This document shows, piece by piece, positions 1 through 64,000 of a stretch of 64,000 nt of DNA (the stretch's first letter is position 1; the number at the start of each line of letters is the position of its first letter). The position numbers and the translations under genes are program-made. The notes under the pieces were generated by a model. It saw only the letters and a program-made list of their open reading frames with translations, was not told the origin of the DNA and searched no databases. This stretch comes from Algoriphagus pacificus (GTDB lineage Bacteria > Bacteroidota > Bacteroidia > Cytophagales > Cyclobacteriaceae). Location: assembly GCF_017254845.1 (NCBI RefSeq), contig NZ_JAFKCU010000002.1, positions 496,001-560,000 on the forward strand. Reading direction: 5' to 3'.

Positions 1-17
1 CATCTTAATTAGAGTTC

Positions 18-3000
18 ATGGTAGACAAGATTATTCAGTGGAGCATCCATAATAAGCTCATCATTTTTCTTTTTATCGCAGGATGGATTGGATTCGGGAT
101 CTATGCTCTGAGCAATCTTCCTATTGGCGCAGTTCCAGATGTTACCAACAATCAGGTTCAAGTTATCACCACATCCAGAAATCTGGCTACAGAAGATGTA
201 GAGAAATACCTGACTTATCCAGTGGAATTGGAAATGGCAAATTTGCCAGGTGTCAAAGAAATCAGATCCATTTCCAAGTTTGGGCTTTCTGTAGTAACCA
301 TCGTTTTTGAGGATGATTTGGGTACTTACCTTCCTCGTCAGTTGATTGCTGAGCGGATTAAAATCGCCCAAGAAAGTATTCCAGATGGATTTGGGCAGCC
401 ATTTATGGGTCCAATTACAACCGGTCTCGGTGAGATCTATCAGTATGTCATTGATGTGGAGCCTGGCTACGAGGATCAATATTCCATCACTGATCTTCGG
501 ACAATTCAAGATTGGGTAGTGAGAAGACAGCTTTCTGGAATCCAGGGTGTAGTCGAAGTAAATACCTGGGGAGGTTTCCTGAAGCAATACGAAGTTTCAA
601 TTAACCCCGAGCGATTAAAAGGAATGCAGATTTCGCTTTCTGAGGTTTTTTCAGCTTTGGAAAAGAACAATTCAATTGCAGGAGGTAGCTATATAGAGAA
701 AACAAACGAAAGTTTTTTTATCCGTGGGGAAGGACTAGTAACTAGTCTGGAAGATATCGGAAATATCGTGGTGGAATCCCGTGATGGAACTCCTGTTTAT
801 ATCCGGGATATTGCTACAGTTGGCTTTGGACACGCCAATCGATTTGGTGCGATTACAGCAAATGGGGAAGGGGAGAAAGTATTGGGACAAATCATGATGC
901 TCAAAGGAGCGGATTCCAAAGGAACTATTGAACGAGTGAAGGAAAGAATCGAAGAAATGAAGCTCAGCCTTCCCGAAGGAATTGTGATCAATGGGTTCTT
1001 GGATCGTTCAGAACTGGTAGGCAGAACTACTTCCACTATCGCTAAAAACCTCATTGAAGGCTGTTTGATCGTGGTTTTTGTAGTCGTTTTGTTATTGGGG
1101 AATATCCGTTCAGGCTTGGTGGTGGCATCAGTCATTCCATTGAGTTTGTTATTCGCTTTGTCTCTCATGTACATTTTTGGAGTTGATGCTAACTTGATGA
1201 GTTTGGGTGCAATTGACTTTGGAATCATCATCGATGGGGCAGTTATTATTGTAGAATACATTGCTTATCGATTCACGCAAGTGAACAAAGGGTTTGATGG
1301 GCTTTCTAAAACAGAAGTCCAGCAAGAAAAAGATGCGATAACCTTTGAAGGAGCTTCCAAAATGATGCATTCGGCCATTTTTGGGCAGATCATCATCATC
1401 ATCGTTTTTATTCCGATTCTTTCACTGTCTGGTGTAGAGGGGAAAATGTTCCGTCCTATGGCTGAAGTGTTCAGCTTCGCTTTGATCGGGGCAATGATCC
1501 TGGGAATGACTTATGTACCGGTAGTTTCTTCCCTGTTTTTAAAGACAACTCCTCCAGGACCAAAAAACATTTCCACTCGGATCATCAAGCAGATCAATAA
1601 GGTATATGAGCCAACCATTGCTTGGGCGCTTGATCATGCGAAAATCGTTTTGGGTTCTGCCGCCGCACTATTGGTTGGAAGTATTCTATTGTTTTCCAGC
1701 ATGGGTTCGGAGTTTGTGCCAACATTGGATGAGGGAGATTTTGTAATCCAACCTGTATTGAAAACTGGTACGACACTCTCGAATACTGTCGAGACCATGA
1801 CTCAGATAGAGAAAATTCTGAAGAAATTCCCTGAGGTAAATCAGGTGGTAACCAGAATCGGTGCTGCAGAAATCCCGACGGATCCCATGTCCATGGAAGA
1901 AACTGATGTGATTGTGACTTTGCATCCACCATCTGAATGGACCACGGTTGAGACCAAGGACGAATTGGCAGATAAATTCAAGGAAGCACTAACCGTAATT
2001 CCAGGATTGGACTATGAATTTACCCAACCGATCGAAATGAGATTCAATGAATTGATCACTGGGGTACGTGCTGATTTGGCTATCAAGGTATTTGGAGAAG
2101 ATTTAGATCAGCTTTTAGTAACTGCCGAAGAAATTGAAGCTGCTATCCAAGGTGTTGAGGGAGCTGCTGATATAGTGGTAGAAAAAGTGGATGGTTTGCC
2201 ACAAATGAAAATCGAATACGATCGGAGTAAAATAGCCAAGTATGGTTTGAATATAGCTGAGCTGAATGATATCGTAACGATGGGCTTTGCAGGTGCTGCT
2301 GCAGGAAAAGTTTTCGAAGGAGAAAAGCAATTTGATTTGGTAGTGCGGTTTGAAAGGGATTTTAGAAAAGACATTTCCAACTTAGAGCAAGCATCTATCC
2401 AGCTTCCTGGAGGTGGTAGCATTCCGCTTTCGGAGTTAGCCAAAATCACCTATACCAAAGGCCCTGCGAAAATTTCGAGAGACAATACGCAGCGAAGAAT
2501 AGTCGTCGGAGTGAATGTAAGAAATAGGGATTTACAATCTGTGGTGGATGATATTCAGGAAATCATCCGCACAAAAATCGATATCCCAGAAGGTTACCGA
2601 GTAGACTATGGAGGTCAGTTTGAAAACCTACAGCAAGCAAGAGACCGATTGATTATTGCTGTTCCGATTGCCTTATTCTTGATCTTTGTCCTCTTGTATT
2701 TTGCTTTTTCCAGTACCCGCGATGCCTTGATGATTTATTCGGCAATTCCACTTTCTGCGATTGGTGGAGTCTTGCTTCTTTGGATCAGAGATATGCCTTT
2801 CAGTATCTCAGCAGGAGTTGGATTTATCGCCTTATTCGGGATTGCCGTGTTGAATGGAATTGTATTGATTGAACATTTTAAGTCTATGGAATCCAAATAT
2901 TCAGATATCAAGCAGTTGGTGAAAATCGGTGCAAAAGAGCGTTTGAGGCCTGTATTGTTGACTGCATCAGCAGCAGCTTTGGGATTTTTGCCGATGGCAG

Positions 3001-4346
3001 TTTCCGGTTCGGCTGGCGCGGAAGTTCAAAGGCCTTTGGCCACAGTAGTTGTTGGTGGATTGATCTCAGCAACGATCTTGACTTTGGTTGTTCTTCCTGT
3101 ACTTTATGTCTTATTCAAAACTTCAGTCAAAAAACCTCCTTTACCAGGGAAAAAAGTAGCCTTAAGCTTATTTCTAATTCTAGGATTGGTTTCTACTTCC
3201 TTCGGACAAACTCAAAATTCCATCACTTTGGATGAGGCTTTGAATATCGCTTTGGAACAAAATCTGACCTATCAAGCAGCTTCTAAAGGTTTGGAAGCGG
3301 CCACTGTCAAGACGGGAGCAGGTTGGGATGTGTCTAAAACATACGTCTATTTTGGAAGGGATGAAAATGACATTGCAGAAAACGGCTATTCTAACAGTAA
3401 ATGGGGTTTGAGTCAGAGCTTTGCATTTCCTTCTCTCTATGCTGCGCAAAAGAATGTCTTGGAAGATCAAGTAGCAATGCAGCAAAGTCAGCTGAATTTG
3501 CAGGAAAGAACACTCAAAGGGCAGGTTAGCAAAGCCTATCTTACGGCAGTTCATTGGAATGAGATTTCAGCCCATTATTCCAATTTGGATAGTCTCTACA
3601 AAGCTTTCTCTTCTGCTTCAAATCGCAGGTTTGAACTCGGTGAAACCAATTACTTGGAGAAATTGACAGCTTCGGGTAAGCAAAGGGAAATCGGATTAAA
3701 ACTGACAGAAGCAAAGCAGAATTATCAGGTATCTATTGAAGAACTGAAAACCTTATTGAATTGGCAAGGTGAGTTGGAAATCGTGCCTACATCCTTGGAA
3801 TTGGAGACTGATATAAATTTTGAAGCGGCTTCTCATCCGGGTGTGAGCTACTATGAAAATGCTTTGATTCAAGCTTCTCACCAAGTCCAGGTGGAAAAAA
3901 GGAAGTTGCTTCCTGATCTTCAGGTGGAGGTCTTCAGAGGAACCAATTCCTTTCCTAATTCCAAAGTTTATCCGGGAATACAAGGTGGAATTACAGTTCC
4001 TTTGTTTTTTGGTGCACAAAGATCGCAAGTGAGAGCGAGTGAATTCCATAAAGAAATGATGGAATTGGAAGCTTTGAACTATCAGAATAAACTGAATTCG
4101 CGGTACAATCAAACGCAATATAAGCTGGATCAAAATCAAGAAGTGATTCGCTATTATGAGGAGGAGGGAGAGGCTTTGGCAACTCAACTGATGGAACAAG
4201 CTCAGCGGTCTTACCAGGAAGGTGAAATAGACTTCTTGCAATACGTACAGCTAATGGAAAACTCCATGAATATCACCTTGCAGTATTTAGAAAGCAGGTA
4301 CAATTACCAAATGAATATTTTAGAAATTAATTATCTCATCAACTGA
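18..4346 (+). CDS. CusA/CzcA-type heavy-metal efflux RND pump fused to a TolC-like outer-membrane factor
   Basis: Proton-driven inner-membrane exporter of metal cations, probably Cu/Ag or Zn/Co/Cd. At 1442 residues it is about 400 longer than an ordinary CusA. Residues 1 to about 1035 form the RND pump: the porter domains are split by TM blocks, and TM4 carries the DFGII..GAVI.VE motif of heavy-metal pumps (about 400-413). Residues from about 1068 onward are a TolC-like OMF, starting at SITLDEALNIALEQN and rich in coiled-coil heptads. Between them, at about 1045-1067, a hydrophobic stretch ending TSFGQ looks like a complete signal peptide. The stop codon overlaps the adaptor start (TGATG), so the two are translationally coupled. 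Such fusions are known in Bacteroidota. The metal substrate cannot be read from the sequence. Confidence 0.93.
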   Translation: MVDKIIQWSIHNKLIIFLFIAGWIGFGIYALSNLPIGAVPDVTNNQVQVITTSRNLATEDVEKYLTYPVELEMANLPGVKEIRSISKFGLSVVTIVFEDDLGTYLPRQLIAERIKIAQESIPDGFGQPFMGPITTGLGEIYQYVIDVEPGYEDQYSITDLRTIQDWVVRRQLSGIQGVVEVNTWGGFLKQYEVSINPERLKGMQISLSEVFSALEKNNSIAGGSYIEKTNESFFIRGEGLVTSLEDIGNIVVESRDGTPVYIRDIATVGFGHANRFGAITANGEGEKVLGQIMMLKGADSKGTIERVKERIEEMKLSLPEGIVINGFLDRSELVGRTTSTIAKNLIEGCLIVVFVVVLLLGNIRSGLVVASVIPLSLLFALSLMYIFGVDANLMSLGAIDFGIIIDGAVIIVEYIAYRFTQVNKGFDGLSKTEVQQEKDAITFEGASKMMHSAIFGQIIIIIVFIPILSLSGVEGKMFRPMAEVFSFALIGAMILGMTYVPVVSSLFLKTTPPGPKNISTRIIKQINKVYEPTIAWALDHAKIVLGSAAALLVGSILLFSSMGSEFVPTLDEGDFVIQPVLKTGTTLSNTVETMTQIEKILKKFPEVNQVVTRIGAAEIPTDPMSMEETDVIVTLHPPSEWTTVETKDELADKFKEALTVIPGLDYEFTQPIEMRFNELITGVRADLAIKVFGEDLDQLLVTAEEIEAAIQGVEGAADIVVEKVDGLPQMKIEYDRSKIAKYGLNIAELNDIVTMGFAGAAAGKVFEGEKQFDLVVRFERDFRKDISNLEQASIQLPGGGSIPLSELAKITYTKGPAKISRDNTQRRIVVGVNVRNRDLQSVVDDIQEIIRTKIDIPEGYRVDYGGQFENLQQARDRLIIAVPIALFLIFVLLYFAFSSTRDALMIYSAIPLSAIGGVLLLWIRDMPFSISAGVGFIALFGIAVLNGIVLIEHFKSMESKYSDIKQLVKIGAKERLRPVLLTASAAALGFLPMAVSGSAGAEVQRPLATVVVGGLISATILTLVVLPVLYVLFKTSVKKPPLPGKKVALSLFLILGLVSTSFGQTQNSITLDEALNIALEQNLTYQAASKGLEAATVKTGAGWDVSKTYVYFGRDENDIAENGYSNSKWGLSQSFAFPSLYAAQKNVLEDQVAMQQSQLNLQERTLKGQVSKAYLTAVHWNEISAHYSNLDSLYKAFSSASNRRFELGETNYLEKLTASGKQREIGLKLTEAKQNYQVSIEELKTLLNWQGELEIVPTSLELETDINFEAASHPGVSYYENALIQASHQVQVEKRKLLPDLQVEVFRGTNSFPNSKVYPGIQGGITVPLFFGAQRSQVRASEFHKEMMELEALNYQNKLNSRYNQTQYKLDQNQEVIRYYEEEGEALATQLMEQAQRSYQEGEIDFLQYVQLMENSMNITLQYLESRYNYQMNILEINYLIN

Positions 4347-5506
4347 TGGAAGCTATAAAATCAACCTTTTCATGGGGATTGATCCTGATTCTAGGGTCCC
4401 TCTTTTTTGTTCAATGTTCTTCAAAAACAGAAGAAACTGCTACAGGAATTGACTTGCAATCCATGGAAGGGGAATCCGACCAACTTACTCTGACTCAGGC
4501 ACAATTTGATGCCATGGACATGCAGTGGGGAAATATGGTTTTAAAGACATTTTCTGAAGAAGTAAAAGTTCAGGGTGAGATCAAGATCCCAGTTGAGGGA
4601 ATGCAGGATATAACTCCTTTCTATGGAGGATACGTCAGTGGTCTCAAACTGATCGAAGGACAACAGATTAGAAAAGGTGAGGTTCTTTTCTATTTGGAAA
4701 GCCCTGAGTTTGTGCGTTTGCAACAGGATTATTTGGAAGCTTCCAGCCAATTGAATTACCTGAAAGAGGAATTCGAGAGACAAAAGACGCTATTTGGAGA
4801 AAAAATCGCATCTCAAAAAGGTTACTTAAAAGCTGAATCTGAATATCAAACCACCTTGGCTAGAGCTGAAAGTCTGAAGAAACAACTGGGCATGATCCAT
4901 GTCAACACAGATAATTTGACAGCAACTACTATTCAGGTGAAAGTTCCGGTAATCTCACCGATTTCGGGTTTTGTGGAGTCGATTTTCACAGTTCCAGGAG
5001 CATATCTACCCTCAGCTTCCAAAGCAGCAACTTTGATCAATACAAGTCATATGCATATTGAATTAAGCGTTTTTGAAAAAGATGCGATTCATGTAGAGGA
5101 GGGGCAACTTGTGAGTTTTACCATGCCGGATATGCCAGGACAGGAGTTTCAGGCCAAAGTTCACATGGTAGGAAAAGCAATCAGCGAACAGCGATTTATA
5201 CCTGTTCATGCTCATTTGATAGATGAAAGTCTGGAAAGCAAACTGGTTCCGGGAATGTTTTTGGAAGCCAAAATAAAATTAGCTCCTCAGGAAGGCTGGT
5301 CTTTGCCAGCGTCTTCTGTGGTAAACTCGGATGGAGTTGATTATGTCTTAGTCCAGAAAGCTTCAAAAGACAATGTTTTCAATTTAGATAAAGTGGAGGT
5401 AAAGCTAGGCCGTCAAAATGATCAATTGGTTGAGATTTATCCCAATCAAAAACTGGATGAAAATTCAAAGATTCTAGTCAAAGGTGGTTTTACCCTTCTG
5501 CCTTAA
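4346..5506 (+). CDS. RND efflux periplasmic adaptor (CusB/CzcB family lipoprotein)
   Basis: Membrane-fusion protein that links the inner-membrane pump to the outer-membrane channel. It starts with a lipoprotein signal (lipobox FVQC at about residues 21-24), so it is probably anchored in a membrane by a lipid. The biotinyl-lipoyl-like half motif (GGYVSGLKLIEGQQIRKGE, about 94-112) precedes a helical hairpin at about 120-175. The second half motif and a beta-barrel follow (about 195-310), then a membrane-proximal domain. At 386 residues it is normal length. The ATG shares one base with the stop of the pump gene, so the two form one operon. No N-terminal metal-chaperone domain is seen. Confidence 0.92.
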   Translation: MEAIKSTFSWGLILILGSLFFVQCSSKTEETATGIDLQSMEGESDQLTLTQAQFDAMDMQWGNMVLKTFSEEVKVQGEIKIPVEGMQDITPFYGGYVSGLKLIEGQQIRKGEVLFYLESPEFVRLQQDYLEASSQLNYLKEEFERQKTLFGEKIASQKGYLKAESEYQTTLARAESLKKQLGMIHVNTDNLTATTIQVKVPVISPISGFVESIFTVPGAYLPSASKAATLINTSHMHIELSVFEKDAIHVEEGQLVSFTMPDMPGQEFQAKVHMVGKAISEQRFIPVHAHLIDESLESKLVPGMFLEAKIKLAPQEGWSLPASSVVNSDGVDYVLVQKASKDNVFNLDKVEVKLGRQNDQLVEIYPNQKLDENSKILVKGGFTLLP

Positions 5507-5622
5507 TTTTTTTTCTTGAATAAAGCTGATTTTCGAGAAAAGGATCATCTATCAGGTCCTAATGCCATTATCACGGGTGTTTGGTGGGATGTAGATTAAT
5601 ATTGCCTATTTTCAAAGCATGA

Positions 5623-5656
5623 TTTCCGCCAAACCTTTGATGGGATTTGGCGGAAA
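5623..5656 (+). terminator. 11-bp perfect inverted repeat, likely terminator of the efflux operon
   Basis: Arms 5623-5633 and 5646-5656 are perfect complements (TTTCCGCCAAA and its reverse complement) around a 12-base loop. CTTTTCAATTT follows. The T-tract is weak, and the hairpin lies only 24 bases before the next start codon, so it could instead be a leader structure of the downstream phosphatase gene. Confidence 0.5.
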
Positions 5657-5680
5657 CTTTTCAATTTACCGATACTGACT

Positions 5681-6775
5681 ATGAAAAATATCAAACAAGG
5701 GCTTTTACTTTTTGTGGTTTTAATACTGCAAACAGGTTTAACTCAAGCTCAGGAATACAAAACCGAAAACGTCATTCTAATTACTTTGGATGGAATGAGA
5801 TGGCAGGAAGTATTCACCGGAGCAGATTCTTTGTTGGTGGATGACACTGGTATGATTGAGAGTCCTGGTTCTTTGCTTGCTGAATTTTGGGATGTAAACC
5901 CATTGGTTCGTCGTGAGAAATTATTTCCATTTTTCTGGAATATCCTTGCGAAAGAAGGTCAGATTTACGGTAATCGCGCTTATGGCAATTTTGTCAATAA
6001 TCAGAATACCATGTGGTTTTCCTATCCTGGATACAATGAATTTTTGAGTGGTTTTTCAGATGATTCCCGAATCACTAGCAATGATAAAACGGATAATCCG
6101 AATAAAACCATGCTGGAATATTTGAATCAAATGCCAGAATATCAGCGAAAAGTGATGGCTTTTGGGTCTTGGGATGTTTTTCCATACATCATCAATGAGT
6201 CTAGAAGTGGAATTCCTGTCAATGCTGGCTTTGATGTGGCTGAAGGAGATGATTTGAGTCCGCAAGAACTCCTGACCAACAAGATGCAAAAGGAGATCAG
6301 AGGCCCATGGGGAGGTGTGAGACTGGATGTGTTTACGCAGAATTATGCGATGGCAGCTTTAAAAAATAAGAAGCCAAAGGTCCTTTATATCGCGTATGGC
6401 GAGACCGATGATTGGGCACATGAGAATCATTACGATCAATATTTATGGTCTGCTAAGCAAACCGATGCCTATATCAAAGAAATCTGGGATTTTGTTCAGT
6501 CAGATCCTCAATACAAGGATAAAACAACTTTGATCATCGGGACAGATCATGGACGAGGCACCTCAAAAACCTCCTGGAGAAGTCATGGATCATCTGTGCG
6601 TAATGCTGGAGAGATTTGGTTGGCAGTTATTGGGCCGGATACTCCTGCATTGGGAGAAATGAAAACTTCCGGTCAATGGCAATCTGCTATGGTTGCGAGA
6701 ACAGTTTTTAAATTTTTGGGACTGGAATATCCTGATGAAAAAGCAGCGCCTGCCATTCAGGAAATGTTGAAATAG
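5681..6775 (+). CDS. Secreted alkaline-phosphatase-superfamily hydrolase
   Basis: Metal-dependent phospho- or sulfo-ester hydrolase, probably periplasmic. An N-terminal signal peptide ends near TQAQ (residue about 24). The core has the superfamily metal motifs: VILITLDGMRW (first Asp, about 31-41), YGETDDWAHE (about 240-249) and IIGTDHGRG (about 284-292). At 364 residues it is compact. It is not the same subgroup as the ENPP-like protein at 18259, and the catalytic nucleophile is not obvious. It stands alone between the efflux operon and a strong terminator. The substrate is unknown. Confidence 0.75.
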   Translation: MKNIKQGLLLFVVLILQTGLTQAQEYKTENVILITLDGMRWQEVFTGADSLLVDDTGMIESPGSLLAEFWDVNPLVRREKLFPFFWNILAKEGQIYGNRAYGNFVNNQNTMWFSYPGYNEFLSGFSDDSRITSNDKTDNPNKTMLEYLNQMPEYQRKVMAFGSWDVFPYIINESRSGIPVNAGFDVAEGDDLSPQELLTNKMQKEIRGPWGGVRLDVFTQNYAMAALKNKKPKVLYIAYGETDDWAHENHYDQYLWSAKQTDAYIKEIWDFVQSDPQYKDKTTLIIGTDHGRGTSKTSWRSHGSSVRNAGEIWLAVIGPDTPALGEMKTSGQWQSAMVARTVFKFLGLEYPDEKAAPAIQEMLK

Positions 6776-6785
6776 GATAAGAAAT

Positions 6786-6817
6786 AAAGCCCGGGATTTT
6801 AATTCCGGGCTTTGTTA
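6786..6817. terminator. Bidirectional intrinsic terminator
   Basis: Perfect 9-bp stem (AAAGCCCGG at 6786-6794, CCGGGCTTT at 6805-6813) with a 10-base loop. It sits between two convergent genes and has A-rich sequence before and T-rich sequence after, so it can serve both strands. Confidence 0.85.
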
Positions 6818-6823
6818 TAATTT

Positions 6824-7261
6824 TCAGGGTTTACCTTGAAATTTAGGATCGTAGTCTACCATCCATTCAATTCCATATTTATCCCGAAACATCCCGAAGT
6901 AGGATCCCCAAGGGCTTCCATCGATAGGAACTTCGATAGTTCCACCTGCAGAAAGGCCTGAAAACAGTTTGTCTGCTTCCTCCTTGCTTGATGCACTGAT
7001 GGAGATTTTGGATCTGTTTTCCATTTCATTAACCTTGCCCATAAACTCAGGAACATCATTTCCCATCAGGATATTACCTCCAATTGGTAAAGCGATGTGC
7101 ATGATTTTGTTAGCTTCCTTTTCCGCAAATGGTTGCTCAGGGCTGGCCATATCTTTGAAACGCATGATCATTGCGAACTCACCACCAAAAACCGATTGGT
7201 AAAAATGAAATGCTTCTTCGCAGTTTCCATTAAAGTTGATATGTGGATTAATTAGTGCCAT
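6824..7261 (-). CDS. VOC-family protein of the PhnB type
   Basis: Small glyoxalase/bleomycin-resistance-fold protein of 145 residues. The start (INPHINFNGNCEEAFHFYQ) and end (GSYFGMFRDKYGIEWM.DY) are typical of PhnB-like VOC proteins, whose biochemical role is usually unknown. No signal peptide, so it is cytoplasmic. Transcribed alone, ending at the shared terminator. The fold assignment is firm, the function open. Confidence 0.85.
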   Translation of the reverse strand: MALINPHINFNGNCEEAFHFYQSVFGGEFAMIMRFKDMASPEQPFAEKEANKIMHIALPIGGNILMGNDVPEFMGKVNEMENRSKISISASSKEEADKLFSGLSAGGTIEVPIDGSPWGSYFGMFRDKYGIEWMVDYDPKFQGKP

Positions 7262-7406
7262 AGGATTTAAGTTAAATTGATAGAATCAAATTTACTTTCA
7301 CTGAACAAATAAACTGGGATAAAATCCGTCAAAAAGAGGAGGTATTGCGACAAGATTTGTGATCTTAATAGAAAGGTTTGATCAAATTTAAATTATACTA
7401 GGCCAG

Positions 7407-8183
7407 CTAATTAGCTTCCTTTATGGCAATTATTCGAATTCTTTTGTAATCAGCAAACCACTTACCGTTGATTAAGCATATTTCTCTAATACTTTCCTGG
7501 ACCTCTCCTTTGATTACCTCGATATCTTGTTCGTCAATTCCTGAAAAAAAACACCCGGCAAACATGGAAATCCAGTCTTTAATGCCGGAGTTTTCATCCG
7601 CGAGCTCAGTAGGACGGTCAAAATGCTGAACAAAAAGGACTCTAAATCCACCAGCTTCTAACGCTGAGGCATATTCTCCAATGGAAGGAAAGTACCAAAG
7701 TGCTAATTCCCCTTGTTTTTGATATCCTTTGCCTTGAAGAGAATTTCTCAATGCCTTAACAATGGTCTGGACATTTCCTTTTCCCCCAAATTCCAAAACT
7801 AGTTTTCCTCCTGGAACCAAATTTTCATACATGCATTGAATTGAGGCATGATAGTCTTTAACCCAATGAAGTGTAGCATTGGAGAAAATCGCATCGAATT
7901 TTTGATTAAAGCTGAAATTGCTCGCATCAGCCACTTGAAATTCAATTTCTGGGAATTTCGCTATGGCATCTGCAATCATTTCGGCAGACTTATCAATTCC
8001 GATAGCCTCTTTTGCCAACTCGTTGATTTTTGCAGTCAATTGTCCAGAACCACATCCTAAATCCAAAATTCGTTGATGCGGTTTTGGATCTAGCAATTGA
8101 ATTAACTCCTCTCCATACTGATAAACAAATGCATGCTTCTCATTGTAGAGCTCGGGTTTCCATTTGGATAGCTGTTCGTTCAT
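7407..8183 (-). CDS. Class I SAM-dependent methyltransferase (Tam/ubiE-like)
   Basis: Cytoplasmic methyltransferase of 258 residues. SAM-binding motif I is RILDLGCGSGQLT (about 39-51), the acidic strand-2 end follows at AIGID, and motif IV is FDAIFSNATLHWV (about 96-108). The ATLHWV signature and overall length resemble trans-aconitate methyltransferases, but the substrate cannot be assigned. It lies 12 bases downstream of the GH13 gene on the same strand, so they may be cotranscribed. Confidence 0.85.
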   Translation of the reverse strand: MNEQLSKWKPELYNEKHAFVYQYGEELIQLLDPKPHQRILDLGCGSGQLTAKINELAKEAIGIDKSAEMIADAIAKFPEIEFQVADASNFSFNQKFDAIFSNATLHWVKDYHASIQCMYENLVPGGKLVLEFGGKGNVQTIVKALRNSLQGKGYQKQGELALWYFPSIGEYASALEAGGFRVLFVQHFDRPTELADENSGIKDWISMFAGCFFSGIDEQDIEVIKGEVQESIREICLINGKWFADYKRIRIIAIKEAN

Positions 8184-8195
8184 TTTAATACAGGA

Positions 8196-9929
8196 CTAAT
8201 TGATTTTAACGATTGCTGCTTGATAAGGCAAGAGCGTGATTGAACCTTCCGATGTATCCAAATCAGGATAATTATTGATTACTATCTGATCTAAATCTCC
8301 TATTTCATCTAGCGTAATTGATGAGTTTTCTTCAGAGAAATTCAGCAAAACCAGCATTTTCTCTTCCTCTAAAGTTCTTGTAAATGCATAGACAGTCGGA
8401 TGATCCTTTTGAAGTAGCTCATAATTTCCATAAACCAGTACAGGGTTTTCATTCCTGACCTGAGCCATTTTTCTAAAGTGATTCAAAATACTGTTAGGAT
8501 CCTTTTCCTGAGCTGCTACATTGATTTCTAAATAATTTTCATTCACCCTTTTCCAAGGAGTTCCCGTGGTGAAACCGGCATTTTCCGAGTCATCCCATTG
8601 CATGGGAGTTCTTCCATTTTCTCTTGAGCTGTAGTTCAGGATTTCCATAAATCTTTCCATGTCTTCTCCTGCTGCTAAAGCTGCTTTGTACTTGCCTTTG
8701 GCTTCCACATCTACATATTCTTCGATTTTAGGCATGTCCATATTAGTCATGCCGATTTCATCGCCATAGTAGGTGAAAGGGGTTCCCCGCATGCTAAGCA
8801 AAAAAGTATTGAGCATCTGAGTGGATGGAGTGCGGAATTCCGGATCCGGATTTCCGAAGCGGTTGACCAAACGGGCATTATCATGATTCGATAAAAAGAT
8901 GGCTATCCATCCATTCTCCGCAAATGCACTGTCCCATTTGGTGAAAACTTCTTTAAAGTCTGCCAATTCATATCCATCTGGAGTTCGGGACATATCAACC
9001 GATTCAAAATGATAAGCCATCTGTAACTCCTGACGGTCTGCGTCCACTAGTTTATGAGCATCCTCGAAAGTGCTTCCGGCGCCTTCAGCCACTGCAAAGA
9101 CATCGTACTTCTCCAGAACTTCATGATACATCTCCTTTAGGTATTCATGAAGCTGAGGACGCATACCGTACCATTTGATAAAATCTTTTTCATGTCCTTC
9201 AGGAAATTCCGGCCAAGTTGTGTCTTTACTGGCAAATTGAAAGGCATCCATTCGGAAACCATCCACTCCTTTTTCTGCCCAAAATTTCATGATATCATAC
9301 ACCTCTTGACGAAGCTTAGGATTTTCCCAATTCAGGTCGGGTTGTTCTTCTGCAAATGTATGGAGGTAGTACGCATTGCTTAAAGAATCATATTCCCAAG
9401 CTCCTTCTGGATCAAAAAGACTATGTCTGTACGGTGGTTCCCCATTTTCGGCAGGCCACCAATGATAATAATCGCGGTAAGGATTGTCTCTCGAACTTCG
9501 GGATTGTTTAAACCATTCATGATCAATGCTGCTATGATTGACCACAACATCCAAAACAAATTTAATCCCACGCTGGTGAAAACCATCCAGCATTTGCTGA
9601 AAGTCATCCATAGTTCCATACCTCGGTAGGACTGCTCTGTAATCGGCGACATCATAGCCATTATCTACTAGAGGAGATTCGAAAAATGGGTTCATCCAAA
9701 CCATGGTAATCCCCAAGCTCTCTATGTAATCCAGCTTTTCTATAATTCCTTGAAAATCCCCAAAACCATCCCCATCGGTGTCTTTGAAGCTTTGTGGATA
9801 GATTTGATAGAGGATTCCTTCTTTCCACCATGTTTGCTCAAACGAAGTGGAGGTTTCTTTGGGTTGATCTTGAGGTCCACAACTAGCGACCAAAAGGACT
9901 GAGAGTAAACTCCATAGGTGATTTTTCAT
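8196..9929 (-). CDS. GH13 alpha-glucosidase / oligo-1,6-glucosidase, lipoprotein
   Basis: Cleaves alpha-linked glucose oligosaccharides, probably in the periplasm or at the outer membrane. The N-terminal lipobox is VASC (about 14-17). GH13 landmarks are present: DVVVNHSS (region I), QPDLNW (region V, the signature of the oligo-1,6-glucosidase group), DGFRMDAF with the nucleophile Asp, AVAEG with the acid/base Glu, and LSNHDNARL with the transition-state Asp. A C-terminal beta-sandwich completes 577 residues. There is no TonB receptor or regulator nearby, so it is not part of a recognisable polysaccharide-utilisation locus. Confidence 0.92.
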   Translation of the reverse strand: MKNHLWSLLSVLLVASCGPQDQPKETSTSFEQTWWKEGILYQIYPQSFKDTDGDGFGDFQGIIEKLDYIESLGITMVWMNPFFESPLVDNGYDVADYRAVLPRYGTMDDFQQMLDGFHQRGIKFVLDVVVNHSSIDHEWFKQSRSSRDNPYRDYYHWWPAENGEPPYRHSLFDPEGAWEYDSLSNAYYLHTFAEEQPDLNWENPKLRQEVYDIMKFWAEKGVDGFRMDAFQFASKDTTWPEFPEGHEKDFIKWYGMRPQLHEYLKEMYHEVLEKYDVFAVAEGAGSTFEDAHKLVDADRQELQMAYHFESVDMSRTPDGYELADFKEVFTKWDSAFAENGWIAIFLSNHDNARLVNRFGNPDPEFRTPSTQMLNTFLLSMRGTPFTYYGDEIGMTNMDMPKIEEYVDVEAKGKYKAALAAGEDMERFMEILNYSSRENGRTPMQWDDSENAGFTTGTPWKRVNENYLEINVAAQEKDPNSILNHFRKMAQVRNENPVLVYGNYELLQKDHPTVYAFTRTLEEEKMLVLLNFSEENSSITLDEIGDLDQIVINNYPDLDTSEGSITLLPYQAAIVKIN

Positions 9930-9934
9930 ACTTT

Positions 9935-9949
9935 AACATTATTAATGTT
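9935..9949 (-). promoter_or_regulatory. AACATT-N3-AATGTT palindrome upstream of the GH13 gene
   Basis: Perfect 6-bp inverted repeat with a 3-base centre, lying 5-20 bases before the GH13 start codon. The spot fits an operator, but the sequence is AT-rich and a chance palindrome is possible. It could also be a short hairpin at the end of the DUF1801 transcript. Confidence 0.3.
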
Positions 9950-9961
9950 TTTGATACTTTA

Positions 9962-10396
9962 TTAGGTAGAAGCTTTAATCCATTCTTTTATGATCTGAGT
10001 CAATTCAGCTTTTTGATCCTCAATTTCGCTCCTACTTTTAAATGTTACTATTGCTCTGTCATTTTCTTTCCAAACCAAAAGTTTACTCGGATCCTCAATC
10101 AATCTAGATGTAGGTTGTTCCTGCTTTTTGGCACCTTGATGCAAGATCAACTGAACCTGTTTTTTTGGAGGATGGATTCTCATGGTGATCCGGTCTTTGT
10201 TTTGAAAGGAGTAATTAGGACCATTCCATTTGATATTTTCCTCAATTCCAATTTCTGAATCGAGAATTATTGAGCGTAAAAAATCAATTTCTTCCCTGAA
10301 AGGATGATCCAAACCATCTAGAAAATTGCTGACTGAGGGATTTAGATTTTTATCCATTTGGTTTTTAAATAGGGATAAATAAAGATTGAGATCCAA
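9962..10396 (-). CDS. DUF1801 domain protein
   Basis: Cytoplasmic protein of 144 residues. The family pattern is visible: a helical start (VSNFLDGLDHPFREEIDFLR), a central IKWNGPNYSF strand pair, then IHPPKKQVQLILHQGAK. DUF1801 proteins resemble YdhG/frataxin-like folds and have no settled function. It is 32 bases upstream of the GH13 gene on the same strand, so they may share a transcript. Confidence 0.8.
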   Translation of the reverse strand: MDLNLYLSLFKNQMDKNLNPSVSNFLDGLDHPFREEIDFLRSIILDSEIGIEENIKWNGPNYSFQNKDRITMRIHPPKKQVQLILHQGAKKQEQPTSRLIEDPSKLLVWKENDRAIVTFKSRSEIEDQKAELTQIIKEWIKAST

Positions 10397-10483
10397 AAAT
10401 CTTACCTTCTACTGCCCTGAAAATAAGCTTACTTTTAAGAATTTTATAATTTGTAGGCGTTACACCAAACAGGAATATCTCGA

Positions 10484-11251
10484 ATGATTAAATTTTTTAG
10501 AAAAATCCGAAAGAAACTTATTCAAGAAAATCGACTCAAAAACTACCTGATTTATGCTTCGGGAGAGATTGTTTTAGTGGTTATAGGGATTTTAATCGCT
10601 TTGGCTATCAATAATGCAAATCTCAAAAGAATAGAAAGGAATCAGGAGCAAAATTATCTACAAGGGCTTCAGGATGAGTTTCAAATCAGTAAAATGAAAC
10701 TTACAGAATTGATTTCTGTCAACCAACAAAGTCTGGAAAGCTCAAAAATGCTGGTGAAAATGATGCAACAAGCAACTGAGGATATCAGCGAAAAAGAACT
10801 GTCTGAATTGTTGTTCCAAAGCTTTTCAAATGATATCACTTTCAATTCAAATAATTCTCTGCTTAATGAGATGATTAACTCAGGGAGTTTGAAAGATATT
10901 TCAAACATCGATCTTCGAAGACAATTAACTACTTGGGTAGCAACTTTGGAGGATATAAAAAATCAGGAGGAGGAGTTGTCTTTACAAAGAGAATATGTTT
11001 TGGATCTTTTTCGGGAAGATGAGTATAGCATGCAGACTGTTTTGAGTTATGCCGGTGCCATGGATGCTTTAGGACTTCCTGTTTCCGGCCAGCAAAAAAG
11101 CAACTTTTCCATATTGAACTCACAAAAATTTGAAAACAATCTTTTGACTTTTATTCTGACTAGCGAGGCTACCAAGAGTTCACATTATGACCCTTTAATG
11201 AAGGACTTAAATGAGATATTAGAAAAGATTGAAGAAGAGTTAGAAGATTAG
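10484..11251 (+). CDS. DUF6090 membrane-anchored protein
   Basis: Protein of 255 residues with the family's characteristic start: basic helix (FFRKIRKKLIQENRLKNYL), then YASGEIVLVVIGILIALAINN as one transmembrane segment (about 22-45). A long, acidic, mostly helical domain follows, probably on the periplasmic side. The family is abundant in Bacteroidota, often in several copies per genome, and its function is unknown. It reads away from the DUF1801 gene and has its own promoter region. Confidence 0.85.
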   Translation: MIKFFRKIRKKLIQENRLKNYLIYASGEIVLVVIGILIALAINNANLKRIERNQEQNYLQGLQDEFQISKMKLTELISVNQQSLESSKMLVKMMQQATEDISEKELSELLFQSFSNDITFNSNNSLLNEMINSGSLKDISNIDLRRQLTTWVATLEDIKNQEEELSLQREYVLDLFREDEYSMQTVLSYAGAMDALGLPVSGQQKSNFSILNSQKFENNLLTFILTSEATKSSHYDPLMKDLNEILEKIEEELED

Positions 11252-11329
11252 CTTTACCGTCTCACCCAAAAAATGTTCAATCTCTGAACTGATTCATGCG
11301 GAGATTTGTAGAACAAAAAAACAAAACAG

Positions 11330-12091
11330 ATGATGACAAATAAAATAGCCTTAGTCACAGGCGGTAGCCGTGGATTGGGAAGAGATATGGCTATCAGATT
11401 AGCTGAAAAAGGGAATGATCTGATTATTACTTATCATACCAATCATAAAGCTGCGGAAGAGGTAGTTGCTGAAATTGAAAAACTAGGTCAAAGCGCAAAG
11501 GCATTACAGCTTGATACCAGTGATATCAAGGGGTTTGATGCTTTTTTCACCATTCTTTTTGAATACCTGCAAAGCGAAAAGCAGCATTCCACTTTTGACT
11601 TCCTGATCAATAATGCAGGCACAGGATTGTATGTGCCTTTTTTGGAGACAACAGAAGCCATGTTTGATGAGATGATGAATATACACTTAAAAGGGGTGTA
11701 TTTTCTCACACAAAAAGCGGTTCCTTATTTAGCCGACGGAGGGAAAATCATTAATATTTCCTCCGGATTGGCTCGGTTCAGCTTGCCAAATTCTTCAGCC
11801 TATGGAGCTATGAAAGGTGGAGTTGACGTTTTGACACGCTATTTGGCAAAGGAATTGGCAGGAAGAAAAATTACAGCGAATGTTGTGGCACCTGGAGCTA
11901 TTGCAACGGAGTTTGGTGGTGGCGAAAACCGCGATAATGAGAAGAAAAGAACTTTGGTAGCCGGTGCAACAGCCTTGGGAAGAGTAGGAGAAGCAGAAGA
12001 TATAGGAGGAGTAGTCGCTTTCTTGTGTTCAGAAGATGCAAGATGGATCAATGGTCAGCGAATTGAAGTGGCAGGAGGGATCTTTCTCTAA
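11330..12091 (+). CDS. Short-chain dehydrogenase/reductase (FabG-like)
   Basis: NAD(P)H-dependent oxidoreductase of 253 residues. The Rossmann glycine motif TGGSRGLG (about 9-16), NNAG (about 90-93), catalytic Ser in NISSGLARF, and YGAMK (the Tyr-x-x-x-Lys pair, about 158-162) are all present. A Gly-Gly C-terminus is typical of classical SDRs. Substrate unknown. Two adjacent ATG codons (11330 and 11333) are equally possible starts. Confidence 0.9.
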   Translation: MMTNKIALVTGGSRGLGRDMAIRLAEKGNDLIITYHTNHKAAEEVVAEIEKLGQSAKALQLDTSDIKGFDAFFTILFEYLQSEKQHSTFDFLINNAGTGLYVPFLETTEAMFDEMMNIHLKGVYFLTQKAVPYLADGGKIINISSGLARFSLPNSSAYGAMKGGVDVLTRYLAKELAGRKITANVVAPGAIATEFGGGENRDNEKKRTLVAGATALGRVGEAEDIGGVVAFLCSEDARWINGQRIEVAGGIFL

Positions 12092-12113
12092 GTTTTGAGT
12101 TAGCTCAAGAAAT

Positions 12114-12623
12114 TCATCGATGCTGATCAATTAAAATTAAATTATTATCTGGATCTCTCAATAAAAGACTGGCAGGACCACTTGAGTTTTCGTCTGCTTC
12201 CGAAGTCAATGTGATGTTTTTGTTTTTCAAATGTTTTTGTATTTCTCTGATGTCTAAAAAGTCGGCAATATTCTTTCCGTTTTCATCCCAACCGGGATTA
12301 AAAGTCAGGATATTGCCTTCAAACATTCCTTGAAAAAGACCAATCAAGCTATTTTTGTTCTTCATGATCAAATAATTTTGATCCATTCCTCCACCTAAAA
12401 CAGAAAATCCCAGATTTTCATAAAAAGCTTTAGATATTTCCAGGTTTTGGACGCTTAAACTAATTGAGAACGCCCCAAGTTTAATTTCTTCTTGCCTTTG
12501 GCCATCATTTAAATCTTGAGAATTTGCTTCGGCTTTATTTGGGGTTTGAAAAAGCGAGCTGGAATAAAACCCCAGTCCGAAGACTAGCATTAGTGTTAAG
12601 AGTTTTGCTTTTATCTTTTCCAT
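12114..12623 (-). CDS. VOC/glyoxalase-family protein with N-terminal signal
   Basis: Protein of 169 residues. A hydrophobic N-terminus (about 5-26) acts as signal peptide or anchor, unusual for this mostly cytoplasmic fold. The VOC core begins at LGAFSISLSVQNLEISKAFYENLGF (about 50-74) and ends DPDNNLILIDQH, the common metal-site end of the fold. The enzyme reaction is not known. It is convergent with the SDR gene, 22 bases away. Confidence 0.8.
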   Translation of the reverse strand: MEKIKAKLLTLMLVFGLGFYSSSLFQTPNKAEANSQDLNDGQRQEEIKLGAFSISLSVQNLEISKAFYENLGFSVLGGGMDQNYLIMKNKNSLIGLFQGMFEGNILTFNPGWDENGKNIADFLDIREIQKHLKNKNITLTSEADENSSGPASLLLRDPDNNLILIDQHR

Positions 12624-12802
12624 ATCCTATAATTTTTGGATTTCAATTAGTTAATATTTCAATAAGTACTTCAATTTACTGGTTTGGCAAGAGATGGCAG
12701 TGCTTGTATTTTTAAATTCCCGAAAAAAGATAATTTCTCAATTTGAGATATGGTAGATCATAACTTTCTTGATGGTTTGTTTTTTCGAGCTAAATAAATG
12801 AT

Positions 12803-13411
12803 ATGAAAGGTTTCCTAGGAATCTGTTTGTTTTTGGTAAGTTTTTCGGTTTTCTCGCAAACTAAGTATCGCGACGAAATGGGGAAATCTGTTTCCAAGGA
12901 TGAGTTCCAGAACAAGATTTTGAACGGACCTTATTTTGGTGTGCCCAGTGAAGATCCGGAGGTGATGATGTTGATATATCGGATGCCGTTTGGAAAAGTT
13001 GATCCAGAGGTTTTCTATGAAAAATTGGGAAAACTTCCAGATTTGGAAGCAGAAAAATCATTGATGGTGATTTTCTATCCCGGCAAAGACGAATGCAATT
13101 CGACAGGTAACAATGCTAATGATCGCAGCTACTTTCAGAAAACCCATGATTACTTTTTAAAGACAGCAGCAAAGAGAAATGCCGCCGAACCTGCCTACAT
13201 TTTTAAAAATTCCCATGGCTTGGAAAAATATCAAGGGATCATCACTTGGTTGCCCGATCCGGATGGAGTTTTTGAAAAAGAGTTTTTTAAATTTCCTTAT
13301 CCTTGTCGCAGCTTTGTGGTTATTCATCCCAGCGGAGAATACAGAGCCATACTCGGGGAATTTCCCAATAATCAAGTGGATCAGGCACTCAAAATCCTAA
13401 ATAAGAATTAA
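12803..13411 (+). CDS. Secreted protein of unknown function
   Basis: I do not recognise this 202-residue protein. It has a clear signal peptide (about 1-18, ending VFSQ) and a mature part with an FYPGKDECNS segment near 90 and two further cysteines. The middle and end (VVIHPSGEYRAILGEFP) suggest a thioredoxin-like or small alpha/beta fold, but no CxxC is present. It is 4 bases upstream of the GNAT gene and is probably cotranscribed with it. Confidence 0.7.
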   Translation: MKGFLGICLFLVSFSVFSQTKYRDEMGKSVSKDEFQNKILNGPYFGVPSEDPEVMMLIYRMPFGKVDPEVFYEKLGKLPDLEAEKSLMVIFYPGKDECNSTGNNANDRSYFQKTHDYFLKTAAKRNAAEPAYIFKNSHGLEKYQGIITWLPDPDGVFEKEFFKFPYPCRSFVVIHPSGEYRAILGEFPNNQVDQALKILNKN

Positions 13412-13415
13412 GGAA

Positions 13416-13937
13416 TTGAAAGAAGTAGAACTAGTAAAAATCGAAAGAGAGCAGCTTCCAGAGCTTGTTCAGATGGCTAGAAAATCGTTTTTAGAGGCTT
13501 TTACCGAAGGAAACAAACCGGAGAATGTAAATGCATATATGAACGAGGCATTTACTTTGGAGCAATTCCAAAACGAATTTGAAAATGAAGCCTCTACTTT
13601 TTTTGTTGCCAAATTATCTGGAAAAATCATTGGCTATACCAAAGTAAATCTAGTGCCGAAACAAACCGATATTCATGATCCCAAGAGCCTGGAAATCGCC
13701 AGGCTTTATGTTTTGGAGGCATATCTTGGAATTGGGCTTGGGAAAAAATTATTAGACAAGGCTTTCAGTTTTGCCAAAGAAAATGGACTTGACTATGTCT
13801 GGTTGGGTGTTTGGGAGCACAATGCCCGTGCAATCAGATTTTACGAGAAGAATGGTTTAGAAAAATTCGGTTCGCATCCATTTCCTTTTGGCGATGAAAT
13901 TCAGACAGATTGGCTGATGAGGAAAGCAGTTGTTTGA
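13416..13937 (+). CDS. GNAT-family N-acetyltransferase with TTG start
   Basis: Acetyl-CoA-dependent acetyltransferase of 173 residues. The acetyl-CoA loop is LEAYLGIGLGKKLLDKA (about 105-121), followed by WLGVWEHNARAIRFYEKNGL. The TTG at 13416 is preferred over the ATG at codon 20 because the VELVKIEREQLPEL segment is the expected first strand of the fold and the start lies 4 bases after the previous stop, as in translational coupling. The protein resembles amine or peptide acetyltransferases. Substrate unknown. Confidence 0.83.
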   Translation: MKEVELVKIEREQLPELVQMARKSFLEAFTEGNKPENVNAYMNEAFTLEQFQNEFENEASTFFVAKLSGKIIGYTKVNLVPKQTDIHDPKSLEIARLYVLEAYLGIGLGKKLLDKAFSFAKENGLDYVWLGVWEHNARAIRFYEKNGLEKFGSHPFPFGDEIQTDWLMRKAVV

Positions 13938-14015
13938 TGTATTAATGGGATTGGGAATTCTTGACTTCCCCAATTCTAATAATATCCTTATTTTTCCCTT
14001 GCAATACTTTAAGCC

Positions 14016-16394
14016 ATGAAACAAAATCAGATTTTTTGGATAGTCTTAATTGCTTTGTTTGGAGCTGGACTATACCTACATACATATGATTACGGCTATA
14101 CCGGAGACGATGGGATTTATGCCTATTTCAATCGAGTAACCCAAAAAGGAATGGCAGAATGGACAGAGCTTTTTAAGTACGGGTCCATGAATTTCATTTC
14201 CATCAATCCGGTGAATACCAGTATTTACCGCCCCTTTACCTTATTGACTTTTGCACTGGAATATCAGATTTTCGGTGAGTTCAACGCGACAAATGGGCAC
14301 GTGTTGAATATCTTTCTATACTTCTGCCTTCTATTGATTTTGGGATTTTTGTTGGTGGATTTGTTCCAAAAGAAAGCCCTTCCGCTCGTAATTCCTTTGG
14401 GAATTCTTGCCCTATACGCTTTTCATCCAATTCATACAGAGGTAGTTGCATCGGTAAAAAGCAGAGATACTTTGCTGGCTTCGGTTTTTGCATTTTCTGC
14501 AATTTTATTTTGGGTTAAACAGGAAAAAAACATCACCCTTCCTAAACAAACCCTGATTGGCGTACTTTTTTTCATCTCCTTGATTTCAAAAGAAGAGACG
14601 ATCACTCTGATTGCCATTGTATTTCTGATTGCTTACTTCTTTCAGAATAAAAGCTTTTTGGAAGGGGCAAAAGCAACCATTCCCTTTTTGGTCCCAGCAA
14701 TCATTTACATGATTTGCAGAGCTGTGATTCTTGACAGCGCTTCTACCACTTACGATTCAAAAATCAACTCTGTTCTTTACGGTCTTTCAAGTGGAGATCG
14801 ATTGGCTACGAATCTTTTTATCTACTTAGAATACCTGAAATTATTACTGTTTCCTCATCCGCTTTCTTGGGATTATTCCTTCAGTCAAATAGATGTTCAG
14901 ACCTTCAAAAACCCGATTGTATGGTTAAGTCTATTGGTTTTTGCAGGATTGATATTCTTTGCTGTCAAAGGATTTAAATCAAGAACGCTTTTCAGTTTCG
15001 GTATCCTGTTTTACCTGTCCACTTTTTCGATTTTCGCCAACCTTACAACTTCCTTGACCATCGGATCAAATCTCGGAGAGCGATTTATGTTTATTCCTTC
15101 TATCGCTTTCTGCCTTTTAGTGGTTTATGGGCTCTATTTCTTCGTAGATCGATTCAAAGTTCAAAAGTCCGAGCTATTGATGGTTTTAGTGCTTTTACCT
15201 GTTCTTTTGGCCTTTTCTTGGAAGACTGTGGATCGTGCCAAAGTCTGGAAAAATGCATTGACACTTTCTGAGTCTGGTATCCAAACAGCACCTAAAAGCT
15301 GGAGAACTCATGCCATGTATGCTGAGGAATTAAGACTTGAGGCTGCCAGATTGAAAAAAGAGAATCTGGATTCAGCAAAAATCTTTTTTGCCAAATCCGT
15401 TTCTGAGTTCGATCGAGCTTTTGAGATCCTTGGAGATGAAGTTTCTGTTTCCCAATATTTAGATGCTCAGGCGGAAGTTCTACTTGGAGTGGGAGATACG
15501 GCTAGGGCAGAAACGGTTCTGGAAGAAAGTATTCAGAAAAGACCAAATTCTCATTTTGCGAAATTCAAACTCGCTGCAATCTCTTATAATAAGGGTGATT
15601 TTGAAAAGGCTAAAAGACTTTATCTGGAAAGCCTCAAGACTGAAAAGCCCGATTTGTACGCAACCTATAAAAATCTCGGCTTAGCATATTTGAGGCTGAA
15701 TGAAAACACCAATGCCATAGCTGTCTTTGAAAAAGCAATTGAAGAAAAAGAAGATCCCGAAATTGATAGAAATCTGGCCTATCTCTACACGGAAATTGGA
15801 GACCTGGAAAAAGCTGCTAGCTATCAGTCAGAGGATGATGAGTTCTCAGTGGAAGAAACGGCATTTTTATATACCATGAGAGATGGAAATGATGCCTTCC
15901 AAAAAAATGAATTCTCAACTGCGGTATTGAATTATGCTAAAATAGAGAAGGACTTTGAGGAGTTTGGAGGTGCAGAAAAGTACCCTTCTTACTTTGCCGC
16001 CTATGCCAAATCACTTTTGGAAACAGGGGATACTTTGGCAGCGAAATCTAGGTTCTTAAAGGCAAATGAAGTTGATCCTAATAATTCTGTAGTCTTGACC
16101 AATTTGGGAACAATTGCTTTCATTAAGGATAAAAACTACTCTAATGCTGAGCGATATTTCAGGGAAGCTATTCTTGCCGGACCGGAAAATATGTTCACAG
16201 CCTATACCAATCTTGGGACCGTTTTGATTATGCAGCGAAAAGAAAAAGAAGCAATTGAGGCCTTTGAAAAATCCCTTCAATATGGATCCAGTAGGGGAGT
16301 TTTGGGGAATCTGTTTTTGCTGAACAAAGCGCTGGGCAATGAAGAGCGAATGAACTATTATCAAGAGCAACTTGCCAAATCCAGTAATCAATAA
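14016..16394 (+). CDS. TMTC-like membrane glycosyltransferase-fold protein with C-terminal TPR repeats
   Basis: Large protein of 792 residues. About ten transmembrane segments fill residues 1-410. The first periplasmic loop carries a YTGDDG diacidic motif, as in GT-C enzymes that use lipid-linked sugars (PMT/TMTC group). From about 425 the protein is a run of TPR-type repeats (for example SHFAKFKLAAISYNKGDFEKA and YATYKNLGLAYLRLNEN). The domain order matches eukaryotic TMTC O-mannosyltransferases, so a role in protein glycosylation is plausible but unproven. Transcribed alone and followed by a strong terminator. Confidence 0.78.
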   Translation: MKQNQIFWIVLIALFGAGLYLHTYDYGYTGDDGIYAYFNRVTQKGMAEWTELFKYGSMNFISINPVNTSIYRPFTLLTFALEYQIFGEFNATNGHVLNIFLYFCLLLILGFLLVDLFQKKALPLVIPLGILALYAFHPIHTEVVASVKSRDTLLASVFAFSAILFWVKQEKNITLPKQTLIGVLFFISLISKEETITLIAIVFLIAYFFQNKSFLEGAKATIPFLVPAIIYMICRAVILDSASTTYDSKINSVLYGLSSGDRLATNLFIYLEYLKLLLFPHPLSWDYSFSQIDVQTFKNPIVWLSLLVFAGLIFFAVKGFKSRTLFSFGILFYLSTFSIFANLTTSLTIGSNLGERFMFIPSIAFCLLVVYGLYFFVDRFKVQKSELLMVLVLLPVLLAFSWKTVDRAKVWKNALTLSESGIQTAPKSWRTHAMYAEELRLEAARLKKENLDSAKIFFAKSVSEFDRAFEILGDEVSVSQYLDAQAEVLLGVGDTARAETVLEESIQKRPNSHFAKFKLAAISYNKGDFEKAKRLYLESLKTEKPDLYATYKNLGLAYLRLNENTNAIAVFEKAIEEKEDPEIDRNLAYLYTEIGDLEKAASYQSEDDEFSVEETAFLYTMRDGNDAFQKNEFSTAVLNYAKIEKDFEEFGGAEKYPSYFAAYAKSLLETGDTLAAKSRFLKANEVDPNNSVVLTNLGTIAFIKDKNYSNAERYFREAILAGPENMFTAYTNLGTVLIMQRKEKEAIEAFEKSLQYGSSRGVLGNLFLLNKALGNEERMNYYQEQLAKSSNQ

Positions 16395-16398
16395 AAGA

Positions 16399-16425
16399 GA
16401 AAGGCGACCAAATCGGTCGCCTTTC
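16399..16425. terminator. Bidirectional intrinsic terminator
   Basis: Perfect 11-bp stem (GAAAGGCGACC at 16399-16409, GGTCGCCTTTC at 16415-16425) with a 5-base loop. It lies between the convergent TMTC-like and OmpA genes. The T-tract is short on both sides, but the stem is strong. Confidence 0.8.
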
Positions 16426-16454
16426 GGATCTATAAATAGGGCTTATTGGGCGGT

Positions 16455-17132
16455 TTAATCCTGTCCCAACTCACCTCGTTCAGCCATTCTTTGCATCTTT
16501 TTATTTGCATAAATTGCTACTTCAACCCGTCTGTTTTGTTGTCTACCAGCTTCTGTTTCATTGGTAGCTACAGGTTGGGATTCACCATATGCAGTTGTTT
16601 CCAATCTGGATTTAGCAATACCCAAATCTGTCAGATAATCTTCTACCGAATAAGCTCTTCTCTTCGAAAGATCCAAATTGTATTCGTCAGAACCTGTTGC
16701 ATCGGTATGACCTTCCACCAAAATATTGGTGTCTTCGTATTTCTTCAGCGTCTCAGAAAGTTCTGTAAGATTTTCTCTGGAGTTGGCATTCAGATTTGAC
16801 TGATCTACTGCGAACATGAGACCGGAATCAAAGGTGATTTTAATACCCTCACCGACACGTTCTACAGTAGCACCTTCAAGGTCTCTTCTTAATTCTTCAG
16901 CAGCTTTGTCCATTTGGTGCCCGATAATAGCACCTGCAGTACCACCGATTGCAGACCCGATTAGTACACCAGTTGCGGTATTATCTTTACCTGCAATTAC
17001 TCCACCTAGTACACCGCCCGCAGCACCACCGATGGCACCACCTTTTACAGCGTTACTTGATTTACAACTTACAGCTCCTAGCGAAGCAGAAGCTATCATA
17101 ATTGTATAAAGAATTTTGTTGGTCGTTTTCAT
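16455..17132 (-). CDS. OmpA-family lipoprotein with glycine-zipper segment
   Basis: Outer-membrane lipoprotein that probably tethers the membrane to peptidoglycan. I place the start at 17132 (MKTTNKILY), giving 225 residues and a proper lipoprotein signal (lipobox AVSC, about 20-23); an upstream in-frame ATG at 17165 would bury the signal. A glycine-zipper block (GGAIGGAAGGVLGGVIAG and IGGTAGAIIGHQ) spans about 30-80. The OmpA peptidoglycan-binding domain follows with VEGHTDATGSDEYNLDLSKRR and QQNRRVE. Similar to E. coli YiaD in plan. Confidence 0.9.
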   Translation of the reverse strand: MKTTNKILYTIMIASASLGAVSCKSSNAVKGGAIGGAAGGVLGGVIAGKDNTATGVLIGSAIGGTAGAIIGHQMDKAAEELRRDLEGATVERVGEGIKITFDSGLMFAVDQSNLNANSRENLTELSETLKKYEDTNILVEGHTDATGSDEYNLDLSKRRAYSVEDYLTDLGIAKSRLETTAYGESQPVATNETEAGRQQNRRVEVAIYANKKMQRMAERGELGQD

Positions 17133-17343
17133 AGTTTTTTTGTTTGATGAAATCTTCAAGTTCAATTCACATACCAGTGCGAATGGAGCTTATCTTGGCC
17201 GTTTTTTAGGAATTCCTGCGGGAAAATTTTCCCGATTTTGTGGAGAACTACCCGAAAAAGATCAGTACTTAGCTAGAAAATAGGTAGTTTGATCCATTGA
17301 AATCCAGACTGAGTTTTCTCACCCATTTATGCCTAAAGCAGCT

Positions 17344-18192
17344 ATGAAAACATGTTATTTATTCCCTTTCTTTTTATTTCTTTTTGGATGGGCAGCAGCC
17401 CAAACAAATCCTGTTCGCTATAACTTATGGGAAAACGGGGCTCCGGGATTTGAAAATCTCAAGGATATCCCTGAATCAGCTCAAGATTGGTGGGTAAGAG
17501 ATATACATAATCCGAGTGTTACGCTGTTCACTCCCGAAAACCCCAACGGAACATTTGTATTGGTTTGTCCAGGAGGCGGATTTCGGAACTTGGTGTATAA
17601 TTCAGAAGGTGTCAAAGCTGCTGCATTTTTGAACTCCCTCGGGATAACCGTTGGGGTTTTGAAATACAGATTATTCAGGCAAGAAGATTCTCCTTACACT
17701 GATGCACAACCCAAACAAGATGTGATTAGAGCCATGAGATTTGTTCGGTCGAAGGCTTCGGAATGGAAAATTGACCCGGATCGAGTAGGTGTTATGGGCT
17801 TTTCAGCAGGTGGAGAGGTGGTGAATTATGTGGCTTTTGATGAAAATCCTGGTGATCCTACTTCCATTGACCCAATTGAAAAATTTCCTGCGCAGCCCAA
17901 CTTTATCGTGCAAGTCTATCCGGGGCCATTGGCTACACCTGAGAAAGTTTCAAAAGATGCTCCTCCGGCATTTTTGGTAGCTGCCAATCAAGATGAATGT
18001 TGCTCAGGCACCATTATCCAAACTATGATTGCCTACAGAGAAGCTGGGGCTGATGTAGAATTACATTTGTTTTCGAAGGATGAGCATGCGTTTAATATGG
18101 GAGATCGAAGTAAATTTGTGTCAATCAATCATTGGCCAGAAAGGCTAAAAGAGTGGTTTGAAGATCAGAATTATTTTAAAAAGGAAAACTAG
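17344..18192 (+). CDS. Secreted alpha/beta hydrolase, acetyl-xylan-esterase-like (BD-FAE type)
   Basis: Esterase of 282 residues from the ATG at 17344, which begins a clean signal peptide ending AAAQ (about 20); an upstream ATG at 17329 is also in frame. The oxyanion motif CPGGGF, nucleophile elbow GFSAGGE and late histidine in KDEHAFNMG give a complete Ser-Asp-His set. Relatives remove acetyl or feruloyl groups from plant polysaccharides, but the substrate here is not determined. No glycoside hydrolase is adjacent. Confidence 0.82.
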   Translation: MKTCYLFPFFLFLFGWAAAQTNPVRYNLWENGAPGFENLKDIPESAQDWWVRDIHNPSVTLFTPENPNGTFVLVCPGGGFRNLVYNSEGVKAAAFLNSLGITVGVLKYRLFRQEDSPYTDAQPKQDVIRAMRFVRSKASEWKIDPDRVGVMGFSAGGEVVNYVAFDENPGDPTSIDPIEKFPAQPNFIVQVYPGPLATPEKVSKDAPPAFLVAANQDECCSGTIIQTMIAYREAGADVELHLFSKDEHAFNMGDRSKFVSINHWPERLKEWFEDQNYFKKEN

Positions 18193-18258
18193 ACTACAAA
18201 AACCATTTCCAAATTTTACTCCAAGTCAATTGGTGTTTTGTCATCTAAAATCAGAAGT

Positions 18259-19506
18259 ATGAAAATCAGGATTATCGTTTTTTTATTATCGTTTCTCACC
18301 TGTGGTGTTACTTTTTCTCAGGACAAAAAAGAACCCTATGTGATTCTGATTTCCTTGGATGGATTCAGATATGATTACGTAACTCGTTTTCAACCAGAAA
18401 ATTTATCACGGTTTATCGCTGGCGGGACAGCTGCAACCTCTTTAATTCCATCTTTTCCGACAAAGACTTTCCCAAACCATTATACCATAGCAACAGGATT
18501 GAAGCCTGAGCATCATGGCATCGTGGATAATTCCTTTTATAATCCCAAAAGAGACACAGATTACAAAATCAACAAAAGAGAAGTTATAACCGATGGCACT
18601 TGGTATGGAGGGACACCTTTGTGGGTTTTGGCAGAGCAAAACGGGATGAAGGCAGCGAGCTTTTTCTATGTCGGATCTGAGGCTGATGTTCAAGGCGTGA
18701 GGCCAAGTTATTATTTTGAATATGATGGCAGGATAAAAAACCTGACCAGAGTCAGTCAAGTATTTGACTGGCTTCAATTACCCGAAGAGGAAAGGCCGCA
18801 TATGATCACTATGTATTTTTCTGACATGGATGATGTGGGACATCGCTTTGGACCAAACCAAGATGAGGAGCTTTCGAAGCGTCTGACGCAACTTGACCGA
18901 GAGTTGGGAGCCTTATTTGAAGGTGTAAAAAGTCTGGACTTGGATGTGAATATCTTTATCGTTTCGGATCATGGTATGGCCAATGTCGGCATTGAAAAAT
19001 ATGTTCCTTTGGATTTAATAACTGAGGGAGTTTCTGGGAGAATCGTGAATAGTGGTGCTTTGGGACATATTTATCTGGATGATCCAAAGGATAAAATGAA
19101 GGCTATTGCACAAATGAAGGGCAAAGCTGTAGGTTATAAAGTAATTGATCCTTTGGAAGGAGAATATTATCAGGATGTGTCACTTTATGGTGAAAGGATT
19201 GGAGACATCATTATATTGGCCGATCTGGATTATTATTTAATCGATAAGGAAGCAGACAGAGAAGTCATTGCTCGCAGGATGCGGATAGACAATGCAGCTG
19301 TGAGAGGGACTCATGGATATAGTCAGGAATATGCTGAAATGCACGGGATATTTTATGCCAACGGTCCTCAGATTAGATCAGGTTTGAAAATTGAATCCTT
19401 CGAAAATATCCATATCTATCCCTTGATCTGTAAAATTTTGGGTTTGCCTGCCCCTGAATTCTTGGACGGTAAGCTTGAAGTTTTGGAACCTATTTTAAAT
19501 CAATAG
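18259..19506 (+). CDS. ENPP-like nucleotide pyrophosphatase/phosphodiesterase, secreted
   Basis: Two-zinc hydrolase of the alkaline phosphatase superfamily. I choose ATG 18259, which starts a signal peptide (ending VTFSQ); an upstream TTG at 18238 is less likely. ISLDGFRYDYV carries the first metal Asp, PTKTFPNHYTIATG the catalytic threonine, YFSDMDDVGH the second metal site, and IVSDHGM the third; the late HGY supplies the last histidine. This is the complete ENPP set in a 415-residue protein. The stop is one base before the haemoglobin start, so the two are cotranscribed. Confidence 0.9.
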   Translation: MKIRIIVFLLSFLTCGVTFSQDKKEPYVILISLDGFRYDYVTRFQPENLSRFIAGGTAATSLIPSFPTKTFPNHYTIATGLKPEHHGIVDNSFYNPKRDTDYKINKREVITDGTWYGGTPLWVLAEQNGMKAASFFYVGSEADVQGVRPSYYFEYDGRIKNLTRVSQVFDWLQLPEEERPHMITMYFSDMDDVGHRFGPNQDEELSKRLTQLDRELGALFEGVKSLDLDVNIFIVSDHGMANVGIEKYVPLDLITEGVSGRIVNSGALGHIYLDDPKDKMKAIAQMKGKAVGYKVIDPLEGEYYQDVSLYGERIGDIIILADLDYYLIDKEADREVIARRMRIDNAAVRGTHGYSQEYAEMHGIFYANGPQIRSGLKIESFENIHIYPLICKILGLPAPEFLDGKLEVLEPILNQ

Positions 19507-19507
19507 A

Positions 19508-19906
19508 ATGGATAAAATTGACATTCGAAGTAGGAAAGAAGTAGATTTTTTGGTTCGGAGATTTTATGACCAAGTTCGGCTACATGAAATTTTGGGCCCA
19601 ATTTTTAATGGTGTAGTCAAAGATTGGGAACATCACCTGACCCATTTGTCAGATTTTTGGGAAATGATTTTATTACAAACAGGTCCTGGAGCTGGCAAGT
19701 TTAACCCTACAAAAGTTCATCGGGAAGTAGATAAAGCTGTTGACCATAGCATCGAACAAGAGCATTTTGGTCACTGGCTTCAGCTATGGTTTAGCACGAT
19801 TGATCGGTATTTTGAAGGAGAGATCGCCAATTATGCCAAAGAACATGCTCGGAGAATGGCGCACATGCTATTTATGAGGATTTGGGAGGCGAGAAATCCT
19901 GCTTGA
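19508..19906 (+). CDS. Group III truncated haemoglobin
   Basis: Small cytoplasmic globin of 132 residues. The helix pattern (VDFLVRRFYDQVRLHEILGPIF, then WEHHLTHLSDFWEMILL, then REVDKAVDHSIEQEHFGHWLQLW) is that of trHb3, with the proximal histidine in the EQEHFGHWL region. Group III globins are linked to nitric-oxide or nitrite chemistry in some bacteria. It sits directly after the phosphodiesterase gene and before a formate/nitrite channel, which hints at handling of nitrite or NO; that link is inferred. Confidence 0.88.
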   Translation: MDKIDIRSRKEVDFLVRRFYDQVRLHEILGPIFNGVVKDWEHHLTHLSDFWEMILLQTGPGAGKFNPTKVHREVDKAVDHSIEQEHFGHWLQLWFSTIDRYFEGEIANYAKEHARRMAHMLFMRIWEARNPA

Positions 19907-19958
19907 AAAGAGTCTTAGTAAGTAAACCCGAGTTTCTTTTAGATTTAAAGAATTGATA

Positions 19959-20834
19959 ATGAGCGAAGAAGAGAAAATAATAGCTGCCGAAGAAAAGAAG
20001 AAACAAAAGGCTATCGATAAAGAAATCCAGACTACAAAAAGGACTGGTAAAGATGCTCCGAAGACCCATGGGGAGATCTTGCGTGATCAGATCACGGATG
20101 CTCAAGAAACCTATGAGAAAAGCCCAAGCAGTATCTTGGCAAGTTCCATGACAGCCGGACTGGAAATAGGTTTCAGTTTCCTGATGATTTGTTCCGTTTT
20201 TTATTTTCTGGAAGGGAAAATGGAAGAATCCTCCATTTTTAAAATGATCGCTTTGGTTTATCCATTGGGGTTTATCTTGGTTGTAATGGGGCAAAGTATC
20301 CTCTTTACGGAGCAAACCGCCTTGCTGACTTTACCCGTCCTGAATAACAAAAGGACTATTGGATCAATGTTGAGGCTTTGGGGATTGGTTATTTGTGGCA
20401 ACCTGATTGGAGGTTATATGATCGCATTGCTATTAAACTGGTTGGGCCCTCGACTGGGAATTTTTAATAGTGAGGTTGTTATTACTATTGCGGATCATGT
20501 TTTAAAGGCTGCACCACATGTGATTTTTGTGAGCGCAATCGTGGCAGGTTGGCTGATGGGATTGCTATCTTGGCTGCTTGCCTCCGCTCGAGACACAATC
20601 AGTAGAATCGTGATGATTTTTTTAATCACAAGTGTTATGGCATTTACAGGATTGCATCATAGTATCATCGGTAGCGTGGAGGTATTTTCCGGGATGATTA
20701 AGTCAGCAGATATCACTTTCCTTGACTATGTCTCTTTTCAAAGTTTGGCTTTGTTGGGAAATGCTTTTGGTGGGGCAATTTTCGTTGGCTTGTTGAAATA
20801 CCGCGCATTTGTATTTAATATCATAGGAAAATAA
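19959..20834 (+). CDS. Formate/nitrite transporter (FNT) family channel
   Basis: Inner-membrane pentameric channel for small monovalent anions such as formate or nitrite. The ATG at 19959 is chosen over a TTG two codons earlier. An unusually charged N-terminal tail of about 50 residues (Lys/Glu-rich, probably coiled) precedes six transmembrane segments. Family features include ILASSMTAGLEIGFSF in TM1 and the TGLHHSIIGSVEVF segment at the pore. 291 residues. It follows the globin gene by about 50 bases. Confidence 0.88.
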   Translation: MSEEEKIIAAEEKKKQKAIDKEIQTTKRTGKDAPKTHGEILRDQITDAQETYEKSPSSILASSMTAGLEIGFSFLMICSVFYFLEGKMEESSIFKMIALVYPLGFILVVMGQSILFTEQTALLTLPVLNNKRTIGSMLRLWGLVICGNLIGGYMIALLLNWLGPRLGIFNSEVVITIADHVLKAAPHVIFVSAIVAGWLMGLLSWLLASARDTISRIVMIFLITSVMAFTGLHHSIIGSVEVFSGMIKSADITFLDYVSFQSLALLGNAFGGAIFVGLLKYRAFVFNIIGK

Positions 20835-20847
20835 AACTTCTAAACTC

Positions 20848-21579
20848 ATGAATCACTTCATCAAATCGGTTAAGATACTTTTCATTTTAGCCATGGTAGT
20901 ATCAAGTTGTACCCAAAAAACAGGTGATTCTGAGGTAATAATAGAGGAAGAGAGCAATCCAAAAGAGCCAATCAGTTTGTTTGACGGTGAAAGTCTGGCT
21001 GGTTGGCACATGGATGTTCCGGATTTAGAGGCGGATAGCAGTCTTCGGATTCCTTTCATAATCAGAGATGGCTTGTTGGTGAGTTTGGGGACGCCAGAAG
21101 GGCATTTAATTACTGATAAAGAATACAAAAACTACACATTAGAGCTTGATTATCGGTTTGCTGGTGAGCCTGGCAACTGTGGAATTTTAGTTCATGCCTC
21201 CGAACCTCGGGCACTTTACGACATGTTTCCAAAGTCTATTGAAGTTCAGTTGATGCATAGCAACGCCGGAGATTTTTGGTGTATCCAACAGGATATTCAA
21301 GTTGATGACATGGAAAGCCGAAGAGGGCCAAAAGCCGACTGGGGTGTTTCTGAGGGAAAAGAAAGAAGAGTTAGAAACCTGACAGATGATTCTGAAAAGC
21401 CATTAGGAGAGTGGAATCATATTAAAATAACCTGTCAAGACGATAAAATCACTGTTTGGCTTAACGGAGATCTTGTGAATGATGGATATGGTGCGACAGC
21501 CCAAGAAGGGCAAATTGCCTTGCAGGCCGAAGGGGCAGAAGTAGAGTTTAAGAATATTTTTTTGATGGAAAATGAATAA
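20848..21579 (+). CDS. DUF1080 (3-keto-disaccharide hydrolase-like) lipoprotein
   Basis: Secreted carbohydrate-active beta-sandwich protein of 243 residues. Lipobox VSSC (about 21-24), then the family opening PISLFDGESLAGWHM. The later pattern NCGILVHASE, EVQLMHS and the ending GQIALQAEGAEVEFKNI are diagnostic for DUF1080. Some members hydrolyse 3-keto-glycosides; whether this one does is not shown. 13 bases downstream of the FNT gene, so it may share its transcript. Confidence 0.88.
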   Translation: MNHFIKSVKILFILAMVVSSCTQKTGDSEVIIEEESNPKEPISLFDGESLAGWHMDVPDLEADSSLRIPFIIRDGLLVSLGTPEGHLITDKEYKNYTLELDYRFAGEPGNCGILVHASEPRALYDMFPKSIEVQLMHSNAGDFWCIQQDIQVDDMESRRGPKADWGVSEGKERRVRNLTDDSEKPLGEWNHIKITCQDDKITVWLNGDLVNDGYGATAQEGQIALQAEGAEVEFKNIFLMENE

Positions 21580-21716
21580 AAAAAATCCTATATTTTAGAG
21601 ATGTAAATCATTGTTGTTCAAATTATTGCCTGAAATACTTAGAAAAATCATAAATTGAATTTGTATTAATTGAATTTTCTGGGATAGACATCATCCAACC
21701 TTTTCAGATTTTTAGC

Positions 21717-22463
21717 ATGGAGAAGTATCTTGTCATCATCAATTGGCGGACGCTAGTGGCATTGGTCATTACGGGCTTGACAACTCATTTTACTCTGATC
21801 AAAAATTTCCAGTATAATTTTGATCTGACTATGATCAGTATTGCCATCATTTTCCCTTTGGTTTTTACTATTAGAGGGGCTTTCCGAAGAAGAGAAAAAG
21901 CAATTGAGCATCTTGCAAAATTCAAATCTGGACTTATCACTGTAGATGCTTGTCTTCAGAGTCAAGCTAAAATAAGTGCAGAAGATAAAGCAAAGCTACG
22001 TTTGAATATTCTAAATATTTCCAAGCACCTACTTGAGTATTTAGGACCGGCACCGACATCGCTTGAAACTGTCAGAGAGGAAGCAGGCAAAATCAGTGAT
22101 TATATCAGAGAACGCTCAATGTCTATGAAATTTAATGCATCTCTGAAAATCCAAGGATTTATGCGGGATGTGTATTTGGGGATAGAAAATACTGCAGCGA
22201 TCAAAGAGCATCGTACTCCAGCTTCCATTCGAGCATATTGCCTCCTTTTTATCTATTTATATCCGGTCATCTATGTGCCTTCAGTATATTTTAGACTGTT
22301 GGATGGAGGTTCCAAAAGTGACCCATGGATTTTATATACCCTCGCTTTGATATCTACATTTATTCTTATTTCCCTTTTCAATGTGCAAGAGCAATTGGAG
22401 AATCCATTTGATCAGGATGGGATAGATGATGTCAAATTGGACATGTTTGAGTGGGAGAAATAG
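21717..22463 (+). CDS. Bestrophin-like multi-pass membrane protein (tentative)
   Basis: Protein of 248 residues with four likely membrane segments (about 10-28, 37-58, 166-188, 203-222). After the last one comes QEQLENPFDQDGIDDVKLD, which resembles the conserved post-TM segment of bestrophin/UPF0187 anion channels. The FTIRGAFRRREKAIEHLAKF helix after TM2 also fits that plan. The remainder is diverged, so a chloride-channel role is only suggested. It has its own promoter region of about 137 bases. Confidence 0.55.
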   Translation: MEKYLVIINWRTLVALVITGLTTHFTLIKNFQYNFDLTMISIAIIFPLVFTIRGAFRRREKAIEHLAKFKSGLITVDACLQSQAKISAEDKAKLRLNILNISKHLLEYLGPAPTSLETVREEAGKISDYIRERSMSMKFNASLKIQGFMRDVYLGIENTAAIKEHRTPASIRAYCLLFIYLYPVIYVPSVYFRLLDGGSKSDPWILYTLALISTFILISLFNVQEQLENPFDQDGIDDVKLDMFEWEK

Positions 22464-22513
22464 GTAGAGGGAAGTGTATTTAAGTTTTTTTACATCAACC
22501 AAAATGATTTGCT

Positions 22514-23542
22514 ATGAAGCGTGTATTCTTTAGTTTAGGAGTAGGTCTAGTGTTTTTTTTGCTGAATGGAAGCCTCTATGGCCAGGCTTTTCCTGATCTC
22601 TTTGAAAATCAGGAACCATTGGAGATCAAAATGAAATTTTCTGTCAAAGATATTCGGGAGGAATCAAACGATTCGACCTATGTTGATAGCTTTTTGCAAT
22701 ATAAAAATCAGGAAACGGGGAGTTGGGATTCCTTGGATATTGACCTTAGGGTAAGAGGAAACTTCCGACTTCAAAATTGTTATTATCCACCTCTACGCGT
22801 TAAAATAAAGAAGAAAAAAGCTGCTGACACTCCTTTTGATGGGTATAAGAGTTTGAAGTTGGTTTTGCCCTGCCAAAAAGGAAAAGCAGCGGATGGGTAC
22901 ATTATGAAAGAGTATTTGTGTTACAAGCTTTTTGAACCAATTACTCCTTATACTTTTCAGACCAGGATGGTCAAGATTACTTTTGAAAATGAAGATGATA
23001 GAAAGGGAGAACCTATGGAGCTTACCGGGTTTTTGATTGAGGATGATGATGATGTGGCCGATCGATTTGAAGGCAACATATTAGACGGGAAAAAGATTTT
23101 GGGGACCGTGTTGGAAGATTCAGCTGCCGTCAGACATGATTTTTTTCAGTTGATGATCGGAAATACAGATTGGTCTAGCATGTTTCAGCATAACATGAAG
23201 ATTCTACAATTGGATGAAAAAACTGTGGTTCCTTTGGCTTATGATTTTGATATGACAGGGATGGTCAATCCGCCGTATTCTCAGGTAAGTGACTTGGTGG
23301 ATATTGAACATGTGACACAACGACTATACCGAGGCTACTGTCGGGATGAAGCCTTGATGGAGTCGATCAGACAAGAATTTTTAGAAAAAGAAGATGAAAT
23401 ATGGTCCATAATTGATGCACATGAGCCGATTATGGAGAAAGTGGATGTGAAAATGGTGCGATCCTATCTCAAAGATTTTTTCGATATCATGGCTTATGAT
23501 CAAGTGTACAGAAATCAAATTGTGATGGCCTGTAGAAAATAA
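22514..23542 (+). CDS. Secreted CotH-kinase-like protein
   Basis: Protein of 342 residues with a signal peptide (about 1-23, ending YGQ). The pattern matches atypical CotH-type kinases: RVRGNFRLQNC and LKLVLPC in the N-lobe, then FFQLMIGNTDWSSMFQHNMKIL (Asp and Asn of the catalytic loop) and VPLAYDFDMTG (the DFD metal motif). CotH proteins phosphorylate spore coat proteins in Bacillus; in Bacteroidota their targets are not known. Whether this one is active is open, but the key Asp and Asn residues are present. Confidence 0.65.
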   Translation: MKRVFFSLGVGLVFFLLNGSLYGQAFPDLFENQEPLEIKMKFSVKDIREESNDSTYVDSFLQYKNQETGSWDSLDIDLRVRGNFRLQNCYYPPLRVKIKKKKAADTPFDGYKSLKLVLPCQKGKAADGYIMKEYLCYKLFEPITPYTFQTRMVKITFENEDDRKGEPMELTGFLIEDDDDVADRFEGNILDGKKILGTVLEDSAAVRHDFFQLMIGNTDWSSMFQHNMKILQLDEKTVVPLAYDFDMTGMVNPPYSQVSDLVDIEHVTQRLYRGYCRDEALMESIRQEFLEKEDEIWSIIDAHEPIMEKVDVKMVRSYLKDFFDIMAYDQVYRNQIVMACRK

Positions 23543-23622
23543 ATTTTAACAGGAACTAAGTTGTTTTAACATTTGGGTAGTTGTACTTGCTTTTATCTTG
23601 GGGTTCATTTTCGATACAAGGT

Positions 23623-24780
23623 ATGAGGCAATTTTACTTTTTATTTTTACTCCTTTTGGTGGTAGTGTTTAGCTGCTCGAAAAAGGATTCTTCAGTAGGT
23701 TTTAAACAGGATTTTCAGGTTGAAATCACCGATTCGCTTCAGATTGATTATTTGGGAAAATTGCGGATACTCGATTATGATACCCTGAGTAAATCTTATC
23801 TCGCTTGGGGAAATGAGAATAATGAAGCGCTGATTTTGGATGATAATGGAGCGATAACATCGACTTTTATTTTTCCTTCGGACGGGCCAGAAGCTATACC
23901 AGGCTGGATAAACCCAATAGGGCTTAAAGATGGTGAAATTCAGTTTTTTGCTGGACATGATGCGTTCTATGGGTATGATTTAGAAGGTAAAAGAACTTGG
24001 AAATATAAACCTGAGTCTACCTATTTCTACATCAATGGGCTCAAAGGAGATCCATTGTTTTCAATTGGGAAAGAGCTTGCTTTTTTGAGACCTGAAAAGG
24101 GAGAAATGGATTGGGATGGAGGAATGGGAGGGATGTTTGAAAAGATTTATAACTCTCCCATTTTAGAAGTAATTGATACAACTTCTAATTCTTCCCGGTT
24201 GACCATGTCTTTTCCTGATGGTTCAATTTATAAGGATGGAAATTTTCATTTTTGGATGTTTCCGACAGTCAGTAGATATGGGACTGAATGGCTTCTTTAT
24301 TTCAAGAATGAGTTGAAATTCTGGGTTTATCAGGAAAAAGGAAACGAGGTGGTGTTTCAAAAAGAGTTGAGTTTAGATGTTTCTGATGCGATCAGAGAAA
24401 AAGGTGTTCCATTTGAAAAGGTTGACGATTATAATGATTTGACAGCGTATGATTTTCCAGGTTCAATTCTAGAAATTTATAGAACCTCTGAGCAGGTTTT
24501 GGTGATTTATCACAAGGGGGTCTCTGAAGAAATTGCAAAGCAATTTGATCGATCTACTGCTGATGGAGCTAGAGAATTGGAAAGGTTAAAGAAGAACTAC
24601 CTTGCTGTATTTGATTCGGATTTCAAACTTCTTCAAAATGATATTCCTGTTCCTCAAGGGTTGATTTTTACCACAGTCTTGACTGAAAATGGAGAGATTT
24701 TAGCATTGAAACATCCTGATTTTTTTGGAACTGAAGAAGATCAGGTGATTTATTATAAGTTGAAGGTTTTAGAAAAATAG
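23623..24780 (+). CDS. DUF4221-family lipoprotein
   Basis: Protein of 385 residues from ATG 23623, which begins a lipoprotein signal (VFSC, about 15-18); an upstream in-frame start at 23581 would displace it. The body is beta-rich, with repeated blades suggesting a propeller, and includes the family's YLAWGNENNEALILDDNG block. DUF4221 proteins occur in many copies in Cytophagales and have no known function. Two more copies lie at 56.2-58.5 kb. Convergent with the dnaE-like gene, 10 bases apart. Confidence 0.8.
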   Translation: MRQFYFLFLLLLVVVFSCSKKDSSVGFKQDFQVEITDSLQIDYLGKLRILDYDTLSKSYLAWGNENNEALILDDNGAITSTFIFPSDGPEAIPGWINPIGLKDGEIQFFAGHDAFYGYDLEGKRTWKYKPESTYFYINGLKGDPLFSIGKELAFLRPEKGEMDWDGGMGGMFEKIYNSPILEVIDTTSNSSRLTMSFPDGSIYKDGNFHFWMFPTVSRYGTEWLLYFKNELKFWVYQEKGNEVVFQKELSLDVSDAIREKGVPFEKVDDYNDLTAYDFPGSILEIYRTSEQVLVIYHKGVSEEIAKQFDRSTADGARELERLKKNYLAVFDSDFKLLQNDIPVPQGLIFTTVLTENGEILALKHPDFFGTEEDQVIYYKLKVLEK

Positions 24781-24790
24781 GCTGGGATAT

Positions 24791-27748
24791 TTAACCTTCC
24801 GCATTCCAATATTCCAATCGTTCACATCTGGTAGCTTCGATGCTATAGAAATCAAATTCGGCGGTAACTTTCCCTTCGATCAAGTAAATAGCTCTTCCCT
24901 TAAAAGGATATTTTTTGACCACGGGAGGGAAATGTACCGTATCGATCCATTGCCCTTCCCGATCGATGAAGGTGCCAAAATTCATGACTTCCCCTTTGAC
25001 CGTTCGGGTGTATTTGACGGTAACTAAGTACCCGACGATCTGCACGGTTTTACCCAGATAGCTTTTGAGTTCGGCAGCACGAATGCCTCGAATACTTTGA
25101 TCTTTGATCAGGTGAAATGGTGAATCCAGCGGAAATTCCAGAATGTCGATCTGGTCTACGATCTCCTGTCGTATGTCAATTTCCTCGAGTTGCGGTACTG
25201 CAGGCTGACGAAAATTGAATCCGGTATTTTGCTTGAAAAGATCGGTGGGGCCGGGAATCGCTTTGCGCTTATTTAGGATGAAATGTGCTTCCCAAAGCAG
25301 TTCCTGTTTGGTTTTACCGGTGAACCGGAAGCAATTGATCCGAATGAGAATGAGTAACTGTTCCAGGCTGATTTCCACACGTCCGCAGAAATCCGCAAGT
25401 CCGAGGAAGTGACCATTTTGTCTGCGTTCGGTTAGGATTTTTTCTACCGAAGCTTTCTCCAGGTACTTGAGGTGGATCAACCCGAGATAAACCGTTTTTC
25501 CAATAATTCGGGTCAGGTATTCACTTTCGTTGATGTGGGGAGCCTGGATATCGGCTTCGTTCATTCGGAGTTCGTGTACGTAAAACTCGGTATGGTAGAA
25601 GCCTCCGAAATTATTGATTACTCCCACCATAAACTCCAGTGGAAAATAAGCTTTGAGGTAAAGACTTTGGTAGCTTTCCACCGCAAAAGAAGCGGAATGT
25701 CCCTTTGCAAAGGAATATCCCGCAAAACTCTCGATCTGATGCCAGACTTCGGCAGCGATCTGGTCGGGATGACCTTTCTCCCGGCAATTGCTGAAAAACC
25801 GGTCCTTTACACGCTGGAACTCATCTTTTGACCGGGATTTTCCACTCATACCTCTTCGCAGTACATCAGCTTCACCCAGGCTCAACCCAGCAAAGTAATG
25901 TGCCACCTTGATCACGTCCTCCTGATAGACCATGATGCCATAAGTTTCAGGCATGATATCGGCGAGGACAGGATGGGCGATATTGCGACGCTCCTTATCC
26001 ACATGACGTAAAATGTATTCACGCATCATTCCTGATCTTGCCACTCCAGGACGGATAATCGAACTCGCAGCCACGAGTTCCAGGTAAGTATTGGCTTTCA
26101 TCTTAGCCAATAGCATGCGCATGGCGGGAGATTCCACATAGAAAGCACCGATGGTATGCCCCGTCTGCAAATGTTCACGAATCAGGGGATCCTTTTTAAA
26201 CTCTTCCACCTTTCGGATGTCCACTTTCACCCCTTGGTTTTGGTAGATGATCTCAATCGCACTTTTGATATGTCCGAGGCCGCGCTGGCTCAGGATGTCA
26301 AACTTATGCAGTCCGATGTCCTCTGCCACATGCATGTCCACATGCGAAAGAGGGAATCCCTTGGGAGGCATTTCCGTAGCGGTGTAATAGTGGATAGGCT
26401 TGTGGGAAATCAGAATTCCACAGGCATGTACGGTCAGATGGGAAGGCATGTCATGGAGTACTTGACTGTATTTCATGATCAACTTCCCGAACTGATCCGG
26501 TTGGTAGTCAGGTTTGTCTGAGAAGTGAATCAAGGACTCGATTTCACTTTTTGGGAGACCAAAAACCTTCCCGAGTTCACGGAAGACGGAGTTGTATTGA
26601 AAGGTACTGTAGGCTGCCAATAAACTGACATGTTCCTGTTTGCCTTGATTGTACTTTCTGAAAATATAATCCGTGACCTCATCCCGATCTTTCCATGAAA
26701 AGTCTATGTCAAAGTCTGGAGGATTTTCCCGGTACAGGTTGATAAATCGCTCAAAATACAAGTCCAACTCGATTGGATCTACATCTGTGATTCCCAAGCA
26801 ATAAGCCACGATACTATTGGCTCCAGATCCTCGGCCTACATGGTAGAAGTTGCGTTGCTGGGCAAAGGTCACAATGTCGTAATTGATCAGGAAGTAAGAG
26901 GTGAAAGCCTTTTGCTGGATGAGCTCGAGTTCTTTTTCGATGCGTTGGGAAATCTCTGGAGTCAGATTGGGGTAGCGATAGAGTGCTCCTTTGAAGGTTT
27001 CTTGGCGGAGGAAATCGTAGTCTTGCCAGTCTGAACCTAATATGTCACGCTTGTTTTTGACTGCTTGAAAGTAGAAGGAAAACTGACAATGTTCCAGTAG
27101 TTTCTGGGCATTGGCCAGCAAGTAGCTATGACCTTCGGCCCGAGCGACCATATCGGCGTAGCTATAGAAGCGATCACTCGGATCTCCTTGTTCATCTTGA
27201 GGGAGCTTGCTCAGCAGTGTGTTCAGATCAATGCTTCGCAAGAGGCGATGGGCGTTGAACTCGATCTTGGAACTGAAAGTCGCAGGTTGCAACATGACCA
27301 ATCGGTCTTTGAACCGGAACCAAGGAGAGGAGATCAGTCGGTTGAGTTGACTGGGGTGTACGCCGATGTATTCATTTTCCCGCAGGGTAAAAAAGCGATC
27401 AGGTAGGGGATAAATAATAAAGCTATGATCAAAAGCAGGAGCTCGCTTCCCGAATGGTTTTTTATACACCAAGTGATCGGAAAGGTGGCTGTTGAGTTCG
27501 AAGAAGCCTTCCTGGTTTTTTGCCAATCCTATGTATTGCTGTCGGCTGCCATTGCGGAAATCAATACCGATGACAGGGTGAATCCCTATACGCTGAGCAG
27601 CCCGGATGAAAGGAAATACTCCTGCGGTACAATTGATGTCTGTGAGGGCAAATGCATCCAAATGTCTGCTCTTTGCCTCATCGATGAGCGCATCTACGGA
27701 CAGGGTGCCGTACTTAAAGCTGAAGTGAGAGTGACAGTTGATAAACAT
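24791..27748 (-). CDS. Short DnaE-type DNA polymerase III alpha subunit (translesion-type, DnaE2-like)
   Basis: C-family DNA polymerase of 985 residues, about 180 shorter than replicative DnaE. An N-terminal PHP domain starts INCHSHFSFKYGTLS; GRGSGANSIVAYCLGITDVDP and PPDFDIDF (catalytic Asp pair) mark the palm; a helix-hairpin-helix region and an OB-fold domain end the protein. The C-terminal tau-binding part of replicative DnaE is absent. Such short DnaE proteins work with DinB/ImuB in mutagenic repair. A promoter block shared with dinB lies 256 bases upstream, and its 5' leader holds a large repeat array. GC content looks higher than in the neighbours. Confidence 0.88.
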   Translation of the reverse strand: MFINCHSHFSFKYGTLSVDALIDEAKSRHLDAFALTDINCTAGVFPFIRAAQRIGIHPVIGIDFRNGSRQQYIGLAKNQEGFFELNSHLSDHLVYKKPFGKRAPAFDHSFIIYPLPDRFFTLRENEYIGVHPSQLNRLISSPWFRFKDRLVMLQPATFSSKIEFNAHRLLRSIDLNTLLSKLPQDEQGDPSDRFYSYADMVARAEGHSYLLANAQKLLEHCQFSFYFQAVKNKRDILGSDWQDYDFLRQETFKGALYRYPNLTPEISQRIEKELELIQQKAFTSYFLINYDIVTFAQQRNFYHVGRGSGANSIVAYCLGITDVDPIELDLYFERFINLYRENPPDFDIDFSWKDRDEVTDYIFRKYNQGKQEHVSLLAAYSTFQYNSVFRELGKVFGLPKSEIESLIHFSDKPDYQPDQFGKLIMKYSQVLHDMPSHLTVHACGILISHKPIHYYTATEMPPKGFPLSHVDMHVAEDIGLHKFDILSQRGLGHIKSAIEIIYQNQGVKVDIRKVEEFKKDPLIREHLQTGHTIGAFYVESPAMRMLLAKMKANTYLELVAASSIIRPGVARSGMMREYILRHVDKERRNIAHPVLADIMPETYGIMVYQEDVIKVAHYFAGLSLGEADVLRRGMSGKSRSKDEFQRVKDRFFSNCREKGHPDQIAAEVWHQIESFAGYSFAKGHSASFAVESYQSLYLKAYFPLEFMVGVINNFGGFYHTEFYVHELRMNEADIQAPHINESEYLTRIIGKTVYLGLIHLKYLEKASVEKILTERRQNGHFLGLADFCGRVEISLEQLLILIRINCFRFTGKTKQELLWEAHFILNKRKAIPGPTDLFKQNTGFNFRQPAVPQLEEIDIRQEIVDQIDILEFPLDSPFHLIKDQSIRGIRAAELKSYLGKTVQIVGYLVTVKYTRTVKGEVMNFGTFIDREGQWIDTVHFPPVVKKYPFKGRAIYLIEGKVTAEFDFYSIEATRCERLEYWNAEG

Positions 27749-27769
27749 ATTTTTAATATTCTCTACGCT

Positions 27770-27981
27770 GAAATACGCTTTTGGCGAAATAGAGTCGCTT
27801 CGCTCCTGATGAGATACGCCTTTCTACCTTTGGCAGGCAGTCGACGAGATAGGGACTCCTTCGTTGTCCGAGATACAGCTTTGCTGAGATAAGGTCGCTT
27901 CGCTCCCGAGATAAACCTTCGGCGAAATAGAACGGAGACAGTATTTCACCGACCGAAGGAAGGTGTATTTCTAAGTATCTC
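27770..27981. repeat. GARATA hairpin array A in the 5' leader of the dnaE-like gene
   Basis: Eight forward GAGATA/GAAATA motifs start at 27770, 27786, 27811, 27846, 27870, 27886, 27908 and 27924, with spacers of 10, 19, 29, 18, 10, 16 and 10 bases. Three inverted copies (TATTTC/TATCTC) follow at 27942, 27966 and 27976. Spacers are self-complementary around a central TTC, for example CAGCTTTGCT, AGGTCGCTTCGCTCCC and AACCTTCGGC. The array fills the space between the promoter-like block and the start codon, so it would be transcribed as a run of small hairpins. Confidence 0.8.
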
Positions 27982-28003
27982 TATTGTTCCCTTTTTCAAA
28001 ATG

Positions 28004-28041
28004 TCAATTTTATTAACATTTTAATGTTTATAATGTAGTCA
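28004..28041 (-). promoter_or_regulatory. Promoter/operator block of the dnaE-like gene, shared with dinB
   Basis: 31 of 38 bases match 36393-36430, which lies directly before dinB. The core on the plus strand is ACATTTTAATGTTTATAAT and contains the palindrome AACATT-TT-AATGTT. On the minus strand a TTTTG element precedes a TAAAATG element, loosely like a Bacteroidota promoter. The simplest reading is a common SOS-type operator and promoter. Confidence 0.65.
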
Positions 28042-28108
28042 AAAAGTAAATTAGAACACAAGAGTATGGAGTGAATTGTCTTGGTTTTTTTCTTAAAACT
28101 GAGAAATA

Positions 28109-28134
28109 AAAAAACCGAAGCTTTTGACTTCGGA
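28109..28134 (-). terminator. Intrinsic terminator of the pentapeptide-repeat gene
   Basis: On the minus strand CCGAAG-TCAAAAG-CTTCGG is followed by seven T residues, a classic intrinsic terminator 10 bases after the stop codon. Confidence 0.85.
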
Positions 28135-28144
28135 GACGCAGAGA

Positions 28145-28708
28145 TTACCCAATCTTAATTCCATATTTCCCGAGCAAACCAGGAAGTCCGTCAAGATCAA
28201 AGCGGGCTCCTTTGATGCGGTTGAGCTCTGGATCGATTCTATAATTTTGAGCTTCCCTGAAGTCGGCTTTTTCGAGCATAGTCTGATCAAAGACAGCACC
28301 GCTGAGTTCACTCCCGGCAAAGCTACTTCCTGTAAGATTAGCCATGGTGAAGTCAGCTTCCAGTAATCGACAAGAATTGAAATTGGTTTTCTTCACCTGA
28401 AGATTGTAAAAGCCACAATAGTCCATTTGGCAGTTTTTGAAGGAAAACTCAATCAAGAAAGGGTTGCAACTTTGGAAGTGAATCCCCAGTATTTTACAGG
28501 AATCAAAGTTGACTCCCCGGAAAGAAACCCCAGGGACCTTGCAGTTACTCAAATCACAATTCGTAAAAAAGCAATCCTCAAAGCTGAAACCTTGGAGATT
28601 CATGCCCGAAAAGTTGCACTGCGAAAAGTGGCAAGCTTCATATTCACCTGGTAAGAAATTTTCTGAATTTAAATTCTGGAATTGTTGGTCAGAGTAATAA
28701 GACATCAA
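28145..28708 (-). CDS. Pentapeptide-repeat protein (Qnr/McbG-like)
   Basis: 187 residues made almost entirely of A(N/D)LXX-type pentapeptide units (for example CHFSQCNFSGMNLQGFSFED and ADFTMANLTGSSFAGSELSG), forming a right-handed quadrilateral beta-helix. A break near residue 100 with FYNLQVKKTNFNSC is like the short hinge in Qnr-type proteins, which mimic DNA and protect gyrase. Length and plan fit McbG/Qnr, but pentapeptide proteins have other roles too. Start is ATG 28708 or the next codon. Confidence 0.85.
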   Translation of the reverse strand: MMSYYSDQQFQNLNSENFLPGEYEACHFSQCNFSGMNLQGFSFEDCFFTNCDLSNCKVPGVSFRGVNFDSCKILGIHFQSCNPFLIEFSFKNCQMDYCGFYNLQVKKTNFNSCRLLEADFTMANLTGSSFAGSELSGAVFDQTMLEKADFREAQNYRIDPELNRIKGARFDLDGLPGLLGKYGIKIG

Positions 28709-28762
28709 AGCAAAGGCTAAAAGCTAAAGAATGAAGTTGAAATTGATCCTAGAAAAAAGAAC

Positions 28763-29572
28763 TTAAAGCCCAGCCATATCCCATTTTCTGATCGTCTCTT
28801 TGATCAATGTAGCTACTTTAGCATTGACTTTTTGGAAATATTCCTTGGCCTGAGCTTCATCAAAATTAGGATATCCCTGACCTTCCTGATACAAACCTAT
28901 GCTAGATGGGAAAGGCACAGCCGAATAAGTTCCGGTTTTAGGATAGGCAGTTGCCATATCTGGATTGTATTTTTCCTTATGAACCAAAGTAGGGTCGATG
29001 GCTTGTATGTACGCGGTCTCGTTAAGTCCGGCATGTCCACCGTCTTCTTTGAAAACTTCCATAGTCACATCGGAGGCATAAGACCACCAGTTGATTACCA
29101 AGGTTCGTACGCCCAGCTCATTGGCAATTTCGCCTGCGACTTTTTGCAAAACGGCAGTTTGACCACCTCCATGGCCATTGAGAATGATGATATTCTTAAA
29201 CCCGTTTTTGGCCAAGCCTTTCAAAATATCACGGATAAACGGTGTGTAGGCTTCTTCTGTGATCTGAAAAGCCCCTGGGTAAGCAGCCATGCTTCCCGTA
29301 ATTCCATAGTTCAAAGTTGGAGCAATCATGGCATTTAGCTCATCGGCTATATCTTTCGCCATTGCAAAAGGAGCAGTATTATCGGCTCCGTTATTTACTA
29401 CACCGTGTGGCTCCAAAGTACCAGTTGGAAGTAAAACCGTATTGATCTTTTCGGGAACAAAATCCGCAAACTCCATCCAGTTGATCCTATCCATCTCCCG
29501 GGTAGATAATTCCTGAGAAAAAAGAGGAGTGGAAAGCAAAATTATAAGTGAAATAAAAAAAAGTTTTTTCAT
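28763..29572 (-). CDS. Secreted creatininase-family amidohydrolase
   Basis: Metal-dependent amidohydrolase of 269 residues with a signal peptide (about 1-19, ending LFSQ). Metal-binding landmarks are TGTLEPHGV.NNGADN (about 51-67), ILNGHGGGQ (about 129-137) and DGGHAGLNETA (about 177-187). The family includes creatininase and FAPy-deformylase-type enzymes; most are cytoplasmic, so export is a notable difference. It sits 15 bases after the histidine kinase gene and may be in its transcript. Substrate unknown. Confidence 0.85.
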   Translation of the reverse strand: MKKLFFISLIILLSTPLFSQELSTREMDRINWMEFADFVPEKINTVLLPTGTLEPHGVVNNGADNTAPFAMAKDIADELNAMIAPTLNYGITGSMAAYPGAFQITEEAYTPFIRDILKGLAKNGFKNIIILNGHGGGQTAVLQKVAGEIANELGVRTLVINWWSYASDVTMEVFKEDGGHAGLNETAYIQAIDPTLVHKEKYNPDMATAYPKTGTYSAVPFPSSIGLYQEGQGYPNFDEAQAKEYFQKVNAKVATLIKETIRKWDMAGL

Positions 29573-29587
29573 GATATGGTGAGTTAA

Positions 29588-31480
29588 TCAGGATTCGAGT
29601 TTCCCTACAGGGATATTGATTTTCTCAAAGCTAAGAATGATTTCGGTTCCCTCATTAGGTTTACTATGTATGACAAGAAGCCCTTGGTTTTTTTCCATAA
29701 ACTGCCGGACCAAAAGCAATCCAAGACCTGTACCTTTTTCTTTTTGGGTTCCTTCGGTAGATTTAACCCGAACAACCTGGGAGGAAATTTCTTCCATTTT
29801 AGATTCAGATATCCCGATTCCTTCGTCTTGGATATGGAGATTGATGAATCCATCAGTTTCATTTACGGAGTTCCAAAGTTTGATTTGGCTATCTGGATTA
29901 GAGAACTTGATTGAGTTTTGCAGGCAGTTTTGCAAAATAATTCTCAGCTGCTGCGGATCAACCAATATCTGTACATCTTCAAAAATTGATGAATAATCAA
30001 TCTTGATGTTTTTAGAAATAATTTGGTAGTCAAGCTGACTTACTTGCTCTCTAACGATTGCAGAAAGATCAGTTGGAGTTCGGTTAGTGATAATTCCATC
30101 TAGCTGAGCATGTGACCATCTGAGAAGTTTTCTCAGCATTTCATCCGTGTCCGAAACTTGCTTGATAAGTAATTTCCTGGCGGTTTTTTGTTCATCTTCA
30201 TCCAGCAATCCTTTTTCTTCCAATTCAAGAAGCTGCTTGATGGAATTGATAGGAGCCTTTAAGTCATGAGAAAGAATCGAGAAAAGTTTGTTTTTCTCCT
30301 CATTGATTGCTCCAAGTTTTTCATTTTGGATTTGAACCTCCTTTTGTTTTTCTAGAAGGTCTTGATTTATTTTTTCCTTTTGTTTGATCACTCTTCCATA
30401 TAGGATAAAACCAATGATCAAACCAATCAGGGCAATGGTCAGAATGATGGTAAATTTCTTGTTGGACTTGGCGCTGCTTTCCGCTAGTTCCTTTTCCTGA
30501 AGTAAATTTTGATTGTCTGCATCGGCCACTAGTAACTGCAGGTGACTTATTTCTGCATTTTTATTTTCATTGTAAAGACTGTCCGAATAGGCTTTATAGA
30601 GTTTAGCGTGTTTCAAGGCAGATTCATAGTTTCCTATCTCTTCATAAGCTGTCATTAAAATGTTTGATACACGTCCTTTATCCCAGAACCCACGTGTTTT
30701 ATAAACATAGTCTTCAGCAATTTTAGCTAATTCAATGGATTTTCTGACATTGCCTTTTGCCATTTCCACTTCTGCCAATCCCGAATATGCAAATGCATTT
30801 GCCCAATTAGACAATTGTCCAGGGTACTCCAATACTTTTTTATAATAACTTTCTGACTCGTTTAGTTTTCCTTCGTCAAAGTAGATCTTACCTGCCCTAT
30901 TCAAAGTCATGGTATAAATCACTCTTTCTTGATGATCTTTAAGGTATTCTAAGGCCAAATTAATGGATTGATGGGCTTTTTCATATTGACCAAGATCCGA
31001 CTCACCAATACTTCTATTGAAGTAATTCTTACCGATCCCGTAAGTATCTCCCAGCTTTTTGCTGATTTCAATACATCGGTTAAAAATCTCGATGGCTCTC
31101 TCTAGTTGATTTTGGCTTAGATAAATAAGTCCACGACCATTTAGCGCATAGCCTAATCCCGACTCATCCTGAGTTCTATTAAAAATTTCGCTTGCATCGG
31201 AATAATATTGAATAGACTTTACATAGTCGCCTTCTACGTAATAAAGCGTCCCAAATAGATTGGCGATTTTACCTAATTTATTGTCCTCTTCCAGTTCTCT
31301 GGCTAGCGAATCTGCTTTTTTGAGGTAGGAGTAGGCACTGTCCCATTCTACATAAAGAAATTCTTCACCTTTGCTAATAAGGGAGTCCAGAATCTGCTCT
31401 GATTCCATTTTAATAGTATTTTCCTGTTGAAAAGGGGATAAAACCCAGATCAGGGAAAACAATAAAATAAAATTAGGCAT
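29588..31480 (-). CDS. TPR-containing sensor histidine kinase, orphan
   Basis: Membrane kinase of 630 residues from ATG 31480, which begins the signal peptide; an in-frame ATG at 31528 is also possible. About seven TPR units fill the periplasmic part (for example GLGYALNGRGLIYLSQNQLERAIEIF). One transmembrane helix (about 348-368) leads into a coiled coil. The HisKA phospho-site is LFSILSHDLKAPINSIKQL, the N box is ILQNCLQNSIKFSNP, and G boxes are DEGIGIS and GTGLGLLL. There is no receiver domain and no response regulator gene nearby, so its partner is elsewhere. Confidence 0.9.
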   Translation of the reverse strand: MPNFILLFSLIWVLSPFQQENTIKMESEQILDSLISKGEEFLYVEWDSAYSYLKKADSLARELEEDNKLGKIANLFGTLYYVEGDYVKSIQYYSDASEIFNRTQDESGLGYALNGRGLIYLSQNQLERAIEIFNRCIEISKKLGDTYGIGKNYFNRSIGESDLGQYEKAHQSINLALEYLKDHQERVIYTMTLNRAGKIYFDEGKLNESESYYKKVLEYPGQLSNWANAFAYSGLAEVEMAKGNVRKSIELAKIAEDYVYKTRGFWDKGRVSNILMTAYEEIGNYESALKHAKLYKAYSDSLYNENKNAEISHLQLLVADADNQNLLQEKELAESSAKSNKKFTIILTIALIGLIIGFILYGRVIKQKEKINQDLLEKQKEVQIQNEKLGAINEEKNKLFSILSHDLKAPINSIKQLLELEEKGLLDEDEQKTARKLLIKQVSDTDEMLRKLLRWSHAQLDGIITNRTPTDLSAIVREQVSQLDYQIISKNIKIDYSSIFEDVQILVDPQQLRIILQNCLQNSIKFSNPDSQIKLWNSVNETDGFINLHIQDEGIGISESKMEEISSQVVRVKSTEGTQKEKGTGLGLLLVRQFMEKNQGLLVIHSKPNEGTEIILSFEKINIPVGKLES

Positions 31481-31528
31481 TAGGTGAGGTCTAAGATGTT
31501 TGGGTTCCGAACCGGAAAGATAATTCAC

Positions 31529-31830
31529 TTAAGATTAAATTAAAAAATTATGGGGCTGAAAATACGAAAATCGTAAAATGATTAATTTATTGATATACAG
31601 TCGAATAAGACGTTTTTTAAAACCTTCTGCTAAGAGTTTTAAAACTTTAGGAAAAATAGGAGAAGTTGGATGATTGAAAATCATAACGAGATTAAAAAAT
31701 TAATATGCTTTTCACGCTACAATTTCTGATCGTTTAGGGTCATTTTAGAATCAGAATAAGCTCTCTTAGAAAAATGAAATTATTAATCAATAATAGGAGA
31801 AAGTGGCATTATTGAAGTCTTGAAAATATC
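31529..31830. other. Gene-free stretch upstream of the histidine kinase
   Basis: About 300 AT-rich bases between the histidine kinase start and the terminator of the next gene. It must hold the kinase promoter. I see no convincing ORF, RNA gene or inverted repeat. Confidence 0.6.
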
Positions 31831-31859
31831 AAAAAAAAGCCCCCAAGACAGGGGGCTTT
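31831..31859 (-). terminator. Intrinsic terminator of the 206-residue lipoprotein gene
   Basis: 9-bp stem (AAAGCCCCC at 31836-31844, GGGGGCTTT at 31851-31859) with a 6-base loop. On the minus strand it is followed by an eight-T tract, 5 bases after the stop codon. Confidence 0.9.
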
Positions 31860-31864
31860 ATTAT

Positions 31865-32485
31865 TTAATTGCAAGTGACCTTTGGATTAAACATAGTAAA
31901 TATTCCGTTTGGATTATGTTTCCAAACCCAGACATGAAGTTGGTAATTGTCAAATGGAAGAGGGTTATTAGGTCCAATTGGCCCTGTCTTTACATCAAAT
32001 GCCTGCATTCCAAAATAAGGCATTTCAGTATTTTCTGCATCCCATTCATCTTTATTAATGACAAATTCTACTGCGACTAGTTTCATTTGTCCATTTTTAT
32101 CCATTTCATATAATACAGCCTCTGGCATGGTAGGATCATACTCCCCATCAACTGCAGCAAAATTGACATAATGAAATCCCATACCTCCGGCAGGGGTAGA
32201 AACACATCCAGAGCCTAGCCCATATCCATCTTCCATGGCTACTTCTATATCATGATATTTTGCAGTTGCAGCTCTTAGATCTGCAAGCATTTTTAGTGTA
32301 CCGGGATCCATCCTCAGGTTTTCCAATGGATAGGCTTCAGGGTAGTCAATTACTTTTTCAAGATTGCTATTCGGGTCTAGCGGTTGGTCAGGATTAGTGA
32401 CGTCCGAGATACATGCAGAAAATGAGAAGATAACCAAGAATAAAAGCAGGAGTTCTCCAATGGGTTTTTGAATGTAGTTTTTCAT
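31865..32485 (-). CDS. Lipoprotein of unknown function
   Basis: 206 residues with lipobox FSAC (about 22-25). The mature part contains RAATAKYHDIEVAMEDGYGLGSGCVSTP followed by GGMGFHYVNFAAVDG, then VEFVINKDEW and LHVWVWKHNPNGIF. The RAAT-x-KYHD-x-E pattern recurs in secreted proteins of soil and marine bacteria whose function is not known to me. The histidines and acidic residues in these motifs could bind a metal. It is divergent from the ferritin-like pair across 328 bases. Confidence 0.75.
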   Translation of the reverse strand: MKNYIQKPIGELLLLFLVIFSFSACISDVTNPDQPLDPNSNLEKVIDYPEAYPLENLRMDPGTLKMLADLRAATAKYHDIEVAMEDGYGLGSGCVSTPAGGMGFHYVNFAAVDGEYDPTMPEAVLYEMDKNGQMKLVAVEFVINKDEWDAENTEMPYFGMQAFDVKTGPIGPNNPLPFDNYQLHVWVWKHNPNGIFTMFNPKVTCN

Positions 32486-32813
32486 GATTTTTTTGAGTTT
32501 AAATTGAAAAAAGAAGAGTTTTTAAAAATTTTATTCCTTGCAAATATTAACTACCTAACTAATTTATTGTCAGGTAATTACTCTTCAATTTAAATAAACG
32601 ATAGGATTATTACAATCATTTAATTGTATTTTATAAATAAATTTTCGCATTTGATTTTTTGAATAGATTCAATTTTTTAGCCGACCTAATCCAGTTGGAC
32701 ACTCTGCCTCGTAATTGCTTCTAAATCATCCGACCGAAATCAGTTTTGGTCATTTGGTTTCATTTTTTTCCATGGAAAACTAAAACCGGATTATTAACCT
32801 AAACACAAGTAAA
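32486..32813. other. Divergent regulatory region between lipoprotein and ferritin-like genes
   Basis: 328 AT-rich bases with no ORF. It must contain promoters for both directions. A GACC-N11/12-GGTC type imperfect repeat near 32735-32752 is the only symmetry I see, and it is weak. The last 50 bases before 32814 hold a long T tract and a TTTGG element that may belong to the rightward promoter. Confidence 0.5.
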
Positions 32814-33512
32814 ATGAAAAATGAATTGATCAAGCCTAAAGGACTGGTGACGAATACTAATAGAAGGAACTTCCTGAAATTCGGAACAATGTCAGTGGCA
32901 GGAGCAGGATTGCTTTTGATGGGCTGTAATGATGATGACGATATGATGCCTCCTATGTTGGAAGGTGTGAACCTTGGTTCTGGAGACATCGGTATTTTGA
33001 ATTATGCCTATGCCTTGGAGCAGCTAGAGGCCGCTTTTTATGCTTCAGTGATAGCAGGAGGATATTTTGCTAATGCAAGTGCTGAGGAGAAAACGATTAT
33101 GGGGGACTTGGAAAAGCACGAACGTGCTCACCGTGATTTCTTCAAAGCTGCACTAGGAAGTGCTGCAATCGCAGATTTGGAAGTTGATTTTAGTACTATC
33201 GATTTCAGCAATAGAACTGCCGTGTTGGCAGCTGCTAAGACTTTTGAAGATTTAGGGGTTGCGGCTTATAACGGAGCTGGACAATTTATTGAAGATCCAA
33301 ATTACTTATTGATTGCCGGAAAGATCGTATCGGTAGAAGCACGACATGCTGCTGCTATCCGTGATTTGATCAATCCAGGTTCAGATGATTTCGCAGGAGA
33401 TGATTTGATAGACTCAAATGGTCTGGAGCGTACGTTGGGCTTTACAGATGTTTTGACAGCAGCTTCAACTTACGTAAAAACGCCAATTGACTTTAGTCAA
33501 TTGCCTAGCTAA
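32814..33512 (+). CDS. Tat-exported ferritin-like lipoprotein (PCC13-62-like)
   Basis: 232 residues. A twin-arginine signal (NRRNFLKFGT, about 17-26) ends in a lipobox MGC, so it is folded in the cytoplasm and then lipid-anchored outside. The four-helix ferritin-like core shows LNYAYALEQLEAAFYAS, LEKHERAHRDFFKAA and VSVEARHAAAIRDL, with spaced Glu and His residues typical of a di-iron site. The family includes desiccation-related protein PCC13-62; function unproven. First gene of a pair, with a 24-base gap to the next. Confidence 0.85.
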   Translation: MKNELIKPKGLVTNTNRRNFLKFGTMSVAGAGLLLMGCNDDDDMMPPMLEGVNLGSGDIGILNYAYALEQLEAAFYASVIAGGYFANASAEEKTIMGDLEKHERAHRDFFKAALGSAAIADLEVDFSTIDFSNRTAVLAAAKTFEDLGVAAYNGAGQFIEDPNYLLIAGKIVSVEARHAAAIRDLINPGSDDFAGDDLIDSNGLERTLGFTDVLTAASTYVKTPIDFSQLPS

Positions 33513-33536
33513 TATTCACCTTAACCACAATTAGAT

Positions 33537-34355
33537 ATGAACTTATTAAAATTGCTTGATACGATGTGTCCGGACACGAATAGTTCGGAAGAGAAAGATA
33601 TGTTTTTCTCCAGAAGAGAGGCTTTCCGCCAGTTTGGAGATCTCAGTAAGAAAGTTGCCATGGCAGCAGTGCCACTTGGAGTACTTTCAGCTTTGCCAAA
33701 AGTAGCAAAAGCTGATACGGCGAGCTTGATCGGAGTTTTGAATTATGCTTTGACGCTTGAGCATTTGGAATACAGATATTATCAGACAGGAGTAGAGTCT
33801 GGTGTCATTGATGGAGCAGATTTGAACATTTTTACAAAAATCCGTGATCATGAATTGGCTCACGTAAATTTCCTGACAGAAGTAATCGGAAATGTATTGA
33901 TGGGAACGCCAGTTGCAGAACCTGATTTTGACTTCACAGCAGGAGGAAATTTCTCTCCATTTACAGATTACCCTACGTTCTTGGCCCTTTCGCAGGCTTT
34001 TGAAGATACGGGTGTAAGAGCTTATAAAGGTCAGGCGGCCAATGTGATGGAATCAGATGTGGTGCTTACAGCAGCGCTTTCCATTCACTCTGTGGAGGCA
34101 AGACATGCCTCAATGGTCAGAAGATTAAGAACTAAAAAAGGACAGGATACAGTGAAAGGTTGGATCACCAATGGATCTATCGGATCCCTTCCAGCAGCCA
34201 CGCAGGCGATTTATGCTGGTGAGGAGAATGTTAGCCATGGTGGAGTTGATGTGACTGCTTTGACAGGCATCGATGCAGCCGCAGTTTCTGAGGGTTGGGA
34301 TGAGCCATTGAGCAAAGACCAAGTACTTGGAATTGCATCCTTATTCTTAGCGTAG
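33537..34355 (+). CDS. Second ferritin-like protein with twin-arginine-type signal
   Basis: 272 residues. The N-terminus has FSRREAFRQFGD followed by a hydrophobic segment ending AKAD, a Tat-type signal with a long leader. The ferritin-like core repeats the partner's plan: LNYALTLEHLEYRYYQTG, IRDHELAHVNFL and HSVEARHASMVRRLR. It lacks a lipobox, so one partner is anchored and the other is soluble. The two probably act together. Followed by an intrinsic terminator. Confidence 0.85.
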   Translation: MNLLKLLDTMCPDTNSSEEKDMFFSRREAFRQFGDLSKKVAMAAVPLGVLSALPKVAKADTASLIGVLNYALTLEHLEYRYYQTGVESGVIDGADLNIFTKIRDHELAHVNFLTEVIGNVLMGTPVAEPDFDFTAGGNFSPFTDYPTFLALSQAFEDTGVRAYKGQAANVMESDVVLTAALSIHSVEARHASMVRRLRTKKGQDTVKGWITNGSIGSLPAATQAIYAGEENVSHGGVDVTALTGIDAAAVSEGWDEPLSKDQVLGIASLFLA

Positions 34356-34379
34356 TTATTATAGTTGGGTTGGGTGGCG

Positions 34380-34416
34380 AGATGTCATTTCCTTTGGAGA
34401 TGGCATCTTTTTTTGT
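34380..34416 (+). terminator. Intrinsic terminator of the ferritin-like operon
   Basis: Arms AGATGTCA (34380-34387) and TGGCATCT (34401-34408) pair with one G-T wobble around a 13-base loop, then an uninterrupted T tract. Confidence 0.8.
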
Positions 34417-34424
34417 TTAAAGTT

Positions 34425-34598
34425 GAAATAGGCCTGCGGCGAGATAGAGTCACTTCGCTTCTGAGATACAGCTTCGCTGAGATAGGGTCGCTTGACTCCC
34501 GAGATATGCTGAAGCGAGATATGCCTTCGGCGAAATAGCTTGGTTTAGTATTTCCCGACCGAAGGGAGGTTTATTTCAATGGTATTTCAAAGTATTTC
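34425..34598. repeat. GARATA hairpin array B
   Basis: Seven forward GAGATA/GAAATA motifs start at 34425, 34441, 34463, 34479, 34501, 34516 and 34532, with spacers of 10, 16, 10, 16, 9 and 10 bases, an almost regular alternation. Inverted TATTTC copies follow at 34549, 34572, 34583 and 34593. Ten-base spacers (CAGCTTCGCT, TGCCTTCGGC) and 16-base spacers (GGGTCGCTTGACTCCC) match units of array A. The final inverted copy overlaps the stop codon of the GNAT gene. Confidence 0.8.
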
Positions 34599-35133
34599 AA
34601 AGTTTTATCCGATACAAACTGCAAGGATTCAAGTGCTTTGATTTTTTCAGATCTGGATGATCAAAGTCTAGCCAATAGTCCATCCCGATTTTTTGCATGA
34701 CCCTAATAGAGGCCTTATTATCCGAGGATGCTAGGGAAAGCACTTCTTGTAGTCCTATCTCCTTTGCATATTCCAAGCATCTTTTAGCTCCTTCAGTTGT
34801 AAACCCTTTATTCCAAAATTCTTTACGGATTCTCCATCCAATGTCCACACAGGGTGTGAACTCAGCTTCAAAAGTTTTCCATCCCAATCCGATCATGCCT
34901 AGGAGTTCTCCGGTCGCCAATAAATCCACTGCGAAATAGCAGTAGCCTTTATCATCAAACATTCGGTTCATCCGATCCATCATAGCCTGGGACTCTTCTA
35001 TTGATAAGGGCTTTTCGAAGTATTTCATGATTTCCGGATCAACATTCATCTGACTGAAAGCCTCTAAATCTGATTCTAACCAAGTTCGAAAGCCTAAGTG
35101 GGAGGAGGTGAAGAGATGGGAAGTTGTTTTCAA
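34597..35133 (-). CDS. RimJ/RimL-type GNAT acetyltransferase
   Basis: 178 residues, acetyl-CoA-dependent. It has the RimL-like opening (LGFRTWLESDLEAFSQMNVDPEIMKYF), a DIGWRI.KEFWNKGFTTEGAKRCLEYA acetyl-CoA loop, and SLASSDNKASIRVMQKIGM near the end. Proteins of this type acetylate ribosomal N-termini or small molecules; the target here is unknown. Its last bases overlap repeat array B. It sits 60 bases downstream of dinB on the same strand. Confidence 0.88.
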   Translation of the reverse strand: MKTTSHLFTSSHLGFRTWLESDLEAFSQMNVDPEIMKYFEKPLSIEESQAMMDRMNRMFDDKGYCYFAVDLLATGELLGMIGLGWKTFEAEFTPCVDIGWRIRKEFWNKGFTTEGAKRCLEYAKEIGLQEVLSLASSDNKASIRVMQKIGMDYWLDFDHPDLKKSKHLNPCSLYRIKL

Positions 35134-35193
35134 TTTCGAGTAGAATTTTCGACAATATCGTGGATGAGAAGAAGAACTTCAAGCAAGAGCTTA

Positions 35194-36384
35194 TCAAACA
35201 GCCATCCCATTAAAAGGATTAAACCTTCTTCTTCCCACGGACATGCCTACAGCTCGGCAGACGGTTTTCTCACCAAACTTCCCATTGATTTTATCCATAG
35301 CTTGGTAAAGGTTGATTTGCTCCTGGGTGTCTTCGAATAGCTTGATCTGGTAGTTGCCGTAAACCAGCGAACTGAAACGTACCCCGATCAGTCGGATCAG
35401 CATTCGCCTGTTGTAAAGCTTGCGGAAGAGTTCTTTCACCAGCGGGATCAGCGTGTGATCTGCCGAAGTGTAGGGAATGCGCTGCTGCACAGTATGTGTG
35501 TCAAAATCCGAGTAACGAATCTTTACACTCACACAGGCTGTCAATTGTAGATTTTGACGGAGTTTTCCGGCGAGCTGCTCGCACATCGCAACCAGCGTAG
35601 CTTCCAGCATCTTCACGTCGATGGTGTCCTGCTCGAAGGTATTTTCCGTAGAAATGGATTTGGCTTCGGAATAGGGGGTGACTGGGGATCTGTCAATGCC
35701 ATTGGCCTTTTCCCAGATCATATTCCCGTTTTTACCAAAAGTAGCTTGTAGGAGTTCGGCAGGCATTTGCTGCAGCGTCTGTACTTTTTTGACACCCATG
35801 TTGTAAAGCGTCTGGGATGTTTTTTCTCCGATCATCGGGATTTTCCGAACGGATAGAGGAGCGAGAAAAGGCTTTTCTTCTCCGAATAGAATCTGTTTTT
35901 CGTTGTTTGGTTTGGCCTCTCCGGTTGCCACTTTGGAGACAGTTTTATTCTCTGATAGTCCCAGTGAAATGGGTAATCCCGTTTCTTTCATGATGCGTTG
36001 CCGGATCTGCTGCGAAAGCTTGAAGCAACCGAAAAAGCGATCCATTCCTGTGAGATCGATGTAGAATTCATCAATGGAGGATTTTTCAAAAAGAGGTACT
36101 TCCTCCCTGATGATCTCGGTGACCTCGTGGGATTTTTGGCTGTACTTCTCAAAGTCGCCCCGAATAATCAATGCCTCGGGACAAAGTTGCCTGGCAGTAC
36201 GCATGGGCATGGCAGAATGCACACCAAATTTTCTGGCCTCATAGCTGCAAGAAGCCACTACGCCTCGGTCCCCGGAACCTCCGATCAAGATTGGCTTCCC
36301 GTTGAGCCTGCTGTCAAATAACCTCTCTACCGACACAAAATAGGAGTCCAGATCCATGTGCACGATACTTCTTCTCGCTTCCAT
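35194..36384 (-). CDS. dinB: DNA polymerase IV (Y-family translesion polymerase)
   Basis: Error-prone polymerase of 396 residues that extends past damaged bases. VHMDLDSYFVSVERL carries the first catalytic Asp, and SSIDEFYIDLTG carries the second Asp-Glu pair. The helix-hairpin-helix region (KIPMIGEKTSQTLYNMGVKKV) and little-finger domain follow. I see no clear C-terminal beta-clamp box. A promoter block shared with the dnaE-like gene lies 9 bases upstream. It diverges from the four-helix-bundle and S24 regulator genes, fitting a damage-inducible locus. Confidence 0.93.
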   Translation of the reverse strand: MEARRSIVHMDLDSYFVSVERLFDSRLNGKPILIGGSGDRGVVASCSYEARKFGVHSAMPMRTARQLCPEALIIRGDFEKYSQKSHEVTEIIREEVPLFEKSSIDEFYIDLTGMDRFFGCFKLSQQIRQRIMKETGLPISLGLSENKTVSKVATGEAKPNNEKQILFGEEKPFLAPLSVRKIPMIGEKTSQTLYNMGVKKVQTLQQMPAELLQATFGKNGNMIWEKANGIDRSPVTPYSEAKSISTENTFEQDTIDVKMLEATLVAMCEQLAGKLRQNLQLTACVSVKIRYSDFDTHTVQQRIPYTSADHTLIPLVKELFRKLYNRRMLIRLIGVRFSSLVYGNYQIKLFEDTQEQINLYQAMDKINGKFGEKTVCRAVGMSVGRRRFNPFNGMAV

Positions 36385-36392
36385 TCCTTTTG

Positions 36393-36430
36393 TTAATTAT
36401 ATTGACATTTTAGTGTTTATAATTTAAACA
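36393..36430 (-). promoter_or_regulatory. Promoter/operator block of dinB, shared with the dnaE-like gene
   Basis: Matches 28004-28041 at 31 of 38 positions. The core ACATTTTAGTGTTTATAAT is a slightly imperfect version of the palindrome in the dnaE block. It begins only 9 bases before the dinB ATG, so a repressor bound here would directly block transcription. Confidence 0.65.
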
Positions 36431-36495
36431 AAAGTTTTATATTTGAATACTTGAAATAAAAGATTGAAGGGAGTTGACGGAAAGAGAATTAATCT

Positions 36496-36553
36496 GAAAT
36501 ACACCTTTGGTGAGATACAATAGAAATACACCTTCCCACCGGTCGGTGAAATA
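36496..36553. repeat. GARATA array C (short)
   Basis: Four forward motifs at 36496, 36512, 36523 and 36548. The first spacer (CACCTTTGGT) is self-complementary and the last (CACCTTCCCACCGGTCGGT) can also fold. Lies between divergent dinB and the four-helix-bundle gene. Confidence 0.65.
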
Positions 36554-36604
36554 CTTAATTCGGGTCTTATTTTACCGAAAGTCTATTTCAACAAAGAATA
36601 AAAT

Positions 36605-37006
36605 ATGAATGAGAAATCAGCTTATATCCCGATTCATGAACTGGAGGTCTATCGCATTTCCCGAAAGCTTTCTACGAATGCATGGACTGTTTATCAACGA
36701 TTGAGTTTTCAGGAAAAGAAAGTTTGGGGTGATCAAATGCTGTCTGCGGTTGATTCAGTGGGTGCAAATATTGCCGAAGGATATGCTCGATTTCATTTTT
36801 CAGAAAAATCCAGATTCTATTACATTTCAAGGGCATCTTTATCTGAAGGTGTAGAACATTGGATCGATTTGGGCTTTGAAAGAGGAATTGTGTCTGATCA
36901 GGAATTCTTACTATTCAATCAACTTAGACGTGACATTCAAGTCAGATTAAATAACATGATTAAATCTACTTATTCTGCTAAAAATCAAATAAAAGACAAT
37001 AGTTAG
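36605..37006 (+). CDS. Four-helix-bundle protein (23S rRNA intervening-sequence protein family)
   Basis: 133 residues, all helical. The pattern ELEVYRISRKLSTNAWTVYQ, then VDSVGANIAEGYARFHFSEKSRFYYISRASLSEG, is the family signature. Such proteins were first found inside 23S rRNA insertions, but many lie free in the genome, as here; their role is unclear. It precedes the S24 regulator by 66 bases on the same strand and has repeat arrays on both sides. Confidence 0.85.
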   Translation: MNEKSAYIPIHELEVYRISRKLSTNAWTVYQRLSFQEKKVWGDQMLSAVDSVGANIAEGYARFHFSEKSRFYYISRASLSEGVEHWIDLGFERGIVSDQEFLLFNQLRRDIQVRLNNMIKSTYSAKNQIKDNS

Positions 37007-37010
37007 CCTG

Positions 37011-37061
37011 TATTTCGCCCCGCTTGCGGGGCTTATCTCTATTTTATTTCTATTGTATTTC
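37011..37061. repeat. GARATA array D (inverted), in front of the S24 regulator
   Basis: Four inverted copies (TATTTC at 37011, TATCTC at 37034, TATTTC at 37045 and 37056). Between the first two is a perfect 7-bp hairpin GCCCCGC-TT-GCGGGGC (37017-37032). The last copy ends 10 bases before the regulator's ATG, so the array overlaps its promoter or leader. Confidence 0.65.
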
Positions 37062-37071
37062 AGATATAATT

Positions 37072-37767
37072 ATGACTTTAAATACCAACATTAAGTTTAT
37101 AAGAAAAAAGAAAAATCTAACCCAAGAGATGCTAGCTTCTACCTTGGGGATTTCCAGGTCTAAGTTGGCGGGATATGAGTCCAGTGTAAATCCGCCTTTG
37201 GATACCTTGGTGAAAATATCAGATACTTTGGGTGTGTCAGTGGATATTTTGCTGCGGGAGGATTTGTCCTCTTATTCGGAATATAAGCTCCGGGAATTGC
37301 TGGAAACAGATCAGTTTCTGAGGGGTAGAAAGCTTCGGATTTTGGCGACCACAGTGGATGAGCAGGGGAGAGAGCTGATTGAAGTGGTTTCACAGCGGGC
37401 CAAAGCAAGTTACCTAGCAGGATTTGCTGATCCCGAGTACATTTCAGAGTTGCCGAGGTTTGCGTTACCTTTCTTGCCAACAGATAAAAAACATCGTGTG
37501 TTTCAGGTAGATGGAGACTCTATGCTGCCGATTCCAGATGGAGCCTGGATCGTCTGTGAATATGTGGATGATTGGCTGGCAGTGAAGGACGGAGAGCGCT
37601 ATGTAATAGTAACCGAGCAAGATGGGGTGACATTCAAGTTGGCTTATAACCGCATTCAGTCAGAGGAGAAATTACTGCTATGCTCAGCAAACCCGATTTA
37701 CCCGCCTTTCGAAGTGGAAATCGAACAGGTGAGGGAAATATGGAAATATCGCTTGGCGATGAGTTGA
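37072..37767 (+). CDS. XRE-HTH / S24 peptidase autocleavable repressor (LexA/CI-like)
   Basis: Likely DNA-damage regulator of 231 residues. I choose ATG 37072 because the helix-turn-helix begins at once (NIKFIRKKKNLTQEMLASTLGIS); an in-frame start at 37024 adds a leader that overlaps array D. The S24 domain has the nucleophile Ser150 in VDGDSMLP, the general base Lys189 in VTFKLAYN, and an Ala116-Gly117 pair in YLAGFAD at the expected cleavage site, so self-cleavage is likely. With dinB and ogt beside it and dnaE2 nearby, it is the best candidate to control the damage module. Confidence 0.88.
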   Translation: MTLNTNIKFIRKKKNLTQEMLASTLGISRSKLAGYESSVNPPLDTLVKISDTLGVSVDILLREDLSSYSEYKLRELLETDQFLRGRKLRILATTVDEQGRELIEVVSQRAKASYLAGFADPEYISELPRFALPFLPTDKKHRVFQVDGDSMLPIPDGAWIVCEYVDDWLAVKDGERYVIVTEQDGVTFKLAYNRIQSEEKLLLCSANPIYPPFEVEIEQVREIWKYRLAMS

Positions 37768-37786
37768 TCTATTAAACAAAACAATG

Positions 37787-37827
37787 GAAATACACCTCAC
37801 TGCGCTCGGTGAAATACAGTTGAAATA
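37787..37827. repeat. GARATA array E (short), behind the S24 regulator
   Basis: Three forward motifs at 37787, 37811 and 37822. The 18-base spacer CACCTCACTGCGCTCGGT resembles the CACC..GGT spacers of array C. A further degenerate unit (GAAATATCGCTTGGCGATGAG) forms the last codons of the S24 gene, from 37743. Confidence 0.6.
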
Positions 37828-37863
37828 CTTTTACTTATACATTTAGAAAACAATAGTCAATCC

Positions 37864-38328
37864 ATGCCAATCATAGCTTCAACTCTGGGAAATATACTTA
37901 TCGAACTAGAAGATGGTAAGCTTATCCGACTTCAATTTACCGAGGATCCAGTCAGTGAAGAACCATTAGAAGGAAAGGTGGCTGAAGTAAAAAATCAGTT
38001 AGAAGAGTATTTTTCAGGCAAAAGAAAAGTATTTGATCTCCCTCTTCAATTGAAGGGAACGGATTTTCAGAAGAGTGTCTGGGAGGCCGTCAATGAAATC
38101 CCTTATGGTCAGACCACAACTTATATGAAGCTCTCTCAAAAACTTGGCAATCCCGCTGCAATTCGAGCCGTTGGAGCCGCAATTGGAGCGAACCCCGTAT
38201 TGGTGATCTTGCCTTGTCATCGCATCATTGGTACCAACGGGCAACTAACCGGCTATGCAGGGGGATTGAAAAGAAAACAAGCTCTGCTGGAGCTGGAAGG
38301 ATTTGCTGTGCAGCAGAGCTTGTTTTGA
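37864..38328 (+). CDS. ogt: Methylated-DNA--protein-cysteine S-methyltransferase
   Basis: Repairs O6-methylguanine by moving the methyl group to its own cysteine, a one-time reaction. 154 residues. The active site is LPCHRIIGTNG, the DNA-recognition helix region is TTYMKLSQKLGNPAAIRAVG, and the Asn-hinge lies in AIGANPVLV. Ogt-type, without an Ada regulatory domain. It follows the S24 regulator by about 100 bases. Its last 18 codons contain a perfect 16-bp inverted repeat that seems to serve as terminator. Confidence 0.93.
   Translation: MPIIASTLGNILIELEDGKLIRLQFTEDPVSEEPLEGKVAEVKNQLEEYFSGKRKVFDLPLQLKGTDFQKSVWEAVNEIPYGQTTTYMKLSQKLGNPAAIRAVGAAIGANPVLVILPCHRIIGTNGQLTGYAGGLKRKQALLELEGFAVQQSLF
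38274..38326. terminator. Bidirectional terminator built into the 3' end of ogt
   Basis: Arms 38274-38289 (AAAACAAGCTCTGCTG) and 38311-38326 (CAGCAGAGCTTGTTTT) are perfect complements around a 21-base loop. Each arm ends in TTTT on its own strand. It lies wholly in the ogt coding sequence, ending in the stop codon, and the convergent RidA gene stops at 38331. Confidence 0.75.
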
Positions 38329-38330
38329 GC

Positions 38331-38843
38331 TTAGTCTTTCAGTTCGACGATTACCTCGATCTCAACTGCAATATCATTTGGCAAAGCAGCCACACCTACT
38401 GCAGATCGGGCATGTTTTCCAGCCTCTCCAAATACTTCCACCATTAAATCTGAAAAACCATTGATGACAGCAGGGTGCTTGGTGAAATCCGGTGCAGAAT
38501 TGACCATTCCCAAAACTTTTACAAATTGCTTGATCCTGCTCAAATCCCCGCCCGTAGCAGCTTTTAGAACTGCCAGTATTTCAATTCCTGTTTCTCTAGC
38601 AGCTTGATAGCCTTCTTCAACCGTTAGGTCAGCACCCACTTTTCCGAAAACATCCGGACCATTTCCGGCGAGGTAAAGCACGTTTCCAACTTGCCGCCAC
38701 TTTACATAAGTGCCCATGGGCTGACCTACTTCAGGTAGCGTGATTCCCAATTCTTTGATTTTGGCTTCAGGGTTTTGTGCGTAAGAAATAAGAGGAAGGC
38801 AAAACGCCATTGCCATGATGAAAAGTATTTGTTTTAAGTTCAT
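38331..38843 (-). CDS. RidA-family protein with signal peptide
   Basis: 170 residues. A signal peptide (about 1-23, ending SYAQ) precedes a RidA/YjgF core: YLAGNGPDVFGKVGADLTVEEGYQAAR, then GDLSRIKQFVKVLGMVNSAPDF and HARSAVGVAALPNDIAVEIEV. Cytoplasmic RidA clears reactive enamines; here the conserved Arg is in HARSAVG. Export is unusual for RidA but seen in Bacteroidota paralogues. Ends 3 bases from the ogt stop. Confidence 0.88.
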   Translation of the reverse strand: MNLKQILFIMAMAFCLPLISYAQNPEAKIKELGITLPEVGQPMGTYVKWRQVGNVLYLAGNGPDVFGKVGADLTVEEGYQAARETGIEILAVLKAATGGDLSRIKQFVKVLGMVNSAPDFTKHPAVINGFSDLMVEVFGEAGKHARSAVGVAALPNDIAVEIEVIVELKD

Positions 38844-38917
38844 GATTTGGTTGATGTTTAGTATTCCTAAGCTAAGCTATTCTGATTACTTTTACAGTCT
38901 ATTCAATCCCAATTTCT

Positions 38918-39382
38918 ATGAATGAGCTAGCCGTTATCCCATTTTCTTCTGATTTGAAATCTGAATTCGAGACCATCAATAAAACCTGGGTTCAGGAATA
39001 TTTTACGCTGGAACCTTTTGATATTGAGCAATTAGAAAACCCCGAAAAGACGATTATCGAGACGGGAGGAGATATCATTTTTGCTAAGCTGGGAGATGAA
39101 ATAGTTGGAACGGTTGGTTTGGCAAAAGTAGAAGAAGGTGTTTATGAAATGGTGAAAATGGGGGTGAAGCAAAGTGCTCAAGGCAAAGGTATCGGGATGT
39201 TTTTAGGAAAGGCTATCATTGAAAAAGCCAAAGAGATGGGAGGGAAGAAATTAGTCCTTTACAGCAGTACCAAGCTACAACCGGCTCTCCATATCTATAA
39301 AAAACTGGGTTTTACGGAGTCTGTACCTGAAGCTGGAAAGTATTGCCGCTGTGATGTCAAAATGGAGTTAAACCTTGATTGA
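38918..39382 (+). CDS. GNAT-family acetyltransferase
   Basis: 154 residues. The acetyl-CoA loop is VKQSAQGKGIGMFLGKAIIEKAKEMG (about 87-112), and the C-terminal strand region is LVLYSSTKLQPALHIYKKLGF. This resembles small cytoplasmic amine acetyltransferases; the substrate is not known. It is divergent from the RidA gene across a 75-base spacer. Confidence 0.88.
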   Translation: MNELAVIPFSSDLKSEFETINKTWVQEYFTLEPFDIEQLENPEKTIIETGGDIIFAKLGDEIVGTVGLAKVEEGVYEMVKMGVKQSAQGKGIGMFLGKAIIEKAKEMGGKKLVLYSSTKLQPALHIYKKLGFTESVPEAGKYCRCDVKMELNLD

Positions 39383-39485
39383 TACCTTGGAGAAAAGAGA
39401 TTTTTCTCATGTTTTGGACTGAATATCATCATGTTGTGAGAATTTTATTTTATGGAAATTGCTACTGATCCAATTAGCAAAGACC

Positions 39486-40310
39486 ATGAAATCTATCCTC
39501 GTTCCCTTTGATTTTTCTCCCTATGCTGTAGCTGCATTGAAGACAGCTTATAAAATCAGCCAAAAATCAGGAGCTCAAATTCTCTGCGTGACCATTATCC
39601 CTACCGAGTTGGACTGGGATTTTTTGTCAGATCAGATGAAAGCCAAAAACGCTCAGATTCAGCAAGAGTATGATGAAGCTGTTGAGTTTTTGCCCAATTA
39701 TCTAGCGAATATTCTACCTGTCAAAACCTCTTTGAAATCCATCGTTAAAATCGGAGTTCCTTGGGAGTTGATTTTAAAGACGGCAAAGGAATTTAATCCT
39801 GATTTAATAGTCATTGGAGCCTATGGAAAAGGCTATGAGGATGGCGAATTCATCGGGAGCAATCTTCAGAAAGTTCTTAGAAATGCGCATTGTCCTATTT
39901 TAGCGGTTAAGGACTCTCTAGATGGAAATCATTTTAGAAAGCTGGCTTTTGCATCAAACTTTTCAGCAAGTGCATCAGAGACTTTTGAATTATTAAAACC
40001 AATGGTGAAATTATTCCGGGCAAGTGTCCACTTGGTTTTTATCAATACTCCCTCTCATTTTGAAAACAGTTCTGAGATTCACGAGAGAATGTCACAATTT
40101 GTGAAGGGTCATGAAGAAATTACTTTCCATAGGCACATATACAATCACAAAGAGACAGAAAGCGGACTGATTGAGTTTTCAGAAATGCATCAAATCAAGT
40201 GGGTAGCGCTGGTGTCAGGACACCATGAAAAAAATCCTAGCTATCAGATAGGTACTACAGAAACTCTGATTTTCCAATCTGAATTAGGAGTTTTGAGCCT
40301 GAAAATGTGA
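39486..40310 (+). CDS. Two-domain universal stress protein
   Basis: Cytoplasmic UspA-fold protein of 274 residues from ATG 39486 (MKSILVPFDFS); the upstream in-frame TTG at 39459 is unlikely. Two tandem Usp domains are present. The first has the ATP-loop pattern VIGAYGKGYEDGEFIGSNLQ (G-2x-G-9x-GS-like). The second lacks an obvious one and is degenerate. Such tandem Usp proteins are common in Bacteroidota and are often stress-induced. Confidence 0.9.
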   Translation: MKSILVPFDFSPYAVAALKTAYKISQKSGAQILCVTIIPTELDWDFLSDQMKAKNAQIQQEYDEAVEFLPNYLANILPVKTSLKSIVKIGVPWELILKTAKEFNPDLIVIGAYGKGYEDGEFIGSNLQKVLRNAHCPILAVKDSLDGNHFRKLAFASNFSASASETFELLKPMVKLFRASVHLVFINTPSHFENSSEIHERMSQFVKGHEEITFHRHIYNHKETESGLIEFSEMHQIKWVALVSGHHEKNPSYQIGTTETLIFQSELGVLSLKM

Positions 40311-40311
40311 T

Positions 40312-41235
40312 TTACCAGAATCGGAAACGCTTCTCGTATATTCTATCCCTGAAAATCCAGTTTTGGAAAATATCCTCAGAAAGGTGGATTTCCAATCCCA
40401 CATTGATAGTCATGTATCCGTCAAAGCGATGTCTTAATCCGGAACCTCTTCTAATTCTTCCTCCGTTTTGAAGGATTTTATCAACGTCTGGCATTCCATT
40501 GTCATCCAGATATTTTGGATTTCTAATGGCTAATCTTAATCGATCAGGGTTGGATCCATCAACATAATCTTCCACAAGGTCCAAATAGAATTCGCTTACA
40601 TTGAAGGCAGAAATATCATCCATATAATCGGTAAGCGTGAACCGATAGTTTCCTTCGAAAGTTAAATCCATGTAGACATTCAACTTGTATTTGAGACCTA
40701 GTCCCATCGGGAAAGCAAGGATATAGCGCTCGTATGGATTGTTTTCTAATTGTAATGGGCGAAGGTCTACCCACTCTCCGTCAAGCTGTGTTTCGGGATT
40801 GTTAGTGGAAAGCGCGAGTCCTGCAAAGATATAAGGGTTCCAAAGTGGTCTGTGGATGTTGGGTACTTTGACAGGATGCCAATGGTATTCGAAAATGCTG
40901 GAGATCTCCCAGTTTCTGGCCCTGAATGTTAGATTCCTTGGAAATCGATATGCTCTAGGATCAGAAGGTTCATCTGCTCCGGACATCTTGTAATAAGAAC
41001 CCTCAAGCCTTGTTCTTAGGTGTGTACCGATAGTTCTTCGAATAGCAAAATTTGCATTCCAGTCAGGTTGAACTCCTTCTTGGTATTTCCAGAAAGAATA
41101 GAGTTCTCCAAAATATTGAGTGGGTCCTATACTGGCCGAAATTGACCACGGTTCTTCAAACCGGTAGCGGTAGAAACTTTGAGAATGGGCTGTCCATGCA
41201 CAAAAAAAGAAAAACACAAATAACAGTTTTTTCAT
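40312..41235 (-). CDS. DUF6089 outer-membrane beta-barrel protein
   Basis: 307 residues from ATG 41235, which starts a signal peptide (ending AHSQ); an in-frame ATG at 41274 adds 13 residues before it. The mature part is rich in alternating aromatic strands (SISASIGPTQYFGELYSFW, LRTRLEGSYYKM, YIFAGLAL, YMDLTFEGNYRFT) typical of barrels, and matches the DUF6089 plan. Function unknown. Convergent with the Usp gene, 1 base apart. Confidence 0.8.
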   Translation of the reverse strand: MKKLLFVFFFFCAWTAHSQSFYRYRFEEPWSISASIGPTQYFGELYSFWKYQEGVQPDWNANFAIRRTIGTHLRTRLEGSYYKMSGADEPSDPRAYRFPRNLTFRARNWEISSIFEYHWHPVKVPNIHRPLWNPYIFAGLALSTNNPETQLDGEWVDLRPLQLENNPYERYILAFPMGLGLKYKLNVYMDLTFEGNYRFTLTDYMDDISAFNVSEFYLDLVEDYVDGSNPDRLRLAIRNPKYLDDNGMPDVDKILQNGGRIRRGSGLRHRFDGYMTINVGLEIHLSEDIFQNWIFRDRIYEKRFRFW

Positions 41236-41287
41236 GGTTAACCGCAGGCTCTTTGGTTTGAAAAGAGTTAACAAGCCGAAAAATAGC

Positions 41288-42190
41288 CTATTTAATCATA
41301 TTTTCAAACCCTGACTTCAGATGCAGATCTCGCTGAGGGAAAGGTATTTCCACTCCGACCTCATTGAATTTTCTAAAGATTTCGTAATACAGCTGACTTT
41401 TTAAGACTTTTGGACGGTTGATATACTCCGAAGTCCAGACTCTCAAATTGAAATTGATACTGTTATCTCCATAATCCTCAAAAAGCACATCAGGTTCAGG
41501 TACGTTCAAAACACCCTTATTGGCTTTAGCAACTTCCAATAAAATTGCCCGCACTTTTTCTGGATCTTCTTTGTAGGATACACCTACTGGGAAATTGAAT
41601 CGGATTTTTCTCTCATTATGAGACCAGTTTATTACTTGACTATCAATGAATTGGCTATTTGGTACAATGATCGTAATGTTATCATTAGTAACAATCATTG
41701 TGGATCGGGCCGATATTTTTATGACATCCCCTGATACATCGCCTACCTCTATTCTATCTCCAACTTTTATGGGTTGCTCAAAAAGTATGATTAAACCACT
41801 GATGAAGTTGTTTGTGATATTTTGTAAACCAAAACCGATACCAACACCCAAGGCACCAGCCAAAATTCCAAAGGCACTTAAATCAATTCCATTGGTTTGG
41901 AGGATCGAAAATATCCCGGCAAGAATCAGGAAATATTTGATCATCATACCGATGGACTGCTTGGTGCCCGTATCAATATGGTATCTTCTCAATACTTTAT
42001 GGACCATGAATCTTCTGATCCATTCCGTTACCACAAATAGCGCAACAAAAGAGATTGAAAGGGTGATGATCAAGCCTATTGTCAATTTAGATTCCCCTAA
42101 ATTGAACAGGCTGTAATTCATCAGGTCCTGAAACCATTCGATAAATGACTGAGCTTTTTCTTTTGCTACTTGATTTAGATTTTCTTGCAT
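41288..42190 (-). CDS. Small-conductance mechanosensitive channel (MscS family)
   Basis: Inner-membrane channel of 300 residues that opens under osmotic down-shock. Three transmembrane segments lie at about 35-55, 80-100 and 110-135. The pore helix ILAGALGVGIGFGLQNITNNFISGLIILFEQPIKVGDRI is the family hallmark, followed by the beta domain (NDNITIIVPNSQFIDSQVINWS) and an alpha/beta tail. This is a compact MscS of E. coli length. Confidence 0.93.
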   Translation of the reverse strand: MQENLNQVAKEKAQSFIEWFQDLMNYSLFNLGESKLTIGLIITLSISFVALFVVTEWIRRFMVHKVLRRYHIDTGTKQSIGMMIKYFLILAGIFSILQTNGIDLSAFGILAGALGVGIGFGLQNITNNFISGLIILFEQPIKVGDRIEVGDVSGDVIKISARSTMIVTNDNITIIVPNSQFIDSQVINWSHNERKIRFNFPVGVSYKEDPEKVRAILLEVAKANKGVLNVPEPDVLFEDYGDNSINFNLRVWTSEYINRPKVLKSQLYYEIFRKFNEVGVEIPFPQRDLHLKSGFENMIK

Positions 42191-42356
42191 AGAAATTCAG
42201 GTACTTTGTCGAAATTTCGACATTAAAATTATTGAGAATAAGAACCTTAAACTATAGATAATTCAACCTCAATAAAAATTCGATAGAATATTTTGTTTTA
42301 ATGGTAATAGAACTATTGCCTTAGAACGATTGTTCGGATTTTGTTAATTTTGGCAT

Positions 42357-43898
42357 ATGAGTAAGAATAAAGAAGAATTAGAACATAGGCTTCGGCTTAG
42401 AAATATAAAGCTTTCGGATTATGAGGATATCCAGGCAATCATGACCTCGATTTACAAAAATCCCGGAGGTGCCTGGACCAAAGAAGAACTCAAAAATCAA
42501 TTACGAGCATTTCCAGAAGGTCAGATCTGTATAGAGGATAATGGTAAGGTTGTAGCTGCGGCTTTGAGCCTTATTGTTGATTATTCCAGATTTGGAGATA
42601 ACCACACCTATGATGAAATCACTGGTTATGGCAAGTTTGATACCCATGACGATGAAGGGGATACGCTATACGGTACAGATGTCTTTGTGGACAAGGAATA
42701 TCGAGGTATGCGAATTGGCCGACGTTTATACGATGCCCGTAAAGAACTTTGTGAAAATCTAAATCTACGTTCTATCATCGCAGGGGGTAGAATTCCTGGC
42801 TATTCCAATTATGCGGATGAAATGACTCCGCGTAAATACATCGATTTGGTCAAGAATAAAGAGATTTTTGATCCGGTGCTATCTTTTCAGTTAGCCAATG
42901 AATTTCACGTCCGCAAGGTGATTACCAAATATTTACCAGAAGACAAGGACTCTAGAGCTTATGCCACCTTATTAGAATGGATCAACATTTATTACGAAAA
43001 AGATGAAAAGCTTATCGGTAATAAAAAATCCATTGTACGATTGGGGTTGGTTCAATGGAAGATGCGTCGATTCTCCAATGTGGACGATTTGATGCAGCAA
43101 GTTGAGTTTTTTGTGGATACGGTATCTGGCTATAAATCAGATTTCTGTTTGCTTCCAGAATTTTTCAATGCTCCATTATTAGCTGAATTTAATGACATGG
43201 ATGCTTCTGAAGCTATACGAAATCTTGCCGATTACACAGATGAGATTGTCTCCAGGATGAGTGATTTGGCAGTTTCCTACAACGTGAATATCATCGGTGG
43301 CTCGATGCCGGAATACGATGGAAAGAAACTAAGAAATGTGAGTTATCTCTGTCGTCGGGATGGTACCCAAGCCAAACAATACAAATTGCACATCACTCCT
43401 GACGAGGCAGCCTATTGGGGACTACAAGGTGGAAATGGGATCAATGTCTTTGATACCGACGCTGGTCGAATCGGGATTCTGATTTGCTATGATGTAGAAT
43501 TTCCTGAACTAGGAAGGATTCTAGCCGAGCAGGAAATGGATATTTTGTTCGTGCCGTTTTGGACTGACACGAAAAATGCTTTCCTCCGGGTAAATACCTG
43601 TGCCAAATCCAGGGCGATTGAAAATGAATGCTATGTCGCTATTACCGGATCGGTTGGTAACCTGCCGAAAGTAGAAAATATGGATATCCAGTATTCGCAG
43701 GCAGCGATTTTCTCTCCATCTGATTTTTCTTTTCCACACGATGCAGTAGTTGCGCAAGCGTCAGAAAACGAAGAAACTATCATTGTGGCGGATGTGGATC
43801 TTGACCTGTTAACCAAACAGAGAAAGGCCGGTAGCGTAAGGAATTTAGAACAAAGAAGACTAGACTTATATTCGATCCAATGGAAGCAGAAAAAGTAA
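42357..43898 (+). CDS. GNAT acetyltransferase fused to a carbon-nitrogen hydrolase
   Basis: 513 residues, two domains. The first about 200 form a GNAT fold (LYGTDVFVDKEYRGMRIGRRLYDARKELCE is the acetyl-CoA loop). From about 222 comes a nitrilase-superfamily amidohydrolase with Glu in CLLPEFFNAP, Lys in QYKLHITPDEA and Cys in ILICYDVEFPE, so the triad is complete. This fusion is a known family, but its substrate is not. The gene overlaps kdsC by 19 bases, which suggests cotranscription. Confidence 0.9.
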   Translation: MSKNKEELEHRLRLRNIKLSDYEDIQAIMTSIYKNPGGAWTKEELKNQLRAFPEGQICIEDNGKVVAAALSLIVDYSRFGDNHTYDEITGYGKFDTHDDEGDTLYGTDVFVDKEYRGMRIGRRLYDARKELCENLNLRSIIAGGRIPGYSNYADEMTPRKYIDLVKNKEIFDPVLSFQLANEFHVRKVITKYLPEDKDSRAYATLLEWINIYYEKDEKLIGNKKSIVRLGLVQWKMRRFSNVDDLMQQVEFFVDTVSGYKSDFCLLPEFFNAPLLAEFNDMDASEAIRNLADYTDEIVSRMSDLAVSYNVNIIGGSMPEYDGKKLRNVSYLCRRDGTQAKQYKLHITPDEAAYWGLQGGNGINVFDTDAGRIGILICYDVEFPELGRILAEQEMDILFVPFWTDTKNAFLRVNTCAKSRAIENECYVAITGSVGNLPKVENMDIQYSQAAIFSPSDFSFPHDAVVAQASENEETIIVADVDLDLLTKQRKAGSVRNLEQRRLDLYSIQWKQKK

Positions 43899-44455
43899 TG
43901 CAAGCCTATTTCTCTTCTGTTTCGGAAGAAATCTGGGAGAAAGCCAAAGGCATCAAGTTGCTCATCACAGATATTGATGGGGTGATGACAGATGGTGGAA
44001 TAATCTATGATGACCGTGGGCTTGAGTTTAAAAAATACAATGTAAAGGACGGCTTGATTGTTCAGCATTTGCGAAGAGGCGGTATTCTCGTTGGAGCAAT
44101 TACAGGTAGAGAATCGCAGGTGGTCATCAATCGATGTGAGGAATTGAAATTTGACTTCCATTACCATGGTGTCAAAGACAAAGGGAGAAAACTTCAGGAT
44201 CTGCTTGAAACAATGGAAATCGATCTTGATAACGTTGCTTATATCGGGGATGACCTAATAGACTTGCCGATTTTGTCCCAAGTTGGTTTAGCTGTTGCTC
44301 CAAGCGATGCAGTTCCTTATGTAAAACCATTTGTGCACTGGGTTACCACTAGCAAAGGAGGGGAAGGAGTTTTCCGTGAAGTGGCTGATTTGATTTTACA
44401 CGCAAAGGGTTTATTGATCCCGATTATTGAAAATTTATCAAAGAAAGAAGCATGA
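43880..44455 (+). CDS. kdsC: 3-deoxy-D-manno-octulosonate 8-phosphate phosphatase
   Basis: HAD-family phosphatase of 191 residues that makes free KDO for lipopolysaccharide. Motif I is LITDIDGVMTDG (two catalytic Asp), motif II AITGRES, motif III Lys in GVKDKGRK, motif IV YIGDDLIDLPIL. There is no cap domain, as in KdsC tetramers. The start at 43880 overlaps the previous gene; a second in-frame ATG at 43898 is possible. The stop overlaps the kdsA start (ATGA). Confidence 0.92.
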   Translation: MEAEKVMQAYFSSVSEEIWEKAKGIKLLITDIDGVMTDGGIIYDDRGLEFKKYNVKDGLIVQHLRRGGILVGAITGRESQVVINRCEELKFDFHYHGVKDKGRKLQDLLETMEIDLDNVAYIGDDLIDLPILSQVGLAVAPSDAVPYVKPFVHWVTTSKGGEGVFREVADLILHAKGLLIPIIENLSKKEA

Positions 44456-45303
44456 TTAAGAATACAAAACCCATGAAAATCACCGAAAATGTGGTTTTAG
44501 GGGAAGATAAGCCAGTTTTATTTTCAGGGCCTTGCGCTGTAGAAAGCTATGATATCTGTCTGGAAATCGGAACCAAAGTTAAAGCTTGGGCCGAGGAACA
44601 CGGCTTTTCTTATGTTTTCAAAGCTTCTTTTGATAAAGCAAATAGGACTTCCTCTGGTTCTTTTAGAAGTATCGGAATGGATAAATCCCTGGAAGTATTA
44701 CAAAGAGTGGGCAATGCGCTCAATGTTCCTTTAGTAACTGACATTCATGAAAGCTACCAGGCTAAAGAAGTAGCCGAGGTAGTGGATGTTCTTCAGATCC
44801 CAGCTTTTCTTTGTCGCCAAACAGACCTTTTGCTTGCCGCAGGTGAAACGGGTAAGGCGGTGAAAATCAAAAGAGGTCAGTTTATGGCTCCGGAAGACAT
44901 GCAATATGCTGTTACCAAGGTGAGATCTACAGGGAATGAAAATGTTTGTCTAACCGAGCGAGGTTTTTCTTTGGGATACCATAATCTTGTGGTGGACATG
45001 AGAGGTCTTTCGATCATGCGGCAATTTGCACCTGTGGTATTTGATATAACGCATTCGGTGCAGCAGCCAGGAGGCCAAGGAGGAAGCTCAGGCGGTCAAC
45101 GTGAATTTGCTCCAATTTTAGCTAGAGCTGCCGCAGCAACAGGCATCGATGGTTTCTTTATTGAAACGCATCCAGAACCAGCAAAAGCCCTAAGTGATGG
45201 TCCAAATCTGATTCCATTGCATAAAATGGGAGCCTTTTTGGAGATGCTGAAAGAAGCTTGGGTTTTGGGAAGAAAATATCAGGATTTTGATATAAACAGT
45301 TAG
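44452..45303 (+). CDS. kdsA: 3-deoxy-8-phosphooctulonate synthase
   Basis: Condenses arabinose 5-phosphate and phosphoenolpyruvate to KDO 8-phosphate, the step just before KdsC. 283 residues with the family landmarks LFSGPCAVES, KASFDKANRTS, VTDIHE, VKIKRGQFMAPEDM, FDITHSVQQPGG and FIETHPEPAKALSDGPN. ATG 44452 overlaps the kdsC stop; an internal ATG at 44473 is another possible start. KdsC and KdsA as a pair show the cell makes KDO-containing LPS. Confidence 0.95.
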   Translation: MIKNTKPMKITENVVLGEDKPVLFSGPCAVESYDICLEIGTKVKAWAEEHGFSYVFKASFDKANRTSSGSFRSIGMDKSLEVLQRVGNALNVPLVTDIHESYQAKEVAEVVDVLQIPAFLCRQTDLLLAAGETGKAVKIKRGQFMAPEDMQYAVTKVRSTGNENVCLTERGFSLGYHNLVVDMRGLSIMRQFAPVVFDITHSVQQPGGQGGSSGGQREFAPILARAAAATGIDGFFIETHPEPAKALSDGPNLIPLHKMGAFLEMLKEAWVLGRKYQDFDINS

Positions 45304-45310
45304 AAGTCAA

Positions 45311-46957
45311 ATGTTAAGATTTGTTTTTTGGACTCTTTTTGTATCGATTCTGACTTTTTCATTTGAGCTTTTTGGACAGGATACAACCAAAACCTCAGAA
45401 ATAATCAGGTTTCGAATTGAAACTGATCCTCCTGGTGAAAAGCTAAGAATCAGAGGGAATTCTCTTTGGTCCACAGATCAAATCATCAATTTTTATACTG
45501 ATAGATATTTTGCTGAAGTATGGTCAAAGGATGGAATCTTGACCGAATTAGCTTATGAGCTAAGGTTTGAAATAAAGCAAGCCCAATTCGATGGATTGAA
45601 TCCAAAGGATTATAATTTATCGGAAATAGAGCCATTCTTCCAAAGCTTTGAATCAAATAAGAAAAATGGGATAGCAAATAATCCGGGGGATTTGGCAGAC
45701 TTGGATCTGCTTTTAAGTGATGCTTTCTTTCATCTTGCAAGCAATCTGGAAATCGGTAAAGTGGATCCTTCAATCATTGACAAAGATTGGGAGATTAGTA
45801 GAAAAGATCCGGTTTTTGACTATTCCGAACTTTTGAGCAAAGCAATCGAAGAGGGTCAAGTCCGTCAAAATTTGGAAATGCTTTATCCAAAGTTTAGCAT
45901 CTATAAAAAAGGAAGAGAAGTTATCCGAGTACTCGTGGAAGAGGAGAAAAATGATACTTTGAATTGGAAGAAAGTCAAGATTTCAAAATCCATCAAAGTT
46001 GGAGAATCTAACAATGATATTCCAGTTTTAAGAGAGCGCCTGCAGTATTGGGGGATTTTGGATTCTTATGAATTCTACGATCCAAAGCTTTATGATTCTG
46101 TGATGAAGAATGCCGTGAAGGATTTTCAGGGGCTAAATGGGATGGAGATTGATGGAGTTATTGGGAATATGACAGTGGCAGCGATGAACGATTCTCCCCA
46201 AGATCGAATCGATAAAGCAAGAGTCAATATGGAGCGCCTGCGTTGGCTGCCCGATACCGTTAAAAATGCAGAATTTATTCTTGTCAACATTGCCAATTTT
46301 CAACTGGACTACATTAAAAATCTGGATACTTTGGTTTCCGAAAGGGTGATTGTGGGCAAGAAATATCATGAATCCCCAATCTTCATGGCGGAAATGAGCT
46401 ATATCGTTTTTAGTCCGTATTGGAATATTCCTTATTCTATTACAAAGAGCGAGATCATTCCCAGTGTCAGGAAAAATGCGAATTACATTTCCGCCAAAAA
46501 CATGGAAGTGGTGACTACTTCTGGTAAAGTTGTAGACCCAAATACAATAGATTGGACTGCGAAATCATTTCCTTACTTGGTTCGCCAAAAGCCGGGACCC
46601 GGAAATTCCCTCGGCTTAGTAAAGTTTATGTTCCCCAATAAGCATAATGTCTACATTCACGATACAAATGCACGCTCCTTATTTGCGAATGATGACAGAG
46701 CTAGGAGTCATGGGTGTATCAGGATCCAAAATCCAGACGTTTTTGCAAAGGTTTTATTGAGGGAAGATCCTACTTGGACAATGGAAAAAATTCATGAATC
46801 AATGAATCAAACTCAGGAGCAAGTAGTGAAATTAAACCAAAATATTCCCGTGGTTTTGGTCTATCTCACCTTCTGGGCTGATTCAAAAGGAAAGGCTCAT
46901 TTCAGGGAAGATATTTACGATAGAGATGCTCCAATTTTGGCTGCTTTGGAAAAATAA
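45311..46957 (+). CDS. L,D-transpeptidase, YcbB/LdtD-like
   Basis: Peptidoglycan cross-linking or remodelling enzyme of 548 residues, exported by an N-terminal signal (about 1-22, ending LFGQ). A scaffold domain (YAELAYELRFEIKQA and related helices), a peptidoglycan-binding-1-like domain (VLRERLQYWGI...AVKDFQGLNGMEIDGVIG) and the YkuD catalytic domain follow. The active site is HDTNARSLFANDDRARSHGCIR. It starts 7 bases after kdsA, so may be cotranscribed. A paralogue follows. Confidence 0.92.
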   Translation: MLRFVFWTLFVSILTFSFELFGQDTTKTSEIIRFRIETDPPGEKLRIRGNSLWSTDQIINFYTDRYFAEVWSKDGILTELAYELRFEIKQAQFDGLNPKDYNLSEIEPFFQSFESNKKNGIANNPGDLADLDLLLSDAFFHLASNLEIGKVDPSIIDKDWEISRKDPVFDYSELLSKAIEEGQVRQNLEMLYPKFSIYKKGREVIRVLVEEEKNDTLNWKKVKISKSIKVGESNNDIPVLRERLQYWGILDSYEFYDPKLYDSVMKNAVKDFQGLNGMEIDGVIGNMTVAAMNDSPQDRIDKARVNMERLRWLPDTVKNAEFILVNIANFQLDYIKNLDTLVSERVIVGKKYHESPIFMAEMSYIVFSPYWNIPYSITKSEIIPSVRKNANYISAKNMEVVTTSGKVVDPNTIDWTAKSFPYLVRQKPGPGNSLGLVKFMFPNKHNVYIHDTNARSLFANDDRARSHGCIRIQNPDVFAKVLLREDPTWTMEKIHESMNQTQEQVVKLNQNIPVVLVYLTFWADSKGKAHFREDIYDRDAPILAALEK

Positions 46958-47176
46958 AGAGAGTTCTCTACTTCATATTTTTTGAAAAGTAATTCCCCAA
47001 AACAGGAAAATAAATCCGCTTAACTTTCTTTTTGAATAAAGTCTCAATTCTTCAGGTTTTCAATAAATAGGCTTCTATTAGCTGTTTTGGCAGTTTTTGA
47101 GATGAATTTTGATGGGATGGTTTTGTAAGTCAATACAGCATAGGAATTGATTTATAGGAAATAGGAAATTGCCATA

Positions 47177-47220
47177 AAAGGCACCTAACCAACCTATGAA
47201 AGGCACCTAACCAACCTATG
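47177..47220 (+). repeat. 22-bp perfect tandem duplication over the start of the next gene
   Basis: Copies 47177-47198 and 47199-47220 are identical (AAAGGCACCTAACCAACCTATG, each ending in ATG). The second ATG, at 47218, is the gene start. The first, at 47196, opens a 4-codon reading frame (MKGT, stop at 47208), out of frame with the gene. Confidence 0.9.
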
Positions 47221-48906
47221 AAAAACAAATCAATTCTAATTATTGGGATCATCTTCCTACTTGCAGCCGGTTTTTTTGTTGTCAATAGACTTCGAAGATC
47301 TGATTTGACAGAAGAAATTGAATTACGACTGGCGGATAACAACAGAGAAAATCCAATTTCTATTGGAAACTCCCAACTTGAAAATTCAGACGCAGTAATT
47401 TCTTTTTATGAAGACAGGGATTACGAAGAAGTTTGGTCAAACAATGGCAAAATCAATGATTTGGCTGAAGAGTTTCTAGAAGAAATAGAAGCAGTCAAGT
47501 ATGATGGTTTAAACCCACAGGACTACAACCTTGCTCAGATCAATGAATTTTTTGAAGAGATTCAGAATAAAAGAAGAATCTTGAAGCCAAAATCCACCCC
47601 GGAATTGGTTGATCTGGATCTGCTGATGACAGATGCTTTTTTTAAACTATCACATGATCTGGAAGTAGGTAAAATCTCATCTCAAAGCCAGGATTCGTAT
47701 TGGAAACTTGAAGCAAAAGAAGCGAAGGCGAATTATAATGAACTACTCCAGGAAATTGCTGATGGAGAAGATATTCAAGATGGATTGGCCAGTCTCTATC
47801 CTAAAATGGATATGTATACCAAAGGAAGAGAAGTTTTAAAAGACCTTTATGAGAAGCATGAAGAAGATACTTTGACTTGGCAACAGGTTTCTTTTGACCA
47901 ATCTCTCAAAGTGGGTGACGTCCATCAATCCATTCCTGGATTAAGAGAAAGACTTCAGTTCTGGGGATTTTTGGATGAATATGAGACTGAGGATGAACAG
48001 CTTTTTGATTCTACTATGTGGGAAGGTTTAAAGCGCTATCAAATGGAAAATGGAATGAATCCTGATGGTGCTATTGGTGATTTAACTACTGAGTTTCTCA
48101 ACAATTCTACAGAAAAACTGATTGAAATTGCTTCTGTAAACATGGAGCGGATGCGATGGATGCCGGAAATTGAATGGGATAAAGAGTTGGTCTTGGTGAA
48201 TATTGCCAATTATCAGTTGGATTACCTGACTGAAGGAGATACTGCTTTGACAGCAAAAGTGATCGTAGGTAAGGAATACAATGAATCTCCTGTATTCACT
48301 GCGCCAATGAGCTATATCGTGTTTAGTCCATATTGGAATATTCCTCCATCTATCACAAATGGTGAAATCATCCCTTCCGTCCAAAAAAATGGAAATTACC
48401 TTTCTGAAAAGAACATGGAAGTCGTTTCCAATTCGGGAGAGGTTGTTAATCCTAAATCTGTGAGTTGGTCAGGGAAAGATGGCAATAACTTTCCTTATAG
48501 AATCAGACAAAAGCCAGGGGGATCAAATTCTTTGGGACTTGTGAAATTTATGTTCCCGAATGACTACAATATTTACATCCATGATACACCAGCAAGAAGC
48601 TTATTTGCTAGGGAAACTAGAGCGTTGAGTCATGGTTGTATCAGGATTCAAAACCCAGATAAATTTGCTAAAATCCTATTAAAGGATGATCACTGGACGG
48701 ATGAAAAGATTCATGCTGCGATGAATCAGGATAATGAAGAAGTAGTCCAACTGGACAGAAAAGTCCCTGTCTTGTTATTGTATTTGACCTTTTGGGCAGA
48801 TGAAAACGGGGAAGGTCATTTTAGACCTGACATCTATAATAGAGATGCCGCTTTGATCAAGGAGTTGAAAGCAGGTCGGAAGACGAAATCAGTGCAGAAG
48901 ACTTAA
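47218..48906 (+). CDS. Second L,D-transpeptidase, paralogue of the preceding gene
   Basis: 562 residues with the same plan as its neighbour, but the N-terminus is an uncleaved-looking membrane anchor (about 5-23, then NRLRRS). The PG-binding-like region reads GLRERLQFWGFLDE...LKRYQMENGMNPDGAIG, and the catalytic YkuD motif is HDTPARSLFARETRALSHGCIRIQNP. Many blocks are nearly identical to the first copy, a clear tandem duplication. The start lies on a 22-bp repeat. The 3' end overlaps a third, opposite-strand transpeptidase gene by 50 bases. Confidence 0.92.
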   Translation: MKNKSILIIGIIFLLAAGFFVVNRLRRSDLTEEIELRLADNNRENPISIGNSQLENSDAVISFYEDRDYEEVWSNNGKINDLAEEFLEEIEAVKYDGLNPQDYNLAQINEFFEEIQNKRRILKPKSTPELVDLDLLMTDAFFKLSHDLEVGKISSQSQDSYWKLEAKEAKANYNELLQEIADGEDIQDGLASLYPKMDMYTKGREVLKDLYEKHEEDTLTWQQVSFDQSLKVGDVHQSIPGLRERLQFWGFLDEYETEDEQLFDSTMWEGLKRYQMENGMNPDGAIGDLTTEFLNNSTEKLIEIASVNMERMRWMPEIEWDKELVLVNIANYQLDYLTEGDTALTAKVIVGKEYNESPVFTAPMSYIVFSPYWNIPPSITNGEIIPSVQKNGNYLSEKNMEVVSNSGEVVNPKSVSWSGKDGNNFPYRIRQKPGGSNSLGLVKFMFPNDYNIYIHDTPARSLFARETRALSHGCIRIQNPDKFAKILLKDDHWTDEKIHAAMNQDNEEVVQLDRKVPVLLLYLTFWADENGEGHFRPDIYNRDAALIKELKAGRKTKSVQKT

Positions 48907-49561
48907 GGTAATTGTCATCTTTTCCATAGATGAAAAGCAATGACCCATCTTTAATAAAATCAATTGCTTTGGCAGATAATTCGGTAGGAAGTGCTGGGCA
49001 ACCTAAACTTCTTCCAAGTCTGCCAACGCTTTTGGCAAATTCTTCTCGCGCATAATCAGCGCCGTGGATGACGATGGCACGATTTCTAGCCTGATCGTTG
49101 AACCCTTTTTCCAAACCATCTAAGCGTAATGAATAGCCATGCTTTCCCTGATAAGTTTCTGCGGTTTTATAAAAACCCAAGCTACTTTGATAGGATTCAG
49201 GTTGGTTTGAAAACTTGTCAGCCATTAGATTTCCTGAATTTCTTCCGTGAGAAACAACCGAATGAAGCAAAACCATTTGGTTTTCTGGATCGATGATCCA
49301 CATCCGCTTCTCAGTAGAAGGGAGGCTAAAATCGATGATCGTGATGACTTTGGATTTTAAATCTTTATTCAGCTTTTGCCAGCCTTGCATTGCCAGGGTA
49401 AAAACTTCCTTTTTTGGAAGAATAGCTGTTTTTTCAGCAAGCTGCTCATATAATGAAACCGGATTCTTTGGAGGGTTGATTGCTGCAGTTTCAGAAATTT
49501 CTGCTGGTGATGTAAAACTGAAAATCCAAAGAAGCGGAATTAGAAAATTTGTTGAAATCAT
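48857..49561 (-). CDS. Murein L,D-transpeptidase catalytic-domain protein (YkuD_2 type)
   Basis: 234 residues with a signal peptide (about 1-20). The catalytic motif is VIHGADYA followed by GRLGRSLGCPALP, with the active-site Cys in GRSLGCPAL; this belongs to the YkuD_2 family and not the same subfamily as the two upstream copies. It has no separate peptidoglycan-binding domain. It ends by running 50 bases into the convergent gene, so its last codons are read on both strands. Confidence 0.88.
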   Translation of the reverse strand: MISTNFLIPLLWIFSFTSPAEISETAAINPPKNPVSLYEQLAEKTAILPKKEVFTLAMQGWQKLNKDLKSKVITIIDFSLPSTEKRMWIIDPENQMVLLHSVVSHGRNSGNLMADKFSNQPESYQSSLGFYKTAETYQGKHGYSLRLDGLEKGFNDQARNRAIVIHGADYAREEFAKSVGRLGRSLGCPALPTELSAKAIDFIKDGSLLFIYGKDDNYLKSSALISSSDLLSTP

Positions 49562-49631
49562 AAACTAGGGGTGATAATTCAAAGGTATAAGGTTAATAAT
49601 TAAATTAAAAGTTCCATTGAATCAGAACTTT

Positions 49632-49645
49632 ATGATTTAAATCAA
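49632..49645. promoter_or_regulatory. FNR/CRP-like palindrome ATGAT-N4-ATCAA
   Basis: Sequence ATGATTTAAATCAA, with a perfect 12-base core TGATTTAAATCA. It fits the FNR/CRP half-site spacing TTGAT-N4-ATCAA. It is 71 bases before the leftward transpeptidase and about 212 before the rightward pterin gene. AT-rich chance matches are possible. Confidence 0.35.
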
Positions 49646-49857
49646 TAAAGCAAAGGTTCAAAATTGGAACCTAATGAAAGGAAATTCTGGTTATGATGGC
49701 GCTGGTAAATACAACGGTTTTTAAGGCCGAATATTATTCTGTATTTTCGCGGCATCATTTGAAATTAAAAATCTGGGCAATAGGAGCTTAGCTAGTTTTG
49801 TTTAAAAAATCGAAGAAAAATTTAAACAAAAATTTATCTCCGCTGTTCAACTTACTC

Positions 49858-50268
49858 ATGAAAGTAACCGTCTTTAGAAAAGAGCATTTCAATGCTGCTC
49901 ATAGATTACACAACGCAAATTGGTCTGAGGAGCAAAATAAGGCTGTTTTCGGTAAGTGCAATAATCCTCATTTTCATGGACACAATTATGAAATGATTGT
50001 GAAACTGAGAGGTGAGATAGACCCTCAGACAGGGTATGTATATGATATGAAACTGCTCAGTGATTTGATCAAAGAGCATGTATTAAATAGGTTTGACCAT
50101 AAAAATTTAAATCTGGATACCGATGAATTCAAAGAACTTAACCCAACCGCTGAGAACATTGCAGTGGTTATTTGGAATATTTTAAGGGAAAAAATTGATC
50201 GAAAATTCGAGTTAACAATTCGACTTTATGAAACAGAAAGAAACTTTGTTGAATACGATGGGAATTAA
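49858..50268 (+). CDS. 6-pyruvoyl-tetrahydropterin synthase / QueD family
   Basis: Zinc enzyme of 136 residues acting on 7,8-dihydroneopterin triphosphate, the product of FolE. I choose ATG 49858 (MKVTVFRKEHFNAAH); an upstream start at 49798 adds an unconserved tail. Zinc ligands are in FNAAHRL and FHGHNYE, the catalytic Cys in FGKCNNP, and Glu in LTIRLYETERNFVEY. Whether it makes queuosine precursor or a tetrahydropterin cannot be told. It overlaps folE. Confidence 0.88.
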   Translation: MKVTVFRKEHFNAAHRLHNANWSEEQNKAVFGKCNNPHFHGHNYEMIVKLRGEIDPQTGYVYDMKLLSDLIKEHVLNRFDHKNLNLDTDEFKELNPTAENIAVVIWNILREKIDRKFELTIRLYETERNFVEYDGN

Positions 50269-50932
50269 TATAGCCCGGGCATCATTTGAGGAAATCGGTG
50301 ATGAACATGTTGGAACTTCACTTCAAACTCCTCTAAGAGAAGATGCATTCGAAATGGATGATGATCTGAAAGTCGAGTTGATCGAAAAACATTTCCGTGA
50401 GATCATGCATATCATGGGATTGGATCTGACAGATGATAGTTTGAAAGGAACACCTCATCGTGTTGCAAAAATGTATGTAAAGGAAGTTTTTAGTGGCTTA
50501 AATCCTAAAAACAAGCCTGTTGCAAAACTTTTTGAAAATAAATACAAGTACAATGAGATGCTGGTTGAAAAGGATATCACAGTCTTTTCACATTGCGAGC
50601 ATCACTTTGTGCCAATCTATGGCAAAGCACATGTCGCGTATATTTCCAATGGAAATGTAATCGGACTTTCCAAAATCAATAGAATCGTTCAGTATTTTGC
50701 ACAAAGACCACAAGTGCAAGAGCGTTTGACCATGCAAATCGGAAATGAGTTGAAAGAGGCTCTAGGAACTGACGATGTGGCTGTAATTATTGATGCCTAC
50801 CATATGTGTGTGAGTTCCAGGGGAATTAAAGATACCCAAAGCTCTACCGTAACCTCTTTTTACTCTGGGAAATTTGAAAAAGACGAGCAATCCCGCAATG
50901 AGTTTATGAAATATATCAGTCTTGAAAAGTAA
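50258..50932 (+). CDS. folE: GTP cyclohydrolase I
   Basis: First step of folate and pterin synthesis, GTP to dihydroneopterin triphosphate. From ATG 50258 it is 224 residues; this start overlaps the previous stop by 11 bases, and an upstream ATG at 50228 is also in frame. GTPHRVAKMYV, the zinc motif FSHCEHHFVPI, GLSKINRIVQYFAQRPQVQERLT and MCVSSRGIKD are all present. Adjacent to the enzyme that uses its product. Confidence 0.95.
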   Translation: MGINIARASFEEIGDEHVGTSLQTPLREDAFEMDDDLKVELIEKHFREIMHIMGLDLTDDSLKGTPHRVAKMYVKEVFSGLNPKNKPVAKLFENKYKYNEMLVEKDITVFSHCEHHFVPIYGKAHVAYISNGNVIGLSKINRIVQYFAQRPQVQERLTMQIGNELKEALGTDDVAVIIDAYHMCVSSRGIKDTQSSTVTSFYSGKFEKDEQSRNEFMKYISLEK

Positions 50933-50956
50933 GTAAGAAAACAAGGACCAACATTT

Positions 50957-50990
50957 AAACCGGGTGAACAGCCCGGTTTTTTTGTTTTTA
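50957..50990 (+). terminator. Intrinsic terminator of folE
   Basis: 8-bp stem AAACCGGG (50957-50964) with CCCGGTTT (50972-50979), 7-base loop, then a T tract interrupted by a single G. Confidence 0.9.
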
Positions 50991-51018
50991 AAGCTTGGTA
51001 ATGAGTTGTTTAAATGCC

Positions 51019-51459
51019 TCAGCCGTCTTTTTTTCGTTTTATTTCTGACATTCTCATGGGCATCTGATCTATGACCCCAAATAATTCCTTGCAACTTACA
51101 AACTCATTTTTTCGAAGTTTAATCCCGCCATCTAAGCCAATTAAAATAACTTCAAAGTTAGATTCAGGACTTTCGATTTTCTGGAAGCTTTTATCTGATT
51201 CAAGCCAAACACTCTCTTGCTTAAATCCCTTTTTTATTTGATTTGAGACGGATTGATAGATGACCAAACGTCTTTCATTCAATCCTTTTTGATGTTTTTC
51301 AAATTCCGAAATCTGAGCTTTTAATGCTTGACTGGAAGTGTCATCCGCAGAGATAATAATCACTCGGTCCTTCCATTGATGAGAGGAAAGACTTTGTGCG
51401 TTGCTTGGAGAAATGGCCATAAATAGAAAGGCTATTAAGAAAATTTTGATAATACTCAT
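51019..51459 (-). CDS. DUF4174 domain protein, secreted
   Basis: 146 residues. Signal peptide (about 1-21, ending SNAQ), then the DUF4174 core: SLSSHQWKDRVIIISADDTSS near the start, RRLVIYQSVSNQI in the middle and FEVILIGLDGGIKLRKNEFVS near the end. The thioredoxin-like fold is predicted for the family, without a redox CxxC. Function unknown. Convergent with folE. Confidence 0.82.
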   Translation of the reverse strand: MSIIKIFLIAFLFMAISPSNAQSLSSHQWKDRVIIISADDTSSQALKAQISEFEKHQKGLNERRLVIYQSVSNQIKKGFKQESVWLESDKSFQKIESPESNFEVILIGLDGGIKLRKNEFVSCKELFGVIDQMPMRMSEIKRKKDG

Positions 51460-51596
51460 ACTAAACTAACTCGATACCAGCTAATTGGTTTTTGAAAAAT
51501 AGCTATGACCACTTTTTGAGTAGGATATTTCTATCATCATATAATTGTCTTAATCGGTTAAAAATCAATATATTGAACTAGCTAAAGTTCAACCCT

Positions 51597-53165
51597 ATGA
51601 GTTACCCAAGCATTTTTAACGACGTTATCGGTCCAGTGATGAGAGGCCCATCCAGTTCCCACTGTGCCGCTGCTTTACGAATTGGTAGGATTTGCCATGA
51701 TTTGATGGATGGCAGGATATCAAACATTGAAATTGACTTTGATCCCAATGGATCTTTAGCTACCACACACAAGGATCAAGGTTCGGATATGGGATTGTTT
51801 GGCGGTTTTTTGGGTTGGGAAGCTTACGACGAACGCTTGGTTCAGTCAGAAATGCATCTGGGAGCAGCAGGAATCCAATTTAAAATCACAATTAAAGAGC
51901 TTGAATCCGATCATCCGAATACCTATCAAATCACTTTGACCAATCCTTGGGAGAGGCATCAGGTGATTGCCAATTCAACAGGTGGAGGAATGTTTGAAGT
52001 TATTGAAATCGATGGAGTTTCGGTTTCCTTGGCAGGTGATACTTTTGTTACGATGATCTATACGAAAGATCTTTCCAAAGTAAGAAGTTACCTAAGTCAA
52101 TCAGGTGTTTTGGAAGAAATGGAAATCCATACTGAGGAAGGTGAGTTAATAGTTTTGACAGGCTTATCATTTTTGGATTCAACCCTAATTGAAGAATTGA
52201 AAGAAATTGAGGGTATTTCTCAGATCAAACAGATCAAACCCGTATTACCGATTTTAGCAGGCAAAAACATAAATGTTCCTTTTATCACTTGCGATGAAAT
52301 GTTGGCCTATAATGAGGGCAAAGATTTAAGCCTTTGGGAATTAGCTGTAAAATATGAAAGCATGCGTGGAAATATTTCTGAAAAGGAAGTTCTTTCCAAA
52401 ATGAATGATATCCGGATTATTTTGAAGAATGCTGTAGAGACCGGACTGAAAGGAACTGAGTTTGAAGATCGGATTTTGGGACCTCAATCCGTGAATTTCA
52501 AAGCCATGATGGAAGGTAAGAAGCTGATTGATGGAGATGTTCTTAATAGGATTATCATGTATGTTTCCGCCATTATGGAAGTAAAGAGCTCCATGGGTGT
52601 GATTGTGGCTGCACCGACTGCCGGATCTTGCGGAGCAATGCCTGGAGCTGTTTTGGGAGTCGCAGATTCTTTAGGTCTCTCAGATGAGGAAACCAATAAA
52701 GCTCTATTGGTTGCTGGATTGATTGGAGTTTTTATAGCCGCTCATTCGACTTTTGCAGCGGAAGTAGGAGGATGTCAGGCAGAATGTGGTTCAGGTTCTA
52801 CCATGGCTGCTGCTGCCATCGTGAGTTTGACTGGAGCTAGTTTGAAGCAAAGTATTGCCGCTGCTTCTATGGCTTTGCAAAGCTCACTCGGCATGATCTG
52901 TGATCCAATTGGAAACAGGGTAGAAGCTCCTTGCCTCAACAAGAATGTAATGGCAGCTTCAAATGCATTGTCCTGTGCAAATATGGCTTTGGCGAGTTAC
53001 GATCATCTGATTCCTTTGGATGAGGTAATCGAAACCATGTATGAAGTTGGCAAAAGCATTCCAAACACACTGAGATGTACCAATTTGGGAGGACTTTCTA
53101 TAACCAAAACAGCCAAAGAAATTGAAAGTCGATTAGAGCAAAAGCATTTTTATAAAAGCTGCTAA
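51597..53165 (+). CDS. Iron-sulfur L-serine dehydratase, single-chain
   Basis: Converts L-serine to pyruvate and ammonia using a [4Fe-4S] cluster. 522 residues, with the beta-type domain first (DVIGPVMRGPSSSHCAAALRIGR) and the alpha-type domain later (AAPTAGSCGAMPGAVLGVAD, EVGGCQAECGSGSTMAAAA, GMICDPIGNRVEAPC). The conserved cysteines in these motifs hold the cluster. This one-chain order is the E. coli-type. It lies alone, transcribed rightward. Confidence 0.93.
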   Translation: MSYPSIFNDVIGPVMRGPSSSHCAAALRIGRICHDLMDGRISNIEIDFDPNGSLATTHKDQGSDMGLFGGFLGWEAYDERLVQSEMHLGAAGIQFKITIKELESDHPNTYQITLTNPWERHQVIANSTGGGMFEVIEIDGVSVSLAGDTFVTMIYTKDLSKVRSYLSQSGVLEEMEIHTEEGELIVLTGLSFLDSTLIEELKEIEGISQIKQIKPVLPILAGKNINVPFITCDEMLAYNEGKDLSLWELAVKYESMRGNISEKEVLSKMNDIRIILKNAVETGLKGTEFEDRILGPQSVNFKAMMEGKKLIDGDVLNRIIMYVSAIMEVKSSMGVIVAAPTAGSCGAMPGAVLGVADSLGLSDEETNKALLVAGLIGVFIAAHSTFAAEVGGCQAECGSGSTMAAAAIVSLTGASLKQSIAAASMALQSSLGMICDPIGNRVEAPCLNKNVMAASNALSCANMALASYDHLIPLDEVIETMYEVGKSIPNTLRCTNLGGLSITKTAKEIESRLEQKHFYKSC

Positions 53166-53193
53166 AACCCATATATTCTTTCTTTAGACAGTC

Positions 53194-55917
53194 TTATAAT
53201 GCAGTTGGGTTTCCTAACTGGTGAATAGTATTTTGGATGGATCCGACAATATCTTTACCATTTTGATCTTTAAGCTGGTATTTGATTTCCATCACCCAAG
53301 TCGGCTTGATGTCTGGAATAGTCAATCGAATCGTCTTTTTGTCTTTCCCTAGTTCTGCTTTGGTTACAGACAGTATTTTTTCGTTGTAGTGCTTTGATCC
53401 GTAATTTCTCGATCTCAACAAATCCCATGTCTCTACGGTGTAGTTTGTGATTTGATTGACGGCGGCTAAGTCCAATTCAGATGTGAAACTCAACTCAATT
53501 CCGTCAGAAGTTGCTTTGATCCCAACAGGAATATTCAATGGCTGATCTACTTTTCTAATTCTATATAATCCTCCCAATTGCGGTTGAGTAGAACCCCAGG
53601 CTGAAAGCCCGCAGAGATATAATTGTCCATCACCCGGATTGAATCTCCCTCGCATCACACCCGTGGAGAATCTTGGAATGGGTAATTCCACTATTCCCCC
53701 TTGGACTTGATCGCCAATCGTTTCATATGGGATTACAAATACTTTCCCATAGCCATAGGAAAGATTCAAGAGCTTTCCATTTAGCGGTCCCCATTTTTCA
53801 CTGTCTACCCAGAGAAGTTCGGAAGGAGATTGATCAATATCTCTTTCTACCCAAACCAAAGGAAGCTCCATGCCACTTTCGGTACTATCGGCAGGAGGAT
53901 TGTACCCAAACATGTTACCGTAAAAACCTCCTTCTTTGACCCAATTGATTCTGTTCATCGGATTCCAATGACCTTCCTGATCCGTCACGATAAAGGTGCC
54001 ATCAGGATTGAGACAAACTCCATTTGCTGCGCGAAAACCACTGGCAATGATATCTGTCTTTTTACCGTCCTTGCTAACTTTTATCAATGTCCCATGCTGA
54101 GGAGTCAAAGCTTCTCTGGCATGTCGGCCACTTTTGGCATAATAAAAATTCCCCAACTCATCTACTTGAAGTCCCATCGCAAACTCATGAAAATGATCAG
54201 TTACCATGTGATCGTTATTGAAACTTTCGTAAAAGTCCGTTTCCATATCGCCATTATAATCATGCAAGCGAACAAGCTGATCTCTACAGGTGACATAGAT
54301 TTCCTCATTGATCACTTTTATTCCCAAAGGTTGAAATAAACCGGAAGCAATCCGCTGCCAAGTAAGCTCTCCAGAATCCTTCAGAAATCCTTCAACGAGC
54401 CAAACATCTCCATCTGTAGAGCAGATCACGGCTTTGTCGGGATTTTTGAAAAAGTCCAGACCACTTAATCTGAATTGGTTTTTCCAAGGACTATCAAATG
54501 GCGGGTTCATAATATCAACCTGAAAAGGTCCTTCTTGCTCACCTTTGTCGATTTTGGTAGTCAGCTTCTCGGGATAACTTGGAGGACCATCTTTAATCCG
54601 AGTTAAATCCTCTGGAATTGGTAATGATTTAGCAAATTCTTGGAGTCCTTTGGTTCCGGATTTTGCTATCAATAATTTGAAATTTAGATTTTGGTTAGGG
54701 TTTATCTCCAACACATTAAAACCTCCCTCATCTTTTAAAACTGCACCTTTTCCTACCAAAGCAACAGCAGTTTCGCTTGGAGCAACTCTCATTTTTAGAG
54801 TTTTGTCGGAAGGTGATATGTTCAATATTCGGGTGAAAACAGGATTATTATCCAGCGTATCAATACCAAAAGTTTCTAATACTCTTGCTTTGCCCACTGT
54901 GTAGGTAATAATGACCTGATCATTGTATTCGTAAAGACCTTTATAATGAGTCCATTCTCGAGGAAGCGAACCAAACTTCCGTTTATCTCTCGCTGTAAAC
55001 CTTGGATCCTCAAAACTACCAGTATTCGGATTTGCCCAGCCTGGACCTACTGGATTTTCAAAATGAAGTTCACCAATGGTTCTAGGAGATATGTTGTGTC
55101 TACCATTGAATAGTATTGCTTCCCAGTCAATAAAACCTTCTCCTGTCCAAGCGCCTGCAACTCTCATCAGATCATGGTCAAACATCATCCAGGCTTTGCC
55201 TGCAGCAACACCTCCTTCTCCAGGATCAAGTCTTACTGCAATTCCTTTGTAGGCGAAATTAGAATTGACCAGGTTTTCATCGGGAAGTGGAGCTTTACCT
55301 GATGAACGCTCCCTTGGTGCTGCATCCGAATCAACCAACTCATAGGTATTGATCAAGAAATTACCATAATCCATTTCTGCCCAAGGCTTAAATTCTCTGG
55401 GTTCAGGACCTATGTTGGTTCCAACTGGTAAGCTTGCCAAGTAGGTGGAATCCACTTCAACAAATTGTCCTGGATTTTCTTCTTTCAAAAAAGTCTCCCT
55501 TAGGTAATTGATGAGATCATACTTTTCTACAGGAGTCAAATTGACTTGTGGAGGCATGGATCCATAGCCTCTGGTAAGTGTTTGATAAATGGAATATGGG
55601 TCTTTGCCTACTTTAAATTCATCTTTCCAAAACTTGAAGGCATTTGGCATAGAGCCTTCCTGATCTGGGTTGCCGTGACAATTGAAGCAAGTATTATTGT
55701 AAATATGTTCCCCAGTTCGAATGGATTCACCTTGCCGATCTCCCCAAGCTGTGATGAGTCGCTGATGATCAATGTTCTTTTCATAATCGGGTAGGTCTGA
55801 CTCTGATAAAGTAAATCCCGAAGAATTATTGTATCCAGAATTATCGCCATTGGGGTTGCAGGCATCGCAAATCAAAAGGAGAGCAAGCATACTCAAACCA
55901 AGAACCAGCTTTTTCAT
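53194..55917 (-). CDS. Large cytochrome-c-like lipoprotein with DUF6797 and glucose/sorbosone-type propeller
   Basis: 907 residues. Lipobox ICDAC (about 16-20). A c-type haem site TCFNCHGNP (about 74-82) with an axial Met in GSMPPQ. The middle (DUF6797-like, FAYKGIAVRLDPGEGGVAAG) is followed by a six-bladed propeller (DFFKNPDKAVICSTDGDVWLVEG, FIVTDQEGHWNPMN) like PQQ-free sorbosone or glucose dehydrogenases. It may oxidise a sugar or similar molecule and pass electrons to the haem. Natural partner genes are not seen nearby. Confidence 0.82.
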   Translation of the reverse strand: MKKLVLGLSMLALLLICDACNPNGDNSGYNNSSGFTLSESDLPDYEKNIDHQRLITAWGDRQGESIRTGEHIYNNTCFNCHGNPDQEGSMPNAFKFWKDEFKVGKDPYSIYQTLTRGYGSMPPQVNLTPVEKYDLINYLRETFLKEENPGQFVEVDSTYLASLPVGTNIGPEPREFKPWAEMDYGNFLINTYELVDSDAAPRERSSGKAPLPDENLVNSNFAYKGIAVRLDPGEGGVAAGKAWMMFDHDLMRVAGAWTGEGFIDWEAILFNGRHNISPRTIGELHFENPVGPGWANPNTGSFEDPRFTARDKRKFGSLPREWTHYKGLYEYNDQVIITYTVGKARVLETFGIDTLDNNPVFTRILNISPSDKTLKMRVAPSETAVALVGKGAVLKDEGGFNVLEINPNQNLNFKLLIAKSGTKGLQEFAKSLPIPEDLTRIKDGPPSYPEKLTTKIDKGEQEGPFQVDIMNPPFDSPWKNQFRLSGLDFFKNPDKAVICSTDGDVWLVEGFLKDSGELTWQRIASGLFQPLGIKVINEEIYVTCRDQLVRLHDYNGDMETDFYESFNNDHMVTDHFHEFAMGLQVDELGNFYYAKSGRHAREALTPQHGTLIKVSKDGKKTDIIASGFRAANGVCLNPDGTFIVTDQEGHWNPMNRINWVKEGGFYGNMFGYNPPADSTESGMELPLVWVERDIDQSPSELLWVDSEKWGPLNGKLLNLSYGYGKVFVIPYETIGDQVQGGIVELPIPRFSTGVMRGRFNPGDGQLYLCGLSAWGSTQPQLGGLYRIRKVDQPLNIPVGIKATSDGIELSFTSELDLAAVNQITNYTVETWDLLRSRNYGSKHYNEKILSVTKAELGKDKKTIRLTIPDIKPTWVMEIKYQLKDQNGKDIVGSIQNTIHQLGNPTAL

Positions 55918-56200
55918 AGGTTAATCTTTGGGGTTTAAAAAAATCGATCAAGGAAAAGAATCCTTTAGTGCTAGCATTCCTTTCAGATAGAAAGTAAAAT
56001 ACACAAAATTCCTTTGAAGCTTAGCTTAGTGTGCTGGTAATTCCAATGCCACTTATAAAATGAGATCATATCATTTGGGAGATGATTGTATCTGAAAACA
56101 AAGCAAATCAGAAATAGCTGGGTAATCAGTAAGACTAAAAATAGGTTATGGCATTTGAGTTTACGGTATCGTTACCTATCTTATTAGGAAATTGAGATTT

Positions 56201-57334
56201 ATGAAGAATTTTTTGCCAATGCTGCTTTTTGCAGTCCTTTTAGCATGCAGTGAAAGGGCCCAGGAGACACAAACTGAGACCTATATTCCAGAGCTGGTAA
56301 TAAAAGATAGTATAGTTATAAATAGGCTCATTAAACCCACGATGTTGGATGTAATACCAAATCATTCAGAGTTTTTATTTTATGATTTCAAAGCCTCTGA
56401 GTTTTTAAGAGTCAGTAATTCTGGGGTTATTCTAAAAACAGCAAATCTCACAGGAGATGGTAGAAATACTATACAATCGACTTATTTCGTCGGAGCAAAA
56501 TATGGAGGAAATAATGAAATTGTTATCCAAACCATGACCTCAACTTTTACATATGATCTTGATTTTCAATTGAAAAAAAAGGTAGATAGCAATTTCAGCC
56601 TAGTACTTCCTAGAGTGGGGGGAAGTAGAGGATTTGAGACAATTGGGGATTATATCTATACTTTTTCAATAGATGAGAAGGATAGAAATACAGAGCTATT
56701 GCAGTCCGAAAACTTCAATAATGAATATCCATTTATTTCCATTAGAGATCGTCATACTTTAGCAATTGTATCGTCATACTTTATACCATCTACTAGCTAT
56801 GTAGCTCAAAATCCAGGTCAATATTTGGATTTGGATCCAATTGCCAAATTCGAGACTAATGAGATGTATGTTCTTTTTCCAAATTCCCCCGAAATGTATG
56901 TTTATGATTTCCCATCCTTAAAGTTAAAAGATCATTGGGATTTGAATCCTGGAAATTCTTATATACAAATGGAGCCTTCTAACTCGGTAGGCGAAATCAA
57001 CGGTTATCGAAGCCTTACTGCGGGAAGGTATCAAAATTTTGTTTTTTCAAATGGCTATTTGTTGACAGAATATCAAGGAGCTGCACCGCAGGATGAAGTT
57101 GATGATCTGGCAAACTATACAGAGGGAGGAGATGAATATAAGGCCCTTGTGAAAAAGTATAGGTCTACTCCATACTATCAGATTTTTGAAGGTAAAAGCA
57201 AATTATGGGAAGGACAGTGGAATATTAAATTATCCATGCTTAGGGATTTGATTTTTGCAACAGTTAAGCCCGGCGAAGACCCAAATGCCGTGGAGAAGGA
57301 TGTTCAAACCTTTTACTTTTATGAGTTGAAATAG
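56201..57334 (+). CDS. DUF4221-family lipoprotein, tandem copy 1
   Basis: 377 residues from ATG 56201; the TTG at 56192 is less likely. Lipobox LLAC (about 13-16). Beta-rich with propeller-like blades; contains VLFPNSPEMYVYDFP and ends in AVEKDVQTFYFYELK. Its neighbour 57411-58544 has nearly the same opening and closing sequence. Function unknown, as for all DUF4221 proteins. Confidence 0.82.
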   Translation: MKNFLPMLLFAVLLACSERAQETQTETYIPELVIKDSIVINRLIKPTMLDVIPNHSEFLFYDFKASEFLRVSNSGVILKTANLTGDGRNTIQSTYFVGAKYGGNNEIVIQTMTSTFTYDLDFQLKKKVDSNFSLVLPRVGGSRGFETIGDYIYTFSIDEKDRNTELLQSENFNNEYPFISIRDRHTLAIVSSYFIPSTSYVAQNPGQYLDLDPIAKFETNEMYVLFPNSPEMYVYDFPSLKLKDHWDLNPGNSYIQMEPSNSVGEINGYRSLTAGRYQNFVFSNGYLLTEYQGAAPQDEVDDLANYTEGGDEYKALVKKYRSTPYYQIFEGKSKLWEGQWNIKLSMLRDLIFATVKPGEDPNAVEKDVQTFYFYELK

Positions 57335-57410
57335 TCAATGAACCTATTTTATGAACAATAATAAATCAATTGGAATGTCATTTACCTGTATTGTTAATAG
57401 AACTTATTTT

Positions 57411-58544
57411 ATGAAGAATTTTTTGCCATTACTGCTTTTTACAGTCTTTTTAGCATGTAGTGAAAAGACCCAAGAGACTCAAACATCGGCTTATATTCCT
57501 GGATTGGTAATTACTGATAGTTTGGTGATTGATCGATTGACTAAACCCTATTTGATCGATGTAAGGGAGGACAAGTCCGAGTATTTGTTTTTTGATTTCC
57601 AAACAGATGAATTATTAAGGGTAGCTGCCTCCGGTGAAATTCTAGCGATAGCAAATAGGAGTGAAGATGGGAAAGACAGTTTTAAAACCAGATATTTTTC
57701 GACAGCTGATTTTTACGGAGAGGATGAAATTTTAATAATTACTCATGCAGGGGCATTTATTTATGATCTTGATTTCATTTTGAAAGAAGAAAAGCCAATT
57801 GATTTTTCTTTAGTCACTCGAAGAATTGGTGGCAGTAATGCTGCTGAGATTTATAAAGATTACCTCTATACTTTTTCCGTTGAAAATGAAGATGGGGAAA
57901 AAGTATATAATTCAGATGATTTAAGCACTGCTTATCCTTTTATGACAATTAGGGATTTAGATTCTTTTGAAATTTTAAAATCAGAATATATTCCTTCTCA
58001 GACTCAAATAGCTATCACCCCAGGTAATTATCTCAGCTTAGATCCAATTATCCGTTTTTCTGGAGATGAAATTTTTGTTTTATTCCCTAATTCACCTGAG
58101 CTATATATCTATGAATTACCTACACTCGTGCTTAAATCATTTATTTCCTTGCAACCAGGTAAAGAGTATAAACAAATTGAGCCTTTAGATAAAAAAATCA
58201 ATTTTGATGGTTTTTTCAAGTCTTTAGCAAGTTCACAGTTTACCAATTATGCTTTTTCAAATGGATATTTGTTGACACAGTTTGAAGGAGCTGTGCCACA
58301 AGAGGAGGTAGATGCATTACCCAGAAATGTCGTAGGGGATGAGCGGTATATGGCCTTGGAGAAAAAATATAAAAGCAAAAATTACTATCAAATATTTAAG
58401 GATCAAGAAAAGCTTTGGGAAGGAACTTGGGATGTAAATCTTAGCTCGGTTCGCAATGTGCTTTATTCCAATGGTAAACCCAGCGAAGACCCAGATGCCG
58501 TGGAGAAGGATGTTCAGACTATCTATTTTTATGAGTTGAAATAA
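57411..58544 (+). CDS. DUF4221-family lipoprotein, tandem copy 2
   Basis: 377 residues from ATG 57411, the position matching copy 1; an in-frame ATG at 57351 would put 20 residues before the lipoprotein signal (LAC near residue 16). The signal region and the last 20 residues (AVEKDVQTIYFYELK) are almost identical to copy 1, while the middle has diverged. 76 bases separate the two genes. A third relative is at 23623. Confidence 0.82.
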   Translation: MKNFLPLLLFTVFLACSEKTQETQTSAYIPGLVITDSLVIDRLTKPYLIDVREDKSEYLFFDFQTDELLRVAASGEILAIANRSEDGKDSFKTRYFSTADFYGEDEILIITHAGAFIYDLDFILKEEKPIDFSLVTRRIGGSNAAEIYKDYLYTFSVENEDGEKVYNSDDLSTAYPFMTIRDLDSFEILKSEYIPSQTQIAITPGNYLSLDPIIRFSGDEIFVLFPNSPELYIYELPTLVLKSFISLQPGKEYKQIEPLDKKINFDGFFKSLASSQFTNYAFSNGYLLTQFEGAVPQEEVDALPRNVVGDERYMALEKKYKSKNYYQIFKDQEKLWEGTWDVNLSSVRNVLYSNGKPSEDPDAVEKDVQTIYFYELK

Positions 58545-58571
58545 GATTCTTTTCAAACATTCTTCCTTTCA

Positions 58572-58595
58572 AAATGCTTTTAGAGAAAAGCATTT
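58572..58595 (+). terminator. 10-bp perfect hairpin between DUF4221 copy 2 and the SDR gene
   Basis: AAATGCTTTT (58572-58581) and AAAAGCATTT (58586-58595) with a 4-base AGAG loop. It is AT-rich, has no T tract, and lies 6 bases before the SDR start, so it may equally control translation of that gene. Confidence 0.4.
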
Positions 58596-58601
58596 AAACA
58601 T

Positions 58602-59282
58602 ATGAAAGGAAAGAATATAGTCATCATCGGTGGGAATTCAGGAATTGGAAAAGCAGTTGCAGAACAAGCAGATGCTAGTGGAGCCAACTTGTTTCTTTAT
58701 TCCAGAAATGGTGAGGGGAATCATCAAATTGATATAACTGACGAAACTTCAGAATTGCAGGATTTACCTGATGTGATTGATGGTTTGGTTTATTGCCCAG
58801 GCTCTATCAATCTGAAACCCTTTCACAGGATATCCATGGATGACTTTAAAAATGAAATGGATGTTAATTTTTTCGGAGCTGTCAAAACGCTTCAAGCTTG
58901 TATGAAAAACCTCAAAAAATCAGGACAAGCTTCCGTGGTGTTGTATAGCACAGTGGCTGTTCAGACAGGGATGGGATTTCATGCCGGCATCGCTTCAGCC
59001 AAAGGAGCTGTAGAGGGATTGGTTAGATCTTTGGCAGCAGAATGGGCTCCAAATAATATTAGGGTAAATGCTATTGCTCCTTCGTTGACAGATACTCCTT
59101 TAGCAAAGCAATTGGTCAGCACGGATGAAAAACGTGCAGCATCGGGTAAAAGACATCCTTTGGGTCGAATCGGAACTCCAGCCGATATCGCCTCCGCAAC
59201 TTTGTTTTTGCTTGATGAAAAATCTTCTTGGATGACGGGACAGATCTTACACGTAGATGGCGGTATGTCCAACTTAAAGTAA
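58602..59282 (+). CDS. Short-chain dehydrogenase/reductase
   Basis: 226 residues, NAD(P)H-dependent. The cofactor motif GGNSGIGKAVAEQ (about 9-21) is complete. Instead of the usual NNAG it has YCPGSINL. A catalytic Ser lies in YSTVAVQTG, but the expected Tyr-x-x-x-Lys reads HAGIASAKGA, with the Tyr replaced. The end GQILHVDGGMSNL is classic. The lost tyrosine makes normal SDR catalysis doubtful. Confidence 0.85.
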   Translation: MKGKNIVIIGGNSGIGKAVAEQADASGANLFLYSRNGEGNHQIDITDETSELQDLPDVIDGLVYCPGSINLKPFHRISMDDFKNEMDVNFFGAVKTLQACMKNLKKSGQASVVLYSTVAVQTGMGFHAGIASAKGAVEGLVRSLAAEWAPNNIRVNAIAPSLTDTPLAKQLVSTDEKRAASGKRHPLGRIGTPADIASATLFLLDEKSSWMTGQILHVDGGMSNLK

Positions 59283-59356
59283 TCCCTTTCTAAAATCCGC
59301 TATTATTTAAGCAAAAAACAATTGACAATCTTCCTGCTTGTTGCGTAGCTTTAGCT

Positions 59357-60349
59357 ATGAAGTATTTTCTTTTCTTTTTTGTAATAATCGGTTTTGCTGC
59401 TTGTAAAAAGCAGGAAGACAAGTCGATATTTATCCATTCTGTAACAGATTCAATAGCAGTAGAACACATCGGACTTACGCTGGTTCATGAGCATATGTTG
59501 GTGGATTTTATTGGGGCTGACTCGGTTTCTCCAGATCGATATAACAGAGATGAAGTGATTGCCAAGGTTTTGCCCTATTTGATGGAGGTGAAGAAATATA
59601 GCGTTAAAACCATTTTTGATTGTACTCCATCCTATTTGGCCAAAGACCCCCTTCTGCTTCGGGAATTAAGTGAGAAATCGGGAATCACCTTGATTACCAA
59701 TATCGGTTTTTATGGAGCTGTGGGAGGGAAGTATTTACCAGATTTTGTATTTGAAGAAAATGCAGCTCAGCTGGCAGACAGGTGGATTTCGGAATACCAA
59801 AACGGGATAGACCAAACAGGTATTAAGCCAGGATTTATCAAAATATCTGTAAATGAGGAAGATCCCTTGTTGGAAGTAGATGCGAAACTGGTGCGGGCTG
59901 CAGGGATTACCCATGAAAACACTGGTTTGTTGATTTACTCCCATACTGGAACATGGAATACAGCTAAACAAGAAGTTGAAATCCTACAAAAAATGGGAAT
60001 CAATCCTTCGTCTTTCGTTTGGGTTCACGCGCAGGCTGAGCAGGATTTTCAGAATTATATCACCGCTGCTCAACTCGGAGTTTGGATCAGTTTAGATGGA
60101 ATTGGTTGGGGATTGGAAGAATACGAAGACCGTTTAGTTTTTGCTAAAGAAAATGGGATTTTGGAGCATGTTTTGATTTCCCATGATGCTGGTTGGTTTG
60201 ATCCATCAAAGCCTGATGGGGGAGATTTTGTGCCTTTTACCAATATTTTTGAAAAGCTAATGCCCGCATTGAATGACAAAGGATTTGATGAAGCAGATTG
60301 GAGATTGCTTTTGGAAGAAAATCCAAAACGAGCTTTTGGGAATAAATAA
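59357..60349 (+). CDS. Phosphotriesterase-family metal hydrolase, exported
   Basis: 330 residues. An N-terminal lipoprotein signal ends FAAC (about 12-15). TIM-barrel metal motifs follow: TLVHEHMLVDF (two His), a carboxylated Lys candidate in PGFIKISVNEEDP, YSHTGTW, VHAQAEQ and ISHDAGWFDP. Related enzymes hydrolyse lactones or organophosphates; the natural substrate here is unknown. Transcribed after the SDR gene with a 74-base gap. Confidence 0.88.
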   Translation: MKYFLFFFVIIGFAACKKQEDKSIFIHSVTDSIAVEHIGLTLVHEHMLVDFIGADSVSPDRYNRDEVIAKVLPYLMEVKKYSVKTIFDCTPSYLAKDPLLLRELSEKSGITLITNIGFYGAVGGKYLPDFVFEENAAQLADRWISEYQNGIDQTGIKPGFIKISVNEEDPLLEVDAKLVRAAGITHENTGLLIYSHTGTWNTAKQEVEILQKMGINPSSFVWVHAQAEQDFQNYITAAQLGVWISLDGIGWGLEEYEDRLVFAKENGILEHVLISHDAGWFDPSKPDGGDFVPFTNIFEKLMPALNDKGFDEADWRLLLEENPKRAFGNK

Positions 60350-60415
60350 AGATCAATTATTAACTAAAACTTAGGCTGCGGCTTTGCTCCTTTGCGAGAG
60401 GCATTTCACCTAACT

Positions 60416-62125
60416 TCAGAGCTTCGGAACCTGTGCCTTGATCGCTTCTTTTGCCAAAGTGATCCGTCTCAATCTTCCTTCATCTTCGGCAGGAATCAAG
60501 TCCTTAATTGAATCCATGGCATTTGCATAGTAATCTGCCCAAGTGTCAAGAATTTTCTGTTCTTCCTCCTTTGACCCACCTTCCGCAATTGCTTTTTTAC
60601 TAAGCTCAACTTCAGTCAGTAATCTTATTTTGGCTTTTGCAGCTATCATCAGCATCAGTTGATCAACTGTTTTCTCATCAGCATTTAAAAGAGTGTAGGC
60701 TGAAACCAAAGCCGCGGTTCCAACATTGACCATGGTTTTTTGAGAAACATTATCCAATCGATCGTTATCCGTGTGATAAAACTGATCAGTAAAATGCCAA
60801 AGCAACAATCCGGGAATATCTGCCTGAAGGAAAGGCGTATGATCTGATCCTCCTTCAAATGGATTGGTTTTGACTACCCAGTCTGCATATTCTCCTTGGG
60901 ACTCAAAATTGGTCAGGATAAAATCATTCAAGTAATGCGGTTTCATATCTTCAACAGATAGTGGTCGACCGCCCCACTCACTGTGCTTGTCTTCACCGCG
61001 AGTCCAAATAGCACTTGGATCAGGCATTTTTTCGATTAGAAAGGTTCCTCCTGTCACATCCGTATTTTCCCCCACCATATCCAATGAAATCCCCCAGTTG
61101 ATTTCAGGTTCGCGCTTCTCTTTTTCTTGGATGTACCTTCTCGTTGAAATGATCTCATCTCCCCAGAGAAAAGTCAAGGTTCGCTTCAGGTCTAGCTTTC
61201 CTTGCTGCATTAAATCCGCAGTAATTTTTGCCATTTCCAATTGTGTTCCAACCCCGGTAGCATTGTCATTTGCGCCAGGTTCTTGGATATGCGCAGAGAA
61301 AACCAAGCTTTCCAAAGGCAGTTGAGAACCTTTGACGTTTGCAACGACTGTTAGCTCCTCTGATTCATAAATCTTGGTTTCGATTTCCACATGGACTGAT
61401 ACTGGACCTTTTTCCAATGCTTCCTTCAGTTTTTCTTTGGCTTCGAAAGACATCGCAATCGCCCAAGCTGGGTTGTTCTCATCGTATCTCAATCCACGAA
61501 ACTGAATGGAAGTGGTGTTTTTCTCAGGCAGTAAATAGCTGGGCATATCATAAGTCAGAATACCCAAAGCTCCTTTTTCAGCGACCGAAGATTGCAATGT
61601 CCTGTAGCTGACCTGGTCTGAAAAAAGTATTTTTCCTGATACATCTAGCGTCTCTAGCGCTTCTTTATTTTCTATGTACAAAACCTCAGCTGTAATTCCA
61701 CCAGCAGGCGTGGAGGAGGAATATTGATAAATCATATTCCTATTGGTTTCCGAACTTAAGAGAAAACCTTCGCTTCCCTCAATTTTTAAAGTGGAAGAAA
61801 CAGGTTCCCAAGTTGGGCGGTTCATGTCGCGTCGCTCGATTCTATAGACAAATCGGTCATTGTCCTTTGCATTTTCTTCAAGCACATAGCCTGCTGATTC
61901 CAGTTCTTCAGCGATTTTAAAAACGGCTTTATTGAAGCCAGTATTCCCTGCAATTCTCCAATATTGCTCTACTAGAGCGACTGTTTCATAGGCTAAATCT
62001 CCCTTGAATTCAGGTCTTACTATTTCGAAATAAGGGTCTGTAACTTTTTGAAGGGGAGCATTTTGGGCAAATGAAGTAGCGCTAATGACTAGCAAAAATA
62101 GAGGAAAGAAAACTTTGAATTTCAT
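60416..62125 (-). CDS. Secreted M28-family zinc aminopeptidase
   Basis: 569 residues with a signal peptide (about 1-20, ending SFAQ). A PA (protease-associated) domain (about 145-250) precedes the M28 core: SAHIQEPGANDNATGVGTQLE with zinc His/Asp ligands, then LWGDEIISTRRYI, where the usual catalytic Glu-Glu pair reads Asp-Glu, and FEGGSDHTPF near the end. The replacement of a Glu ligand is unusual but may be tolerated. Acts on peptides in the periplasm or outside. Confidence 0.85.
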   Translation of the reverse strand: MKFKVFFPLFLLVISATSFAQNAPLQKVTDPYFEIVRPEFKGDLAYETVALVEQYWRIAGNTGFNKAVFKIAEELESAGYVLEENAKDNDRFVYRIERRDMNRPTWEPVSSTLKIEGSEGFLLSSETNRNMIYQYSSSTPAGGITAEVLYIENKEALETLDVSGKILFSDQVSYRTLQSSVAEKGALGILTYDMPSYLLPEKNTTSIQFRGLRYDENNPAWAIAMSFEAKEKLKEALEKGPVSVHVEIETKIYESEELTVVANVKGSQLPLESLVFSAHIQEPGANDNATGVGTQLEMAKITADLMQQGKLDLKRTLTFLWGDEIISTRRYIQEKEKREPEINWGISLDMVGENTDVTGGTFLIEKMPDPSAIWTRGEDKHSEWGGRPLSVEDMKPHYLNDFILTNFESQGEYADWVVKTNPFEGGSDHTPFLQADIPGLLLWHFTDQFYHTDNDRLDNVSQKTMVNVGTAALVSAYTLLNADEKTVDQLMLMIAAKAKIRLLTEVELSKKAIAEGGSKEEEQKILDTWADYYANAMDSIKDLIPAEDEGRLRRITLAKEAIKAQVPKL

Positions 62126-62177
62126 AATGGAAATGGAGCTTCAAGTTGGTTTATTGCCGCAAGATAGACTTTTGATT

Positions 62178-62783
62178 TTATTTCTTGCCGAGTTTAAACC
62201 GGACTTTATAAGTGGCATGAAGATACCATGGCATGGCATTATTCGCACCAAATGCTGATAAGCTGACAGCGTTTCTACGGTTTGGATTTTTTGAGTTCCA
62301 CTCAGCTTCTAGTTCTAAAAATAAGCCGACTCGTTGGTATTTGTTGGTCACATAAGTGGGATAAGGCGATTCAGAACCATAGGGATAGGCATTAAATAGA
62401 AAAGTTTCTCCGCCAAGCTGTAAGGATGGACCAGCGGCAATTGCCAAATTGAATCCGGACTTGCTTTGGATGATGTCGTATTTAAAAGAAGGGGTTATAA
62501 AAATTCCAGAATATTGCTCCTTACTTTTTTGCCCCATCAACAAGGATGATTTTTCATAGTTTCCCAATGATTGATAAAATGTAAGACCGGCATTAAGTGA
62601 AGTTCTTTTGCCTAATCCAAAATTCAATTCATTTGTGAAATTGAGTCCGTATAGTAGGTTCATGCTATCATGTGATAAGCCAAACCCCACTGCGTATTGA
62701 AGCTTGGGTTTTTCCTGAGCGAAGGAAAGAAGTGGTAGCAAAGCAAGGAAAGAAATGATCAGAAGTAGTCTTTTTGTTTTCAT
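62178..62783 (-). CDS. Outer-membrane beta-barrel protein (PorT-like)
   Basis: 201 residues from ATG 62783, which begins a signal peptide (ending SFAQ); an in-frame ATG at 62837 adds 18 residues before it. The mature protein has alternating strands (YAVGFGLSHDSMNLLYGLNF, SLNAGLTFYQSLG, FNLAIAAGPSLQLGG, VGLFLELEAEW) and ends with a strand rich in basic and aromatic residues. A family name beyond small barrel cannot be given with confidence. Confidence 0.72.
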   Translation of the reverse strand: MKTKRLLLIISFLALLPLLSFAQEKPKLQYAVGFGLSHDSMNLLYGLNFTNELNFGLGKRTSLNAGLTFYQSLGNYEKSSLLMGQKSKEQYSGIFITPSFKYDIIQSKSGFNLAIAAGPSLQLGGETFLFNAYPYGSESPYPTYVTNKYQRVGLFLELEAEWNSKNPNRRNAVSLSAFGANNAMPWYLHATYKVRFKLGKK

Positions 62784-63081
62784 TGTCTCGTTTTTTAAAA
62801 ATTGATACAACGAATAACTACTAAACTTTTCTAACACTAAATTTTATTTAATTTCTTTAACTAAAAGATTGTTAAATAGTTCTTAGCGAGATTTTTGATA
62901 CCTGATCCTTGGACTGTACATGTATTAGAACTAAACTTTTTCTAAGTTTTCTGACTGGATTTTCCAATTTTTCAATCTTCCAATTTTCAAATTCTTCGAC
63001 TTCGCTCAGGCTGACCAAACATTATTCTGGAAAATTTATCAGAACATTTCCTCAATTTGCCTGACCTGCTTACCTTTGCGC

Positions 63082-64000
63082 ATGGCAGAACAAATCTTGA
63101 TCCTTGATTTCGGTTCTCAGTACACACAACTCATCGCCCGAAGAGTTAGAGAGCTGAATGTTTATTGTGAAATTCACCCGTTTAATAAAGTTCCTGAGAT
63201 TACCTCCGACATTAAAGGAGTAATTCTTTCCGGTTCTCCTTGCTCAGTAAGAGACGAAGGTTCTCCGGATCTTGATCTGGACGCTTTGAGAGGAAAATTA
63301 CCCCTTTTGGGAGTATGTTACGGTTCTCAGCTTTTAGCTCAGAAGTATGGAGGAGAGGTTCTTCCATCAGAAATCAGAGAATACGGTCGTGCGAATTTGA
63401 GCCATATCGATACACATTTCGATTTGCTTAAAGAAATGAGCCATGGATCTCAGGTTTGGATGTCGCATGGTGATACGATCAAAGAACTTCCAGATAATTT
63501 TGAAGTAATAGCTAGTACTAGTTCGGTTCGTGTAGCTGCTTTCAAAGTAAAAGAAGAAGAAACTTACGGTATTCAGTTTCACCCTGAAGTAACTCACTCC
63601 ACAGAAGGTAAAAATCTGTTGAGAAATTTCGTGGTTAATATCTGTGGATGTGCACAGGATTGGACTTCGGACGTATTCATTGATGCAACGATTGCAGATC
63701 TGAAGGCTAAAATTGGTTCCGAAAAAGTGGTTATGGGACTTTCTGGAGGTGTTGATTCATCTGTAGCTGCCACATTGATCCACCGAGCAATTGGAGATCA
63801 GTTGACTTGCGTTTTTGTGGACAATGGATTGCTTCGCAAAAATGAATTTGAAGAAGTGCTGGATTCCTACAAACACATGGGATTGAATGTGATTGGAGTT
63901 GATGCCAAAGATCGTTTTTATAAGGCTTTAGAAGGGTTGACAGATCCTGAAGCAAAAAGAAAAGCAATTGGAAGAGTCTTTATCGAAGTGTTTGATGATG
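63082..64000 (+). CDS. guaA: GMP synthase (glutamine-hydrolysing), 5' part only
   Basis: Converts XMP to GMP using glutamine. Only the first 306 codons are in the window; the gene continues past its right edge. The class I glutamine amidotransferase domain has [10 protein letters not shown], the catalytic Cys in [10 protein letters not shown] and His-Glu in QFHPEVTHS. The ATP-PP loop [16 protein letters not shown] begins the synthetase domain. The start codon ATG 63082 gives the family's usual N-terminus ([21 protein letters not shown]). Confidence 0.95.

Follow-up and report, generated by a model that had tools for sequence, protein, structure and literature searches.

A predicted operator pair shared by dinB and dnaE2 in Algoriphagus pacificus and its relatives, and a candidate S24-type repressor

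Two polymerase genes of Algoriphagus pacificus, dinB and a second, dnaE2-like dnaE, are preceded by the same block of DNA, whose sequence fits a tandem pair of dyads better than a single central palindrome. This dyad pair accompanies both genes in related Cyclobacteriaceae. We regard it as probable that the pair is bound by two dimers of a CI-type HTH/S24 protein, most often encoded next to dinB, which would repress both polymerases together with its own promoter and release them jointly on its inactivation.

Results and discussion

The shared block and the genes that follow it

The window is the whole stretch analysed here, 64,000 nucleotides of contig NZ_JAFKCU010000002.1. The following features concern us:

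24791-27748, minus strand: second dnaE, dnaE2-like, a candidate of the error-prone type, 985 aa (Pfam DNA_pol3_alpha and PHP)
28003-28040, minus strand: predicted operator pair located upstream of dnaE2, with distal dyad GACTA-CATTA-TAAAC (28026-28040) and proximal dyad GTTAA-TAAAA-TTGAC (28003-28017), both gene-sense, and an 8-bp linker
28015-28028, no strand assigned: palindrome AACATT-TT-AATGTT, made of the end of one dyad, the linker and the start of the next
35194-36384, minus strand: dinB, Y-family polymerase (Pfam IMS domains)
36392-36429, minus strand: predicted operator pair located upstream of dinB, with distal dyad GTTTA-AATTA-TAAAC (36415-36429) and proximal dyad GTCAA-TATAA-TTAAC (36392-36406), and an 8-bp linker
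36605-37006, plus strand: gene of the 23S rRNA IVP family (four-helix bundle), separating dinB from the S24 gene and enclosed by 18-nt inverted repeats (36511-36528 and 37045-37062)
37072-37767, plus strand: HTH_3 and peptidase S24 repressor, proposed to bind the blocks; catalytic Ser150/Lys189 retained, with Ala112-Ser113 where the scissile Ala-Gly is normally found

The original prediction, of a 31/38 match between two blocks that both lie upstream of minus-strand polymerase genes, was confirmed in each respect. A hand count found 31 of 38 bases identical between 28004-28041 and 36393-36430, rising to 32/38 in the best register (28006/36395), and the genes are indeed dinB (IMS) and a 985-aa DnaE (DNA_pol3_alpha, PHP). 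The register came from an all-against-all comparison of 38-mers (same strand, window only, offsets of at least 38), which returned nine separate pairs with at least 30/38 identities. The dnaE2/dinB block is one of them; judged by position, the other eight seem to be duplicated genes (46-48 kb and 56-58 kb) or, at 27.8/34.4 kb, a dispersed repeat. Contig 1 of the same genome carries a longer dnaE (1435-aa frame). The proximal edge of the dinB block lies 7 bp before the dinB ATG, and the other block 254 bp before the dnaE2 ATG, with dispersed repeats in between. Just upstream of the dnaE2 block, a gene for a pentapeptide-repeat protein (28145-28708) is weakly Qnr-like in NCBIfam, all matches being far below cut-off.

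Conservation of the pair and its occurrence in the genome

The scan of named loci kept 80 out of 89 relatives, 78 of them with upstream DNA, mainly from Algoriphagus and other Cyclobacteriaceae; by S24 protein, A. iocasae is the nearest (97%). In 74 of these 78 loci dinB is divergent from the S24 gene. The pair pattern was scored over 20 fixed positions, eight of them two-letter, and in each locus with dinB beside the S24 gene the pair departs from the pattern at no more than two of the 20. Taking the best match within 1500 bp for all 78 loci, 0, 1, 2, 3 and 4 mismatches were obtained in 38, 25, 11, 3 and 1 loci, respectively, while at two mismatches or fewer the controls gave one of 76 downstream stretches and none of 78 Markov-shuffled stretches. 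At the same threshold the pair lies upstream of dnaE2 in all loci of the window's clade; it was found in 0/7 dnaE2 loci of genomes outside this clade (L052-L058). Conservation at dinB (74/74) and at dnaE2 (18/18) thus strongly supports the predicted operator common to both polymerases, the unnamed and named sets partly overlapping, so that the two tallies are not independent.

The pair is also present where the genes are dispersed. In four species, three of Aquiflexum and one of Cognataquiflexum, neither polymerase is encoded within 5 kb on either side of the S24 gene, and dinB and dnaE2 are located on separate contigs. The pair nevertheless precedes dinB in 4/4 of these species (0, 0, 0 and 1 mismatches) and dnaE2 in 4/4 (no mismatch), and the S24 promoter itself displays a weaker pair (3, 3, 3 and 4 mismatches), 33-58 bp before the ATG.

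A genome search had been named as a check, and its outcome agrees with a dedicated operator: among the best 150 candidates, the profile of the block finds only two places in the genome of A. pacificus, both in the window, the four matches being each site on both strands. The dnaE2 site is the best genome-wide (E 2.1e-12) and the dinB site follows with 3.5e-12, both being training sites of the profile. Across the 38 genomes searched, where scoring covered the best 150 candidates per genome and could thus miss weak regulon members, 34 training sites and one further site reached E 1e-5 or better. This further site (L243, G023:C25:252610-252649, E 1e-5) has neither dinB nor dnaE2 among its adjoining ORFs. 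The 14-mer AACATTTTAATGTT has two exact copies in the genome, one in the window and one on contig 47; the latter lies beside a tRNA-3'-end-like sequence (by eye), with no polymerase among the ORFs listed, and was set aside.

Two tandem dyads or one junction palindrome

In 34 aligned copies (18 dnaE2, 16 dinB), the block consists of two dyads GTYWA-N5-TWRAC, separated by 8 bp and with centres 23 bp apart. As the flanking base is mostly or always T on the left and mostly or always A on the right, they can be read as 17-bp dyads TGTYWA-N5-TWRACA. All 34 rows share the tetranucleotide TTTG, the G of which opens the distal dyad. By eye, no clear Bacteroidetes -7 box was seen within the block.

The original prediction had placed the core of the block in the palindrome AACATT-TT-AATGTT. 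This palindrome exists, but as the junction of two dyads, and the measures do not all point in one direction. The mean share of complementary pairs, over 82 distinct cores drawn from 92 rows (74 dinB from the named loci, 18 dnaE2), reaches its maxima, 0.785 and 0.73, at the centres of the two dyads, versus 0.686 at the junction and 0.683 at another centre; the 74 dinB rows were picked by closeness to the pattern, so this measure favours two dyads. Among 32 distinct rows, 90.6% of cells are paired in the two dyads and 85.9% in the junction dyad, compared to 31.8-45.3% when partners are slid by 1-3 columns. For the two dyads neither pairing (201/500 shuffles as high) nor covariation (79/500) is above shuffles in these rows, whereas the junction dyad beats them in covariation (5/500 as high) and in pairing (11/500). 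Support for two dyads therefore comes from positional symmetry and conservation, not from covariation. We rejected the junction palindrome as the operator on its symmetry, lower than that of the flanking dyads, although its covariation and pairing exceed those of shuffles.

The spacing between the dyads was scored in 36 of the 80 loci, those with the dinB start located by script, and 23 bp ranks first with a mean of 8.25 of 10, the best shuffled spacing reaching 6.75. In the group of linked S24 genes encoding Ala-Gly, the 23-bp spacing comes fourth over six intergenic regions and is not significant, and in 20 promoters of the S24 paralogue described below it only ties with 16; in both groups this spacing stays at the level of a suggestion.

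The linked S24 protein and other candidate explanations

The likeliest binder of the block, judged from sequence and gene neighbourhood, is the CI-type HTH/S24 protein encoded at 37072. Both of its Pfam domains are over cut-off, HTH_3 (PF01381) with E 2e-13 and Peptidase_S24 (PF00717) with E 1.7e-8, and the winged-helix DNA-binding domain typical of canonical LexA (PF01726) gives no match at E 0.001. The catalytic residues Ser150 and Lys189 do not vary in either of two alignments, of 22 and of 36 sequences. At the scissile place, Ala-Ser is found in 15/15 full-length close homologues and in all 78 named loci with upstream DNA; the latter were partly selected for it, KASYLAGF being one of two search peptides, while the 15 homologues were not. 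The same aligned place is occupied by Ala-Gly in the S24 paralogues and in the Ala-Gly linked group. A close S24 homologue is present in 17 of the 18 block-bearing genomes; none was found in the remaining one, G013, which is 67% complete. In the tree, which takes in the re-read L125, L126 and L129 and leaves out L225 as unreadable, the linked Ala-Ser proteins lie on one side of a branch (98/98; 26 rows) and the S24 paralogues form another group (100/100; 20 rows), while the node that unites the Ala-Gly linked and Ala-Ser groups may be an artefact. The AlphaFold model (mean pLDDT 70.5, about 60 in the S24 half) is too weak for placing the scissile bond, and a profile search of PDB sequences matched HTH proteins, the S24 half of the window protein obtaining three chance-level matches (best E 0.36) and that of the paralogue none.

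Regulation by this protein had been put forward from the start, and the CI-type HTH/S24 architecture together with its position next to dinB in 74/78 loci argues for it. On the other hand, in the window the S24 gene is about 640 bp from the dinB block, behind an inserted gene, which we count against it, and the block could instead be bound by a second S24 paralogue. The term 'SOS-type' used for the operator can be kept only as a possibility: the scissile Ala-Gly is replaced by Ala-Ser, recA of the same genome has no block-type site upstream, and the second paralogue may be the binder.

This second paralogue (G000:C38:210245-210892) keeps Ala-Gly, as do 20/20 copies on the tree, and could be the true binder, the window S24 protein being a modulator or a mere neighbour. 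It is present in 22 of 23 same-genus relatives, G020 having a short partial match only. Its promoters contain TGTTTA-N5-nnAACA elements adjoining a GACA-N5-TGTC dyad, and in 11 genomes weak matches to the block profile (E 1e-4 to 0.06) are found a few hundred bp upstream, so that cross-binding is possible. However, in four genomes of the same genus whose linked S24 protein carries Ala-Gly (G009, G017, G019 and G021), the fetched dinB and dnaE2 loci have no block with four mismatches or fewer, yet the paralogue promoter keeps its own elements (three by scan, the fourth, L129, by eye). The block thus goes with the Ala-Ser linked S24 protein and not with the paralogue, and it is the linked gene that neighbours dinB in nearly all named loci. 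We consider binding by the paralogue improbable.

As to the paralogue locus itself (L125, G000:C38), the gene follows a small ORF in the interval 929-1974. Among 22 loci scanned, 18 have a promoter that combines GACA-N5-[TC]GTC with GTTWA/GTTGA-N5-nnAAC, the centres being 22-23 or 47 bp apart, and these elements could possibly constitute a separate operator array.

A quite different reading takes the block as a promoter served by a special sigma factor or by an activator instead of a repressor operator. The block does abut the dinB ATG, and its TTTG is invariant. The fixed spacing of the two dyads, the presence of a CI-type HTH/S24 gene next to dinB and weaker pairs at the promoter of this S24 gene all speak against it, making this reading very unlikely. 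Finally, a dispersed repeat, or chance likeness between AT-rich intergenic stretches, evoked by the base composition of the block and by the repeats close by, is refuted by the family-wide conservation at both genes as compared with shuffled and downstream controls, and by the profile search with its two places in the genome among the best 150 candidates, and has practically no chance of being right.

A proposed switch

We return to the linked S24 protein as binder. Since centres 23 bp apart correspond to about two helical turns, both dyads lie on one face of the DNA. Two dimers of the protein would bind the dyad pair, presumably in a cooperative manner, block transcription of dinB and dnaE2 and also damp the protein's own promoter. 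Its inactivation, presumably via self-cleavage after DNA damage, would then release dinB, dnaE2 and the S24 gene together; we infer that this damage induction would be driven by RecA. As far as seen, the targets would be only dinB and dnaE2, and probably the S24 gene itself.

A bolder and rather doubtful extension is that the two mutagenic polymerases of the family were placed under a private repressor, apart from the other S24 regulator, with a Gly to Ser change at the scissile place on one branch, and that release would not follow standard SOS cleavage but a route that is altered (Ala-Ser) or independent of RecA.

If the proposed switch is true, Cyclobacteriaceae would have a mutagenesis switch with a defined operator and a defined smallest set of targets. 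It would also offer a clean test of repressor-operator divergence, with a fixed pair at separate genes and a scissile change on one branch, the Ala-Gly paralogue of the same cell serving as control.

Comparison with known systems

The operators of phage lambda CI, a protein with a CI-type HTH, are adjacent dyads of about 17 bp with some 23-24 bp between centres. The pair described here resembles them in dyad size and centre distance, as does the S24 protein in its HTH, and this layout suggests, by analogy, cooperative dimers. Unlike lambda CI, no prophage switch is involved here, and there are two sites per promoter.

Among bacterial systems, the closest is the non-canonical LexA of Bacteroidetes. 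These are HTH_3/S24 repressors cleaved at Ala-Gly, with two motifs, and diverged motifs in paralogues (Sanchez-Osuna et al. 2021, PMC8565304). The nearest arrangement is that of E. anophelis, in which a mitomycin C-responsive regulator lies opposite an error-prone polymerase, with the motif TTAC-N5-GTAA (PMC8565304). The two systems share the CI-type HTH (PF01381) with an S24 domain, the Ser-Lys catalytic dyad, and dyads with a 5-bp spacer at dinB/dnaE2-type polymerases and at the regulator's own gene, where the site is weaker in our case if dinB is not adjacent. They differ in the operator, here the fixed pair GTYWA-N5-TWRAC and there GGA-N5-TCC or CTAA-N5-TTAG, in the small target set seen here, from which recA is absent, and in Ala-Ser here for Ala-Gly there. 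None of the published motifs (CTAA-N5-TTAG, GGA-N5-TCC, TTAC-N5-GTAA) lies within either block; CTAA-N5-TTAG is absent from the window and from the recA region, and GGA-N5-TCC occurs once in the latter, inside recA. As three features looked for (scissile Ala-Gly, published motifs and recA control) do not agree with that system as there described, we class ours as a variant of it and not as a member. The main text of that paper nowhere contains Algoriphagus, Belliella or Cyclobacter*; title searches for Algoriphagus LexA, Cyclobacteriaceae SOS response and Bacteroidetes non-canonical LexA gave nothing else on this system, and no Cyclobacteriaceae SOS regulon was found in the literature searched.

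Two other regulators deserve mention. IrvR of Streptococcus mutans is a LexA-like repressor departing from RecA-dependent cleavage (PMC7101444); its targets are others, and in our protein only the scissile residue appears, from the sequence, to differ. UmuDAb of Acinetobacter represses error-prone polymerases in a genus without LexA (PMC11332147), as is proposed for the S24 protein here, from which it is distinguished by being UmuD-derived and by working with the corepressor DdrR.

Repeats and the IVP gene around the blocks

The IVP gene inserted between dinB and the S24 gene belongs to a 23S rRNA IVP family with eight matches in the genome of A. pacificus (L261-L268). Its inverted flanking repeats score above all 100 shuffles in 5/8 copies, and by eye the repeat letters differ copy by copy. 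IVP may be a repeat-associated mobile gene, a kind of element on which nothing was found in the literature searched. Moreover, a dispersed intergenic repeat of GARATAC...CTTCGCTCC type is present in the window at 27770-27975, 34422-34592, 36496-37055 and 37787-37822, and clusters in the gaps between genes, including the dnaE2 leader. On both strands GARATAC is found 43 times, as compared with a mean of 21 in mononucleotide shuffles.
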